This document shows positions 1 through 64,000 of a stretch of 64,000 nt of DNA, one piece after another; within the stretch, counting starts at the first letter, position 1; each line of letters opens with the position of its first letter. Below the pieces are notes generated by a model. It was not told the origin of the DNA and did no database searches. It worked only from the letters and a program-made list of their open reading frames with translations. The translations under genes were made by a program, and so were the position numbers. Source of the stretch: Deltaproteobacteria bacterium (GTDB taxonomy: Bacteria; Desulfobacterota; DSM-4660; Desulfatiglandales; Desulfatiglandaceae); NCBI GenBank assembly GCA_019307815.1, contig JAFDIV010000008.1, forward strand, positions 1 through 64,000, in the 5' to 3' direction.

Positions 1-67
1 TTTCACCTGGTTGTGCTTTTCTTATGACAACTGGCCGGAAATTTGTCCACCTTAAAATGCGCTTTTT

Positions 68-283
68 TTGTCAAAATATCAAATTGTTACCTTTCGTGGA
101 TGGGCACTAGTTAGACCCAAACGGAAGATACATGTTTTCGAGGACGACCCTGGCAACAGGATACTGGAATGTGCAATTGAGGGAAATGCGGAAGCTATTG
201 TAACAGGAGACAAGAGAATGCTTGAGCCCGGAAAATTTCAAGACGTTTCCATTGTAAGCTTAAGAGAGTACTTGGATTTATAA
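68..283 (+). pseudogene. C-terminal fragment of a PIN-domain toxin-like protein
   Basis: Tail 'NRILECAIEGNAEAIVTGDKRMLEPGKFQDVSIVSLREYLDL' resembles the C-terminus of PIN-family putative toxins; N-terminal part absent. Confidence 0.6.
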
Positions 284-291
284 GAGTAGAT

Positions 292-420
292 GGAATTGAT
301 CTTGTGCCTGATACACAACCCAGACCTGCTGATACCATATAAGGAATTTGCAGAACACAAGCAGATTATCCTGCTTATCTGCCATCCCTCACATGCCAAG
401 ATGCTAGGTGGTTATTAGAT
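292..420 (+). pseudogene. Fragment of an ATPase (SMC/AAA-like) C-terminus, copy A
   Basis: Reads KEFAEHKQIILLICHPSHAKMLGGY; near-duplicate of 1665-1790 at DNA level. Confidence 0.5.
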
Positions 421-769
421 ACCTTTGCATTAGGATGTTTTGCCCTGCCCGTTAAAAACGCTCCTTAAATTTCAATATTATTATCAAGCTGTTAGCCACT
501 TTTTACCCATTTCCGCTCAAGCCACAAATGGGTAATTAGGCCCTCTGTTCCCTCACAGAGTATCGGCTCCATTTGCCATGAAACTCTGAAAATTTTTTAG
601 ACTGTAATGGTCCGATCTGAAAGTGCTACTAGTTGTAATGGGAAGCGTGTGAAAAAATGCTCCTCCTTTATTAATTTAACCTTTTCTGGTAAAAAGAAAT
701 CAACGACGGTATGGAAAATGTGAGGCAATAAGGTCTGGGACATTAAATTGCTTTGTATGAGGGGAAAAT

Positions 770-1117
770 ATGAAAGACATTGGACAAGCCCCCATTTCAC
801 AGAAAGAGCGTGAAGGGATTAGTAGAGCTGTACGGGCATTGAAGCGGCACTTCCCTATTGAAAAAGTGATTCTTTTTGGCTCAAAGGCCCGTGGCAATTA
901 TGATATAGACTCTGATATCGACGTCTTGCTTATAACTTCTCGCCTACTACATTGGAAAGAAGAAAAGGCTGTTGTTGAAATGCTTTTTGATATCGGCATG
1001 GAATATGATCTAATTTTCAGTCCCTTATTTGCTACGAGGGACGAATGGGAGGGAGGAATTTTTACTAAATTTCCAATATACAGGGAAATCATTAAGGAGG
1101 GAGCCTTTATCGCGTGA
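770..1117 (+). CDS. Nucleotidyltransferase (MNT) domain protein, HEPN/MNT toxin-antitoxin
   Basis: GSKARGNYDIDSDIDVLLI signature (GS-x10-DxD); overlaps downstream HEPN gene. Confidence 0.85.
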   Translation: MKDIGQAPISQKEREGISRAVRALKRHFPIEKVILFGSKARGNYDIDSDIDVLLITSRLLHWKEEKAVVEMLFDIGMEYDLIFSPLFATRDEWEGGIFTKFPIYREIIKEGAFIA

Positions 1118-1494
1118 CCGAGGAGGAATTTGTAAAGTATTGGATTGAGAAAGCAGAACAGGACCTTGGCTTAGCTATAGATAATTTGAAAGCCGGCAGA
1201 CTTCAGAATGCTGTGCGAGATGCCTACTTTGCCTGCTTTCATGCCTTTTCAGCGATTTTGCTGAAAGAAGGGAGAAGTTTTAGAAAACATAAGGAGGTTA
1301 GATCAGCCCTCCACAGGGACTATATAAAAACCAAAAGGATTGCTATCGAATGGGGTAAACATTACGATTGGCTTTTTGATAACAGGCAAAAGGCAGATTA
1401 TCGCCCCCTTGTCCAATTTGAGGTCGAGCAGGTTGAATATATCATCAACAAGAGTCAAAATTTCGTAGGAGAGATGAAAAAGCTAATTGAATAA
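1114..1494 (+). CDS. HEPN domain protein
   Basis: YWIEKAEQDLGLAIDNLKAGRLQNAVRDAYFACFHAFSAILL; 4-nt overlap with MNT gene. Confidence 0.85.
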   Translation: MTEEEFVKYWIEKAEQDLGLAIDNLKAGRLQNAVRDAYFACFHAFSAILLKEGRSFRKHKEVRSALHRDYIKTKRIAIEWGKHYDWLFDNRQKADYRPLVQFEVEQVEYIINKSQNFVGEMKKLIE

Positions 1495-1606
1495 CAGTCG
1501 ATTTCCTCAAACGCATCGTCCGTAAAAATGAGGGACGCTCTTAAATCGGTTTTTTGGTGACGTTTGGTTACCGAATGAGAACGATGTACAATTCTGCACG
1601 AGATTT

Positions 1607-1828
1607 ATGGGAGATCATGGGAGTTTTAGAGGGAAAGAAGAATTTGTGATCATGGATGATCCTCTTGTTGACCTAGATCCTGATAGACGATCCAGAGCTG
1701 CAGACGCCATCAAAAAATTTGCAAAACACAAGCAGATTATCCTACTCACCTGCCATCCAATACATGCCAGGATACTTGGTGGTCATCAAATATATTTGGA
1801 CCAGGAGATCAGCCCCATGGTTACATGA
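1607..1828 (+). pseudogene. Fragment of an ATPase (SMC/AAA-like) C-terminus, copy B
   Basis: FVIMDDPLVDLDPDRRSRAADAIKKFAKHKQIILLTCHPIHARILGG: Walker B / H-loop-like end without the N-terminal ATPase. Confidence 0.6.
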
Positions 1829-1927
1829 AGGGATCAATTACCTGAAAGCCCTTAAAATCAACGTGGAAATATCAAGAATAAATGGGAATGTGATAATATG
1901 CTCTTCCCAAAGGGAGGTAAATGAAAG

Positions 1928-2941
1928 ATGGCTTTATGGATGGTGCGTGGCGACAGACATGGCCAGTATCAGAAATTAGCGTTGGAAAAGGGGTTTGCCT
2001 ACCATTTTTCTCAACTGCCCGATGTTAGTAGAGCAACTTCACGCAAGGCGATTGAGGAAATGATAAGAGAAGCTAAACCTGAAGCAAAAGAGGCACAAAT
2101 TCGGAGTTGGGCAGCACAGCTTTTCGCCCTTGCACATAGAATTAAGGAAGGCGATTTGATAGCCATGCCTTTGCGAAATACTCCTCAAATTGCTTTAGGG
2201 GAAGTCATCGGGCCTTATCAATACCGGATGGATCTTGGAGATGTCCATCATATTATTCCTGTGAAATGGATAAGAGAAGATCTTCCGCGAACCTCCTTTG
2301 GGCAAGATTTACTTTACTCCTTGGGATCTGCCAGGACAGTGTGCCAAGTAAAAAGGAATAATGCTGAGACACGTATTCGAGAGATTTTGCAAGGAAAACA
2401 AGATCCCGGCCTAAATCATCCTCGAAAGATAGAACCCGGCGAAGAGGATGAGGGAGGCTTTACTGACGTAGAGCAGTTAGCCCGGGATCAGATTATGAGT
2501 CACCTTGAAACCAATTTCAAAGGACACGAGATGGCGAGGCTTGTCGATGCGATCCTACGTGCTGAAGGATATGTCACTGAAATGGCATCACCCGGCCCAG
2601 ATGGTGGTGTGGATATTCTTGCTGGGCGAGGAACGTTGGGCTTAGAAGGGCCTAAGCTTTGCGTTCAGGTGAAATCGAGTAAGACCCCGGCTGATGTAAA
2701 TGTGTTCCGGGCGTTACAGGGGAGTATGCACACATTCAATGCCAATCAGGGGCTTCTGGTCTCTTGGGGAGGTTTTACAAAGGCAACGGAGAATGAGGCA
2801 AGACTGAGTTTTTTCTCGGTTCGCTTATGGGATGCCAACGATTTCTTGGAGGCTATTTTCAAGAACTATGACCGGCTCCCAGAAGAACTTCAAAACGAAC
2901 TACCTTTGAAAAGAATTTGGGCTCTGGTCACAGAGGACTGA
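1928..2941 (+). CDS. Mrr-like restriction endonuclease family protein
   Basis: C-terminal ARLVDAILRAEGYVTEMASPGPDGGVDILAGRGTLGLEGPKLCVQVKSS matches the Mrr-cat core (D...GxD...QxK). Confidence 0.85.
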   Translation: MALWMVRGDRHGQYQKLALEKGFAYHFSQLPDVSRATSRKAIEEMIREAKPEAKEAQIRSWAAQLFALAHRIKEGDLIAMPLRNTPQIALGEVIGPYQYRMDLGDVHHIIPVKWIREDLPRTSFGQDLLYSLGSARTVCQVKRNNAETRIREILQGKQDPGLNHPRKIEPGEEDEGGFTDVEQLARDQIMSHLETNFKGHEMARLVDAILRAEGYVTEMASPGPDGGVDILAGRGTLGLEGPKLCVQVKSSKTPADVNVFRALQGSMHTFNANQGLLVSWGGFTKATENEARLSFFSVRLWDANDFLEAIFKNYDRLPEELQNELPLKRIWALVTED

Positions 2942-3492
2942 CCAAAAACCGCACGAGTCACCAAGAGTAGGTAGACGTCAGATGAAATAAGCTGTTAGGG
3001 AAGTTACCAAAGGACTTCAGCGCAAGAAGGACAGATCCGATGACCTCCTCCCTGCTTGCCAGCAGGCAAGCGTGCTCTTCGCTATGAACGGGCTTTGGTT
3101 TACCAAGACCTAGACTAGCACAAACGTGCCCGCTCAGAATCTGAAAAACCCTGCCCGACGCAGGCGGGTCTATGCCTGGGCCCCGGATTGTGAAGATGTA
3201 ACAACTAGGAAAAGGCTAAAAAACCTCATCGGCAAGGCATACATCTGTAGGTTCTATGGCAACAGGATTTCGGTCGATAACTACTTGAATCCAGTCAAAT
3301 CTGGCGATCAATTCAGAGAAAGCAGGTGGTTCAGGAATGTAAAAGAATGGTGTCGTAATTATCGCCTTCATATGCCGGGGAGAATTATCACGAGCATTTT
3401 AATAGAGGGGGGCAAGCCTCAAAACAAGCTCCGGTTGTGCCTGCCAAAATGCCTGTCTGACGCCAGGTAGAGTAGCCAATAGTTTCTTTGTC

Positions 3493-4092
3493 TTAATCCT
3501 GCACGTTATGGGAGGGGTTTAGGGCCTCTGTTAAGACATACGCTGCCTGTAAGTACTCTGTTGGACAAAGCGGAAAGCATTCCTTGCAGTTCCAACATTC
3601 CTTGGCTGCTATCTCAGGGATGAAAGCTATTTCTCGCCTTATTCCTCTGTCCACAAATCCAATGGCATTCTTCTTTTTTACTTCAGCACAGTATCTTACG
3701 CATAGACCACAAAGGATACAAAAAGAGGCCTCTTTCTCATAGCGATCTCTGTCCGCTCCATACTCCTTAGCCAAGTCCTCTAAAATAAAGGAATCCGGAG
3801 CATGGGCCAGTAACAGTTCCAAGATTACCCTTCGAATTCTATCAATCTTTTCAGACCTGGTTCTTACTACCAAACCTTGTTCTACTGGATAAAGGCAAGA
3901 GGCAACAAGCCTTGTCCTGCCTCGTGTCTCCACTTCTACTGTGCAGATTCGGCAAGCCCCATAGGGTTCTAATTTTTCGTGGTGACAGAGTGTGGGAATA
4001 TAAATGCCCGCGCTCTGGGCTGCTTCCAGTATAGTCATCCCCTCACTCGCTTTAACCTCTTTGCCGTCGATCTGCAACGTGATTTCACCCAT
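3493..4092 (-). CDS. bamI: 2Fe-2S/4Fe-4S protein, NuoG N-terminal-like (BamI-like)
   Basis: CHHEKLEPYGACRICTVEVE 2Fe-2S motif and two C-rich clusters; position at the end of bamB-H gene order. Confidence 0.75.
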   Translation of the reverse strand: MGEITLQIDGKEVKASEGMTILEAAQSAGIYIPTLCHHEKLEPYGACRICTVEVETRGRTRLVASCLYPVEQGLVVRTRSEKIDRIRRVILELLLAHAPDSFILEDLAKEYGADRDRYEKEASFCILCGLCVRYCAEVKKKNAIGFVDRGIRREIAFIPEIAAKECWNCKECFPLCPTEYLQAAYVLTEALNPSHNVQD

Positions 4093-6019
4093 TCTTCTTA
4101 CTCCTTTTCCTCACTATAGTTCTCGCCTCTTCGGGGATGGGCTCTGGAACAGGCTCACCAGAAATCTTCTTTACTGCCTTAAAGCGAGGGGGGCATACCT
4201 CATAACAGGTCCCGCACTTTGTGCATTTTTCTTGATCAATCACATGAATTTGATTTTTACCACCTACAATTGCACCTGCAGGACATTTCCTAGAACAAAT
4301 CATGCAGGCCTGGCATTTCTCTGGATCAATGTAGTATGCTATTAATTCCTTGCAGGACAGTGCCGGGCATCTCTTTTCCTTGATATGGGCCTCGTACTCA
4401 TCCCTAAAATACCGCAATGTAGTCAGGAACGGATTAGGTGCACTCCTTCCTAGTGCGCAAAGCGAGGCCTCTGAAAGAACCTCAGCGAGTTCCTCCAGCC
4501 TCTCTATGTCCCCTTCTTTTCCTTTACCTTTGGTAATGTCGGTCAGAATTTTTAACATCTGCCGCATGCCTTCCCTGCATGGAACGCATTTGCCGCATGA
4601 TTCATCTGTGAGAAACTCGATAAAATACCTGGCTACGTCTACCATGCATGTATCTTCGTCCATTACAATCATTCCGCCAGAGCCCATCATGGAGCCGGCC
4701 TTGGTCAATTCGTCAAAATCAACTCCCAGATCTAACAGTTCATCGGGCAGACATCCTCCGGATGGCCCCCCAGTCTGGACTGCCTTAAACTTCTTGCCTC
4801 CACGGATTCCGCCGCCTATCTTGAAGATGATATCCTTAAGCGGCATACCCATGGGCACTTCCACAAGACCTGTATTGTTTATTTTACCAACCAAAGAAAA
4901 GATCTTTGTGCCCTTGCTTCCTTCAGTGCCATATTGGGCGAACCATTCCGCTCCGTTGTTGATGATAAGGGGTACATTTGCCCATGTTTCAACATTGTTT
5001 AAAACGCTCGGCTTACCCCAAAGCCCTTTTACTGCGGTATGGATATACTTGGGCCTAGGCTCGCCTACCCTGCCCTCGATTGCGGTCATTAAGGCGCTGG
5101 ACTCACCTGACACAAAGGCTCCAGCCCCTTGGTGTACCTTAACAGTAAAATCAAAGCCCGAGCCAAGAATATCCTTGCCAAGAAACCCATATTCTTCGGC
5201 TATCCTGATGGCCAGATTCACATTCTCCACTGCCAGGGGATACTCTTGTCGAACATAGATAAAGCCCTCATGGGCGCCAACAGCATACCCCCCGATAATC
5301 AACCCTTCCAGAACCGAGTGGGGATTCCCTTCCAGAAGGCTTCTGTCCATATATGCCCCAGGGTCACCCTCGTCCGCATTCACTATTACATATTTTATGG
5401 GATCAGGGCTTTTGCGGGATTCCTCCCACTTTCTTCCTGTTGGAAACCCCCCTCCTCCTCTGCCTCTCAGATTGGACTTCTTGACCTCCTCTAATACCTG
5501 CTCTGGCGTCATCTGCACAAGGGCCTTGGGTAATGCGGAATAACCGCCGATTGCTAGATAATCATCAATACTCTTGGGGTCGATTTTCGCATTAGAACCC
5601 AGGAGTAGCCGCACCTGGTTTTTATAAAAAGGGATCTCAGATTCATAGAATATCTTTTCACCGGTTATGGGATCCGTGTAAACTAGTCGCTCTATGATCT
5701 CCTTATCTTTGATAGTCTTGGATACAATCTCGGGCACATCTTTGGGCTCCACCTGGAAGTAGCAGATACCCTCAGGGTGGATTACTACAATAGGGCCCCT
5801 CTCACAAAAACCATGACAGCCAGTCCTTCTGATCTCTACATGACCACTCAGGCCCTGTTTTTCCAACTCCTCCTCCAGAGTCGCGGCCACTTCATTACTG
5901 CCCGAGGCATTACAACCAGTTCCAGAACATATTGCTATCGTTGGTTTATCCGAAGCTGTTTTCGATAACAGTTCTTTCCTATATTCCTCCAATTCAGCCG
6001 GAGAATTTATCCGCGGCAT
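4085..6019 (-). CDS. bamH: NuoF-like NADH-binding flavoprotein with C-terminal ferredoxin domain (BamH-like)
   Basis: GRGGGGFPTGRKWE, ESCGKCVPCREG and C-terminal CxxCxxxCP motifs; after NuoE-like gene. Confidence 0.8.
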   Translation of the reverse strand: MPRINSPAELEEYRKELLSKTASDKPTIAICSGTGCNASGSNEVAATLEEELEKQGLSGHVEIRRTGCHGFCERGPIVVIHPEGICYFQVEPKDVPEIVSKTIKDKEIIERLVYTDPITGEKIFYESEIPFYKNQVRLLLGSNAKIDPKSIDDYLAIGGYSALPKALVQMTPEQVLEEVKKSNLRGRGGGGFPTGRKWEESRKSPDPIKYVIVNADEGDPGAYMDRSLLEGNPHSVLEGLIIGGYAVGAHEGFIYVRQEYPLAVENVNLAIRIAEEYGFLGKDILGSGFDFTVKVHQGAGAFVSGESSALMTAIEGRVGEPRPKYIHTAVKGLWGKPSVLNNVETWANVPLIINNGAEWFAQYGTEGSKGTKIFSLVGKINNTGLVEVPMGMPLKDIIFKIGGGIRGGKKFKAVQTGGPSGGCLPDELLDLGVDFDELTKAGSMMGSGGMIVMDEDTCMVDVARYFIEFLTDESCGKCVPCREGMRQMLKILTDITKGKGKEGDIERLEELAEVLSEASLCALGRSAPNPFLTTLRYFRDEYEAHIKEKRCPALSCKELIAYYIDPEKCQACMICSRKCPAGAIVGGKNQIHVIDQEKCTKCGTCYEVCPPRFKAVKKISGEPVPEPIPEEARTIVRKRSKKNG

Positions 6020-6028
6020 AGTTTCCTC

Positions 6029-6487
6029 CTAATCAAAATCCTCTAGGACCTCTGCAACCTTAGATGGTGTCATCCTGCCATAACTTTTACCATCAATTTC
6101 CATGACCGGTCCCAGTGCGCAACACCCAAGGCAATTGACTGTCTCTAGGCTGAACTTCAAATCCAGGTCTGTCTCGCCAGGGCTTATTCCTGTGTAATTC
6201 TCTACGGCCTCAAGGATACGAGGGGCACCACGAACGTGGCAGGCAGTGCCCATGCAGATATGAATCTCATGCCGGCCCTTGGGGACCAGACTAAAGGCCT
6301 TATAAAAAGTGGCTACGTGCTGAATTCGATTCAGAGGTATCTGCAGCCTTTCGCTAATGGTTTCCAACGCCTCCTTAGGAAGCCAACGATTTTCGCTTTG
6401 GATTTCAAGCAGTATCTGGATCAATGCACTGGGATCACCATCATGCTTATCAATGATTTCCTCGACTCTCTTCCTATCCATAGTCAC
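6029..6487 (-). CDS. bamG: NuoE-like 2Fe-2S subunit (BamG-like)
   Basis: IQHVATFYKAFSLVPKGRHEIHICMGTACHVRGAP...NCLGCCALGPVM typical of the NuoE family. Confidence 0.8.
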   Translation of the reverse strand: MTMDRKRVEEIIDKHDGDPSALIQILLEIQSENRWLPKEALETISERLQIPLNRIQHVATFYKAFSLVPKGRHEIHICMGTACHVRGAPRILEAVENYTGISPGETDLDLKFSLETVNCLGCCALGPVMEIDGKSYGRMTPSKVAEVLEDFD

Positions 6488-6529
6488 TTCCCTAGTATCA
6501 GCTATTTTTCTTACTTCTTTCTCTGCATC

Positions 6530-7297
6530 TTAGGCGATGGCAAAGCGTTTATTATCTATGTCATACCTTACAAATCCTTGTCTTGATAAGGTCCCTAAGT
6601 GCCTTGTTACCTCGGATGGGCTCTGTCCCAAATCCTCGGCAATCTCTGCAGTTGAAAGAGGTCTTTCGGCCAAAAGTGACATGATCTCACTTAACACCAG
6701 CTTGTCGAATATTAGCTCCTTAATTAACTTGTTTACGTCATCACTGGCGAAAAACTTTCTATACTCCTCTTCTGTCCTAACCGGCACCCTCAGCCTTTCC
6801 CGTTCTACCAATCTTATATAAGGCACCAGTTTTGCCAGTGCTTGAAGTCTGAACCTTAATACATCCTGATCCAGACCTTCGGCGCTACCAAGTGGGCCCA
6901 GGTCCCTAATTTTCTTTGAAAAATCATTTACAACCTGAGCAAACAAAATTCCGTCGGCAGAAGACATAAATTGGACGCGCAGTCTTTCAGGATTCAAACC
7001 TATATATTCAAACAATTTCTTACACAATGTCACCACGCTCAAAGCATGGTAATTGCCGTGAGTAGTATAATTACATTCGTTCAAACGGCAGCCTACCACA
7101 AACACACCATCCATTTTATTCAGGAAGGCCCGCAGTACGAACTGTATATCGACCCTTCCTGAACACATGACACGGATAAGCCTTATCTCTGGGGGATACT
7201 GTAGCCTGGAAACTCCAGCTAAATCAGCAGCACCGTACCCTCACCAATGGCATACAAAACCTAATATCCTTGGTTTGAACTTAAGAGGCGAACCCAT
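6530..7297 (-). CDS. bamF: MvhD-like hydrogenase delta subunit with C-terminal HTH (BamF-like), probable selenoprotein; UGA(Sec) at 7241-7243
   Basis: Annotated ORF starts at 7168, but the same frame extends to ATG 7297: [52 protein letters not shown]. UGA occupies the Cys position of the MvhD FVCHWCGYGAAD motif. Confidence 0.88.
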
Positions 7298-7386
7298 TCC
7301 TATTTCTCTCCTTCGTAATTGATCCAGGGCTTATTCCACATGCCCGAGGTCTTTGGCCTTAGGGGGCCCAATTCCTGCTCGGCCTC

Positions 7387-10300
7387 CTACACATTTCCTA
7401 CCGCCGCATCAAGTTGTTCCGCAATCTCTTCCTGAGGGGCAGCGGCATCAATCTGGCTCAAAAGCCCTTCATCCGTAAAGTGCTTTAATCTAATAGCACC
7501 TGTTGGACAAACGGAGTTACACAGGCCATCTCCTTTACAGATAACCGGATTAACCACCGCCTTTTTGCCCTGGGGCGTGTCCCTGAATTCAATGGCCCCA
7601 TATGTACATACTGATATGCATGCCCCGCAGGCCACGCACCTGTTCTCGTCCACCTCGCAAATGGAACCCGAAGCAGTGACTGTATTCTTAGAAAGCAGCG
7701 TCATGACCCTGCTGGCAGCACCATATGCCTGATTAATCACTTCCTGTATATGTTTGGGGTAATGGGCTGTTCCGCACAGGAAAACTCCTTCAGTGGGAAA
7801 CTCAACAGGGCGTAACTTAACATGTGCTTCTTTGAAAAATCCGTCTGGATCAAGCGAAACCTTGAATAACTGGGATATTTCCTCATTTCCTTTGCCAGGA
7901 ATAACAGCAGCGGCCAAGGCCAGATAGTCTGCGTCAATGGCAATCTTCTGGCCCAGGATAGGGTCGGTCACGCTAACTCGCAAAAGCGACCTGCCTCCTT
8001 CCTCAACTGCCTCCACCTCAGGCTTATCATCGGGCTCATATCTTATAAACCTGATCTCTCTATCCGATGCCTCCCGGTAATAGTCCTCCCTAAACCCGTA
8101 GGTCCTCATATCCCGATAGAGGATATAGATATCCATTTGGGGATTCAGCTCTTTCAATTTCAGGGCATTTTTTATGGCCTGGCTACAGCATACTCGGCTG
8201 CAGTAATTCCTCTCATCATTTCTGCATCCAACACACTGGATCATGACCAGACTCTGGGCGTTGAGCACGCTTTCTTCTTCCTTGACGATCCGTTCCTCTA
8301 GCTCCAACTGGGTCAATACTTTATCATTTTCGCCGTAGAGATACTCGGTAGGCTTATATTCTTCAGCCCCTACAGCAATAACCGCAGCACCATGTCTTAT
8401 TTCTGCAATTCCTCTGTCAGACTTCACCTTGGTCACGAAATTTCCCACATATCCAGTGGCCTCTGTGATAGTAGCATCGGTATATACATGTATTAGTGGA
8501 TGCTGATAGATCTTACGTATAAGATCATTCAAATAGGTCTGAACATCCTGCCCTTCAAGGGTATAATAAAGCCTTCGGCCCATTCCTCCCAGGTCCTTAT
8601 CCTTCTCAACCAAGTGAACTTCATGGCCCTGCTCAGCAATGGAAAGGGCGCAGGTCATTCCTGCTATTCCCCCGCCAATAACCAAGGCAGCCTTGTTCAC
8701 AGGTAGCTCAATCTCCTGCAACGGCTCCAAAATGGTATTTCTGGCTACCGACATCCGCACTAGGTCTTTTGCCTTCTCCGTGGCATCTTCCTTCTCTTTG
8801 GCATGGACCCAAGAGCAATGTTCCCTGATATTTGCCATCTCAAGGAGATATTGATTAATTCCTGCCTCCCGGAGCGTCTCCCGGAACAATGGTTCAAGGG
8901 TCCTGGGACTACAGGCGGCTATAACCACGCGATTGAGCCCCTTTTCCTTTATTGTGTCTGTTATTTCTTTGGCAGAATTGGTGGTGCATGAAAATAGCTG
9001 TTCTTGGGCATGAACAACATTGGGTAGAGTCAAGGCATATTCAACAACCGATGGAACATTCACTATTCTTCCGATATTAGCACCGCAATGGCACACAAAC
9101 ACACCCACCCTGGGCTCTTCACCCAAGACATCCTTTTCCTCTGGGTATTCCTTTTCCTGGATCAGCTTTCCTCGCCTGTAATCGAGCAACTCCCCGCATT
9201 GAGAGCTTGCCCCGCTTGCTGTAAAAACCGACTCTGGGATGTCTATAGGCCCTTGGAAGGCTCCACTTACGAAAACTCCTCGACGGGTAGTCTCAATGGG
9301 ATTGAGGGGATTCGTTTTGCAGAACCCGTGAGGCTCCAGTTCAAGACCCAATTTCTGTGCAATCTTCACCGCATCGGCAGGAGGGTTTAGTCCAACGGAT
9401 AGAACTACAAGTTCGAATTCTTCCTCTTTTACTCCCTCATCAGGTGTGGAATACCTGATTGTTACATTCTTGGACTCTGGCACCTCTCTTCCTATTGACA
9501 CATAGCTCCTGACAAATCGAACTCCTGGCAGCTCCTCTGCCCTTGCATAATAGCGCTCAAAGTCCTTACCATAGGAGCGGATATCATTATGGAATATGGT
9601 GGCATCAATATCGGCATTATGCTCTTTGGCCAATATCACCTGCTTCTGGGTATATGTACAGCATACGGCAGAACAATAGCTGTTACCGCCCGGAATAACC
9701 TGTCTGGAGCCGACGCACTGAATCCACGCTATCTTCTTGGGGTGCTTGCCGTCTGAAGGCCGCCTTATCTCGCCCTCATATGGTCCTGTGGAAGACAGCA
9801 GCCGCTCAAAGTCAAGACTGGTTATGACGTTCTCAAACCTTCCGTAGCCATAGTCGCCTCTTAGCCTGGGGTCAAATATCTCAAAGCCCGGAGACAGAAT
9901 TATTGCCCCTACTTTTACTTCTATCTTTTCAGGCTGTTGGGTAAAATCTATTGCCCCGTTATCACAGACTGCCTCACAAATACGGCATTTCTTTTCTTTA
10001 AGATAAAGGCACTCTTCATCTATATAGGTAATAAGAGGGACTGCTAGAGAGAAATATATATGGATAGCCTTATTTGTGGATAGCTCTTGATTATATGGAT
10101 CGGGGACCAAAGCCGGACAGTATTCCACACAGGTAGTACAGCCCGTGCATTTGTCCTCTATGATGTATCTGGGCTTTTTTGTCAGGGTTACCTTAAAATC
10201 TCCTGGCCCTCCTTCTACGTTTTCAATTTCAGTATAGGTCAAAATTTCTATATTGGAATGACGGTCGGCCTCGACCATTTTGGGTGCAAGTATTCAGGTG

Positions 10301-10512
10301 GAGCAATCATTGGTAGGGAAGGTCTTGTCAAGCTGTGCCATCTTCCCCCCAAGGGAAGGTGATTTCTCGACCAGATAGACTTTGAATCCAGTATTGGCGA
10401 GATCAAGGGCGGCCTGAATTCCGCTGATCCCACCGCCTACAACCATAACATCTCCGAAATTGCCTTCGGCCAAGGCTTCAAGAAGTTTTCCTTCTACTGC
10501 TTCTTTTTCCAC
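7387..10512 (-). CDS. bamE: HdrA-like FAD/Fe-S protein (BamE-like), probable selenoprotein; UGA(Sec) at 10294-10296
   Basis: ORFs 10294-10512 and 7387-10278 are in one frame separated by a single [30 protein letters not shown], matching HdrA 'NDCSxC(I/L)LxPK'. Confidence 0.9.
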
Positions 10513-10546
10513 TGCTCTACACCCTCATGAAATTTGTTTTACTTCC

Positions 10547-11707
10547 CTAAATTACTTCCGCAATTATTTCTGTGATGTCTTTTATCTCTAATATTTCTCC
10601 ATCTCCTTGGTCTTCCAAGGTTATCCTGCTGTCCTCAAAATTGGTGATACAATATGGACAGGAAGTAACCAGCACCTCAGCGCCTGTCGCCATAGCCTGT
10701 TCCAATCTGAGGTCAGAAAATCTTTCGCCCTTTGGGGTCTCCATCCAGATTCTGCCTCCTCCACCTCCACAGCAAAGGCTGTCTTCCCGCGAGTCAGGCA
10801 TCTCAACAAGCTCCAACCCGGGTATCTTCTTTAATGTCTCCCGCGGCTCGTCATATATAGCATTATGCCGACCCAGATAACATGGATCATGATAGGTAAC
10901 TTTCTTCTCATAGTCCTTTGTTAACTCAAGTTTACCTTGGTCAATAAGTTCAAATAGAAACTGAGAGATGTGAATCACCTCAAAGTTAACCATAAATTCG
11001 GGATACTCATTTTTGAAGGTATGGTAGCAATGAGGGGAAGAGACCAGAATTTTCTTCACCCCATTATCAATAAAAGTCTTTATGTTTTCCCTGGCCAAAC
11101 GTCTAAATAACTCCTCTTCACCGGTCTTACGGATGCTCTCCCCACAGCAATTCTCCTTGGGGCCTAGAATTCCAAAATCCACCCCTGCCTTCTTGAGGAT
11201 ACTGGCTGTGGCCCTGGCCACCTTTTTCATTCTCGGATCATAGCAAAGGTAGCAGCCCGGAAAATACAAGATCTCCATTCCCTCGGTGAACGTTTTTACA
11301 GACAGGCCCTCTGCCCATTGTGCCCGTTTCGCACGTTCCTCGCTCAAGGGGTTACCTTCCCCGACCAGGCTTGCGCTTGCAGTGCGGACAGGCTTGACAG
11401 CAGAGGGAAACACACCATACTCTGTGGCGATCCTACGAAGTGCCACCCCTGCTTCTATTATCTTCACACCTCTAGGGCAACGTTGGGCGCACCTTCCGCA
11501 CGTAGTGCAACGCCATATCTCCTCGTTTTCTATCTCGGTCATTCCAAAGGTGGCCTGCCGGACTATCTTACGCATACTAAAGGCCCTAACCCTGTTCCAC
11601 GGACAAAGAGTGTCGCACATGCCACACTGATAGCAGTACTTAAAGCCATCTCCGCCACTTTCTCTTATGACGTCTACGATCTCTTTGTAGTCAGCTAGAT
11701 TCTCCAC
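10547..11707 (-). CDS. bamD: HdrB/HdrD-like Fe-S oxidoreductase (BamD-like)
   Basis: CYQCGMCDTLCPW, CTTCGRCAQRCPRG and CCG-containing cysteine-rich domains (ENCCGE, SLCCGGGGGR). Confidence 0.8.
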   Translation of the reverse strand: MENLADYKEIVDVIRESGGDGFKYCYQCGMCDTLCPWNRVRAFSMRKIVRQATFGMTEIENEEIWRCTTCGRCAQRCPRGVKIIEAGVALRRIATEYGVFPSAVKPVRTASASLVGEGNPLSEERAKRAQWAEGLSVKTFTEGMEILYFPGCYLCYDPRMKKVARATASILKKAGVDFGILGPKENCCGESIRKTGEEELFRRLARENIKTFIDNGVKKILVSSPHCYHTFKNEYPEFMVNFEVIHISQFLFELIDQGKLELTKDYEKKVTYHDPCYLGRHNAIYDEPRETLKKIPGLELVEMPDSREDSLCCGGGGGRIWMETPKGERFSDLRLEQAMATGAEVLVTSCPYCITNFEDSRITLEDQGDGEILEIKDITEIIAEVI

Positions 11708-11742
11708 GGTCCTTCCCAGCCCTCTTTTTTCATGTTAATCTT

Positions 11743-12372
11743 TTAGTCCTTCTTTGCCGCTGACAATCGGGCGATAGTATCAAGTATCTCTTGCCATCCA
11801 TACTTGTCTGCCAGGGACTCCAGCCCCATTTCAAGCTCATCCACCTGCACCTCTTCCTCTTCTTCTACTTCCTCTTCCCTTTCTTCGTAAGTCAGGGCGT
11901 CTACCAGACACACCTGGACACACATGGGCTCCTCCAAAGGAGGATCATCTTCACACATATCACACTTTAGCGGAAGGCCCGAATCCGGTTCCTTAAAAAG
12001 GTCCCTGGATGGGCATGAGGCCCTGCAAAAGGCACACTCGTCGTATTCCTTTCCATCAATTATATACTTATCTCTACCCATGCATTCGGCTTCAGTATAT
12101 GGACCAGCATATACCGGGATATAAATATTTCTGAGTGGTTCAAAAAGCACCCGAATCCTTGATCTTGCCGGGTTAGTACTACTGTACTTAGGTGTTGCAT
12201 GAAATGCAGAGCAGACCGCCTCACACGCCCTGCACCCATTGCATTTGTCCGCATCAATCTTTATCTGCTTAATTACCTTTTTCTTTTTTGACCCACCTTC
12301 CACGGTAACAACCCCTTTCACTCTAGTTCTTTTCGTTTGCTCCTGAAGTCTCCTTCGGAGGAGTACTTCCAT
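11743..12372 (-). CDS. bamC: 4Fe-4S ferredoxin-type electron transfer subunit (BamC-like)
   Basis: CNGCRACEAVCSAFH, CAFCRASCP, CDMCEDDP..CVQVC motifs; start overlaps bamB end, so the true start may lie downstream. Confidence 0.8.
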   Translation of the reverse strand: MEVLLRRRLQEQTKRTRVKGVVTVEGGSKKKKVIKQIKIDADKCNGCRACEAVCSAFHATPKYSSTNPARSRIRVLFEPLRNIYIPVYAGPYTEAECMGRDKYIIDGKEYDECAFCRASCPSRDLFKEPDSGLPLKCDMCEDDPPLEEPMCVQVCLVDALTYEEREEEVEEEEEVQVDELEMGLESLADKYGWQEILDTIARLSAAKKD

Positions 12373-14344
12373 CTTCTTTCAAGATGCCCCTTTGGATAAG
12401 ATCTTCAGCCACGTAATCTAAGCTAAGCTTGGTCAGGGTCTCTTTTGTGGGAATGCCCTCCATATTCCAACCCTTGAACTTATAATATTCGTCGAGCAAT
12501 TTGGCCTCATACTCTGGGAATCTCTTCTTCCAGTGGTCCTCAGGTGGTTTTTCGTCTTCCCTCTTTAGGCCCCTCCTTGCGTTGATGCCTCGGACAAGAT
12601 TGCGGTTGCGCGTGGTTATCTCCCAGAGTCTATCTTCGTCAATATCAAGCCCAGTTGCAGCGGAGATCAAAGGGGGTAGATTGTGTATATGGTAGGGAGG
12701 TTTGATGGGAAATGACGACAGGCCCGCGCAAATTCCAGTGCAGTCGTCAATGTAATGCATATATTCCTGCCACTCCACAAGTTCACACAGCAGATCAATG
12801 GGAGGCCAGAACGGGAAGGCGTACTCTCCCCTTGGCTCCCATTTCAGAATAAAGTCCTTAAATCTCTCTTCTTTCCCAGTAGGGGGATGGACCCAGTCCT
12901 TTACGAATTCTTTCCTATACTCCTCAGGCAGGGGCGCCTGGGGCATCTGACCCTCAATTTGTGTGATGCTCATTTTCTCGCCGGTAGCATACATGACATA
13001 ATAAATCGGATTCAGCATGCCGAGCTTAATGACCATTTGCTCGTGTTTCTTTGTGGTATTATGATCATAGGCCTCAGCACCCTTGCCGATCTCCCTTGCT
13101 GCCCAGTAAACACCTTTTGCCAGGACGTCTCCGATCCCTTCCCGTCGTACAATCTTGTCAAGCAGATAGAAAAATCTCTCCTCATTGGTTGAAGGGAAAT
13201 TCGGCATGTCCTTATCAGTCAGGATGCCGTTTTCGTAAAGCTCCACAGCAAATGCCATTACTTGGGGCGTTGTATACCCGTCCAATCCGTATTCTTGGGC
13301 AAGGCCAGCTATCTTAAAGCCAAAGTCCAAATCATCCGCCATTGCGGCCATAACATAGGTGAGTTTGGAGTAGCATTTCATCATATATCTGTGGGTGGGA
13401 AGTTCTGGATGAGAAATTATTCCCCCACACCTCATGGGGCAGTTATAACAACTTATTAGCCGCTCTACGGACTGCTCCTGGATATTTTTCCACTGCGCAG
13501 CCCTCTCCTCAGTCCAGAAATCCTTTCTCCTCTGCCGGGCATTACCCCATGCAAAGCTGGTAGTATGCCATTGCTCGTCATGTATGGCCATCTCCTGAGG
13601 TGAGCCAATCCCTGCTAAAATGGGAGGCACGCCTTTAATGGGGTGTTTTTGCCTCTCAGGTATGTACTTCAGTACCTGTTGGCAAATTTCAAAAAACTCC
13701 TCTGGCCGCGCGATATTTAGATCATTGGTCCCACGAACTGCTATTGCCTTCAAGCCCTTGGAACCCATCACAGCGCCGATTCCCCCTCGGCTGGCGCTGG
13801 ATCTACCATGTTCAACAGAAGCATAGTAGACCCTGTTTTCTCCGGCTAGTCCAATGGCGAGAACCTGTGCCTTTGGCTCATCCAGCTCCTCACGAATCAG
13901 TTCTGCGGTTTCTAAAGCGCCCTTGCCATGAAGGTGACGAGCATCACGGATCTCCACCTTGTCATCTTTTATCCACAAATATACAAGGTCAGGTGATTTG
14001 CCGCGAACAATCACCTTGTCATAGCCAGCAAACTTCAGTTCCGGACCCCAGAAACCTCCCATCATTGAATAGGCCAGCAACAGGGTCTGGGGTGAAAACG
14101 TTGAAATAATTGTGCGATTAGCACCGGTTGCAAGCGTTCCATCCAAAAGTCCAGCGCTAAACACTATCACATTATCGGGCGACAAGGGGTCTATTTCAGG
14201 GGGAACCCTATCCCACAGAATCTTGGCATTGGTACCCAGACCCCCTAGGAAAAGCTCTGTTAGCGTAGGATCTGTCTCCACCCTCTCAATACTGCCTCGG
14301 GTGAGATCAATTTCTAGATTGTACCCTGTTTCTGCGTACCTCAT
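12323..14344 (-). CDS. bamB: Class II benzoyl-CoA reductase tungstopterin catalytic subunit (AOR family, BamB-like)
   Basis: MRYAETGYNLEIDLTRGSIERVETDP...GGLGTNAKILWDRVPPEIDP...CYNCPMRCGG; strong recalled resemblance to Geobacter BamB; followed by bamC-I order. Confidence 0.87.
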   Translation of the reverse strand: MRYAETGYNLEIDLTRGSIERVETDPTLTELFLGGLGTNAKILWDRVPPEIDPLSPDNVIVFSAGLLDGTLATGANRTIISTFSPQTLLLAYSMMGGFWGPELKFAGYDKVIVRGKSPDLVYLWIKDDKVEIRDARHLHGKGALETAELIREELDEPKAQVLAIGLAGENRVYYASVEHGRSSASRGGIGAVMGSKGLKAIAVRGTNDLNIARPEEFFEICQQVLKYIPERQKHPIKGVPPILAGIGSPQEMAIHDEQWHTTSFAWGNARQRRKDFWTEERAAQWKNIQEQSVERLISCYNCPMRCGGIISHPELPTHRYMMKCYSKLTYVMAAMADDLDFGFKIAGLAQEYGLDGYTTPQVMAFAVELYENGILTDKDMPNFPSTNEERFFYLLDKIVRREGIGDVLAKGVYWAAREIGKGAEAYDHNTTKKHEQMVIKLGMLNPIYYVMYATGEKMSITQIEGQMPQAPLPEEYRKEFVKDWVHPPTGKEERFKDFILKWEPRGEYAFPFWPPIDLLCELVEWQEYMHYIDDCTGICAGLSSFPIKPPYHIHNLPPLISAATGLDIDEDRLWEITTRNRNLVRGINARRGLKREDEKPPEDHWKKRFPEYEAKLLDEYYKFKGWNMEGIPTKETLTKLSLDYVAEDLIQRGILKEDGSTPPKETSGANEKN

Positions 14345-14470
14345 TTTTTTCCCCTTTTAACTCACTTGGATCTTTGAAATGTTTTTTGATTAGCCATAGG
14401 CTGCAAGTGCTTAACTCAAGAGGGCATGTAGCCCTCGGGTGAAAGACAGAATTAGTTACGATGTGACTAC

Positions 14471-14499
14471 AATTTAGCTATATCATAGTTACCTGTCAA
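14471..14499 (-). promoter_or_regulatory. Candidate sigma70-type promoter for the bam operon
   Basis: On minus strand TTGACA (14499-14494), 17-bp spacer, TAAATT (14476-14471). Confidence 0.4.
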
Positions 14500-14761
14500 G
14501 AGAAAAGTGGGTGCTCAGGGAAACCTATTGGATTCTCTAAAAAATCCAATGGATTTCATTTTCGTGTAAACTGGAGGGGGAAAGTGCTAGCAAACGGCAA
14601 CCATGCTGCCACAAGGTGTTGTAGGTAGGGAGGTCCCTCTCACATCATATGACCATTAAGCACCAGCAAATTTTGATTCGGAATCTTTTGAATTGACTGA
14701 GCCCGCTGGCTTCGAGTATTTTTTATTTAAGACAGCTCAAAGGAATCTGTAACATTAGACA

Positions 14762-14902
14762 ATGACAAAGCACCAGCTTATCGAAATATTGAAGAAACTT
14801 TTGGAGACGGACGCGGACCTAGATTTCCTACAAAAACTGGATGACCAAGAGATTCAAACCCTGATTGCCTGTGTAAGAAGCAGGGTAGATGAGGGTAACT
14901 GA
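14762..14902 (+). CDS. Small hypothetical protein, 46 aa
   Basis: MTKHQLIEILKKLLETDADLDFLQKLDDQEIQTLIACVRSRVDEGN*; protein-like composition; below the length cut-off of the ORF track. Confidence 0.5.
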   Translation: MTKHQLIEILKKLLETDADLDFLQKLDDQEIQTLIACVRSRVDEGN

Positions 14903-14996
14903 ATAAAGCACGGCCCCTACTCTGAAGGGGTCGTGGGCGTGAGGAAAGGGTTAGGCCCAAGTTTGTTGGGGATCTTGCGTAGGCAGGTATGAGCCT

Positions 14997-15707
14997 TCAA
15001 GGGCCCTTCCATACCTCTTCCTTATGGAATTGGCGAAGGGATCTGCCTTTGCTTTTTTCAAACATCTCAATCCAGTTCCTGACCCGCTGCGTGCCATAGA
15101 CCTTTTCCCATGCAGCCACGATTTCATCTACCGGAATGTCCGCGTAGGTCCCATAGTATTCCACGTATTCCATAAACTGTTTTCTCTCCAGGTTGAATGG
15201 CTGGAAAAGTGAGTCTTCTCGGCCATTAAAGTCCAAAGGCTTTACGTGGTGTTTTTTGCAGAGTTCGGCGTTGAATGCGGGAGTGGCCTTGACCCATTTG
15301 CCTTCCAAATAAAACTCCGTATATCCATGGTACACAAAAAGATCAGTCCCGATATATTCTATGAGTTCCCTGCTCGCTAAGTGATTGCGCACTGTGGCAA
15401 ACCCAACCCTTGAAGGGATTGCGCAGGCACGGCCCAGGGCGCAAAGAAGGGATGCCTTGCACACACAGTAACCCCTTCCTGCTTTGAGCACATTACTTGC
15501 CCGGTAGTGCTCGGGTTTATAAAAGGGATAGTAGGGATCATACCAGATCCCGTCCCGCACTGCGTAGTAAAGTCTTATTGCCTTTTGAACAGGGCCCTTG
15601 GCATCTTTTGCTACTTCTTCCGCATATGAGAGGATATCAGGGTGATCAGAGTCGATAATGGCAGTGGGCTCGAGGTATATTTTCATAGTGGCATTATATT
15701 CGGGCAT
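14997..15707 (-). CDS. Transglutaminase-like cysteine protease family protein
   Basis: GRGYCVCKASLLCALGRACAIPSRVGFATVRNHL...YHGYTEFYLEGKWVKATPAFN: Cys-His-Asp triad arrangement. Confidence 0.85.
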   Translation of the reverse strand: MPEYNATMKIYLEPTAIIDSDHPDILSYAEEVAKDAKGPVQKAIRLYYAVRDGIWYDPYYPFYKPEHYRASNVLKAGRGYCVCKASLLCALGRACAIPSRVGFATVRNHLASRELIEYIGTDLFVYHGYTEFYLEGKWVKATPAFNAELCKKHHVKPLDFNGREDSLFQPFNLERKQFMEYVEYYGTYADIPVDEIVAAWEKVYGTQRVRNWIEMFEKSKGRSLRQFHKEEVWKGP

Positions 15708-15899
15708 GTTTGATACTCCTTCTTACCCAGGCTGTAAGAAAGCTTTATTTTTTTCCCTTGACACTAGGGTTTAAATTTCCATATAGTTATTTTATAGCTG
15801 TATTGTAGTTAAATCCATCTGCTCGCAACAGGGATTTGCCAACCGCAAAATTCAGAAATAACAAAACGTTAGACCATTCGAGGTAACATAGTAGCTAAA

Positions 15900-16088
15900 A
15901 TGACCAATGATACGAAAAAACAGAACAGTCGAAGTATACCTGATTCAAAGGACAGGCGGAAGGTGAAATTCGAGGTGTACGGCGAGGAGATGGTGGAAAA
16001 GATTGTAAAGCTTTCCGGTAACAGCGGTAGGGTTTATCTTCCGCCGGATTGGGTGGGCTCTAGGGTAAAAATCATTAGAATCGATTGA
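15900..16088 (+). CDS. DUF2080-like small protein
   Basis: KVKFEVYGEEMVEKIVKLSGNSGRVYLPPDWVGSRVKIIRID resembles the DUF2080 core. Confidence 0.6.
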   Translation: MTNDTKKQNSRSIPDSKDRRKVKFEVYGEEMVEKIVKLSGNSGRVYLPPDWVGSRVKIIRID

Positions 16089-16107
16089 ACAAGTATTTTC
16101 TGAGGAA

Positions 16108-16560
16108 ATGGAAACTCAGTTGGGAAATCTGGTTATTAGAAAAATAAGGCCTGAGGATGCCGAACAGATCGGAAAGATCCAGTTTTTAATCACCAAATCT
16201 GGCCCCCAGATAGATTTCAAGCACATTATTGAAGAGCAGCTTCAAGGCAACGAGGATGCAAGCTTTGTAGCGGAAATGGACGGTGAAGTCGTAGGCTACA
16301 TGATAAGCTATCTGGTTTATGGTGGATTTGGACTGGAAAAAAGTGCTTGGATAGCGACCCTGGGGGTCCATCCAAATTACATGGGCCAGGGGATAGGCAA
16401 GCGACTGGCAGAGGAAATATTGGAGTTCTATAGGCAAAAGAAGATCCACTATATCTTCACATCGGTCAGATGGGATTCAGTGGATCTCTTATCATTTTTC
16501 AAGACCCTGGGCTTTGACAGATCTAATTTCATAAATCTCAGGAAAGAGTTGGAGTTTTGA
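16108..16560 (+). CDS. GNAT family N-acetyltransferase
   Basis: IATLGVHPNYMGQGIGKRLAEEILEFYR acetyl-CoA binding motif. Confidence 0.9.
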   Translation: METQLGNLVIRKIRPEDAEQIGKIQFLITKSGPQIDFKHIIEEQLQGNEDASFVAEMDGEVVGYMISYLVYGGFGLEKSAWIATLGVHPNYMGQGIGKRLAEEILEFYRQKKIHYIFTSVRWDSVDLLSFFKTLGFDRSNFINLRKELEF

Positions 16561-16662
16561 TCCCGTCTCTATGGGACCTTTCTCGGCGTTTCCATCCTTC
16601 AAGAATGGTCCATAGTGCCGTTCCTCACCTGGTTATTACGCACTTTCAATTGGAGGCCCTCC

Positions 16663-17466
16663 ATGAATAAATACCTTGAAGTCGCAGAAAAAATAAGGGA
16701 GTTTATCAATCCCGATACCTTTCCTGTGGCAGTGGGAATCTTTAAAGATGCCTCAGATATACCCCCCTCTGCCAAGATACCTATCAGAGACCTGAAAGCT
16801 CCCATGGCCCCTTGTCAAGGGACTGCAATGGCAAGAAGATATGGGTGGACAGTGGCATTTACTGCCAAGGACGTGGGGTGTGCCATTGCAGCCCACACTT
16901 ATGGATGGAAACGCATAGAGGACAATAAGGGAGCAATCCGTTTTCTTATGGGCATGAACTATGTAAGTAACGAAGATGCTGCCCATGAAGTACTGAAAGG
17001 ATTTAGATCCCTTGATATGGGAGATAGCCTTACAGTGGTTTATTCTCCTTTGCAACGGACAAAGATAAAACCTGACGTGGTTCTCATCTATTGTAATCCT
17101 GCACAACTAATGCGCCTCATTCACGGTGCTACCCACAGCAGAGGAAAACCCATCACATGCAGTTTTTCAGGAAGGGCCGCATCCTGTACAGAGGGGGTGA
17201 TAGGGGCATATCTTGATGGAGAGTGCAAAGTTGTAATTCCTGGCAATGGTGACAGGGTTTGGGCCACATGTCAGGACCATGAAGTATTAATGGCCATTCC
17301 TGCAGCGAGGCTTTGGGAAGTGGTTGAGGGTATTGAATTGACCCATAAAAAGGGCATAAGATACCCAATTCCTTCTTACATTCGTTATAGTCCTGAGGTG
17401 GCTTTTACCCTTCCCCTATCTGATATCTTTGATCCCGAGAGGCTAGAAGCTTTATTCAAGCCATAG
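16663..17466 (+). CDS. DUF169 family protein
   Basis: Start at MNKYLEVAEKIREFINPDTFPVAVG; PCQGTAMARRYGWTVAFTAKDVGCAIAAHTYGW characteristic of DUF169. Confidence 0.75.
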   Translation: MNKYLEVAEKIREFINPDTFPVAVGIFKDASDIPPSAKIPIRDLKAPMAPCQGTAMARRYGWTVAFTAKDVGCAIAAHTYGWKRIEDNKGAIRFLMGMNYVSNEDAAHEVLKGFRSLDMGDSLTVVYSPLQRTKIKPDVVLIYCNPAQLMRLIHGATHSRGKPITCSFSGRAASCTEGVIGAYLDGECKVVIPGNGDRVWATCQDHEVLMAIPAARLWEVVEGIELTHKKGIRYPIPSYIRYSPEVAFTLPLSDIFDPERLEALFKP

Positions 17467-17864
17467 CCAGTGTAATTCCATTCATTTCATCTTTGGCAAA
17501 TCATATCAAAACTCCGTTTGAGCTGTTTTTGAATTTCCATGGAGCGCTAAACACTTTGGGTATGCTAGAGTGTTATGTATGCTTGCTGACTCATGGCTGA
17601 TCAAGCCCGAACATTATGGATGCCACTGCCAAAGATTGGGGCATATGATAATTCTTTGGAAGATGAGGAAAAACGCTCGGGTTGTCGGAGCGGGGAAACA
17701 ATGCTATGAAATAGGAGGAAATATGGGCCAAGATTAAGAGGTCTGTAAATCTGCTTCCACTTGCAGGCCAGAGACCTTTTTCAAAACAGGGTTGCAAAGA
17801 CCCATGGACAAGTAGAGGAAATGTTTCGTGTCTCTTTGTCTAGAGACAGGGAGGGATAATTAAG

Positions 17865-18638
17865 ATGATCACCGTAGGAATTGATTGTGGGGCAAAGAAT
17901 ACAAAGACTGTGGTATTGAAGGATGGTGAGATCATTGCAAAGACCTCCATTCCCACCGGTTTTGATCAGAAAAAGGCCATTAATGAATCACTCGAAAAGG
18001 TACTCCAATCCGCAGGCATTACTGCAGGGCAGGTGGACAAGATAGGGGGAACCGGAACAGGTCTTAAGTCCATAGATATGGCTGATGTAGAGGTCAATGA
18101 GATAAAGGCCATGGCAAAGGCAGGAAACTACTTTTTCCAAAGCGCTCGTACAGTGGCTGATGTTGGGGCTGAAGAGGGTAGAGTCGTAAAGCTGGATGAA
18201 AAGGCCAATGTGGTGGATTTTGCCATTAATGAGAGATGCGCGGCAGGCGCAGGAGCCTTCATTGAGGCCATGGCCAGGGCCCTTGAGGTTGACCTTGAAG
18301 AAATGGGCGCCCTGGCACTGAAGTCAAACAAACAGATCCCCATGAATGCCCAGTGTGTGATCTTTGCGGAATCTGAGGTAGTGGGTTTGATTCATGCAAA
18401 TACCAATAAAGAGGATATCAGTAAGGCTATCCATGATGCCATGGCCAGCCGCATTGTTTCAATGATCCGGAAGATTGGCGTGAATAAGGATGTGGTCATG
18501 CTTGGTGGTGTGGGCAGGAACCCTGGATTTGTTGAGGCCATGAGGCGGGAATTGAATTTGGACAAAATCTACATCCCTGAGGAACCCGAGTTCGGTGCAG
18601 CGGTAGGTGCTGCATTAGTGGCCGCTGAAAAGGTATAA
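17865..18638 (+). CDS. BadF/BadG/BcrA/BcrD-type ATPase (class I benzoyl-CoA reductase ATPase / dehydratase activator family), first subunit
   Basis: MITVGIDCGAKNTKTVVLKDGEI...ADVGAEEGRVVKL...CAAGAGAFIE; ASKHA fold and Cys residues. Confidence 0.85.
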   Translation: MITVGIDCGAKNTKTVVLKDGEIIAKTSIPTGFDQKKAINESLEKVLQSAGITAGQVDKIGGTGTGLKSIDMADVEVNEIKAMAKAGNYFFQSARTVADVGAEEGRVVKLDEKANVVDFAINERCAAGAGAFIEAMARALEVDLEEMGALALKSNKQIPMNAQCVIFAESEVVGLIHANTNKEDISKAIHDAMASRIVSMIRKIGVNKDVVMLGGVGRNPGFVEAMRRELNLDKIYIPEEPEFGAAVGAALVAAEKV

Positions 18639-18659
18639 GTATGTGGGGGAGAAAGTAAA

Positions 18660-19547
18660 ATGCCAGGAGGAAAGAAACAGGAATTCTGGAGATGGGATGA
18701 GTCCAATTGGAAGGATCCAAATATTGATTGGAAGGATGCCAAATATATCACAGTGGGCATTGATGTCGGCTCTGTCAGCTCCCAGGCCGTTATTATGACT
18801 GATGGCCAGATCTATGCCTACGCCAATATGAGGACAGGCTTCGATAGCCCCAACAGTGCCCGAAATGTCTTGAATTTTGCCCTTAAGGCCACAGACATGC
18901 CTGAAGAGCGAATGGATTACTGTGTCGGGACAGGCTACGGTAGGGTAAATGTTCCCTTTGCAGATCGTTCCATAACCGAGATTGCCTGCCATGCCCGTGG
19001 TGCCAATTTCATCTATGGGCCTGAGGTACGCACTGTGCTGGACGTTGGAGGTCAGGATATCAAGGCAATGCAGTGTGACGAAAAGGGAAAGGTCACAAAC
19101 TTTCTCATGAATGACAAGTGTGCGGCAGGAACCGGCCGTGGTATGGAGGTATTTGCTGACCTGCTGGGGATCCCCATAACTGAGGTGGGTGAGCGTTCCT
19201 TTCAGATAGATGAAGAACCGCCGGCCGTTTCCAATACGTGTGTGGTTTATGCAAAATCAGAGGCCACTGGCTTGCTCCGAAAGGGCTGGAGCACTGAGCA
19301 GGTGCTTGCTGCCTATTGCAGGGCCATGGCAGAGAGGATTTACTCCCTGGTAGAGAGAATGGGAGTTATACCAGAGTTTGCCATAACAGGTGGAATGGCC
19401 AAGAATCGAGGAGTAATTGATCGGCTCATGGCCAAGATAGGCCTAGATCCCATGAAGACCAAGTGGGACACCCAAATCGCAGGAGCAGTGGGTGCAGCTC
19501 TCTTTGGTTATGCACTTTGTCTCAAGGGAAAGGGGCGTAAGAAATAA
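18660..19547 (+). CDS. BadF/BadG/BcrA/BcrD-type ATPase, second subunit
   Basis: ITVGIDVGSVSSQAVIMTDGQ...LDVGGQDIKAMQCDEKGKVTNFLMNDKCAAGTGRGMEV. Confidence 0.88.
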   Translation: MPGGKKQEFWRWDESNWKDPNIDWKDAKYITVGIDVGSVSSQAVIMTDGQIYAYANMRTGFDSPNSARNVLNFALKATDMPEERMDYCVGTGYGRVNVPFADRSITEIACHARGANFIYGPEVRTVLDVGGQDIKAMQCDEKGKVTNFLMNDKCAAGTGRGMEVFADLLGIPITEVGERSFQIDEEPPAVSNTCVVYAKSEATGLLRKGWSTEQVLAAYCRAMAERIYSLVERMGVIPEFAITGGMAKNRGVIDRLMAKIGLDPMKTKWDTQIAGAVGAALFGYALCLKGKGRKK

Positions 19548-19615
19548 GGCGTTGGAGAGGAAGTTCAATCTATTTGGTCAGTGAAGGGATGGAGGGCCAC
19601 TAAGGAAAACCACCG

Positions 19616-19906
19616 ATGCTTGCAAATTATGGATACACAGATGGCTCGGGTGACTATTTTATCACCATAGATACGGACAAGTGTAATGGATGCGGCGAGT
19701 GCGTGACCGCGTGTCCGGCAGGGGTGCTTGAGGTTTTGGATGATGATCCCAATGATCCCTTGAGGGAGGAACCTGTGGCCGTGGTGGGGACCAATAAAAG
19801 GAATAAGCTGAAGTATGAGTGTAACCCCTGCAAGCCCTCAATAGGAAGACCCCCTTTGCCCTGCATAGAGGCGTGCAAGGCAGGGGCCATTTCCCATTCC
19901 TGGTGA
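19616..19906 (+). CDS. 4Fe-4S ferredoxin
   Basis: IDTDKCNGCGECVTACPAGVLEV and CNPCKPSIGRPPLPCIEACKAGAI. Confidence 0.85.
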   Translation: MLANYGYTDGSGDYFITIDTDKCNGCGECVTACPAGVLEVLDDDPNDPLREEPVAVVGTNKRNKLKYECNPCKPSIGRPPLPCIEACKAGAISHSW

Positions 19907-20003
19907 TCGCGAGAAAATGCCATTCCACATAAAGAGTCCTATAGGTGGTTCCTCCACTATTTATCACATAAGGGCCTAAGAGGGGTGGGAAGGCTGACAA
20001 CAT

Positions 20004-20078
20004 ATGAATTACATTGGATTGACTATCGATGGAAAAGACATAGAGGTGCCAGAAGTAAGTACAATTATCTATCTTTAG
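20004..20078 (+). pseudogene. Truncated 2Fe-2S (NuoG-like) N-terminus
   Basis: ATG MNYIGLTIDGKDIEVPEVSTIIYL stop; matches the start of 2Fe-2S subunits such as 3493-4092 (ITLQIDGKEVKASEGMTILEAA). Confidence 0.6.
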
Positions 20079-21538
20079 GAAGATGCTGCGGCCTTTACAT
20101 AGGAAAGCTTACCTCTTAGGTTTTTGACAACGCGTCCTTTGCTTGAGCCCTTTTCAAAGGTGACCTCCTCCACCAGGCCGTCAGGACGCTTTCTGTAACA
20201 CTTATTGGCCTCTAAGAGAATGGGGAAGTATTCACCGTCAATATCTTCATAAAGATCTATACGCATTAGGGACTTGCCAGGGCCATCCAGTTGTGCCACT
20301 CCTAAGAGACCTTCGTTTTCAATCACCTTGAACGCCCCTTCAAGCGATTCATATCCCACATAATGGCCGGAGAAGTGTTTTATGTAAATGTCTGCGTCAA
20401 ACGGATAGAGTTGACCATTGACCCATTCATATACCTTTCCCTGGGTCAGAATAAGGCGTTTGCCAGAACGCAGGATAGGTCGCCATGCGGTCAAATTGTC
20501 AGGGCTGTGGGTAAAGATAAGATCCTTGATGTCCACGTCAGCGATATCCACGTAGTCCGTATGCACCACACTGTTTTTCCGGGCCACATCATGGATCACC
20601 ACGGCATCCTTGTAAGCGGACATGGCAGCTTCGTATCTTTCAGGGCTCCATGTCTTTTCAATAAAATCGTTGATATCCCCGTAGATGACACTTTTTTGTT
20701 CAAACTCTTCACGGCTGATGGTCTCAAATCGTTGGGGCCTCTTGGTTTCGGCAAGTTCTTTCCAAAGGGATGGCTTATATACGGTATCAGCACTGAAAAA
20801 TAAGGTATTTCGCGGAGTGCGAAATCGAAAGGCAATGGTGGGCACCCCATGCCACACAGGGGACTTGACCGCTTCGACGGTCAGTTCGGCCTCTTCGTCC
20901 AAGAAGGTGTTTTTGTTTTCTTCGTAAAATATGGTAGATGAGAAGGGATAATAACTTTCAGGTTCTATCCACAGACCCGTTTCATCGTCTTTGTAAAGGA
21001 GCCGAGGCCGATTGGCGTTGGGATTGATGAAGATTTTGGCCCGCTCCGGCCCCAAGATATTTCCTTGCCGATCCCGCACCTTATAGCAAAACCGGCCATT
21101 GTCTTCGGTTTCAAGAGAGATGTAATATTTGCTTCTTGGCCCGATGATTACCTGATCCACCATGTGGCTATAAGGAATGTCAATGATGCGCTTGGAATCC
21201 AGCGAAAGGGATCGCTCAAGCGCGCCCTTTGAGTTTTTATGGTATTCTTCTAAAATTTGCTCTGAGGAGATGAGCCTGATTTTCTTGTCTAGGGGGGAGT
21301 CGTAATACATGAAGAGAGCAAGATCCGTAAACCACCTTCGATGATCCTCATGGGAGTGGCTTGCAAATATGCCTTTTAATTTTTCGATACCCTGGATACC
21401 TAATGCCGGGAATACGGGTGCTCCGCATTCCAGAAGGTAGTGGGATTCGTGCACAATTATCAAATACCCACTGCTCTCTCCCATTAGGGAGAAGGGGCCT
21501 GTATTTCCAATGATGTGAAAAACAATGTCGCTTTTCAT
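20075..21538 (-). CDS. Metallo-beta-lactamase fold protein
   Basis: GIFASHSHEDHRRW (HxHxDH-like motif), DTVYKPS; unusual long C-terminal region. Confidence 0.7.
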   Translation of the reverse strand: MKSDIVFHIIGNTGPFSLMGESSGYLIIVHESHYLLECGAPVFPALGIQGIEKLKGIFASHSHEDHRRWFTDLALFMYYDSPLDKKIRLISSEQILEEYHKNSKGALERSLSLDSKRIIDIPYSHMVDQVIIGPRSKYYISLETEDNGRFCYKVRDRQGNILGPERAKIFINPNANRPRLLYKDDETGLWIEPESYYPFSSTIFYEENKNTFLDEEAELTVEAVKSPVWHGVPTIAFRFRTPRNTLFFSADTVYKPSLWKELAETKRPQRFETISREEFEQKSVIYGDINDFIEKTWSPERYEAAMSAYKDAVVIHDVARKNSVVHTDYVDIADVDIKDLIFTHSPDNLTAWRPILRSGKRLILTQGKVYEWVNGQLYPFDADIYIKHFSGHYVGYESLEGAFKVIENEGLLGVAQLDGPGKSLMRIDLYEDIDGEYFPILLEANKCYRKRPDGLVEEVTFEKGSSKGRVVKNLRGKLSYVKAAASS

Positions 21539-21658
21539 ATCAACAATATGGTGAAGGGGAGGGAATCAATACTCCCTTATTATCGCCCTAAGATTCTAAT
21601 TTGAGCAAATGTTCCACACTTTTAATAAACTATCGGCTATTTTAAGTCAAAACGCAAG

Positions 21659-23497
21659 TTAGAAATTGGATACAGTGTACACTTTTATAGGGGTGTGGAT
21701 ACCTTTTACCTCTATTTCCCCTATTAGCTGAGCAGGAATCTGTTTTGTGAGATGGGCCAGGGTCCTTTGGGTGATTAGGATCTGATCGGGTTTGGCCATT
21801 TGTTCAAGCCGCGCAGCAATGTTCACCTGGTTGCCTATCACAGTGTAATCTCTAAGGGCCTCGGAGCCTATGTTACCGACCGTCATATACCCTGTGTTTA
21901 TGCCGATCCCCACACCCAGGTCATGACCAAAGGCCCTCCACTGTTTTTTGAGTTCTTGGACCTTTATTTGCATGTCCATGGCCATGCGTACCGCACGATC
22001 GGCATGATCATTCATGTGGATGGGGTCACCAAAAAAGATGACAAGACCGTCACCCATGATCTTATTTAGGGTACCATCATACTTGTGGATGATCTTTATC
22101 ATTTCGGAATGATAACTATTTAGGAGATAAACAATCTCTTCAGGTTCCAGGCTATCTGTAATGGCGGAAAAACCACGGATATCCGAAAATACTACGGTCA
22201 TAAATTTACGCTGAAGTGTCTGGGCAAAGCTGCCACCCTCAGTTAGTATTCTTTCTGCAAGTTTGGGCGACAGATACCGGCGCAGCTCCTTATGTCTTTC
22301 AAGTTCCTGAACCTGTTGGTTCATCTTATTTTTCAGGGAATTGGTAAGTTCCAGCAATTCCGCACGCGCCCGGGCAAGTTCTGCTGTGCGCTGCTCCACA
22401 CGCTGTTCAAGATAAGTTGCATAATTTCGTAGCTCTTCTTTAGCCTGTTTTAGTTCCTCGTTTGTTTTCTCCAGGGCCCTGTACGCCTCGTGCTTGGCCT
22501 CCATATTTTCCCTGAGCCTGTCAATTGACTCTATGAGTATCTTATCGGTCTCCTCTGGGGAACGACGGACTCGAAAGGCCTGGACGAGGCGTTTGAAAAG
22601 GGAAAATCGCTCAAAGGATACATCCAAAATAAAGTAAGGGGCAGAAAAGATTTCTCCTTCTTTAAGAAGAATCCTTGTCCTTGTACTTATGGTCCTAGTT
22701 ATTAGGATGGCAGTGGCCTCATCCGGCATCCGACTAGGTGTGGCCTGGTCAGGTTCCACATAACGCCCCAGATACACACTTTGGCCGTTTATGCGCTCTG
22801 GTAACAAGAGGACCTCTTTGCCGGCCACAATCCTTTCCCCAGATATGGGATCCCTTACTGTCAGGCGACCATCCTCCATTTTTGCATCCAGTTCATAGGG
22901 CATGAACTCCGGTTCATGGTTAAAAAGTCTCACTGGGTCATAAGGATTAAGGGGTTGTTTGATGGTAGCTGGAGAAAGGTTCCATAGGGTAGGAATTGAA
23001 GAAATAATGCCCCTCAGAAAAGGATCTCCAATGTAGTCCCGATTAGGATCAAAGTCCTCATGAAAACGCACTTGCAATACGAGCCGGATCTTTTGAATAT
23101 CAGGATCATAAAAAGCAGGTCTTACTATGCGTATCTCCTTGGTGTCATTGAAAGTTTTATTGAAAAAGGGAAGGCGGTGAAACCCGTCCTGGGGAGAGCT
23201 AAAGATTCTCACAAAGTAGTTAAGCCGTCCCCAAGAGCCCATTGTTCCACAGGAGGCCCCACAGTTGAAGTAAAAGTGTGGTTCATCTACCAGCTCTTTG
23301 GCCTTACGGAATATCCTTTCAAAATTTTCATAGGTGGTCCATTCGTCTTCATCCAGAAAGAATTCGGCAGGGGAACTGTATTCCTTTGTGGGGTAAGGCA
23401 GGCCGTGGAAAAGAGGCCCCCAATCCCCGATTCTGCTTCGGGTGTAGGTGGCTATGATCTTGATGTTCCGGTTGCTGACGCAATCTGGTCGGGTCAT
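21659..23497 (-). CDS. Class III adenylate/guanylate cyclase with N-terminal uncharacterised domain and coiled coil
   Basis: C-terminal TVVFSDIRGFSAITDSLEPEEIVYLLNSYHSEMIKIIHKYDGTLNKIMGDGLVIFFG. Confidence 0.9.
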   Translation of the reverse strand: MTRPDCVSNRNIKIIATYTRSRIGDWGPLFHGLPYPTKEYSSPAEFFLDEDEWTTYENFERIFRKAKELVDEPHFYFNCGASCGTMGSWGRLNYFVRIFSSPQDGFHRLPFFNKTFNDTKEIRIVRPAFYDPDIQKIRLVLQVRFHEDFDPNRDYIGDPFLRGIISSIPTLWNLSPATIKQPLNPYDPVRLFNHEPEFMPYELDAKMEDGRLTVRDPISGERIVAGKEVLLLPERINGQSVYLGRYVEPDQATPSRMPDEATAILITRTISTRTRILLKEGEIFSAPYFILDVSFERFSLFKRLVQAFRVRRSPEETDKILIESIDRLRENMEAKHEAYRALEKTNEELKQAKEELRNYATYLEQRVEQRTAELARARAELLELTNSLKNKMNQQVQELERHKELRRYLSPKLAERILTEGGSFAQTLQRKFMTVVFSDIRGFSAITDSLEPEEIVYLLNSYHSEMIKIIHKYDGTLNKIMGDGLVIFFGDPIHMNDHADRAVRMAMDMQIKVQELKKQWRAFGHDLGVGIGINTGYMTVGNIGSEALRDYTVIGNQVNIAARLEQMAKPDQILITQRTLAHLTKQIPAQLIGEIEVKGIHTPIKVYTVSNF

Positions 23498-23573
23498 AAC
23501 GGCCGAATCAAGGATATAGTTTTGTGTATCAGGAAAGGTTAGAAGGTCCAGTTGTTAAAAAAGTTTCCACTGG

Positions 23574-23999
23574 TTACAGAAGCTGATTGATACGTTCAAA
23601 TTTCTCTAAAAGCTTTTGGATTTCCTCTGGTGAATAGGACCTGGATACGTGTCCCAGTATGCCGAAGCCTTCGGCCTTCTCATGGATTTCTTTCCCTGGG
23701 GCATCGGATATCAAAATCAAGGATGTCAAAGGAGAGGTTTTTACAAAATCTTTTAAAAGGTCAAAGCATGATCCATCCTTTGTAGGATTCCCCAACACGG
23801 CGAGTTGAATGGATTGAGCCTTGAGCATGTTAAGCGCTTCTTCCTTGCTGGAGGCGGTAACGACCATATAATCTTTTTCGGAAAGACTATGGGCGACACG
23901 CCTTGACAATGCGGGGTCGGCGTCCAAGACTAATGCATGAATGGGTGCCTGTTTTTTCTCCATATGTTTCCAGGGATAAAGATGGGGATGTTTTTCCAA
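23574..23999 (-). CDS. Response regulator receiver-domain protein
   Basis: HALVLDADPALSRRVAHSLSEKDYMVVTASSKEEALNML...; receiver-like fold with degenerate phospho-Asp context. Confidence 0.6.
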   Translation of the reverse strand: MEKHPHLYPWKHMEKKQAPIHALVLDADPALSRRVAHSLSEKDYMVVTASSKEEALNMLKAQSIQLAVLGNPTKDGSCFDLLKDFVKTSPLTSLILISDAPGKEIHEKAEGFGILGHVSRSYSPEEIQKLLEKFERINQLL

Positions 24000-24112
24000 G
24001 CCGAGCCATAATAGCGTGACATGTTGATTGTTGCAAGACCCTTTGGCCCCTTGGGCAAAAATTTAGTGCTTGACAAAGCACAAGGGTCATATAATAAGAA
24101 TAAGATGGGTAT

Positions 24113-24189
24113 CGGGACGTAGCGCAGCCTGGAAGCGCACCTGAATGGGGTTCAGGTGGTCCGGGGTTCAAATCCCCGCGTCCCGACCA
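24113..24189 (+). tRNA. tRNA-Pro(GGG)
   Basis: cgggacgtagcgcagcc...CCTGA ATGGGGT TCAGG...ggttcaaatccccgcgtcccgacca; complete cloverleaf with encoded CCA. Confidence 0.95.
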
Positions 24190-24203
24190 GCCCTGATATG
24201 AAG

Positions 24204-24241
24204 AAACAGCAGACCAGAGTAAGCCAGGTTTGCTGTTTTTT
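24204..24241 (+). terminator. Rho-independent terminator after tRNA-Pro
   Basis: aaacagca...tgctgttttttat stem followed by T-run. Confidence 0.55.
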
Positions 24242-24347
24242 ATTATGAAGCCGAGAGATACAAAGCTCCTCCATGAACCAGTGGGGCCAGGCCCTCCAGA
24301 GGCGGGTAAAGCAATCCCCTTCCAGGGGCTTGTGCGCCTTTGGCGCA

Positions 24348-24370
24348 TTCAAATCCCCGCGTCCCGACCA
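24348..24370 (+). repeat. Duplicate of tRNA-Pro 3' end (att-like direct repeat)
   Basis: ttcaaatccccgcgtcccgacca identical to 24167-24189. Confidence 0.8.
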
Positions 24371-24659
24371 TAAAACGCAACAAAAAAGAGCGGGTTAGGT
24401 GATGCCCTATCCGCTTTTTTTGTTCAAGATCTCCATTTTGCCCCTTTGTGCCCACCATGTGCCTCCCCTTCAGATAAAGATGCCCTCTTGGTAACTTACA
24501 CGGTAACAGCAGGTCAGCTTGCGGGGGTAATCAGTTTTCCTGATTTCCATGAAAATTGCCTTGGACTAAGGCGTATTCAACGGTTTTTCTACTTGACCTT
24601 TTAAGTACATTGAAATACATTAGAATAAATCTGATGTCAAAATACACAGGAGGCAGCAA

Positions 24660-24902
24660 ATGGGTAAAACCATTACCTTGCGGCTTAGCGACGAGGTTTA
24701 CCAGGCCTTTGTGGAGGCAGCCCGTGCTGAGAATAGACCCCTTTCTAATCTCATAGAAACTGCTGCCCTTGCCAAGATCAGGGAACAACAATTTGTGGAT
24801 GATGCTGAAATGGCCGAGATCCTTGCCAACGAAAAGCTAATAAAACGAATTAGGAAGGGCTCCCGGGATGCCAAGGCAAGAAAAGGACAATTTGTGGAAT
24901 AA
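24660..24902 (+). CDS. Ribbon-helix-helix-type antitoxin-like protein
   Basis: MGKTITLRLSDEVYQAFVEAARAENRPLSNLIETAALAKI; overlaps RelE-like gene. Confidence 0.75.
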   Translation: MGKTITLRLSDEVYQAFVEAARAENRPLSNLIETAALAKIREQQFVDDAEMAEILANEKLIKRIRKGSRDAKARKGQFVE

Positions 24903-25173
24903 ATATAGGATATTTGAAACAGTCCAGTTTCAAACCGATCTCAAACAGATTGCCTCCTTTGGCCATAGCAAGATTGTCCAAAAACTTCGCTTCGTTGTAC
25001 ATCCACAACTCCAAGAACATCCTCATTTTGGTTCGAATGTAAAAAAGCTAAAAAGCTTTGAGCCAGAAACATGGCAATATAGGATCGGAGCCTGGCGTTT
25101 CTTTTACGAAATTGATGAACAAGAAAAGATAGTGTTCATGCTAGCAGCCTCTCATAGGAGCAAGGCGTATTAG
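24868..25173 (+). CDS. RelE/ParE-family toxin-like protein
   Basis: PHFGSNVKKLKSFEPETWQYRIGAWRFFYEIDEQEKIVFMLAASHRSKAY. Confidence 0.85.
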   Translation: MPRQEKDNLWNKYRIFETVQFQTDLKQIASFGHSKIVQKLRFVVHPQLQEHPHFGSNVKKLKSFEPETWQYRIGAWRFFYEIDEQEKIVFMLAASHRSKAY

Positions 25174-25244
25174 GAGGTTGTTTATCTATTTTTTGACGTC
25201 ACATCAAAAAAATTCTTGTAAATCTCATATTATTCACCGATAAT

Positions 25245-25517
25245 ATGGACAAAGAAACAGCTCATTCCCTAATAAAGAAAATTTCAGAAGTTTGCATACT
25301 GACCACTAAACATTGCCGCCAAAGGATGACGGAACGGAATGTGACAATGGATGATATTAGATATGTCATTCAGTGGGGAGAAGTTGTTTCCGTAGAAGAA
25401 TCACCCGAATATGGTAACTGGAAATGTACGATAAAAGGCATGGACATAGATGGCAATGAATTGACTTTTGTTGCTGCAGTTACTGAAGACGAGGTTGTTT
25501 GCATTACTGTATTTTAG
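25245..25517 (+). CDS. DUF4258 family (MqsR-like) toxin
   Basis: LTTKHCRQRMTERNVTMDDIRYVIQWGEVV; next to MqsA-like antitoxin. Confidence 0.75.
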   Translation: MDKETAHSLIKKISEVCILTTKHCRQRMTERNVTMDDIRYVIQWGEVVSVEESPEYGNWKCTIKGMDIDGNELTFVAAVTEDEVVCITVF

Positions 25518-25534
25518 GAAGGAGAGCCGCGGCT

Positions 25535-26044
25535 ATGAAATGCCCTAACTGCCAAAAAGAGATGAAACATGTCATTGCCGAGAGCTACCATTATTTAGAA
25601 TCAGGCCTTGACAATGTTATCCTAAGAGGGATTGATGTGTTTCAGTGCCCATGTGGCGAGGAGGTCGTAAGTATCCCCTCAATTGATGAACTACATACCC
25701 TTATTGGACTCAGATTGGTAAAGAAGGATTCGCTACTAAATGGAAAAGAGATACGTTTTTTGAGAAAGAATATTGGGGTAAGCGCCCAAAAGCTTGCCAA
25801 GCAGATGGGGATGGACAATGCAACCATTTCTCGCTGGGAGAATGATAAACAGCGAATCACAAAGTCCCATGATCTTCATCTGCGCCTAATCTACTGCAAC
25901 ATGAAAAGGATTCCACCTGAAGAAATAAATCACCTTATCCAAGAAGAGTTCCCAAAAGTCCAAGAGGCTTATAAGGAAATCCCTCCTTATGTTATTCCCC
26001 AGACCGAGTGGTCTAAGGACAAGGGACACACATGCACTTCTTAA
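25535..26044 (+). CDS. MqsA-like antitoxin (YgiT-type zinc finger plus HTH)
   Basis: MKCPNCQKEMKHV...FQCPCGEEV...FLRKNIGVSAQKLAKQMGMDNATISRWENDKQ. Confidence 0.85.
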   Translation: MKCPNCQKEMKHVIAESYHYLESGLDNVILRGIDVFQCPCGEEVVSIPSIDELHTLIGLRLVKKDSLLNGKEIRFLRKNIGVSAQKLAKQMGMDNATISRWENDKQRITKSHDLHLRLIYCNMKRIPPEEINHLIQEEFPKVQEAYKEIPPYVIPQTEWSKDKGHTCTS

Positions 26045-26083
26045 TAGATTTCATGCCATGTTTGCTCCCATTTCCCAGAAAAA

Positions 26084-26740
26084 TCAAGATTTGGTTACAG
26101 GTGATGGTCGATTAAACCTCCATACATCCTCCTTGTAATATTTTAGGGCTTTCGAATATTCCTCCAGTAAATGAGCTCCAGCTTTGGAGTACTTATTTTG
26201 AATGTGATCTATCACATCGGTAATCAACTGTTTCGTGAAATCTATCCCTCTTTTGATAGCACACAACCCTTCAGGATCAATAAACAACAGGGGATTGTTG
26301 AAACAGTAGGTGTAGAGATTTATACCATCACCAAATGGATCAGCCCTCAGGTACCTGCCTGTGGTGGGATCGTAGTAGCGGTTGAGATTGTAGTAAAGAC
26401 CTGTCTCTTGGTCATAGTATTGACCCGGAAATCTCAGGTTGTTGGTGATAGTTTCGGTTGAAATATGGCAGTTCCCAAAGGAATCGTAGATGGCCGACCA
26501 TACCACCGCTCCATTGGTGGTAACTACCTTCTGTGGAGTTCCCAGGTGATCATTGCGGTACCAGTAGTATATCCCTCCTATCCTGACAAAGAGCGGATCA
26601 GTGGACCAACCAGAACCAGGCGCCCACCCATAAGTCCTTATCTCCTGGCCACTGGAGTCATACTCCCCTACCAGACCCTCATCCGAGTATACAAAGTACG
26701 TCCTTTCACCGCCAATTTGTAATTTTGGGTGGTAGGTCAT
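26084..26740 (-). pseudogene. Displaced Rhs-core C-terminal cassette with alternative tip
   Basis: RHS-associated core ([12 protein letters not shown]...[38 protein letters not shown]) nearly identical to 29430-29881, then a unique tail; no N-terminal YD repeats. Confidence 0.8.
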
Positions 26741-26818
26741 CGGTAGATCGGCTTATGGCACTGCCATATGCCACAATTATAAACGGAATGGAATTGCTCA
26801 ATAATCAGAAAGAAGGGA

Positions 26819-26895
26819 GAACAAGCTGAGAAGATCCACCCCTGAAAAGCTGGCAAAAGCCATGGGGCTCCACGTCGAGCAGCTGAGGGATTAGG
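26819..26895 (+). pseudogene. Fragment of an XRE-type HTH protein C-terminus
   Basis: Reads NKLRRSTPEKLAKAMGLHVEQLRD*, like the C-terminal part of small HTH regulators. Confidence 0.4.
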
Positions 26896-26921
26896 TGAAT
26901 TTTGCTCCCTTGTGATAAAAA

Positions 26922-27323
26922 TCATCTCTCAATAAATGATTTGAGCAAATCCTTAACCGTGGAACGTATCTCTGTTGCAGCCTTCATTGCCTCCTGGGCA
27001 TCTTCCCTTGTGTATTCTGTGGGCCAGTGCACGGGATATCGAGTGTCAATATAGAACCCATTAAGAAACCGGCAAGCATCCATAAGTGCTTCCAAATCTG
27101 TACTCTTCTTGAGGCATATCTTCAAAAGTACGGGTAAGTCGTGTATTTTTTTAAACTCCAGATCCCAGGCTATTATCAGTGCCTTCAAGTACTTCTCAGA
27201 TGCTTGATGGAAATGAAAGCAGATTTGCGCATAGAAGCTACTATCCTTGATTACTGAGGCTGCAAAATCAAAATCTTCATCTGCCTTTTTTATCCACTCT
27301 CTTATTATTTGGGCGTCAACCAT
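26922..27323 (-). CDS. HEPN domain protein
   Basis: EWIKKADEDFDFAASVIKDSSFYAQICFHFHQASEKYLKALI. Confidence 0.9.
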   Translation of the reverse strand: MVDAQIIREWIKKADEDFDFAASVIKDSSFYAQICFHFHQASEKYLKALIIAWDLEFKKIHDLPVLLKICLKKSTDLEALMDACRFLNGFYIDTRYPVHWPTEYTREDAQEAMKAATEIRSTVKDLLKSFIER

Positions 27324-27636
27324 ACAGGACTTGCCCTTCCTTTAAGATTGCCTTTATGAAAGGATCTCCCAGTCTGAGCCGTTGCTCGAACTCCTCGGGT
27401 CGATACACAATCATATCAGTCGCTATATCCTTTTCGATGATTTGTTCTAACTCTCGCAGACGGTCCAACCCACGATGAGGTACATCTTCCTTAATAATGA
27501 GAAAATCAAGGTCATTAACCATATCATATTCCCCGCGAGCCGCAGACCCAAACAAAATAATCTTTTGAGGCCGGTATTTCCGAACCAGCTGTTCCACAAT
27601 ATCTTGAACCTTTCGGTTTATTTCAATCTCCCTCAT
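27316..27636 (-). CDS. MNT-type nucleotidyltransferase
   Basis: KIILFGSAARGEYDMVNDLDFLIIKE; overlaps HEPN gene. Confidence 0.9.
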   Translation of the reverse strand: MREIEINRKVQDIVEQLVRKYRPQKIILFGSAARGEYDMVNDLDFLIIKEDVPHRGLDRLRELEQIIEKDIATDMIVYRPEEFEQRLRLGDPFIKAILKEGQVLYG

Positions 27637-27640
27637 AGCA

Positions 27641-28324
27641 CTATACCAATACGCTCCCGATATATATAAGCTTATACCAAACCAGTCCTGGTAAGTAAAG
27701 CACGGGCTTTGCCTCGGAAAAATGCGTGCTCACCCGGATCGTCCTCCAGGCCCCCGGCGCCGTCTCATCGCTCACCACCTTGAGCACAATCGAGCCGCTC
27801 TCAGCCGCGCTGTTATCCGCCCATATGGTAAAGGGAAGCCTGGCGCTCTTCCGCGGACCCAGAAAACCCACCGGTGATCCCACGCTCAGGTGCACGCCTT
27901 CGGGGAACACTCCCCCGGGCTGATCAGCCTCATCATACACAAACCTCAGGTTGGACACCTCCGTGCCCTCGCCTGTGGCCACGTTCACCTTTATGGTCTT
28001 CTCGTAGTTGCGGGGGATATTCAGCTTAATGGAAGAGGGGCTTACGTGCACCCGGTTTATGGTGAATGTGGCCTGCACGGGCCGGTCGGTCCTGTCGGGA
28101 TGAACCGCCCTCACGGCATACACCCCAGCCTCCCCCGAAAGGGGCGTAAAGGTATGGGAAAAGCTCCCGTCATCGCCAGTGATCACCTGGTATTTGCGCT
28201 CAAAGCCCTGAAGGGTAATCACCAGGTTCAGGGGCACACCGGCCATGGGCAGGCCGCTTGACCGTTCCACAGCACGGCCCGTTATCACAATATCCTGATT
28301 CCCGTCTGATCTTTTAGGGGTCAC
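27641..28324 (-). pseudogene. N-terminal (Ig-like/extracellular) fragment of a second Rhs/YD-repeat protein copy
   Basis: Nearly identical to the N-terminus of the 1814-aa ORF ([21 protein letters not shown]...), then ends abruptly. Confidence 0.8.
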
Positions 28325-28475
28325 CTTTATTATTTCCTCGCAACCTGTTCACGGCCCTTTTGCCATAAGGGTTGTCAGAGGAACAGAAAATTAAAAATTG
28401 AAAAATACTCCTGGATTTGCTAATATTTATTAAACTCTTAAAAGTTCTGCTTTCCGTCGTCCGCCCGGAAAACTC

Positions 28476-28670
28476 ATGATAAAGATCCAACCCGTCCACA
28501 TACACGAATACTGGAGGATGGGGAGAAAGGGAAAATTGGCGTCTAATCTTCCACCCCATGACTCAGATGACCTTGGGGCCCTCTCAGTTTCTATTGGCGT
28601 CTTTTTAACAACGGATGAAGGAGGAAGAATTACAGCGGTGGGCCATGTAGACAAGGAGGAAGGGGAATGA
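28476..28670 (+). CDS. Hypothetical protein, possibly coupled to the antitoxin gene
   Basis: Stop overlaps the downstream ATG (gaATGA); no family recognised. Confidence 0.3.
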   Translation: MIKIQPVHIHEYWRMGRKGKLASNLPPHDSDDLGALSVSIGVFLTTDEGGRITAVGHVDKEEGE

Positions 28671-28870
28671 ACCGGATCCAGTATATCACAGATGAGAATA
28701 ATAATATCACAGGGGTCATTGTCCCTATAGATCTTTGGCGGGAGATTCAATCGGAAAAAGAAACAGCTTACCTGCTCAAAAGTGTAACCATGAAAAAGCG
28801 ACTGCTCGAGGCAAAAAACCGCACGGAGGGCATCCCTTTTGACGAAGCCTGTGAGAAGCTTGGAATTTGA
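28667..28870 (+). CDS. Antitoxin-like protein of a YoeB-type pair
   Basis: [30 protein letters not shown]; overlaps toxin gene. Confidence 0.65.
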
Positions 28871-29108
28871 TCCCGCCGCCTTTGAAGACCTCGCCTGGTG
28901 GATTAAAAAAGACCGCAAAAAGGCCCTTCGGATTGTAAACTTGATCAAAGAAGTACAAAGGGATCCTTTCAGCGGCACTGGCAAACCCGAGTCTTTGAAA
29001 CATGAACTTTCAGGCTGTTGGTCAAGACGTATCGACCAGAAACACCGACTTGTCTATGAGGTTAAGAATGATAACATAAGAATACTGGCGTGTAGATATC
29101 ATTACTGA
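28839..29108 (+). CDS. Txe/YoeB family toxin
   Basis: [66 protein letters not shown]...CRYHY. Confidence 0.93.
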
Positions 29109-32100
29109 GCTTTGTCTTGCCTGGTCCGGCTGCACCGAGTCTTCAGAAGGCCTGCATTAAGTGTCGCAGCTCCTATCCTCCCTGGATCACCTGATTCAAT
29201 CGGCACATAACCAATACCCTTGACCATCCCCACCAGGATGTCAATTGTCCCAGCTCCATTCCAGGCTGCCAGGCCAATATCACTATACGGTGTAAAACTC
29301 TCCAGATCACCGGTGATAAGTGCATAACCAATCTGCCCCAGGTCATACACCATGGCAAGGGGCTGATACACAAACATCTCAAATGCAGCACTGGCAGCAC
29401 CCTTTACCATTCCACCTACGAACCTAACAGCACACAACCCCTCCGGATCAATGAACAACAGGGGGTTGTTGAAACAGTAGGTGTAGAGATTTATACCATC
29501 ACCAAATGGATCAGCCCTCAGGTACCTGCCTGTGGTGGGATCGTAGTAGCGGTTGAGATTGTAGTAAAGACCGGTCTCAGAATCATAATACTGCCCTGGA
29601 AATCTCAGGTTGTTGGTGATGGTTTCGGTTGAAATATGGCAGTTCCCAAAGGAATCGTAGATGGCCGACCACACCACCGCCCCACTGGTGGTAACTATCT
29701 TCTGTGGGGTGCCCAGGTGATCATTCCTGTACCAGTAGTATATCCCTCCTATCCTGACAAAGAGCGGATCAGTGGACCAACCAGAATCAGGCGCCCACCC
29801 ATAAGTCCTTATCTCCTGGCCACTGGAGTCATACTCCCCTACCAGGCCCTCATCCGAGTATACAAAGTACGTCCTTTCACCGTTAACCTCCTTCCACAAC
29901 CTCCTACCAAAGGGATCATAATAGTATTTGTAGGTCAAGGGTTGCGGGTCGTGAGTCGTCACTTCAATAAGGCGGTTTTCGATATCATACACATAGTCAG
30001 TTGTAGTTCCATTGGCATTCTTTTGAATCGTATTACCATTAGCATCGTACTGAAAGGATATACCATCGTAACTTAACAGCTCATTGTTACCATTGTAGCT
30101 CCAGGTTCCAGTGGTTGAAGATGAACTGAGTCGATTCCCCAACAGGTCATATGTATACGACTCATTGTCAAGGCTTGGATTTGTCGCCTCAATCAGACGA
30201 TATAGCTTATCATACTGGTAGGTGTACTGTCCGTGCTCTGTCTCCTTCGTGGTGATATTTCCAACCGGGGAGTACTCGTACTGCCTTGATACCTGTGCAT
30301 TTTGCCCCGGGTCTTTGGCAAGGATACCCTTTATCCTCATCAGAGGAACATACGTGTACTCCGTGGACGATCCCCCAGGAAGGCTTATCCTTGAGGGACT
30401 GTTCCAGTGGTAGGCACTGTATGTAACCTCTCCCTTGCCAGGGATACCAATGCTTGCCAGGCGGTTGTTCTCATCAAAACTGTACGTGTAGGTAGTGCCA
30501 GAGGGATCGGTGAAGGTCTTCTTCAGGCCGTTTCCGTAGTACGTATACCCTATGGTCTTGCTGAATGGACCGTAGTTTACGGTCTCGGACACCTTTCTCG
30601 AAAGATCATCGTATGTGTATGTCCCAGAAGTGGTCCCGTCATCATAGCCTACAATATTGCCCAGCTTGTCATAGGTAAAATGAACCGTCTTAACCGCGCT
30701 CTGGTGATCCCCAGCCTCAAAGCACCTCACCTCCACAAGCCGGTTTATCTCGTTATAAACATACTCGATCCTCTGTCCCTTTGCATCGTTTACCGCTGTC
30801 CTGTTCCCCGCCCCGTCATACTCGTAGATGGTCTCCTGGCCCATGGGCCGTATCACCCTGGTAAGCCGGTTATTCCTGTCATACTCATATGTGGTGATGT
30901 TTCCGTTGGCATCCTTCAGTTGAATGAGGTTCCCCCGGTCATCATACGTGCGCTCAATGACACCTCCCATGGGATCGGTCGTCTTTATAAGGCGGTTGAG
31001 GGCATCGTACTCATATGTTGTTACGTTCCCTTCCTCGTCGGTCTCGGACACCACGTTTCCCGCCTCATCATACGTGTAGGCGCGGGTGCGCACCGTATCC
31101 TGATCAAGAACATCTTCTGCCCGAACAAGCCTCTGCAGTTTGTTGTAATAGAGCTTCCTTGTAAAAGTCGGGTAATCTATACGGACCGGCTTATAAGAAG
31201 ATACCGGGTTGGAAGGGCTCTCGTCATAGTGATACACGGTCTCGTTTCCCGCACCATCAATGACCTTCCTCAGCCTTCCCTCGTTATCGTACTCACTGTA
31301 GGCTTCCTTTCCTTCCTGATCCGTCACCTTAACAGGCAGGTTGTCGGTGTTATACTCCGTTACAATGTACTTGCCATACGGGTCCTTCGCCCTTATCAGG
31401 TTGTTGTGATCATCGTACTCGAACTCAAAACGCTTCAGATATGCATTGATGACGGCAGTGCGGTTGTTGGCACCGTCATATTCATAAGAGGTCGTGTTGC
31501 CAAGAGGGTCGGTTCGGGACAGGAGGCGGCCCATGGCGTCGTAGATGAACGTCCACTCATTCCCCCTGGGATCCCTCATCCTGAGAAGGTTCCCCATCAC
31601 GTCGTACTGCTCAAACAGGGTGGTGTTCCCTTCGGGATCAGTAATACTGGCAATATTGCCCTTATCATCATAAGTGAAGGTGGTGGTTGCGGCCTGGGTA
31701 TTGGCATCCCCTTCTATGGTGGCGGTAAGGAGCCTGCCCTGTCCGTCGTATGTAAATGTTGTAACCCTCTCCGCATCCGTACCTTTTGCCTCCACTTTCC
31801 TCACCAAGTTCCCGTGCTCGTCATACTCGAACGTGGATACGTTCCCCCTCAGATCCGTTATACGCCTCACCTTGTTAAACCGCAGATCATACTCAAAGCT
31901 CACCTGGGAGCCGTCCGGGTGGATTACCTTGGTGAGGTTCTCCCACTCGTCAAACTCCCTCCTGGTGACGTTGCCCTTTTCATCGGTGATGATAAGGTTC
32001 TTGCCGTCCTTGGTGATAGTCTGCACGGTCCTGCCGTTTATATCCACACGCTTCGTGTCACCGCCCTTGTCGTACCAGACCTCCTTTACCATGCCCGATG

Positions 32101-34546
32101 AAGTGGTTATCCTGGCATAGGCCTCATCCTTGCCCTCATCGTAGTCAAACTCAAAGAAATGGCCATTTCCGTTCCTGTCAACAACAGAGGACACGTTGCC
32201 GTAGCTGTCATATGTGATTATGGTAGGACGCCCCCCTGCATCCACCTTCCTGGTCATCCTGCCCTTGGAGTCATACTCGTAGGTGGTGACATGGCCCAGA
32301 ACATCGGTCACCGCAGTGAGCTTGCCGTTGGTGTAAGCATACTCCACGCGCCTGTCTGCCGAATCTCTCACAGCAGACACCCTGCCGTCATCGTTATACT
32401 CAAACCACATGACCTGGTTGTCGGCCCTGTCTGCGATGCCTGCCAGCCTTCCGCCTTCATAGATCAGCTTAGCAACGGCCCCGTTACGGTTGCCGTAGGA
32501 GAGCAACAGACCGGCCGAATCATATTCCTTCCAGTTGCCTCGCTTGTCTTCCCACCTGAAACCTGTGGCCGTCTTCGTGATGGTATAGGTCCCGTTCTTG
32601 AATACGTTCGACCCAGAGTAGGCAGCCTCGTATGATACACCTCCCTTTACTATCTCCTTTATGTTCCCGGTAAAGGAATCTATCTTGAAGCTGAGGTTGT
32701 TCCTCAGGTGTTCCCAGTGCCAGGCATTGTTGTAGAACCACCTCTTTATCCTTACTGCCCCGCCAGGAACCTTTACCGACAAATCAACCGCATCGTCGTT
32801 GAACTGCCTGGTCACCGTGTTAACCGTGCATCCCACCTTGTGAATGATGTTTTTGGCCGTCTCCCACAGCCGCCCCATAAAATCAAAAAACCTCTCCTTC
32901 AACTTCGGCTTCGGGAAACACTTGGTGCCCTTGATGGCCTTGGGCGGAGGAACAGGCTTCGATACTGCTCCGCCTCCGCTGCCTCCTCCCACGTACCATG
33001 TGCCCCCTCCACCTCCGGTCACAGGAGGCACGCCACTGCCGCCAGAGCACTTGCCATATGTGTATGACCAGCAGTGATGCGTCGAACCCTTCGTCCATAC
33101 ACCGTTGCTGCACTGATACCTGTAGCCCACCTTCATGCACCTGAGATACGCGGAACAACCTCCACCGCTCTCACCCTGGTCAAAGGACTGCATGCAGGTC
33201 ACCCTGTAGGGAATGGTCATGCGCTCGTGGGCATCCAGGCTCCCGGGCAGGCTCCCCAGAATCTCAAAGCTAAAGTGCTCATCATTGGAAGGAAGGGAAA
33301 ATGTAATATCATCGGCCCGGATAAGACCGTAGTTGGTTATGGTAAACTCGCCGTTAAACACGTCGCCCGCATGCATGGAAGGAAGGGTCACAGATCCAGG
33401 CTCTATCACCACCACCGCCGCAGGAACGTCTGTCTCATAAACCGCGTTGAGAACAATCTCGTACTTGTCCTCAATGGTTATCTCGTTTACCTCCCACTCA
33501 ACGGTCACAAGGTTGTAGTCAAGGAATACATCCTTGTTGGTGGTAATCCCAGGCTTTATCTGGAAACGCCCAGTGTATTCCTGGTGGTTGGCCTTGGTAA
33601 CACGGCACTTGTAGCTCCCCGCAGGAAGATCGCTAAAGTATGCCTCTCCCAGGCTGTCCGTGGTCTTGGTGTATTGCTCGGTCAGGACGTTTTCGTTCTG
33701 GATCTTCACCCTTGCACCGGCAAGCCCCTGTATCACCTGGTTGTTGGCATCAAGGGTGCCGGTATAGATGTCAGATACCTTGAAAAGCACGTTCCCTATG
33801 CCCGACTGGGTCACGGAAACGTATAGGTGTATGTCCGTCTCCTTGTAATTTGAAGCAGTAAGCCTAAGGTAAAACGAGTAGATCCCCTCGGATACAGAAG
33901 ATGGGGGAGAAAAGGAAAGGCCGATCTCCCGCCTTTCACCAACAGGGAGACTCCCCTGGTCCTGGGCACAATTCAGATGCACCCACGAAGGCGCAGGGTT
34001 TCCGTCCTGGTCCACCACTTCCACGTGAAGATCGTTCAGGGCAGAAAGACCCTTGTTTTCAAGCACCACCGTCTCGGATACGGTATCGCCCAGGGACACT
34101 CCCGTCTCCACGTGGTCAGGGGTAAAGTAAAGCACAGGCTTTGCCTCAGAAAAATGCGTGCTCACCCGGATCGTCTTCCAGGCCCCCGGCGCCGTCTCAT
34201 CGCTTACCACCTTGAGCACAATCGAGCCGCTCTCAGCCGCGCTGTTATCCGCCCATATGGTAAAGGGAAGCCTGGCGCTCTTCCGCGAACCCAGAAAACC
34301 CACCGGTGATCCCACGCTCAGGTGCACGCCTTCAGGGAACACTCCCCCGGGCTGATCAGCCTCATCATACACAAGCCTCAGGTTGGACACCTCCGTGCCC
34401 TCGCCTGTGGCCACGTTCACCTTTATGGTCTTCTCGTAGTTGCGGGGGATATTCAGCTTAATGGAAGAGGGGCTTACGTTCACCCGGTTTATGGTGAATG
34501 TGGCCTGCACGGGACGGTCGGTCCTGTCGGGATGAACCGCCCTCAC
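29102..34546 (-). CDS. Rhs/YD-repeat family protein (polymorphic toxin-like), both ends probably disrupted
   Basis: Many GxxxxxYDxxGR...T repeats, RHS-associated core near the C-terminus, Ig-like N-terminal segment; ORF starts at an internal Met. Confidence 0.9.
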
Positions 34547-34591
34547 GGCATATGCACTTGCTGCTAAAGAGAGGGAGATGAGATTGATGGA

Positions 34592-34801
34592 ATGATTCTC
34601 AAGGAAATAGGGAGCAATTATATTGTCCTGCTGAGGGAAGGGAAAGAGGTGAGGCTGCGCCTGTACAAGGGTGGTAAGAAGCGGCCTGCGCCTCCTTCCC
34701 AGCCTAGGATCAGGAGGGAAGCTGGCAAGCAGAAGAGGCGCCAGAAGCGGCCTGTCTTGAATATTCCGAAAAAGGCAGGACCCATGAAAGGGCCGGGTTA
34801 A
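34592..34801 (+). pseudogene. Small ORF resembling a fragment of a pilus/secretion assembly protein
   Basis: MILKEIGSNYIVLLREGKEVRLRLYKGGKKRPAPPSQ resembles 'I..D.IVL..G.ke..L.L' tails of PilP/GspC-like proteins. Confidence 0.25.
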
Positions 34802-34908
34802 TTTCAGTAAGGTATTGCCGTATTGCTACACTCACCCTTTCATGTCAGTGACAAAGGAGCTTATGCCATGGCTCGTTGTACTGATTCACTGAAATCACTA
34901 AGTATGGA

Positions 34909-35220
34909 TCATGAAATGGATTTGTTTTGTGCGGATATGGCCCTAAGCATAACCTGAATCACCTCTTCCTCGTCCATCCCAGTGATGCTTACGGTTTTGA
35001 CCCTGGAATGCTCGCCAGAGGTGATCTCAATATCCCCCTTCTTGACCCTCAACCGCGTGGCCAAATAGTCCCTGAGGGTCTTATTGGCCTTTCCCTTAAC
35101 AGGAGGAGCAGCGATTTTGATCCTCACAAGGCCATCCTCGAGGCCTACAATCTGATTTTTGGAGGCACCCGGTATCACCTTGACCCTGATCTTAGCTTCC
35201 CTATGTTTGCCCTCTCCCAT
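34909..35220 (-). CDS. DUF167 (YggU) family protein
   Basis: IRVKVIPGASKNQIVGLEDGLVRIKIAAPPVKGKANKTL. Confidence 0.92.
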   Translation of the reverse strand: MGEGKHREAKIRVKVIPGASKNQIVGLEDGLVRIKIAAPPVKGKANKTLRDYLATRLRVKKGDIEITSGEHSRVKTVSITGMDEEEVIQVMLRAISAQNKSIS

Positions 35221-35245
35221 TGAATTATCTCACAAGCCCGCCCCC

Positions 35246-35548
35246 TTAAGCGGCAAGCCTTGCTGCAATTTGATAAAGGGTCTTTATGAGGAACGACTGC
35301 ACAAAGATGATCCCCAAGATCACGATAATTGGTGAAAAATCCAGGCCTCCAAGATTGATGGGCAAACGTCTTCTAATGGGATATAGGACGGGTTCTGTCA
35401 CCGAGTAAAGAAACCGCACAATCGTATTATAGGGATCAGGGTTGACCCATGAGATCACGGCCCTTCCAATAATGATCCACATGTAGAAACTGAGGGCAAT
35501 ATCCAATATCTTAGCTACAGCCACCAAGAAATTTGAAAACACAAACAT
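35246..35548 (-). CDS. YggT family integral membrane protein
   Basis: YMWIIIGRAVISWVNPDPYNTIVRFLYSVTEPVLYPIRRRLP. Confidence 0.92.
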   Translation of the reverse strand: MFVFSNFLVAVAKILDIALSFYMWIIIGRAVISWVNPDPYNTIVRFLYSVTEPVLYPIRRRLPINLGGLDFSPIIVILGIIFVQSFLIKTLYQIAARLAA

Positions 35549-35600
35549 ATCTTTTCACCTCTGCCATATCTTACTTTTGGTATCTGTCCATAAGTCCAGA

Positions 35601-35790
35601 TTCAGCTATCGGCTTTCAGCAACCTGAGCGTCTGCCCCCATGTCGTGGCGGGCAGGGTAATGACACTTGCCCGCCTATGGTTTGTGGAGGGCTTGCCCGG
35701 CTTAGGCGGGTTAATTTGGCATTGGTCATTTGACATTCGTTTGGCATTTGACATTAGGGCTTTGACATTGAAAACGAGCTGTTTCTTAGG
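35601..35790. repeat. Intergenic dispersed repeat, copy 1
   Basis: About 190 bp nearly identical to 60391-60595. Confidence 0.85.
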
Positions 35791-35793
35791 AGC

Positions 35794-36513
35794 TTAACCC
35801 TTGGGCTCCAGTGTCTTTGCCTCATTCCTTGTGACCATAAACCCATTCAGCACACCATGGCACTTGCATGAAGTGGCCAGGAGCCATTTGGAATCAGGCA
35901 TCTGACGAAGCTTGGAACACAGCCCAAAAAGCTCAGAGATCGCATACCCCCCCAACCCTGGGGCCAATTGTCTGCTTCTTATGACATGAATATTGAAACC
36001 TGCAACAGGAAGCTCCTGCAATAATTGATACAAGGGTCTATCCCGTTTCTCGCCAGTTACTGTACAGTATAGTGGCTCCGGGCAATCATCCGGACACCTA
36101 AAGTCAGCAAAACTCACAAGCAAAGAGCCATCTGGTCCGTCCCACACATGAGGAAGCAAGGGCTTGATTTGCTGCGGTATTTCCACAGGAACAAACTTGG
36201 TGGTATCCCTCAAGGCCATCTTTGCAAAGGCATAGGCCAGATGAAATGGCACAGCCGGGACCACAATGGATTTTTGGGAGAAAAGGTCTGCCCTTTCCGT
36301 CAAAAATGCCACTCCGTCTGCTTCCACTTGGTGCACATTCAAATCTCTGAATTGGTCTAGCGCCTCCTTGTCCTTGTCAACCACCCAGATGGATCGCCCA
36401 CCCTTTCCTGATAGAAGTCGCGCTGCCCTAAAGCCAAAATGGCCTGCTCCTATGATAAAAAGGGCCTCTGGCAACGAACGGCCTGCATCTGTTTTATGCG
36501 CTAGGTTTATCAT
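35794..36513 (-). CDS. TrkA-N-like NAD(P)-binding protein
   Basis: ALFIIGAGHFGFRAARLLSGKGGRSIWVVDKDKEALDQF Rossmann motif. Confidence 0.7.
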   Translation of the reverse strand: MINLAHKTDAGRSLPEALFIIGAGHFGFRAARLLSGKGGRSIWVVDKDKEALDQFRDLNVHQVEADGVAFLTERADLFSQKSIVVPAVPFHLAYAFAKMALRDTTKFVPVEIPQQIKPLLPHVWDGPDGSLLVSFADFRCPDDCPEPLYCTVTGEKRDRPLYQLLQELPVAGFNIHVIRSRQLAPGLGGYAISELFGLCSKLRQMPDSKWLLATSCKCHGVLNGFMVTRNEAKTLEPKG

Positions 36514-36542
36514 TTGGCGTGGTCAAAGGTAAAAAGAGGCAT

Positions 36543-37092
36543 GTCAGAGCAGTCCATAAGCCGGGTTCTGTTCCCGGCACTCAACTTTCAGGAGATACTT
36601 TCGCAGTGTCACATACATTTCACATAAGGTAATTACGCCTGCCAATTTGGTGTCTCCTGAGAGTTGAGTGCCGGGCAATGGCCATTCATCTAGCCTCGAT
36701 GTTGCCATCGAGGTCAAGCGACCTACCCGGGAACTCGGGCGGACCACCCTCAAGCGTTCCCCTATTTGGTCTTGCTCCAGGTGGGGTTTACCTAGCTCCC
36801 ATCGTCACCGATGGGACTGGTGAGCTCTTACCTCACCCTTTCACCCTTACCCAGCACTCAACTCCGAGGGGGTATCCAGGTGGTTCACAAGATTATCCAA
36901 GTATTGGGAGAATCCCGCACGCCACAAATATCCCCTTAAAGTTGAGTGCTGGGCGGTCTGCTTTCTGTGGCACTTTCCTGCCCGTCGCCGGGACTGGGCG
37001 TTACCCAGCACCTTGTCCTGCGGAGCCCGGACTTTCCTCCCGGCACTCAACTTTTCAGGTGAGTGCCCGGCGGCCATTTGTCCTGCTCTGAC
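36543..37092 (-). ncRNA. rnpB: RNase P RNA (class A), with enlarged P12 and P19
   Basis: GAGGAAAGTCCGGGC, AAAGTGCCACAGAAA, GGGTGAAAGGGTGAGGTAAGAGCTCACC, GGAGCAAGACCAAATAGGG, CAGAACCCGGCTTAT; closing P1 GTCAGAGCAG/CTGCTCTGAC. Confidence 0.97.
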
Positions 37093-37180
37093 ATGCCAGA
37101 GTATGCGTTTATATTTTATAATAAATTAACCAAGAAATATCAAAATGCAATCCCTCACAGCCACCCAAGCCACCAGACCT

Positions 37181-37942
37181 TTACTCTGATGATCCGGCCG
37201 GCTCTTTTAATTCCTTATTGTCCCCCCAGTAGATGATCCGCTGACAATTGGGGCAACTCATGAGCTCTTCCCCCCGGATCAGTTCATTGAACTTCTGGGG
37301 CGGAATGCCCATGTGACAGGTCTGGCATACACCAGAGGTCACAGGGCTGATGGCCAATCCCCCTTTTCGCTCCCGAAGCAGGTCATACCTGCTCAACAAA
37401 GGGGGCTCAATCTGCCGGCACAGTTGATCCCTTTCTTGGGCCAAGGATGTCAACTTCTGCTCAAGCGTCTTCATTTCCTCTTCTATGGCCTTTTTGTCTT
37501 TTGCTATCTTCTCTTTCAGCCCCTCCAGCTCCTTCTTTGAGGCCTTTAGCTTCTCTTCCAACGTCTCGATCTGCTCCATCAATTCCAAGGCCTTATCTTC
37601 CAGCAAGATCCTGGTCCGATCAAGCTCATCAATCTCCTTGAGGGCAGCTCGATATTCTTTGTTGGATGAGACACTTGAAAGCTTTGCTTGACTCTTTCTT
37701 TTCTTGGTCTCTGCGTCATCAATATCGCGTTCCACCTCACGTCTTTCCTTTTTCAGGGCCTCCAATCTCTCTTGGTCCTCTTGCACCGTCGCTTGAAAGG
37801 CCTCCAGTTCTTTTTCCAGTTTCGCGATCCTCAAGGGGCAATCATCTCGCTTTCGTCTTGTATCGGTAATCCGATTATCACAATCCTGAAGTTGTATCAA
37901 AAGCTTCAACTTTTCTTGCAACGCAATCACCTCGCAATGCAT
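37181..37942 (-). CDS. Zinc ribbon, C4-type coiled-coil protein
   Basis: Coiled coil, C-terminal CQTCHMGIPPQKFNELIRGEELMSCPNCQRIIYW. Confidence 0.88.
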   Translation of the reverse strand: MHCEVIALQEKLKLLIQLQDCDNRITDTRRKRDDCPLRIAKLEKELEAFQATVQEDQERLEALKKERREVERDIDDAETKKRKSQAKLSSVSSNKEYRAALKEIDELDRTRILLEDKALELMEQIETLEEKLKASKKELEGLKEKIAKDKKAIEEEMKTLEQKLTSLAQERDQLCRQIEPPLLSRYDLLRERKGGLAISPVTSGVCQTCHMGIPPQKFNELIRGEELMSCPNCQRIIYWGDNKELKEPAGSSE

Positions 37943-37995
37943 AATAATATGCCATGGACCTGGAGCACTATTCGGGATGCCCCTCATATGCTGAG

Positions 37996-38874
37996 TCACA
38001 TGGCTCGGATAGGGTCATTTTCCTTATCATTATGAAGGATTTCCACCTTCCAGTTCCTCTGCTCCATTTCTTTGGCCAGTTGTTTGCCAAAGGCCGCAAA
38101 TGCAACCTTTTCTGTGGCAAAATGCCCACCGTCAATAACTGCTAGGCCAAAAAATTCAGCCTCCCTGGCCTGGTGATAACTTACATCCCCGGTAATGAGC
38201 AAATCAGCCCCTTTTGCATAGGCCTCTCGAATCAGAGAGCCACCCGAGCCTCCCACCACTGCCACACGCCTGATCTTCATGTCCTTTTTCCCCACGACCC
38301 TTACAGAGGACACCCGCAGCAGGCCTTTTACCATAGTCACCAGTTCATAGAGTGTTTTCTCTGCCCTCAGATCACCTATGCGCCCAATCCCGGTCCTATT
38401 GCCTTTGCTCAAGTCAGTACGCTGGACTGTGCGAGCACGGCGAGGCTCGATCCTCGCTTTGGATCTATAGGGGCCACTTTGGTCCCTATTGTTCAACACA
38501 TCAATACGTTCCAGACCCAAAAGATCCCCCAGAATGGCATTAATCCCCTCATGTGCGGCATCAAGATTGGTGTGCACAGCCACAATGGATACCCCACATC
38601 TTATGGCCTCGTAGACCACACCCCCCGGATAATCCCCGCCCTTTACGCTGCTCATTGGTCTGAATATTAATGGATGGTGCGTGAGAAGCAGTTGTGCGCG
38701 GTGGTCCCAGGCGTAGGACACGGCCTGTAGCGTTGGGTCCAACGACAATACCATCTTTTCAATTCTATGGTCCAGGAATCCCACCTGAAGGCCAGGATTG
38801 TCCCAGGACTCAGCCAGCTCGGCTGGAGCCAAATCTTCAAGGAGTGCCACAATATCCTTTAGCCTTGGAACCAT
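37996..38874 (-). CDS. Nif3-like dinuclear metal center protein
   Basis: LAESWDNPGLQVG...LLLTHHPLIFRP...VAVHTNLDAAHEGIN...DLLITGDVSYH. Confidence 0.93.
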   Translation of the reverse strand: MVPRLKDIVALLEDLAPAELAESWDNPGLQVGFLDHRIEKMVLSLDPTLQAVSYAWDHRAQLLLTHHPLIFRPMSSVKGGDYPGGVVYEAIRCGVSIVAVHTNLDAAHEGINAILGDLLGLERIDVLNNRDQSGPYRSKARIEPRRARTVQRTDLSKGNRTGIGRIGDLRAEKTLYELVTMVKGLLRVSSVRVVGKKDMKIRRVAVVGGSGGSLIREAYAKGADLLITGDVSYHQAREAEFFGLAVIDGGHFATEKVAFAAFGKQLAKEMEQRNWKVEILHNDKENDPIRAM

Positions 38875-38961
38875 GATCTCCGCTCCAATACCCCCCAGAG
38901 CCCCTTTTCCTTTCTCGATCTGGGAGCTTTCAGCTTTCAGAAGCCTACCCGGATACTGAGC

Positions 38962-39006
38962 TTCCGGGTAATTCATGGAAGGAACAGCACTGGGTTGTCA
39001 TTTCGA
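38962..39006. repeat. Left arm of perfect 45-bp inverted repeat
   Basis: ttccgggtaattcatggaaggaacagcactgggttgtcatttcga; exact reverse complement at 39437-39481. Confidence 0.97.
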
Positions 39007-39252
39007 GTGGAGCGAGAAATCTTGTGCCTGGGGTAAAAAGATTTCTCGTCGCTAGCGCTCCTCGAAATGACATTTTTTCAACATGCTTTAAACGTCTACA
39101 AAGAGCTGTTTCTTAGAAGCATTCAGCTATCAGCTTAACCCTGTAGAAAAGACCGACCAAAATGTAAGGGGCGCATCCTCATTGGGATGCGCCCCCGCCT
39201 CATGCCTGTTGACAAAATCTATTCATCCTAAGTCGATTGAGTGCCATTTTAG

Positions 39253-39328
39253 TGGTGGGCCCACCTGGCCTCGAACCAGGGACCTACCGGTTATGAGCCG
39301 GTGGCTCTTCCAACTGAGCTATGGGCCC
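39253..39328 (-). tRNA. tRNA-Met(CAT)
   Basis: gggcccatagctcagttgg...ccggctcataaccgg...ggttcgaggccaggtgggcccacca. Confidence 0.9.
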
Positions 39329-39436
39329 GATCATTTCTCCTATTTTTTTAAATTGCTCATTGAAACAAAATTTGTCAAGCAAAATCCTTCCTATAGATCC
39401 TCAGCGCCCGTTGCCCCAACTGGCCGTCGGGCAGGC

Positions 39437-39481
39437 TCGAAATGACAACCCAGTGCTGTTCCTTCCATGAATTACCCGGAA
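39437..39481. repeat. Right arm of perfect 45-bp inverted repeat
   Basis: Exact reverse complement of 38962-39006. Confidence 0.97.
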
Positions 39482-39559
39482 ACAATGCCTTGGGCAGATT
39501 GCTGAAAGCTGAATGCTGAAAGCGCCCATCTGCAAATTACCATTTGCAGATGGCACCAG

Positions 39560-41326
39560 CTAGCTTTCAATGAACCCTTTCAGCTTCTTGCTACGGCTTG
39601 GATGCCTCAGCTTCCTCAGGGCCTTGGCCTCAATCTGACGGATTCGTTCCCTTGTGACATTAAAATCACGTCCAACTTCCTCCAAGGTGTGATCCGCCTT
39701 TTCCCCTATGCCGAAGCGCATCCGAAGCACCTTTTCTTCCCTAGGTGTCAAGGTAGCAAGCACTTTTCTGGTCTGCTCGGCCAGGTTAAAGTTAATGACC
39801 GCATCGGCCGGCGACAGTACCTTCTTATCTTCAATGAAATCCCCCAGATGACTGTCCTCCTCCTCTCCAATGGGGGTCTCTAAAGAAATGGGCTCCTTGG
39901 CAATCTTGAGGACCTTCCGCACTTTTTCCAAGGGAAACTCCATCTTCTCGGCAATTTCTTCTGGAGTGGGCTCTCGTCCATATTCCTGAACCAGGTATCT
40001 GGAGGTCCTTATGAGCTTATTAATAGTCTCGATCATATGCACGGGTATCCTGATGGTCCTGGCCTGATCTGCAATGGCCCTTGTTATGGCCTGCCTAATC
40101 CACCAGGTAGCATATGTGCTGAACTTATATCCCCTCTGGTATTCGAACTTGTCCACTGCCTTCATGAGGCCGATGTTACCCTCCTGAATGAGATCTAGGA
40201 ACTGCAAACCCCTATTAGTGTACTTCTTTGCAATACTGACCACCAGCCGCAAATTGGCCTCAATAAGTTCGCTCTTGGCCTCTTTGGCCTTCTCCATGCT
40301 TTTTTCCACACGTTTGAGGGTCTCTTTGAGTTGGCGAGGGGTCATTCCGGTTCTTTCCTTTATGCCCTTGATACACCCCTGGGAGCGCTCCACCCTCTCC
40401 TTAAGGGCCTCCAGCTCCTTTTTGTTGAGCCCCAATGGTGGAATCGGTTCATCGTCCTTGCTCGCCTTTGAGATCTTTGCAAAGCATTTCTTTAGATAAG
40501 AAATGGGTTTTCCACCGGCCTGGAGCATACATTCGGCCAGTTCCCTCTCGGCCGCGTCCAGTTCTTTGACCGTATTCTGCAGCCTTTCCACCATCTTATC
40601 CAGTTGGCGCTTCTCCAGCCTAAAGGAATCAATGAGCTCTCTTGTCTTTCCCTTCTTCTCCTTTAGGTCTGCTTGCAATTTTTTCTTCTTCTTTTCAGAG
40701 CACCGCTCCTTGGTCATTTCCCGGCGTATAACCTTACTCTCTTCATGGAGCTGCTTAATCTGATCAATCAGTTGAAGCAAAGAGGCCTTCCTCTCCCCAA
40801 CCTGGCTGTAATTGTCTTCGTCTTCCAGATCATTAATCACATCCTTGAGCTTGACATCTCCGGTCTTGAGTTGCTCTCCCAGCTCAATAATATGTTCCAC
40901 GCCAACAGAGCAATCCAACAAGGCATTCAGCGCCTGCTTTTCCCCCTTTTCTATGCGCTTGGCAATCTCCACCTCTCCTTCTCTGGTAAGTAGGGAGATA
41001 CACCCCATCTCTTTGAGATACATCTTCACAGGATCGGAGACCCGAGCGCCTGCATCAGTGATTTCCTGGCGGGCCTGAACCATTTCCTCGGCCTTCATTT
41101 TCTTCTTTTTCAGCCGTTTTGATTTTTCGATCTCTTCCTTTGCAGATTCGTCGATGACCATGATGTCCAGCTCTTCAAACATCATCATTAGGTCATCGAG
41201 TTCCTCTTCTGAGGACATGAGTTCCTCGGGAAGGTCATCGTTCAGCTCTTCATATGTGATATATCCCTTGTCCTTACCAATATCTATAAGCCTCTTCAGG
41301 TTAACCATATCAGTATTCTTTGCCAT
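39560..41326 (-). CDS. rpoD: RNA polymerase sigma factor RpoD
   Basis: [59 protein letters not shown]. Confidence 0.98.
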
Positions 41327-41346
41327 CCCCTAACCTCCTTGTGGCC

Positions 41347-43110
41347 TCATTGCATGAGACCTTGATGAAGCTTCGCCCTCAGTTTCAAAAGGGCATTTAG
41401 CTCCTCCATGTCACCGCGCCGTCGGGCATCCCGAATGGAGGAGGTTATTTTTATCTCACGGATCTTGTTCTTTATCTCCTCAACCGCCACTCTTGCGGAT
41501 GATGCCGAATAAAAAGAAGGCAACAGTAGTGCTTCTCGGTATTCGTTTCGCGCCCTCTCATCTTCCAATTCTTCCACCAGATCCTGGGGTTCAAACTGGC
41601 CTTCCCTCTTGTACTTATCCAAAAAGGCCTCAATCACAGTACCAATGGTGGCATCAGTGAGCAGGGGCTGCCACTCACACTCTGCCAATTGCGCCCTTGT
41701 CTCTGGGTGATGGATAAGCAAATTCAATATGTGTAGATCCCTGTTATATCTTTTAGCAGCACTTTCCTCTGATGCCTTGTTCCTCAATCTGCCCTGGATC
41801 TGCCCCCCATCCTTTTTCCGAAACCTGTCAAGCTCTTCCCAGACAACGCTCTCCTTTATTCCTACCGCTTCAGAGACCCTTCTCACATACCCAGCCCTTA
41901 AGGTAGGGTCTTTCACCTCATAAAGGCAGGGAAGAAGCTCCTTAAGCACACTCACCTTCTCTTCTACAGTGGCCCTATTGTCTGAGAGCCGCTGATTCAT
42001 ATAAAAATCCAAAAGAGAAGGAGCACCCTCCACGAGTTCTAGGAACCGCTCGGGCCCCTCGGCCTTCACAAAGGTGTCAGGGTCGTGACCTGGTGGCAGA
42101 AGCACCGCCTTACCTTGAACCCCCTCGTTTAGAAATACAGGCAATCCCCGCAACGCGGCCTCCCTGCCTGCTTCGTCCGAATCAAATACCAGCACGATCT
42201 CCGAGGCATATCCCTTCAGCCTTCTCACGTGCGAGGGGGTCAGTGCTGTGCCCAGTGTAGCGCCTATGTTCCGAATGCCAGCAATCCAGAGGGCCAAAAA
42301 ATCCATATACCCTTCAACAATCAAGGCCTTCCTGGTCTTTCGGATCTCGGGATATGAGGCGTTCAGTCCATAAAGCACAGACCCTTTTTGAAATACTTGG
42401 GTCTCGGGCGTATTCAGGTACTTGGGATGGCCTTCATCCAACACCCTGCCACCAAAGCCCACCACGCGGCCGCTAAGATCAAAAATGGGGAAGATGACTC
42501 TTCCTCTGAAACGGTCATAATAACGCCCCTTTTTCCCTAAGATAATAAGCCCGGCCGATTCGGCAATCTTACGGTCAACTTTTCCTCTTTCCAGATAGCC
42601 AACCAGCCCTTCCCACTGATCAAAGGCATACCCCAGCTTGAATTGGCGAATAACCTCAACTGGGATGCCCCTGTTATGCAGATAGTTCCTGGCCCCCTCT
42701 GCGCCGGGTGAGTCCATTAGGTTTCCATGAAAATAACGCGCAGCCTTTTCATTAACAGCCAAGATCGCTTCCCTTAAGGCCCTTTTCCTTTTTTCTTCAG
42801 CGCTTAGGGGTTTTTCTGGCAAGGGCACATGATACCTTTCAGCCAGGTCTTTCACGGCCTCCGGAAATGAGCAATGATGGTAGGCCATCCAAAAGGCGAA
42901 GATGTCACCCCCCTTCTTACATCCAAAACAGTGGAACATCTGCCTCTCCCTGTTAACCGTGAAAGAAGGCTCTTTTTCTGAATGGAAAGGGCATAATCCC
43001 ACATAATTTCGGCCCGCCTTTCGCAGTTGAACAAAGTTCCCCACTAGATCTACAATATCAGCAGATCGTTTTATCTCCTCCTTCACAAGCTGATAGGACT
43101 CTCTGTCCAT
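41347..43110 (-). CDS. dnaG: DNA primase
   Basis: CPFHSEKEPSFTVNRERQMFHCFGCKKGGDIF; IVEGYMDFLAL Toprim. Confidence 0.97.
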   Translation of the reverse strand: MDRESYQLVKEEIKRSADIVDLVGNFVQLRKAGRNYVGLCPFHSEKEPSFTVNRERQMFHCFGCKKGGDIFAFWMAYHHCSFPEAVKDLAERYHVPLPEKPLSAEEKRKRALREAILAVNEKAARYFHGNLMDSPGAEGARNYLHNRGIPVEVIRQFKLGYAFDQWEGLVGYLERGKVDRKIAESAGLIILGKKGRYYDRFRGRVIFPIFDLSGRVVGFGGRVLDEGHPKYLNTPETQVFQKGSVLYGLNASYPEIRKTRKALIVEGYMDFLALWIAGIRNIGATLGTALTPSHVRRLKGYASEIVLVFDSDEAGREAALRGLPVFLNEGVQGKAVLLPPGHDPDTFVKAEGPERFLELVEGAPSLLDFYMNQRLSDNRATVEEKVSVLKELLPCLYEVKDPTLRAGYVRRVSEAVGIKESVVWEELDRFRKKDGGQIQGRLRNKASEESAAKRYNRDLHILNLLIHHPETRAQLAECEWQPLLTDATIGTVIEAFLDKYKREGQFEPQDLVEELEDERARNEYREALLLPSFYSASSARVAVEEIKNKIREIKITSSIRDARRRGDMEELNALLKLRAKLHQGLMQ

Positions 43111-43333
43111 TGACTCCTAATAAGGGCGTATTCGGCAAGGATCAGGCAAACCCATCTCCCTCTTGGGCTAGCAAGGGGAAGTGATGAAAATGGTAGCTCA
43201 AAAGGTTCTGAATGATATTGTTTGAAAAGTGAATTGAAAACATTGCGGGAATTTGAAAGTCGCTGGCCTCGACCATTTTAGCAATTTGAACAGCAAACAT
43301 TAGAACAGGGGCAGCCCTTTGAGCCCTATCCAT

Positions 43334-43780
43334 TTATCCGCTGAGCAAGCGCTTAGCTATCTCACTTACCTGCTTACCTTCAGCACGCCCGGCCAGCTTT
43401 GACATGGCAGCCTTCATTACTTTACCCATGTCTTTAGGACTGGTTGCAGACAGTTCAGAAATGATCGTGCGAAGGACAGATTCGATCTCTTCCGCGCTCA
43501 GCTGCTCGGGCAAATATTGATAGAATATCTTTAACTCCTGCTCCTCTTTCTTTGCCAGATCCTCGCGGCCGCCTTTGGTGAATTCGGCTACAGCTTCCTT
43601 GCCTTTTCGAACGAGCGACGATATAACCGCCTGAATTTCATCGTCTTTTAACTCTCTGCCTTTCTCCACCTGCTTATTCTTGATAGAGGTCTTCAGCATA
43701 CGAAGGCACGAGACGCGGGTTTCATCCTTTGCCCGCATGGCCTCTTTTAGGTCTTGAACAATCCTTTCAGCTAGAGACAT
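43334..43780 (-). CDS. GatB/YqeY domain protein
   Basis: LKEAMRAKDETRVSCLRMLKTSIKNKQVEKG...KDMGKVMKAAMSKLAGRAEGKQVSEI. Confidence 0.95.
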   Translation of the reverse strand: MSLAERIVQDLKEAMRAKDETRVSCLRMLKTSIKNKQVEKGRELKDDEIQAVISSLVRKGKEAVAEFTKGGREDLAKKEEQELKIFYQYLPEQLSAEEIESVLRTIISELSATSPKDMGKVMKAAMSKLAGRAEGKQVSEIAKRLLSG

Positions 43781-43849
43781 GAAATTGACTCTCCTTTGGA
43801 CATAAACTTTTAGTATACTAAATTTTTTTTCTAGGTCAAGGAAAAAATT

Positions 43850-44599
43850 TTACCCCCCTCCTTGCCCAGATAGCCCTCCTTTGCATAACGCAATGGCCCC
43901 TTTCAGATCCAAGGCACCGTCGTAAAGGGCCCTCCCTGTAATCATGCCCATAACCCCGTAGGGCCTCAATCTCAAAAGGGCTTTCACGTCACCAATACCA
44001 GAGACGCCTCCTGAGGCGATCACCGGGATAGAGGTGGATCTGGCGAGCTCTGCAGTGGCCTGGATATTCGGGCCTGTTCTCATGCCGTCGCGTAAGATGT
44101 CTGTGTACACAATCGCCGCGATCTTGGCCCCTTCAAACATTTTGACCATGTCCACAGGATCCAGTGCCACTTCCTCTGTCCAGCCCTGCACAGCCACCCT
44201 TCCCCTTCTTGCATCAATGCCCAGTATGACTCGACCTGGATACCTTTCCGAAGCCTTAAACACGAATTCAGGATCTTTGCATGCTACAGTACCCAAAATC
44301 ACCCACCTTATACCTTGTTCAAGGTAGGCCTCCAGCGTCTCCATATCCCTGATTCCTCCACCTAGTTGGATAGGAATTGGGACAGCGTCAACCATCTTTT
44401 TGATCACCTTGCCATTGACTGGAGTCCCTTGGTGCGCACCATTTAGGTCCACCACGTGAATTCTCTCGGCCCCCATGTCATACCACCTCTTGGCCACCTC
44501 ATGGGGAAAATCCGAAAAAATCGTCTCCTCGGACATCCGTCCTTGACGAAGCCTCACGCATCTTCCGTCTTTAAGGTCAATGGCAGGTATCACCAACAC
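43850..44599 (-). CDS. hisA: HisA phosphoribosylformimino-5-aminoimidazole carboxamide ribotide isomerase
   Basis: MLVIPAIDLKDGRCVRLRQG...IQLGGGIRDM...IASGGVSGIGDV. Confidence 0.97.
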   Translation of the reverse strand: MLVIPAIDLKDGRCVRLRQGRMSEETIFSDFPHEVAKRWYDMGAERIHVVDLNGAHQGTPVNGKVIKKMVDAVPIPIQLGGGIRDMETLEAYLEQGIRWVILGTVACKDPEFVFKASERYPGRVILGIDARRGRVAVQGWTEEVALDPVDMVKMFEGAKIAAIVYTDILRDGMRTGPNIQATAELARSTSIPVIASGGVSGIGDVKALLRLRPYGVMGMITGRALYDGALDLKGAIALCKGGLSGQGGG

Positions 44600-44614
44600 G
44601 GTCTTTGATCTCTC

Positions 44615-45310
44615 CTATTTATCCCTGAGAGGCATATCTCTTATTATGATTTCAAGTCCCAGCGAAGCCAGTTCCCTGGCACTCATCCACTTCCCCTTTC
44701 CACGAAAAAAAGTGCGCATGTCCAGCAGATTCTCCGAAAGGGACCGCTGTGTCTTGTCGAACCGCCCACTCCATAGCACAGTGGCCTTTTTGACGGAAAT
44801 GAGATGAAGAGAAAAGGCCACTGAGGCTGCCCGGATAACCCCATAGGACTCCCCTTCCCGCTCCCGCCACCGGTAGAGGTAACCGGCCAGCACCATATCC
44901 GCCTTAAAGGCCTTACCAACCTTGACAAGCAGCGTTAGCGGCTTTTCCTGTGTACCGATATCGGTTCCCTCCAGGCTCTGGACAATACCCCTGGCCTCCT
45001 CTGGTCCCACAAACAGATAATCCTTTTGCCCATGTATCAACATGTAAAGCCTCTCGGACAATTCATCTGCCTTTTCTCCGGCCACAGGTTCTGCCATGAA
45101 CACAGAACCTGTAAGGGGATCCCGCAGGGGCTTAGCTCCCTGGCCTGGGAAAAGGGCAACCTGGAAACCAAGCACCACCACACGTCTTCCTTCCAAAGGC
45201 TCTCCCGAAAACCGGCTCCTTTGACCAGGGGAAATAGAGCACGAAGCAAGGGCCAAAAGGATGGCCATGATCCAGCCGGCTCTTATGGCGGACATGATTA
45301 CCTTCATCAT
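44615..45310 (-). CDS. Putative lipoprotein
   Basis: Signal peptide with lipobox-like LLALASCS; no family assigned. Confidence 0.6.
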   Translation of the reverse strand: MMKVIMSAIRAGWIMAILLALASCSISPGQRSRFSGEPLEGRRVVVLGFQVALFPGQGAKPLRDPLTGSVFMAEPVAGEKADELSERLYMLIHGQKDYLFVGPEEARGIVQSLEGTDIGTQEKPLTLLVKVGKAFKADMVLAGYLYRWREREGESYGVIRAASVAFSLHLISVKKATVLWSGRFDKTQRSLSENLLDMRTFFRGKGKWMSARELASLGLEIIIRDMPLRDK

Positions 45311-45325
45311 CTAAACCACCGGAGG

Positions 45326-45916
45326 TTAAAGAAGGCCTTTTGTGGAGGGAACTGTTCCCTGGAGCCGATCCTCAAGTGTACAGGCCATATCCAATGCCCT
45401 GGCAAAGGCCTTGAAAATTGCCTCTGAAATATGGTGAGGATCGTCTCCTCTAATCAAGTCCACATGGAGGTTCATGCCAGATTTATTGGCCAACGCCCGA
45501 AAAAATTCATTGATCAGACCTATATCAAAGCTACCTGCCAAACACCTCTCTGCCGGAACATGGTAGGAAAGGAAAGGTCGATTGGACATGTCCAAAACCA
45601 CCCTGGCCAGGGCCTCATCCATAGGGACAGTAGCCTCGCCAAATCGCCGTATCCCGCTTCTGTCGCCCAGGGCCTTATCCAATGCCATCCCAAGGCAAAT
45701 GCCAAGATCCTCTATGGTATGATGATAATCCACCTCTGTGTCGCCCTTTGCAGACAACTCCAAATCCATGAATCCATGGGCAGCAAAAAGTACGAGCATA
45801 TGATCCAAAAAAGGAATACTTGTATCTACAGATGCCTGTCCCTTGCCATCCAACCGTAAAGACACCTGGATATCCGTCTCCTTTGTCTTTCGTGCCACCT
45901 TTCCAATCCGTTCCAT
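45326..45916 (-). CDS. hisB: Imidazoleglycerol-phosphate dehydratase
   Basis: MERIGKVARKTKETDIQVSLRLDGKG...TSIPFLDHMLVLFAAHG...DYHHTIEDLGICLG. Confidence 0.97.
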   Translation of the reverse strand: MERIGKVARKTKETDIQVSLRLDGKGQASVDTSIPFLDHMLVLFAAHGFMDLELSAKGDTEVDYHHTIEDLGICLGMALDKALGDRSGIRRFGEATVPMDEALARVVLDMSNRPFLSYHVPAERCLAGSFDIGLINEFFRALANKSGMNLHVDLIRGDDPHHISEAIFKAFARALDMACTLEDRLQGTVPSTKGLL

Positions 45917-46018
45917 TATACCGCCCTCTCCCTTTAGCCAGCTCAGCGCACCTGCTGTCCTCCATTGCTTATCTGGCTTTAACAAAGCTACAATGATGTA
46001 AGGTACCAAAAACAAAAA

Positions 46019-46094
46019 TGGTGGAGATGAGGGGACTCGAACCCCTGACCTGTACGTTGCGAACGTACCGCTCTCCCACCTGAGCTACATCCCC
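46019..46094 (-). tRNA. tRNA-Ala(CGC)
   Basis: ggggatgtagctcaggtgggagagc...GTACG TTCGCAA CGTAC...ggttcgagtcccctcatctccacca. Confidence 0.93.
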
Positions 46095-46234
46095 ACTCGT
46101 AAAAGGGTATTGTTTTTTGCCTTAATATCTACAATCGGACCATATAAAATAAAGAATAAGCCATTTTCCAAAATAAATCAATCGATCTTTTAAAACACCC
46201 TGGATTTATCCCGGCCTGTGATCTCTTGGGGTAA

Positions 46235-46630
46235 CTACCCGAAATACAAAGCATCCAACGGCCTAATTTGCTGAATCTTTTCAAAATCATGATCTTTGTG
46301 CAGGAGCCTGGCATGATTTTCGATTGCGATTTGCGCTATACAGCAGTCTATGGGGCTGTTTATCGTTATTCCCCTCCTTCTAAGATCATAATAGATACGC
46401 GCGGCTTCTACCCATGTCTTTTCAGTAGTCTCCATGTAAATCTGAGTTGCTAGGTAATCTTCAAGCCTTTCCCACTCATACTCGTCTTTTGCTCCCTGGA
46501 GCAATTCAAGCTGTGTAAACCTAGTCAATACATATATATCGCTGCCGATCACCTGGCGGAAAGACCCAACAACCTGGCCGGTCCTGTCTCTGAGTACATC
46601 TATCCAAACCGAAGTATCTACTATGATCAC
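46235..46630 (-). CDS. VapC-like PIN-domain toxin
   Basis: MIIVDTSVWIDVLRDRTGQVV...NSPIDCCIAQIAIENHARLLHKDHDFEKI. Confidence 0.93.
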   Translation of the reverse strand: MIIVDTSVWIDVLRDRTGQVVGSFRQVIGSDIYVLTRFTQLELLQGAKDEYEWERLEDYLATQIYMETTEKTWVEAARIYYDLRRRGITINSPIDCCIAQIAIENHARLLHKDHDFEKIQQIRPLDALYFG

Positions 46631-46830
46631 CCTATGGTTCTCCTCAGTTTCTTGTGATCGTACCCATCATAGAATGATATTGACCCTGCAAGCTCTGCCA
46701 AATCCTTCCGTTTCTTGATCTTGACAAATAGTCTAAGGGCTTCGTGGATCAGATCCTTCTTGGTCTTGGCACTGCTCAGTGAAAAGGCCTCATTAAGCAA
46801 ATCATCGTCTATCACAATGTTTGTTCTCAT
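46627..46830 (-). CDS. VapB-like antitoxin
   Basis: MRTNIVIDDDLLNEAFSLSSAKTKKDLIHEALRLFV. Confidence 0.93.
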   Translation of the reverse strand: MRTNIVIDDDLLNEAFSLSSAKTKKDLIHEALRLFVKIKKRKDLAELAGSISFYDGYDHKKLRRTIG

Positions 46831-46971
46831 CGTAGGGTCCTCCAACAATATGCAAGATATACACATTATACACCTGCAATGTGTATTGTCAACGAGCCAT
46901 CAATATTTCCGGACCAATAGAGATACAAACCATTTGACTTTATGAATAGATTTGGTAAAAATGAAAAATAT

Positions 46972-47048
46972 GCCCCCGTAGCTCAGGTGGATAGAGCACC
47001 AGATTCCTAATCTGGGTGCCGCATGTTCGAGTCATGCCGGGGGCACCA
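46972..47048 (+). tRNA. tRNA-Arg(CCT)
   Basis: gcccccgtagctcaggtggatagagc...CCAGA TTCCTAA TCTGG...gggggcacca. Confidence 0.93.
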
Positions 47049-47219
47049 TAAAATACCATCCCCACGCTGGCATAAAACCAAGCCAGCTTTTTTTTGGACA
47101 GGCAGCTATAAGAGCCTTTGGATGGGCATAAAAATGCGGTGCGGGTATTCTTTTTGTTTTTTCTTGATCTTACTCATAATTTTCGGTATTTTAAAATATT
47201 TTTAAAAGGAGCAAGACCT

Positions 47220-47531
47220 ATGTATGCAATTATCGAGACAGGTGGCAAGCAGATACGGGTTGAGCCGGGCGATGAAATCTCCATAGAGAAAATCCCTGGC
47301 GCTCCAGGCGACAAAATCACCTTTGACCATGTCCTGGCCGCCTCGGACGGAGAAGCCCTCAAGGTCGGCAAACCTTTTCTTCAAGACTCCAAGGTTGTGG
47401 GAAGGCTTATCCGCCAGGGAAAGGGGAAAAAGGTTATTGTTTTCAAGTACAAACGCAGAAAAGGCTATAAACGGAAAAAAGGGCATCGGCAACTGTTCAG
47501 TCTGGTTAAGATAGAAGATATCGCCATCTGA
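47220..47531 (+). CDS. rplU: 50S ribosomal protein L21
   Basis: MYAIIETGGKQIRVEPGDEISIEKI...FKYKRRKGYKRKKGHRQ. Confidence 0.98.
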   Translation: MYAIIETGGKQIRVEPGDEISIEKIPGAPGDKITFDHVLAASDGEALKVGKPFLQDSKVVGRLIRQGKGKKVIVFKYKRRKGYKRKKGHRQLFSLVKIEDIAI

Positions 47532-47587
47532 CAATGGGCCGCCCTTAATCGGGTATTGTGGATATTTCAAGGCGAGAGGTCTAGATC

Positions 47588-47842
47588 ATGGCACACAAAA
47601 AGGCAGGTGGAAGTTCCCGCAATGGACGCGACAGCGCGGGCAAACGATACGGCGTCAAGCGCTTTGCAGGCCAGAGGGTGCGGGCTGGCAGCATCATTGT
47701 CAGGCAAAAGGGCACACACATTCACCCAGGGGCCAACGTAGGACTGGGAAGGGATTATACCATATTTGCCAAGATCCACGGCGTTGTGGCCTTCGAACGC
47801 ATGGACAAGTATCGCAAAAAGGTCAGCGTTTACGCCGCCTAA
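47588..47842 (+). CDS. rpmA: 50S ribosomal protein L27
   Basis: [26 protein letters not shown]. Confidence 0.98.
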
Positions 47843-49130
<1,288 letters not shown>

Positions 49131-49142
49131 AAGAGGGAGCGA

Positions 49143-49784
49143 GTGAAATACGGTATCTTAGGTGGAACGTTTGATCCCATTCACTTGGGGCATCTTCGCA
49201 CGGCCGAAGAGATGGTCCAGGAGCTTGGGCTTGCAAAACTCTTCCTTATCCCAGCTGCATCCCCCCCACACAAGCATAGGAGGCCTGTATCTGCCTTTCA
49301 CCATCGGCTTAAGATGGCACAACTGGCCATTGGTAACTCGGGCTCCCTACAGGTACTGGACGTGGAAGGCAAACGACAGGGCCCCTCCTATTCCATCGAC
49401 ACCCTCAAGGAACTGGCCTATTCCCTGGGTCCTGAAAATGATTTATACTTTGTTTTGGGACTGGATGGATTTTTTGAAATCCACACATGGAAGAAGTACC
49501 AAGACCTCTTTGGAGTAACGCATTTCGTCCTAGTTAATCGACGAGGGTATCAATTCCAAGATATTTTTCCCTACTTGGACAGGCTGGGATTGAGGTATAC
49601 AAAAACCCAAAATCCTGACCAGGTCCTGATGGAATCCGGAAGGTGGCTGCTTCACAAAAGATCAACCCAGATGGATATATCCTCAACCCATATAAGGGAA
49701 TTGGTGCAAAGGGGCCGGTCCATTCGTTTCTTGGTCCCGGACAACGTAATGAAATACATTTACGAAAAGGGGCTTTACACATAA
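49143..49784 (+). CDS. nadD: Nicotinate-nucleotide adenylyltransferase
   Basis: YGILGGTFDPIHLGHLRTAEE...STHIRELVQRGRSIRFLVPDNVMKYI. Confidence 0.97.
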   Translation: MKYGILGGTFDPIHLGHLRTAEEMVQELGLAKLFLIPAASPPHKHRRPVSAFHHRLKMAQLAIGNSGSLQVLDVEGKRQGPSYSIDTLKELAYSLGPENDLYFVLGLDGFFEIHTWKKYQDLFGVTHFVLVNRRGYQFQDIFPYLDRLGLRYTKTQNPDQVLMESGRWLLHKRSTQMDISSTHIRELVQRGRSIRFLVPDNVMKYIYEKGLYT

Positions 49785-49785
49785 C

Positions 49786-50154
49786 ATGGATACCCTGGAC
49801 AAGGCCAAACTCTGTATGAAGATCATCTTGGAAAGAAAGGCCGTGGACCCCGTCTTGTTCGAGGTGGGCAAGCTCACCTCCATCGCCGACTACTTCCTTA
49901 TAGCCAGTGGCACTTCCAGCAGGCAGGTCCAGGCCATGGCCAATCACCTCCTTAAAAAGATGAAAGAGGCTGGCTTTAGGGCCTATGGCCTGGAGGGCGC
50001 AGAGGAAGGCCATTGGATTCTTGTGGATTACGGGGATATCGTCATTCATCTGTTTTACCAACCCTTTAGGGAATTCTATGACCTTGAAGGTCTCTGGGTG
50101 GAGGCCCCTAGGATTACTATTGATCATCCCGATTTAGACGGAGACATTCCTTGA
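49786..50154 (+). CDS. rsfS: Ribosomal silencing factor RsfS
   Basis: LTSIADYFLIASGTSSRQVQAMANHLL...EGAEEGHWILVDYGDIVIHLF. Confidence 0.96.
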   Translation: MDTLDKAKLCMKIILERKAVDPVLFEVGKLTSIADYFLIASGTSSRQVQAMANHLLKKMKEAGFRAYGLEGAEEGHWILVDYGDIVIHLFYQPFREFYDLEGLWVEAPRITIDHPDLDGDIP

Positions 50155-51557
50155 AATACCTCCATGGTAGTCCAAAACCACTTATTGTATGGCTTACATG
50201 CTTTGCTTTTACGCTGGCCTCAATCTTGGTCTGCCCTTCCAAAGGGCTGGCCCTTTCCATTGAACAAGAAACAGCGCTGGGCAAGAAATTCCTGGCCAAT
50301 ATCAAACAACACTTTGCCTTGCTCGACGACCCGTTTGCCCAGGAATATATTGATGAGCTGGGAAATGCCCTGGGCAAAACTGTGATAGTGAAGCCCTTTC
50401 CGTTTCACTTTTACATAATCAAGAAAAATGACCTAAACGCGTTTGCCGGACCTGGAGGACATATTTTTGTCTACTCCGGGCTTATTGGAGCCATGGACAA
50501 TGTGGATGAATTGGCCGGGGTGCTGGCCCATGAGATGGGCCATATCACAGCCAGACATCTGTCCCAACGAATCGAGCAAGGGGAAAAAATAGGTCTTGCT
50601 ACCATGGCGGCTGTTCTGGCGGGCATCCTCATCGGCGGGCAAGTGGGAGCGGCCCTGACTACAGGCTCGGTAGCCGCTGGAATCCAAACCCAGCTCCACT
50701 ATAGCAGAGAAGATGAGCGTCAGGCCGATCAGCTCGGCTTTAAATACGCGACCCAGGCAGGATTTGAGCCAATAGGTCTTTTGAATGCCTTAAGAATCAT
50801 CCAAAGGCATAGCTGGGCCCAGGCTGATCGGGTCCCCCCATATCTTTTGACACATCCCACCGGCCCTGAACGTATTGCGAATCTGGAAAGCATGATACAG
50901 GCCTACCACCCAGGGATTGATACAGGGAAGCAAGCCATCAAATTAAGACGCCTTTTTCCCGTATTTAGGACTATTGTCCGGGCCAAGTGCGGGGATCCTG
51001 ACAGAATGAAAGAGGTCTTTGAAACAGAGCTGCACAAAGGGACCCACTGTTCACTTGCGCACTTGGGCCTGGGGATTGTTTATAAGGCCAGGTCCGAGTA
51101 TTTGGAGGCCATACGGCATTTAAGGTTGGCCCTGGAGCAAATGCCCGAGTCCGTGCCCATATGTAGAGAATTGGGGGAGGCCTACCAATTAAAAGGGGAT
51201 GACCGGCTTGCGCTCCCCTTGTTTGAAAGGATTCTTGCCAGACGGCCTGATGATCGTCAGACCATGCTTCTTCTGGCCATATCTTATGAAAATCTGGAGT
51301 ATTATGACCGTGCCATTCGGCTCCTCAAAAGACTTGCCTCATACGAAAAGGTCAGTCCCAATGTGTTCTATCATCTGGGCCTGTGTTACGGACGCCTAAA
51401 CAAACTGGCCCTTGCACACTACTATTTCGGGACCTATTTCAAAAGGCTAAGGAAATACCAAAAGGCACGATTTCACTTCAGGGAGGCCAAACGTCTTGCT
51501 ACAAACGACAGATCCCTTCAAGACCGAATTGACAAGGCATCCAAGGCAGTCCCTTAA
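50151..51557 (+). CDS. M48 family metalloprotease with TPR repeats
   Basis: VLAHEMGHITARHLSQR HExxH motif; C-terminal TPRs. Confidence 0.93.
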   Translation: MKYLHGSPKPLIVWLTCFAFTLASILVCPSKGLALSIEQETALGKKFLANIKQHFALLDDPFAQEYIDELGNALGKTVIVKPFPFHFYIIKKNDLNAFAGPGGHIFVYSGLIGAMDNVDELAGVLAHEMGHITARHLSQRIEQGEKIGLATMAAVLAGILIGGQVGAALTTGSVAAGIQTQLHYSREDERQADQLGFKYATQAGFEPIGLLNALRIIQRHSWAQADRVPPYLLTHPTGPERIANLESMIQAYHPGIDTGKQAIKLRRLFPVFRTIVRAKCGDPDRMKEVFETELHKGTHCSLAHLGLGIVYKARSEYLEAIRHLRLALEQMPESVPICRELGEAYQLKGDDRLALPLFERILARRPDDRQTMLLLAISYENLEYYDRAIRLLKRLASYEKVSPNVFYHLGLCYGRLNKLALAHYYFGTYFKRLRKYQKARFHFREAKRLATNDRSLQDRIDKASKAVP

Positions 51558-53434
51558 TACTTCTTTTGCGAAAGCAGTGAAGCCTTGAACTGACCGATCA
51601 CATAGCTGTTGTTTTCATCAGGCAGACAGACGTAGATCCCTCCGGGCAGCACATTTCCTTCCCTTTGTCCGAACCGAAGCTTCATGGAATACCCGCCCGT
51701 AAATATCTTGATCTGGGGCACACCTCTGGCCGGGTCCATCCAGCCCATGTGCACATGGGGGACTCCAAATTTCTTGTCAGATGAAACCGCAAAGCTCTTG
51801 CCCTCAAAGGATACATCCTGACTCAAGAAAAAGACCTTTATTTCCCTGTCTGCAAAAAATTTCTTCCCCTCCCTGAGGGTAAGGATGCCATGATCCAGTT
51901 TTGCATCTTGGAGGTGAAAGGGCTCGCCGTGAATCATCCCAAAGGCAGGTACAGGAGGAATTTTGACCTCCTGGACATTCTCCCGCCAGAATCCCTCGTT
52001 CACTCTACGGCCGAAGGTTTGGCCACTGCTTTTTGTTCCTATGGTTTTGCGAAGTGAGGCCTCCTTGGCCAAGTCAGCCCTTGCCTTATCCACCTGGCCC
52101 TTGGCCTTATAAATGATGGCCCTATTGTGGTATAGGTCTGGATCATTTGGGGCTATCTTTATAGCTTCGGTATAGTCCTGCAGGGCTTGGTCCAATCTAC
52201 CCAGCCTAAAATTGGCCCCTCCCCTGTTACAATATGCATCCACAGCATTAGGGTTAAGCTTTATAACTACGGCAAAGTCCGCTACAGCCTTGTCGTATTG
52301 GCCTTTTGCAAGGTACAGGAGCCCTCGATTATAATGGGCATCCGCATCCTCACCATTTATCTTAATGGCCTTGGTAAAATCGCCAATGGCCTCATCAATC
52401 CTTCCCAGGCGAAAGAGGGCCAAGGCCCGATTGTAGTAGGCCTCCTCAAGGTCTGGATGCATCCTAATGAAGTCGGTCAGCATCTCGATCTTGGCCTCTG
52501 CCCGGGCCCTATCACCAGGTGCAGGGGAGATCACCCTAGGCTGGGCCTTCTTTAGGGCCTTACTAGGAAGGACACGCCTCTTTTTCTGCGTAGGAATTTT
52601 CAAGGGACGGCGTGGTCCAAGCTGGCTTGGCCGCCACGGTCCGGCCTTCATCTTGCTCAATTGCGCCATCCTGTTTGCCTGAATAAAGGCCATCATAACC
52701 TGATTCTTGACCATATTTGCCAGACCGTACCAGGCTGCAAGTCCCAGGACGATCAGCAAGATCACCACCAGCACATTGGTCTTGACGGGCGGGTAGTGCT
52801 CCACCCCTGGCTCCGGCCCCACCTTTAGCCCTTCTATCTGCCACTTATAAAGCCAACATATGGACCAGGGAGAAAAAAGCTGGAATGTGACCATATTAAG
52901 GATCCAACTCAACACCGTGATCTTGACAAATTGGCCGAACCCAGCCCCAAAGCTTGTTTTCTCGCCCCCATATCGGGAATGCTCCTCTTTCCAGGCATAC
53001 AGCTTGTACACACCCCATAGGTAATATATACCGAGTGTCAACAGGGGGAGGATGACCAGATGAATAAGATACAAAAAGAATAGGGAACCCCCTGTGCCAT
53101 GGAAAGTACTTGGCTTTCCCCCTACCTGGGTATGCTCTGTCCTCCATCTAATGATTCTGCACAGGGCCCATGGGCCGTAAATTCCCAGGGTAACAAAGGT
53201 CAAGAGGCCTTGGATCAGACATAAGGCCAAAAATTTTCCGCCTGTGCCGTCAAAGGTCACCTGCTTGCCATTTATCCGGGTATGTGCGGCCTTTAGTTTC
53301 CACAGCCGCACCATTGCCCATGGGATATAGATCCCCAGTGTGATGGTGCCAATCAGCATCAAGTGGATGAAAACCGTTACAAAATACTGCCCACCCTTTC
53401 CTGTAAATTCGCAGTTTCCTTTGGGCATGGCCAC
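51554..53434 (-). CDS. DUF898 (YjgN-like) multi-repeat membrane protein with TPRs
   Basis: Repeated FxGxGGxF...TLGIYxPW...W...HTxxxGK segments then TPRs. Confidence 0.8.
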   Translation of the reverse strand: MAMPKGNCEFTGKGGQYFVTVFIHLMLIGTITLGIYIPWAMVRLWKLKAAHTRINGKQVTFDGTGGKFLALCLIQGLLTFVTLGIYGPWALCRIIRWRTEHTQVGGKPSTFHGTGGSLFFLYLIHLVILPLLTLGIYYLWGVYKLYAWKEEHSRYGGEKTSFGAGFGQFVKITVLSWILNMVTFQLFSPWSICWLYKWQIEGLKVGPEPGVEHYPPVKTNVLVVILLIVLGLAAWYGLANMVKNQVMMAFIQANRMAQLSKMKAGPWRPSQLGPRRPLKIPTQKKRRVLPSKALKKAQPRVISPAPGDRARAEAKIEMLTDFIRMHPDLEEAYYNRALALFRLGRIDEAIGDFTKAIKINGEDADAHYNRGLLYLAKGQYDKAVADFAVVIKLNPNAVDAYCNRGGANFRLGRLDQALQDYTEAIKIAPNDPDLYHNRAIIYKAKGQVDKARADLAKEASLRKTIGTKSSGQTFGRRVNEGFWRENVQEVKIPPVPAFGMIHGEPFHLQDAKLDHGILTLREGKKFFADREIKVFFLSQDVSFEGKSFAVSSDKKFGVPHVHMGWMDPARGVPQIKIFTGGYSMKLRFGQREGNVLPGGIYVCLPDENNSYVIGQFKASLLSQKKY

Positions 53435-53555
53435 TCCTCCTCCATGCTTGGGTCCAATTCCTCTGGGGCCCTAATTAGTATAATTTATTTGGATATCGGC
53501 ACCCGTGCAGTCAGTCATGAGGAGTTTTTGGGTAAGCACAGTTGAGGAAAGGGGA

Positions 53556-53876
53556 CTAGAGGTACTCTTCCCTTAGTGGGGAAAAAACCTCCACAATAAG
53601 AGAATCCTCCAGAATCTCAGCACTGTGGGGAGTATTGCCTGGAATGCACCAGCTATCTCCAGGGGCCACATCAAACCGTTCTTCACCAATAACAAAAATC
53701 ATTTTCCCATATACAAGATAGCCCGTCTGCTCATGAGGGTGGGCATGAGAAGGCACCTTTCTACCACCTTTGATCCTAAACTCACAGAGCATGGTCTTTT
53801 CGCCATGGACAAGCGCCTTGAACTCCACTCCCTCCATAGGCGACCTATAGTCTTTGTCCGACTTCTTGGAAAACAT
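53556..53876 (-). CDS. Cupin domain protein
   Basis: PSHAHPHEQTGYLVYGKMIFVIGEERFDVAPGDSWCIPGNTPHS. Confidence 0.93.
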   Translation of the reverse strand: MFSKKSDKDYRSPMEGVEFKALVHGEKTMLCEFRIKGGRKVPSHAHPHEQTGYLVYGKMIFVIGEERFDVAPGDSWCIPGNTPHSAEILEDSLIVEVFSPLREEYL

Positions 53877-53877
53877 C

Positions 53878-54318
53878 TCACCTTCTCCTCTCTATGGCCT
53901 CATCACATTCGCGGTCAATGATGCGTCGTATGATCTCCTCGTCCGGGGGCGGGAATCTATATGTTGGTAGTTTCTTTAGAATTACCCAACAAATCTCTTG
54001 GGATTCTTTTGCAACCGCTTCGCCTTCCACCACAAAACAGCTAAAGGCATGAAGCGTTACTGTTCGGTCTTCGTATTCGTGGTGAACTGAAACAATAGGT
54101 TTTGAGATCTCCACCCGAATCCCCAGTTCCTCCCAAAGTTCCCGCTTCAAACACTGCTCCAGGGTCTCCCCATCTTCCCTTTTACCTCCCGGGAACTCCC
54201 AATAGCCCCCCATATGGGTCCCAGAAGGCCGCCGGGTAATCAGGATCTTACCCTTTTCCCATACCACAGCAGCCGTCACATCCAAATGTATCTTCTTATT
54301 CTCTGGCTTTCTCCTCAA
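53878..54318 (-). CDS. NUDIX hydrolase (MutT-like)
   Basis: GGYWEFPGGKREDGETLEQCLKRELWEELGI Nudix box. Confidence 0.95.
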   Translation of the reverse strand: MRRKPENKKIHLDVTAAVVWEKGKILITRRPSGTHMGGYWEFPGGKREDGETLEQCLKRELWEELGIRVEISKPIVSVHHEYEDRTVTLHAFSCFVVEGEAVAKESQEICWVILKKLPTYRFPPPDEEIIRRIIDRECDEAIERRR

Positions 54319-56122
54319 AACCCCGCAGCCTCAATTTTAAGTAGGCCTCTGCGGCCTCGTCATTGTCCGGGGCCAGTTCCACGACCCTCTTATATGCAGC
54401 CATGGCCTCACCATAACGTTCATGTTTTTCCCTCAACTTGGCTAGATGGAACCAGAGTTCAACATTCTTGGGTTCCAGTTTCAATATCTGCTCCATCTCT
54501 GCCATGGCCTCTTCTTCTTTGTCCTGGCTCAGATAGGCAAAAAGCAGGTACTTCCGAAGTTGAGCATTCTTGGGGTATCTCTTTACTCCTTTTTTCATGA
54601 GCGCTTCAAGTTGGCCGTAGTCTCTCTTGTCCTTTAGATATTCAAAAAGGTAGTCATAAAGCTCAAAATCAGCCACACCCAATGAAAGGAGAGTCTTGGC
54701 TTCCTTGGCCGCCCTGTCGGCCTTTCCCATACCCTTGTAGATGTCAAAAAGCAGGGAATGGGCCGCCTTGTCTTTTGGATGAGCAGTGATATATCGCTTC
54801 AGATGGTTAGCAGCAGACTTCAACTGTCCATCCTCATATTCCAGGGCTCCCAAATTATAGAGTACAGTAGCATTGTTGGGCTTAAGTTTGAGGATCTTTC
54901 TATAAATCCCCTTTAACTCGGCTCGGGTCCCCTTCTTTTCCGCCACCTTCATCATAAGAAGCAGGGCCTTTAAATTATTGGGCCTTTTTTTGAGGACCTG
55001 GTTCAGTAGCACCTTGGCCTTCTTAAATTTACCCCTTTCAATCCATCGCTCGGCAAGCTTAATGCGCCCCTCCAGGTCTGAGGACTTCAGCCTCAATGCC
55101 TTTTCCAGATAGGAATCCGCCACATCCTTTTTGCCCAGTTTCTCATACAGGTAGGACAGGTTGTAATAGAGATTTTCATCCTTCTTATGTAAGGCCGCGG
55201 CCTTTTCATAATAGTATATGGCCTGCTTGATCTTCCCGATCTTGGCATTTAGGTATCCCAATTGCACATATAGATCAAATCTGTTCTCAGGCGGGGCTAT
55301 CTTCAAAATGGCCCTATATTGAGCAATGGCCTTTGAAAGCTTTCCCTTCTTTTCCATGAACTCTGCAAGGGCATATCGAGGCTCAAGATCCTTTGGATTC
55401 AATTGAATTAGCCTCTTTAATACCGACACAACCCCCTTGTCACTGCCCATCTTCTTATAGAGCCCCAAAAGCTGATGCAGCAGCTCTTTGGATGGCCTCC
55501 TTTTGGCCATTTTCTCCAGCATTTTGGAGGCCCTATCCAGCTTTCCAGCCTTAAGGTACTCTTTGAGCAATCGCTGGCGTATTTCTTCGCTATCTGGAAC
55601 CTTGCGCAAGGCCTCCTCAAGGACCTTGATCCGCCTTTCTTGATCTATGGTCCTGGAGGCCTTCTCAAGCCAATCACCTACAAAGGGCTTCACCTGAAAA
55701 ATCACGTATCCCGCATCCTGGTTGTAATGCTTCACATGGATCTTCAGGGCTGGATTCTGGAAGATCACCTTTTCAGGCAACAGATCCATAAGCCTCATTT
55801 CCTCATAGACCAAGGCCTGGGCATCAAGACCTTTGCAAAAGAGGCGGATACCCATATTCAAAGGAACATTTGTGGAAATCTTAAGGATTTTTATGCGGTC
55901 CTGTGGGTGTATGGTAACCTGTTCAGTATTTAATAACCTTTGACTCTGGTCATTGATGCTAAGGAGGACGGACTCAAGCCTGGGTGAGGCTGCATGCATC
56001 CCCGCCCATATCCACCAGCCAAGGGCCCCCAGGGCTAGGATAAACAGGCAGAGGATCCAAATGGCAATTCTATTGCCACGTGACTTGGGCCTCTTTTTTT
56101 TGCGGTAACTAGGAGTACTCAC
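54296..56122 (-). CDS. TPR repeat protein with N-terminal membrane anchor
   Basis: Single N-terminal TM then many 34-aa TPR units. Confidence 0.88.
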   Translation of the reverse strand: MSTPSYRKKKRPKSRGNRIAIWILCLFILALGALGWWIWAGMHAASPRLESVLLSINDQSQRLLNTEQVTIHPQDRIKILKISTNVPLNMGIRLFCKGLDAQALVYEEMRLMDLLPEKVIFQNPALKIHVKHYNQDAGYVIFQVKPFVGDWLEKASRTIDQERRIKVLEEALRKVPDSEEIRQRLLKEYLKAGKLDRASKMLEKMAKRRPSKELLHQLLGLYKKMGSDKGVVSVLKRLIQLNPKDLEPRYALAEFMEKKGKLSKAIAQYRAILKIAPPENRFDLYVQLGYLNAKIGKIKQAIYYYEKAAALHKKDENLYYNLSYLYEKLGKKDVADSYLEKALRLKSSDLEGRIKLAERWIERGKFKKAKVLLNQVLKKRPNNLKALLLMMKVAEKKGTRAELKGIYRKILKLKPNNATVLYNLGALEYEDGQLKSAANHLKRYITAHPKDKAAHSLLFDIYKGMGKADRAAKEAKTLLSLGVADFELYDYLFEYLKDKRDYGQLEALMKKGVKRYPKNAQLRKYLLFAYLSQDKEEEAMAEMEQILKLEPKNVELWFHLAKLREKHERYGEAMAAYKRVVELAPDNDEAAEAYLKLRLRGFEEKARE

Positions 56123-56133
56123 AAAAAGACATC

Positions 56134-57186
56134 TTATTTCCGTGATGGTTTTCCCGTGCTCTTGCCTTCCCAGATCAGGAGGATCGGGCTTGCCACATAA
56201 ATGGAAGAATAGGTCCCCACAACGATACCCACCAGCATGGCAAAGGCAAAGTCGTGTATAACACCGCCACCCAACACAAAAAGGGCCAGTACCACAAAAA
56301 GGGTGGTGGATGATGTAAGCACCGTACGGCTTAAGGTTTCATTAATACTCTGATTCATGACCTCTACAAACGGCCGTCTCTTAAATCGCTTAACGTTCTC
56401 TCGGATACGGTCAAAAACAATGATTGTATCATTTAGGGAATATCCCACGATGGTCAAAAAGGCGGCGATGATGGCCAAAGAGATCTCCCTGTCAGTGAGG
56501 GAAAAGGCGCCCACCGTGATGGTCACATCATGGATCAAGGCAAAGATGGCCCCCAAGGCGTACCGCAGTTTCAAGAACCAGCACAGCCCCAGGGTAACGG
56601 CCAAAGCAATCAGGATAAGCCAGGTCACGCTCACCCCAAAAGAAGAGGCCACATAGACCACCACTGAGAGGGAGACAGCCATAATGATGCTCATCAGCCA
56701 TTTGAGTTCAAAGCGTCCTGATATGTATATGGCAATGAAAAGAATCGCGTAAAAGATGGCAAAAAGGGCCTTCTGTCTAAGGTCTCTCCCCACCTTGGGC
56801 CCTACCATCTCAACCCGTCTGATCTCGACACCCTGTCCAAACACGGCAATCAGGGCCGCTCGTACTTTATCGCTCAGCCCCGTAAGATTAATATCTGTCT
56901 TTCTCACTCGAATCAGATACTCAGCCTGGCCCTTTTCCCCAAACTCTTGGATAATGCTATCTTGCAATTGAATGGGGACCAAGGCCTTTTTTATTTCGCC
57001 TGGAGAGTGCTTATGGGCCAATTTCACCTGAATCAGTACACCGCCCGTGAAATCCACTCCATAGTTGGGCCCTCCGCGCCATAAAAGCAACAAGAAGGTG
57101 GCCACAATGAGCGCTCCTGAAATGAAAAAAGCAATATTGCGTTTCCCTATGAAATCGATATTGATACCAGGTTTAATAAACTCCAT
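56134..57186 (-). CDS. secF: Protein translocase subunit SecF
   Basis: GPNYGVDFTGGVLIQVK...LTIVGYSLNDTIIVFDRIRENVK. Confidence 0.97.
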   Translation of the reverse strand: MEFIKPGINIDFIGKRNIAFFISGALIVATFLLLLWRGGPNYGVDFTGGVLIQVKLAHKHSPGEIKKALVPIQLQDSIIQEFGEKGQAEYLIRVRKTDINLTGLSDKVRAALIAVFGQGVEIRRVEMVGPKVGRDLRQKALFAIFYAILFIAIYISGRFELKWLMSIIMAVSLSVVVYVASSFGVSVTWLILIALAVTLGLCWFLKLRYALGAIFALIHDVTITVGAFSLTDREISLAIIAAFLTIVGYSLNDTIIVFDRIRENVKRFKRRPFVEVMNQSINETLSRTVLTSSTTLFVVLALFVLGGGVIHDFAFAMLVGIVVGTYSSIYVASPILLIWEGKSTGKPSRK

Positions 57187-57210
57187 AGATTCTCCCTCAC
57201 AGCCATCGAA

Positions 57211-58812
57211 CTACACACTAAGCCTCTTCATCCGTCGTTCCAGATAAAGGTAATCAAATATGACCCTTGTCACAAAAATCGCAGTAAACAGGCTACTGAT
57301 GATCCCTATACTCAGTGTCACGGCAAATCCTCTCACAGGGCCTGTGCCGAATTGAAATAGCACAAGTGCTACGATCAGGGTGGTAATATTGGCGTCCAAA
57401 ATCGTAACCAGCGCCTTGGCATACCCTGCGTCAATGGCAGTACGGGGAGTCTTTCCCAGCCGTACCTCCTCTCTGATCCTTTCGAAAATCAAGACATTGG
57501 CATCCACGGACATGCCAATAGTTAAGATGATACCAGCAATACCAGGGAGTGTAAGAGTGGCCCCAAAGAAGGCCAAACCTGCCATGATAAATAAGATGTT
57601 CAGAAGCAATGCCACATCAGCAATCACTCCGGCCAACGCATAGTAAATAGCCATAAAGATGACTACTACTACGCCTCCCACCACCATGGAAACCAGCCCT
57701 TTATGGATGGAGTCCCTACCCAAAGAAGGACCAACAGTCCTTTCTTCCAATATCTTCACAGGGGCTGGAAGCGCACCTGCCCTCAATACAATGGCCAAGT
57801 CGCGGGCCTCTTCCATGGTGAAGCGACCAGTGATTTGGGCTCGGCCCCCTGAAATCTTATCTTGAATCACTGGGGCTGAATTCACCTTATTATCCAATAC
57901 AATGGCCAGACGCTTTTTGATGTTCTCACCGGTTATCTTCTCAAACAGCCTGGCCCCCCTGCGGTCAAATGAGAGGGTTACATAGGGCTCATTGTACTGG
58001 GGATCAATTTGAACTCGGGCATCAGTGATGTACTGTCCTGTTAGTAAGGCCCGTTTTTTGAGTAAGTAGGGAATCTTTCGCCTTCCCCCTGTCTTGGGAT
58101 CATATGCCACCTGGTACAGGATCTCATCGCCAGGCGGGATGTTTCCTTTCAGCGCCTCTTCCACACTATGATCCTCATCCACCAGCTTAAACTCCAGCAG
58201 GGCGGTTTTTCCAATCAACTTCTTGGCCCGATCAGGGTCTTTGATCCCTGGGAGTTGGACCAAGATTCTATTCTTGCCTTGGGGCCGTATATCAGGCTCG
58301 CTGACACCAAATTGGTCTACCCGATTTCGTATGGTCTCCAATGCCTGTTCAACCGCCATCTTCATAATGTGCTCGCGGGCCTTGTGCCTCAGCACCAATT
58401 CAAAAGAGGGCTTACCAGGTTGTCCGGGCAGTTCTTTGAGCTCAAAATCCGGATAATTGGCCTCGAACATCTCCCTGAACGGGCTCCGGTCATCCTCCCT
58501 CAATAGGGTAAGCGCCATACCGTCTGTGCCAATTCGTTTAAGATCCTGATATCTGAATCTATTTTTCCGCAAGTCGTGCTTGAGTTCCTCCACCACCCTC
58601 TCGATATTGCTCTCCACGGCCTTAATGGCCTCCACCTCCAGAACCAGGTGCATACCCCCTTGAAGGTCCAACCCCAAATGCACCTTCTCTGTAGGCAGAA
58701 AACTTGACCACCACGGCGGAAGATTCTTGCTGAGCGAGGGAACCAAATAAAGCAATGCACCCAATATACATACGGCAATAATCCCAAGACGCCAGGTTAG
58801 CCTTTTTGACAC
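57211..58812 (-). CDS. secD: Protein translocase subunit SecD
   Basis: VHLGLDLQGGMHLVLEVE...IRNRVDQFGVSEPDIRPQGKNRILVQLPG. Confidence 0.97.
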   Translation of the reverse strand: MSKRLTWRLGIIAVCILGALLYLVPSLSKNLPPWWSSFLPTEKVHLGLDLQGGMHLVLEVEAIKAVESNIERVVEELKHDLRKNRFRYQDLKRIGTDGMALTLLREDDRSPFREMFEANYPDFELKELPGQPGKPSFELVLRHKAREHIMKMAVEQALETIRNRVDQFGVSEPDIRPQGKNRILVQLPGIKDPDRAKKLIGKTALLEFKLVDEDHSVEEALKGNIPPGDEILYQVAYDPKTGGRRKIPYLLKKRALLTGQYITDARVQIDPQYNEPYVTLSFDRRGARLFEKITGENIKKRLAIVLDNKVNSAPVIQDKISGGRAQITGRFTMEEARDLAIVLRAGALPAPVKILEERTVGPSLGRDSIHKGLVSMVVGGVVVVIFMAIYYALAGVIADVALLLNILFIMAGLAFFGATLTLPGIAGIILTIGMSVDANVLIFERIREEVRLGKTPRTAIDAGYAKALVTILDANITTLIVALVLFQFGTGPVRGFAVTLSIGIISSLFTAIFVTRVIFDYLYLERRMKRLSV

Positions 58813-58857
58813 CGTTCACTCCTCACACGATACCATCTGGGTTATCTAGTCACTTTG

Positions 58858-59178
58858 TCAGCCTTCCCTTCCGACCCTACCTGCTATAGAACCACGAGAG
58901 ACCTTCACCCTTACCTTTGGAGCGATCTCCATGGTCACCACATCATCGCTGATTCCCGTAATCACGCCATGGAGCCCTCCTGTGCTGACCACCTTGTCTC
59001 CCTTTTTCAAAGAGGCGATCATCTCCCTGTGTTGTTTGGTCTTTTTCTGCTGTGGTCGGATGAGCAAAAAGTAAAAAATGGCAAACATCAATATAAGGGG
59101 GATAAAGGCACCAAAGGCTCCCCCCTGTCCGCCTCCAGAGGCCCCTCCGCCTCCCATGGCATAGGCTAAAAAATCCAT
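58858..59178 (-). CDS. yajC: YajC preprotein translocase subunit
   Basis: FIPLILMFAIFYFLLIRPQQKKTKQHREMIASLKKGDKVVSTGGLHG. Confidence 0.96.
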   Translation of the reverse strand: MDFLAYAMGGGGASGGGQGGAFGAFIPLILMFAIFYFLLIRPQQKKTKQHREMIASLKKGDKVVSTGGLHGVITGISDDVVTMEIAPKVRVKVSRGSIAGRVGREG

Positions 59179-59208
59179 ACAATACCTCCCTTCCGGTCTA
59201 TTTTTCCT

Positions 59209-60375
<1,167 letters not shown>

Positions 60376-60390
60376 TCATCCTCTCTAAAT

Positions 60391-60595
60391 AAGCTATCAG
60401 CTTTCAGCCATCAGCTATCAGCGAGCTGACCGCCTGCCCCCATGTCGTGGCGGGCAGGGTAATGACACTTGCCCGCCTATGGTTTGTGGAGGGCTTGCCC
60501 GGCTTAGGCGGGTTAATTTGGTATTGGTCATTTGACATTCGTTTGGCATTTGACATTGGGAATTTGACATTGAAATCGTGCTGTTTCCTAGCATC
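60391..60595. repeat. Intergenic dispersed repeat, copy 2
   Basis: Nearly identical to 35601-35790 (ctgcccccatgtcgtggcgggcagggtaatgacacttgcccgcc...). Confidence 0.85.
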
Positions 60596-60654
60596 GTTCA
60601 GAAGAACAATTGTTATCTGTTCCTATGGATCCTCCTAGCTGTCTGCCAGGATCC

Positions 60655-61710
60655 CTAAAGAATTAGCATGGCATCCCCGTAACTGTAGAATCTGTACTCC
60701 TCTTTCACTGCATGGGCGTAAGCCTTTTTAATAAGATCCAGACCTGCAAAGGCCGAAACCAAAAAAAGCAGGGAACTCATAGGAAGATGAAAATTAGTAA
60801 TCAATGCATCCACTACCTTGAATTGGAAACCTGGATAGATGAGCAGGTCTGTCATTCCTTCACAGGGTTCCAATTCACCAGCCCTTGTGGCAACGGTCTC
60901 CAAGGCCCTTACCACTGTAGTGCCGACCGCTACAACCCTTCCTCCCCTTTCCCTACACTGCCTAATAGCCTTAACGGTTTTGGCCGAAAGGCTAAAATAT
61001 TCCTCGGCCAAACGGTGCTTTCGGATATCCCTGGTTCTCACGGGTTGAAAGGTGCCATAACCCACGTGCAGGGTGATACCGCACACATCAATGGAGCTAT
61101 CCTGCAGCTCCTTCAATAATCTCTCCGTAAAATGCAACCCAGCGGTGGGAGCAGCAATGGCTCCCTCGCGCCTGGAAAATACGGTCTGGTACCGATGTCT
61201 GTCACGATCGCCAGACTTACCGGTCTTGCCCCGGTGAATATAGGGAGGCAAGGGGATTTCGCCTCTTTCTTTCAACAGGGCCTCCACTGAACCGACCCCA
61301 TTGAACACCACCTTCACAAAGCCCCCTTTGGCCACCTCCAGGACCTCTGCCCATACGGATGAATCAAGCAGGAGTCTTGAGCCTTTTTTGGGTCGCTTAG
61401 AGGCCCGATAAAGGCACCAACACTGTCGCCTTGCCTTTTCCCCCTCCCTGAAAGCGTCCAAGACCAAGAGCTCAATACGTCCGCCGGTTTCCTTCTTGGC
61501 CATCAGGCGGGCGGGTACTACCTTGGTATCATTTACCACCAATAGATCACCGGCCTGCAAAAGCCCTGGCAGATCCACAAAGTGTTGATCGCGCACTCCG
61601 CCCCCGGTGCGATCCACCACCAGCAAACGTGATCTGTCCCTCTCAGGTGCGGGATACTGGGCAATCAGGCGAGGCGGAAGGTCATAGTCATACGTTTCTA
61701 TGTCAAACAT
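60655..61710 (-). CDS. queA: S-adenosylmethionine:tRNA ribosyltransferase-isomerase
   Basis: MFDIETYDYDLPPRLIAQYPAPERDRSRLLVV...GAIAAPTAGLHFTERLL. Confidence 0.97.
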   Translation of the reverse strand: MFDIETYDYDLPPRLIAQYPAPERDRSRLLVVDRTGGGVRDQHFVDLPGLLQAGDLLVVNDTKVVPARLMAKKETGGRIELLVLDAFREGEKARRQCWCLYRASKRPKKGSRLLLDSSVWAEVLEVAKGGFVKVVFNGVGSVEALLKERGEIPLPPYIHRGKTGKSGDRDRHRYQTVFSRREGAIAAPTAGLHFTERLLKELQDSSIDVCGITLHVGYGTFQPVRTRDIRKHRLAEEYFSLSAKTVKAIRQCRERGGRVVAVGTTVVRALETVATRAGELEPCEGMTDLLIYPGFQFKVVDALITNFHLPMSSLLFLVSAFAGLDLIKKAYAHAVKEEYRFYSYGDAMLIL

Positions 61711-61957
61711 GGAGGCTAATCGTGTACTTGAGTGAGCTACGTTAAACGAGATCATACCCAATGTCAAATGATTTTGTCTTTCCCGTATCCCACCCATCCC
61801 CTAATTAAAAGATTTATTTAACACACACCTCTGTCCAATTATAAATCAGAAAACAGCCCGCTCCCTGAGTAATCTCTTGAACTATCAAAAAAGATTGGGT
61901 AGCTTGTTTTGGCTTAAGAATTATTCACACAAAGCACAACGAAAGGATATATCTTCC

Positions 61958-63634
61958 ATGAGAAAAAAGCTCCGAAAGTTACTTAACTCTACCCTTCAGG
62001 CCTGCTTCAAAAAAGGCCTGCTACGGGAAATCCCATTGCCTAATTACGTGATCGAAATACCCAACAACCCTGAACATGGTCACTTTGCTGCCAACCTGCC
62101 CCTCATGCTGGCCTCAAGCCAGAAGCGAAATCCCCGCGAAATTGCATCCGTGATTGTGGATCAGCTCACAGATGAGGAGGGCCTGCTGGAAAAGGTGGAG
62201 GTTGCAGGGCCTGGTTTTATCAACTTTCACATAGCCAGGGAAAGATGGCAAGATTTTCTGGTAGAGCTTTTGGCCGCAGGCAAGGCATTCGGCAGAAGTG
62301 ATGTGGGTATGGGAAAAAAGGTCATGGTAGAATTTGTAAGCGCCAACCCTACAGGCCCCCTCCACTTGGGCCACGGCAGAGGCGCTGCCTTGGGCGACAC
62401 CCTATCAAGGGTCATGGCCTTCTGTGGCTATGAGGTGACAAGGGAATTCTATATCAACGATGCTGGTCAACAGGTCCGACTCTGGGGCGAATCCATCTAC
62501 AGCCGGTGGAAGCAATTGACCGATCCGGCATTTCCCTTTCCTGAAAACGGCTACCATGGCGATTACGTCGTGGAATTGGCCAAGGCCATTGGCCAAAAGC
62601 AGAATTTGGGTCATATGGAGCGCGATGAAGCCGTTGAGGTATGTGCCTTTGAGGGAAAAGAGAGGATGCTCCAGGAAATAAGGGAGGATCTGTCCCGTTT
62701 CCGAGTTACCTTTGACGTGTGGTACAGTGAGAACGACCTTATACAGAGTGGAAGACTCGAAAAGGCCCTCAATGAACTACGCTCAAAAGGCCATATTTAC
62801 GAGGACGACGGGGCTCTGTGGATCCGAACAAGTGCGTTTGGTGATGACAAGGACCGGGTTGTGAAAAAACAAGATGGACAACTCACATACTTTGCTACTG
62901 ACATTTCTTATCACCTGGATAAATGGCACCGGGGCTTTTCGAGGGCCATTAACATTTGGGGGGCAGATCATCATGGCTATGTTCCTAGGATGAAGGCTGC
63001 CCTTGAGGCCCACGGTATTCATAGGGACTGGCTGTCAGTCATACTGATTCAACTGGTCAAACTGTGGCAGGGAGGCAATGAGATCAAGATGTCCAAGAGG
63101 GCGGGCTCCTATGTGACCCTCAAGGAACTTATCGACGAGATAGGAGTTGATGCGGCACGGTTTGTCTTCCTGACCAAACATCACGACTCTCCCCTGGACG
63201 TGGACATTGATCTCGTGAAATCACAGGACAGCAACAACCCCGTATATTACGTTCAATATGCCCACGCAAGGGCCTGCAGCATACTCCGCAAGGCACAAGA
63301 AGAAGGGATACCACTTCCCTCTGCCCCTGAGGATTGCATCCGCACCCTAACCCTGGAAGAAGAACTGGGGCTCATCAGGACCATGGCCGAATTCCCGTTT
63401 CTTCTTGAAGAGATATGTAGGACACTTGAACCCCATAGGCTGACCTATTATCTGGGAGAGCTGGCCTCTGGATTCCACAAGTACTTCAACCTGGGCACCA
63501 AGAAACCCGAGTATCGGGTCGTCTGCCAGGACCGAGAGGTGAGCCAGGCCAGAGGCCTTTTGACAAAGGCCATAAGAACGGTGCTTTCCACGGGCCTTGG
63601 CCTTTTGGGTGTGGAAGCTCCTGAAAGGATGTAA
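61958..63634 (+). CDS. argS: Arginyl-tRNA synthetase
   Basis: VMVEFVSANPTGPLHLGHGRGAALGDTLSRVM. Confidence 0.97.
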   Translation: MRKKLRKLLNSTLQACFKKGLLREIPLPNYVIEIPNNPEHGHFAANLPLMLASSQKRNPREIASVIVDQLTDEEGLLEKVEVAGPGFINFHIARERWQDFLVELLAAGKAFGRSDVGMGKKVMVEFVSANPTGPLHLGHGRGAALGDTLSRVMAFCGYEVTREFYINDAGQQVRLWGESIYSRWKQLTDPAFPFPENGYHGDYVVELAKAIGQKQNLGHMERDEAVEVCAFEGKERMLQEIREDLSRFRVTFDVWYSENDLIQSGRLEKALNELRSKGHIYEDDGALWIRTSAFGDDKDRVVKKQDGQLTYFATDISYHLDKWHRGFSRAINIWGADHHGYVPRMKAALEAHGIHRDWLSVILIQLVKLWQGGNEIKMSKRAGSYVTLKELIDEIGVDAARFVFLTKHHDSPLDVDIDLVKSQDSNNPVYYVQYAHARACSILRKAQEEGIPLPSAPEDCIRTLTLEEELGLIRTMAEFPFLLEEICRTLEPHRLTYYLGELASGFHKYFNLGTKKPEYRVVCQDREVSQARGLLTKAIRTVLSTGLGLLGVEAPERM

Positions 63635-63635
63635 T

Positions 63636-64000
63636 ATGGCCCAGAGAAAAAAAAAGTCAAAAAAGAAGGTCAAGCTTGAGCTTTCGGGCTGGGGGCTGTT
63701 TTTGTGGGGTTTGCTGTTTTTTGTACTTTTGGCATGGAGTTTTGTGCTTGGAATATTGGTGGGCAGGGGCACAATTCCTGAAAGCTTCAAACGGCTTGCA
63801 GAGCTAAAACAAGAGGTGGTACAGCTTCAAAAGAGGGTAAAAGACCGGAACCCGCCGCAATCCGATGTGCTTAAAACCCCAAAGGCCGAAGAAGAAAAAT
63901 TCGAATTCTTTCAAAAGCTTTCAGTCAAAAAAGAAGAACGGGCGGTTGAGAGGTCCTCTTTGGGCTCGCGTAAATCCATCCGCTCCAAGCCCTCGGCCAC
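63636..64000 (+). CDS. Putative membrane-anchored protein (SPOR-domain-protein-like N-terminus), truncated by window end
   Basis: MAQRKKKSKKKVKLELSGWGLFLWGLLFFVLLAWSFVLGILVGRGTIPE; TM plus 'GxLVGRG' typical of SPOR-anchor proteins. Confidence 0.55.
   Translation, partial: MAQRKKKSKKKVKLELSGWGLFLWGLLFFVLLAWSFVLGILVGRGTIPESFKRLAELKQEVVQLQKRVKDRNPPQSDVLKTPKAEEEKFEFFQKLSVKKEERAVERSSLGSRKSIRSKPSA

What the first reader, a model, noticed from the sequence alone, without database searches (positions are those of the whole stretch)
36543..37092. RNase P RNA with the same palindromic repeat built into P3, P12 and P19
Seen: rnpB is about 550 nt. P19 arm (36573-36598 / 36650-36675, 26-bp inverted repeat cccggcactcaactttcaggagatac), P12 arm (36850-36875 / 36928-36953, cccagcactcaactccgagggggtat) and P3 (~37039-37069, ccggcactcaac...gtgagtgcccgg) share a CCGGCACTCAACT-type stem. 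Known: P3, P12 and P19 are peripheral helices tolerant of size change. Inference: a small palindromic element inserted or was copied repeatedly into one structured RNA gene, or gene conversion keeps the arms alike. I know of repeat insertions in cyanobacterial RNase P RNA but not of this pattern.
Basis: partly seen in the sequence, partly recalled or inferred. Interest (0 to 1): 0.78.

Follow-up and report, generated by a model that had tools for sequence, protein, structure and literature searches.

The report
Mobile hairpin capping RNase P RNA
The RNase P RNA gene of this uncultured Desulfobacterota bacterium carries three copies of a short mobile hairpin whose relatives cap loops of RNase P RNA, 16S and 23S rRNA and vitamin B12 riboswitches in several bacterial phyla, and which is probably a gene-less version of a small nuclease-encoding element found with the same ends inside 23S rRNA genes.

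Summary
rnpB (36542-37089, minus strand) has P19, P12 and P3 capped by the same palindrome, CCCGGCACTCAACT…AGTTGAGTGCCGGG. It is not confined to one gene. A ~94-nt element with these ends also sits in cobalamin riboswitches of the window's own genome and, in relatives and other phyla, in rnpB loops, 16S, 23S and unidentified structured repeats. The reversed control pattern found nothing in 86 genomes. Sister species carry the P12 insert inverted (97% identical). In two relatives, two loops of one rnpB hold 83-88% identical inserts. One distant relative uses different ends (CACCAAAC) in the same kinds of host RNA. A 23S loop in Thermoanaerobacter supplies the likely origin: some copies are empty, some hold a 308-bp element with the same arms plus a GIY-YIG nuclease gene, and one species holds an exact internal-deletion derivative of it. 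Two Desulfobacterota of the window's own family carry such a nuclease element, with the same arms, in another 23S loop; the gene is under purifying selection (dN/dS about 0.08). Best reading: the caps are gene-less derivatives of a GIY-YIG element that replaces RNA hairpin loops. That the nuclease drives the spread is inferred, not shown.

The parts
36542..37089 (-). rnpB, RNase P RNA class A, 548 nt, enlarged by three loop caps
   Evidence: RF00010, 316.5 bits, full model
36573..36675 (-). P19 cap: 93-nt palindromic element (CACTCAAC..GTTGAGTG, 36578-36670) with CCCGG/CCGGG clamp
   Evidence: inverted repeat, 26 nt, 92%; genome pattern hit; fold z -8.1
36850..36953 (-). P12 cap: 94-nt palindromic element (36855-36948) with CCCAG/CTGGG clamp; the same element is inverted in sister G002
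   Evidence: 97% identity, inverted; fold z -8.2
37039..37071 (-). P3 cap: short remnant of the element (interior lost); full 93-nt copy in sister G002 P3
   Evidence: direct repeat D1; relatives' P3; fold

Best explanation
The three caps are gene-less ('mini') copies of a mobile palindromic element whose full-length form encodes a small stand-alone GIY-YIG nuclease between the same inverted ends (CCGGCACTCAACT...AGTTGAGTGCCGG). The element settles in the apical loops of hairpins in structured-RNA genes (RNase P RNA P3/P12/P19, 23S, 16S h6 and h44, cobalamin riboswitch) and replaces the original loop, so that its paired ends stack on the host stem and the RNA core still folds. Shown: the shared ends; the copies in several RNA families; full and mini versions of one element at the same 23S site; loop replacement; inversion; copying between loops. 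Inferred: that the nuclease (often in trans) cuts loop DNA of an empty site and that repair copies the element through the short shared stem. Because both ends carry the same stem, repair can copy it in either orientation and leaves no target duplication.
For: (1) Family in many RNAs: a genome-wide scan with no RNA bias returned elements inside RF00010, 16S, 23S and cobalamin riboswitches of Clostridia, Desulfobacterota and an Acidobacteriota-like MAG; in the window's genome the six full copies lie in rnpB (2) and cobalamin riboswitches (4). (2) Autonomous form: Thermoanaerobacter G090/G092 23S H98 holds a 308-bp element CCCGGCACTCAACT-[GIY-YIG ORF]-AGTTGAGTGCCGGG (PF01541 E 5e-14); a congener has the 72-nt version, 71/72 identical to its two ends and keeping the last codons; other 23S copies are empty, CCC-GTAA-GGGG. 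(3) Same family as the window: G036 and G010 have GIY-YIG elements with CCGGCACTCAACT ends in one 23S loop, dN/dS 0.12/1.47; a Clostridia MAG has a mini at that same site. (4) Mobility: inversions at three homologous sites, copies between loops. (5) Lineage-specific ends (CACCAAAC in G041, 9 copies, control 0) in the same host RNAs.
Against: No GIY-YIG gene with these arms was found in the window's own assembly (its small GIY-YIG genes have other flanks), so trans action there is assumed; 23S genes are often missing from such assemblies and this was not checked. Interiors of most Desulfobacterota minis show no clear remnant of the nuclease gene; a weak excess of Shine-Dalgarno-like motifs near the ends (18 of 58 vs 10.4 expected) is only suggestive. 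Length is nearly fixed at 90-97 nt in Desulfobacterota, which simple deletion does not explain. Cleavage or homing activity is untested. The CPR study found no sign of site-specific homing for rRNA GIY-YIG inserts (PMC11270868).
Confidence: 0.66

Rival explanations
1. A MITE-like palindrome is mobilised by an unidentified transposase or recombinase that favours hairpin or cruciform DNA; the GIY-YIG gene is a passenger that entered a few copies.
For: Long shared inverted ends, fixed length and lineage-specific end sequences fit a trans-acting recombinase. No arm-flanked nuclease in most genomes with minis.
Against: No long-range arm pairs around a transposase in the window's genome or T. wiegelii; Y1-transposase loci show no paired CACTCAAC arms. 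The Thermoanaerobacter mini keeps the last in-frame codons of the nuclease gene, so there the gene came first. Loops are replaced rather than flanked by duplications.
Confidence: 0.2
2. No dedicated enzyme: replication template switching between palindromes that share a GC-rich stem copies hairpins from loop to loop and keeps arms alike (a DNA-level concerted evolution).
For: Explains inversions, near-perfect arms, loop replacement without duplication and copying within one rnpB.
Against: Does not explain how the same ends reached different RNA families in distant phyla or the selected nuclease gene between the same ends; interiors within one genome are mostly unrelated while arms are identical. 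It may still act on top of mobility.
Confidence: 0.1
3. The caps are adaptive extensions of RNase P RNA, selected to stabilise the fold; the shared arms are convergent GC clamps.
For: Caps in rnpB and rRNA have longer stems (median 20 vs 12 pairs, p 2e-7), so pairing is maintained once inserted.
Against: Identical CACTCAACT beyond the clamp in unrelated RNAs, absence in most relatives, inverted copies and different ends in G041 are not convergence.
Confidence: 0.02

Closest known systems
GIY-YIG-encoding non-intron insertion sequences in rRNA genes of CPR bacteria (PMC11270868)
   Same: Small GIY-YIG ORF in an insert of an rRNA gene that is neither group I nor group II intron; inserts lie mostly at the top or base of stem-loops.
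   Different: There only rRNA is treated, no shared palindromic ends are mentioned in the passages read, and no gene-less copies in RNase P RNA or riboswitches; spread by homing was doubted.
23S rRNA intervening sequences (IVS) excised by RNase III (e.g. Salmonella, Coxiella; PMC4990558, PMC2672173)
   Same: Short palindromic inserts in hairpins of rRNA, sporadic between relatives and between operons of one genome.
   Different: Here one end sequence is shared by inserts in several RNA families, and the full form encodes GIY-YIG, not the S23 IVS protein. RNase III excision was not tested.
Stand-alone UPF0213 GIY-YIG proteins (PDB 1ZG2, 1YWL)
   Same: Single-domain protein of 85-90 aa, best sequence match among solved structures.
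   Different: The solved members were deposited as hypothetical proteins with no link to RNA-gene inserts in the record.
Repeats in RNase P RNA: cyanobacterial STRRs; Rickettsia palindromic elements (from memory)
   Same: Small repeats or palindromes tolerated in genes, including peripheral RNA helices.
   Different: STRRs are tandem heptamers; RPEs lie mainly in protein genes. Neither has these ends or, to my knowledge, a nuclease partner.
Expansion segments of bacterial 5S rRNA (PMC7812874)
   Same: Hairpin inserts in rRNA of the same clostridial groups, heterogeneous between operons; horizontal transfer suggested.
   Different: The 5S insert of a Thermoanaerobacter examined here does not carry these ends.

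Membership tests
Bacterial RNase P RNA class A | Full match to RF00010 with intact conserved core | tested here: met
   316.5 bits, model 1-367; inserts fall only in P3, P12, P19
CACTCAAC loop element (family defined here) | Ends CACTCAAC/GTTGAGTG 60-97 nt apart, in a hairpin loop of a structured RNA, clamp complementary | tested here: met
   P19 and P12 full length; P3 is a remnant
GIY-YIG rRNA insertion sequence | Encodes a GIY-YIG nuclease | tested here: not met
   The window copies (93-94 nt) have no gene; full-length relatives with the same ends do. Hence filed as gene-less relatives, not members
GIY-YIG rRNA insertion sequence | Same ends and same site shared by gene-bearing and gene-less forms | tested here: met
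   Shown for 23S H98 in Thermoanaerobacter; second 23S site has full form in G036/G010 and mini in L117. Not shown for rnpB
Group I / II intron | Intron RNA structure, self-splicing | tested here: not met
   No intron family in Rfam scans of the window locus and element loci; far too short
23S-type IVS | Excised from the transcript by RNase III without ligation | not testable with these tools
   Needs RNA data; the long stems would be plausible substrates
MITE | Terminal inverted repeats shared with an autonomous transposase element, target-site duplication | tested here: not met
   No transposase element with these ends; loops replaced, no duplication seen at 23S H98
Integron attC site | RYYYAAC/GTTRRRY boxes, cassette arrays, integrase | tested here: not met
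   CACTCAAC fits the box but G041's ACCAAAC does not; copies are solitary. Integrase not searched

The most novel reading that the evidence does not exclude
A distinct class of mobile element specialised in the hairpin loops of structured-RNA genes: autonomous copies with a GIY-YIG nuclease live in rRNA loops, and gene-less copies spread in trans into RNase P RNA, rRNA and riboswitch loops, replacing the loop in either orientation without disturbing the RNA, with end sequence and nuclease co-evolving by lineage.
Probability: 0.5. Interest if true: 0.88.

Novelty: new variant of a known kind. Interest (0 to 1): 0.8.

Why it matters
Size variation of peripheral helices in RNase P RNA, rRNA and riboswitches is usually treated as drift or host adaptation. 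Here one mobile family accounts for inserts in four well-known RNA classes, and in Thermoanaerobacter its empty, full and mini states can be compared in the same 23S loop, even between operons of one genome. That makes the open question of how stem-loop inserts (rRNA IVS, expansion segments) arise directly testable with a small candidate enzyme. It also warns that insert-bearing rnpB, rRNA and riboswitches are easily mis-modelled: several cobalamin riboswitches were missed or cut short by Rfam because of the insert.

Tried and rejected
Integron attC sites: the ends fit the R boxes in most lineages, not in G041, and there are no cassette arrays; integrase not searched. Y1/RAYT transposase: present in all seven genomes searched, but a scan of those loci found no paired CACTCAAC arms (the CACCAAAC ends of G041 were not scanned). 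RNA-level insertion (reverse splicing): disfavoured because nearly identical copies lie in both orientations at homologous sites. Viral vehicle: 0 hits of the pattern in viral contigs; no homologue of the Thermoanaerobacter nuclease in plasmid or phage records. 5S expansion segments: different sequence. About a quarter of the genome-contig hits (Mesorhizobium, Pseudomonas, Halorubrum, Actinomycetospora and others) lack the matching flanks and look like chance matches. Literature: searches found no paper linking GIY-YIG to RNase P RNA or riboswitch inserts, but only open-licence papers are held and older RNase P papers were out of reach.

Full report
WHAT IS THERE. Window 36542-37089 (minus strand) is a class A RNase P RNA gene. 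P19 and P12 carry 93- and 94-nt elements bounded by CACTCAAC/GTTGAGTG; P3 carries a shortened remnant. The caps fold as strong extensions of the host stems. Relatives named in public records are Desulfobacterales/Desulfobacteraceae MAGs, so the host is an uncultured member of Desulfobacterota.

RNPB IN RELATIVES. Across some 60 genomes of the order, most rnpB have ordinary short P3, P12 and P19. Both sister species have full elements in all three loops. Other genera have one or two (P12 only: G007, G011, G036, G031, G047; P3+P12: G028, G041; P3+P19: G009, G030; P3: G023) or tiny remnants (G035, G021, G013). The host stem base stays paired through compensatory clamps (CCCAG/CTGGG, CCAGA/TCTGG).

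NOT ONLY RNPB. The pattern CACTCAAC-N50..80-GTTGAGTG was found in 11 of 61 genomes with zero hits for the reversed control. In the window's genome the four copies outside rnpB lie in cobalamin riboswitches, all between the conserved CCACTG and GGGAAGG segments (Rfam spans the insert in two, abuts it in one, and missed the fourth, which is alike by eye). In relatives copies lie in the 16S h44 tip (G010), in 23S H98 (G001), in more riboswitches (G002, G030) and in unidentified dispersed structured repeats (G024 ten copies; G001, G023). A scan of 85,000 species genomes, blind to RNA, returned 45 stretches. Excluding about eleven that look like chance matches, most of the rest lie in known RNAs: rnpB P12 of Clostridia, an Acidobacteriota-like MAG and others, 16S h6, 23S, cobalamin riboswitches. 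RNA genes are a very small part of a genome, so this is strong targeting or retention. Helix names in 16S and 23S are my reading of the flanking sequence.

LINEAGE-SPECIFIC ENDS. In G041, another family of the order, rnpB P3 and P12 carry CACCAAAC/GTTTGGTG ends. That genome has nine such copies and no control hit: two in rnpB, two in cobalamin riboswitches, five in a dispersed repeat. Its P19 keeps a small CACTCAAC-type cap, so one gene holds two families. CACTCAG or CATTCAA versions occur in G011, G036, G031, G047 and in riboswitches of family f4. Ends are shared within a genome, differ between lineages, and length stays at 90-97 nt in 35 of 37 Desulfobacterota copies.

MOVEMENT. P12 inserts of sisters G000 and G002 are 97% identical but inverted; so are those of G007 and G028 (76%) and riboswitch inserts of G000 against G002 and G030 (55-64%). 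Inside one gene, G002 P3 and P19 are 83% identical (inverted), and G028 P3 and P12 are 88% identical. Most other interiors, including the window's P12 against P19, are barely alike or unrelated.

THE FULL-LENGTH FORM. In Thermoanaerobacter 23S rRNA, empty alleles read TTTCCCACCCGTAAGGGGTAAG. In strain Bu09 the loop is replaced by a mini element. In G090 (all four operons) and G092 (one of four) the same site holds 308 bp with the same ends and an 85-codon GIY-YIG gene. Bu09's 72-nt mini matches the two ends of the 308-bp element at 71 of 72 positions and keeps the gene's last codons and stop, so it is a deletion product. In the window's own family, G036 and G010 carry GIY-YIG elements with CCGGCACTCAACT ends in another 23S loop. 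Their proteins are 78% identical with dN 0.12 and dS 1.47, so the gene is selected. A Syntrophomonadaceae MAG has a mini at that same 23S site (L117). G010 also has the gene-less copy in 16S.

HOW IT MOST LIKELY WORKS. The nuclease opens the loop DNA of an empty hairpin gene; repair copies the element through the short shared stem, replacing the loop. Gene-less copies use a nuclease made elsewhere. This last step is inference. What is shown is common ends, common sites for full and mini forms, loop replacement, inversion, copying and selection on the gene. Caps in rnpB and rRNA have longer stems than copies elsewhere (median 20 vs 12 pairs, p 2e-7), which suggests that after insertion the pairing is selected or kept by exchange; the comparison pools lineages and is not corrected for ancestry.

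COMPARISON. GIY-YIG genes in non-intron rRNA inserts at stem-loops are known from CPR bacteria, where homing was doubted (PMC11270868). RNase III-excised IVS and 5S expansion segments are related phenomena (PMC2672173, PMC7812874, PMC4990558). I found no report of a shared-end family spanning RNase P RNA, rRNA and riboswitches.

LIMITS. No arm-flanked nuclease was found in the window's assembly. Nothing here tests cleavage, mobility or RNA processing. Several host repeats remain unidentified.

Noticed in passing
L239 (G000:C45:3034-3267, the window's own genome); L256/L242 (G023:C78): A GIY-YIG gene is inserted beside or within the 5' half of a tRNA-Asn(GTT) gene with partial duplication of the tRNA; in G023 two copies stand in tandem.
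   Followed up: partly
L071, L080, L133, L136-L143, L146, L175, L176: Unidentified dispersed structured repeat (GGGAGGGCGC...ACTTATCAGTGGGGGAAACCGCAGCCC[element]GGGAATGCGGAGGGGG), no Rfam match in those scanned, hosts the element in G024, G001 and G023.
   Followed up: partly
L088, L090, L091, L112, L125 (Thermoanaerobacter wiegelii): About 300-bp dispersed repeat with ends TTGGCATTTTGCA/TGCAAAATGCCAA that carries the 62-nt element in an inner hairpin.
   Followed up: partly
L170-L174 (G041): Dispersed repeat (GGCGGATGGTATCGTCC...) carrying the CACCAAAC-type element, no credible Rfam match.
   Followed up: no
L189, L050 (family f4 rnpB P3): A different palindrome (GGGGTCAGGTCTTGACATTTGACA...) occupies P3 of RNase P RNA in another family, so P3 is invaded by unrelated elements too.
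   Followed up: no
L271, L276, L278, L280, L282: Other small GIY-YIG genes are flanked by their own inverted ends (CCCTGTTAARTA...TAYTTAACAGGG), suggesting a larger class of palindromic GIY-YIG elements.
   Followed up: partly
L048 (G041 rnpB): P3 and P12 carry CACCAAAC-type caps while P19 keeps a short CACTCAAC-type cap: two element families in one RNA gene.
   Followed up: partly
L083, L087: In two Desulfotomaculum-like Firmicutes MAGs the element sits directly downstream of a tRNA gene near tmRNA.
   Followed up: no
window 29102-34546, strand -: 1814-aa protein with many RHS/YD-type repeats near the rnpB neighbourhood.
   Followed up: no
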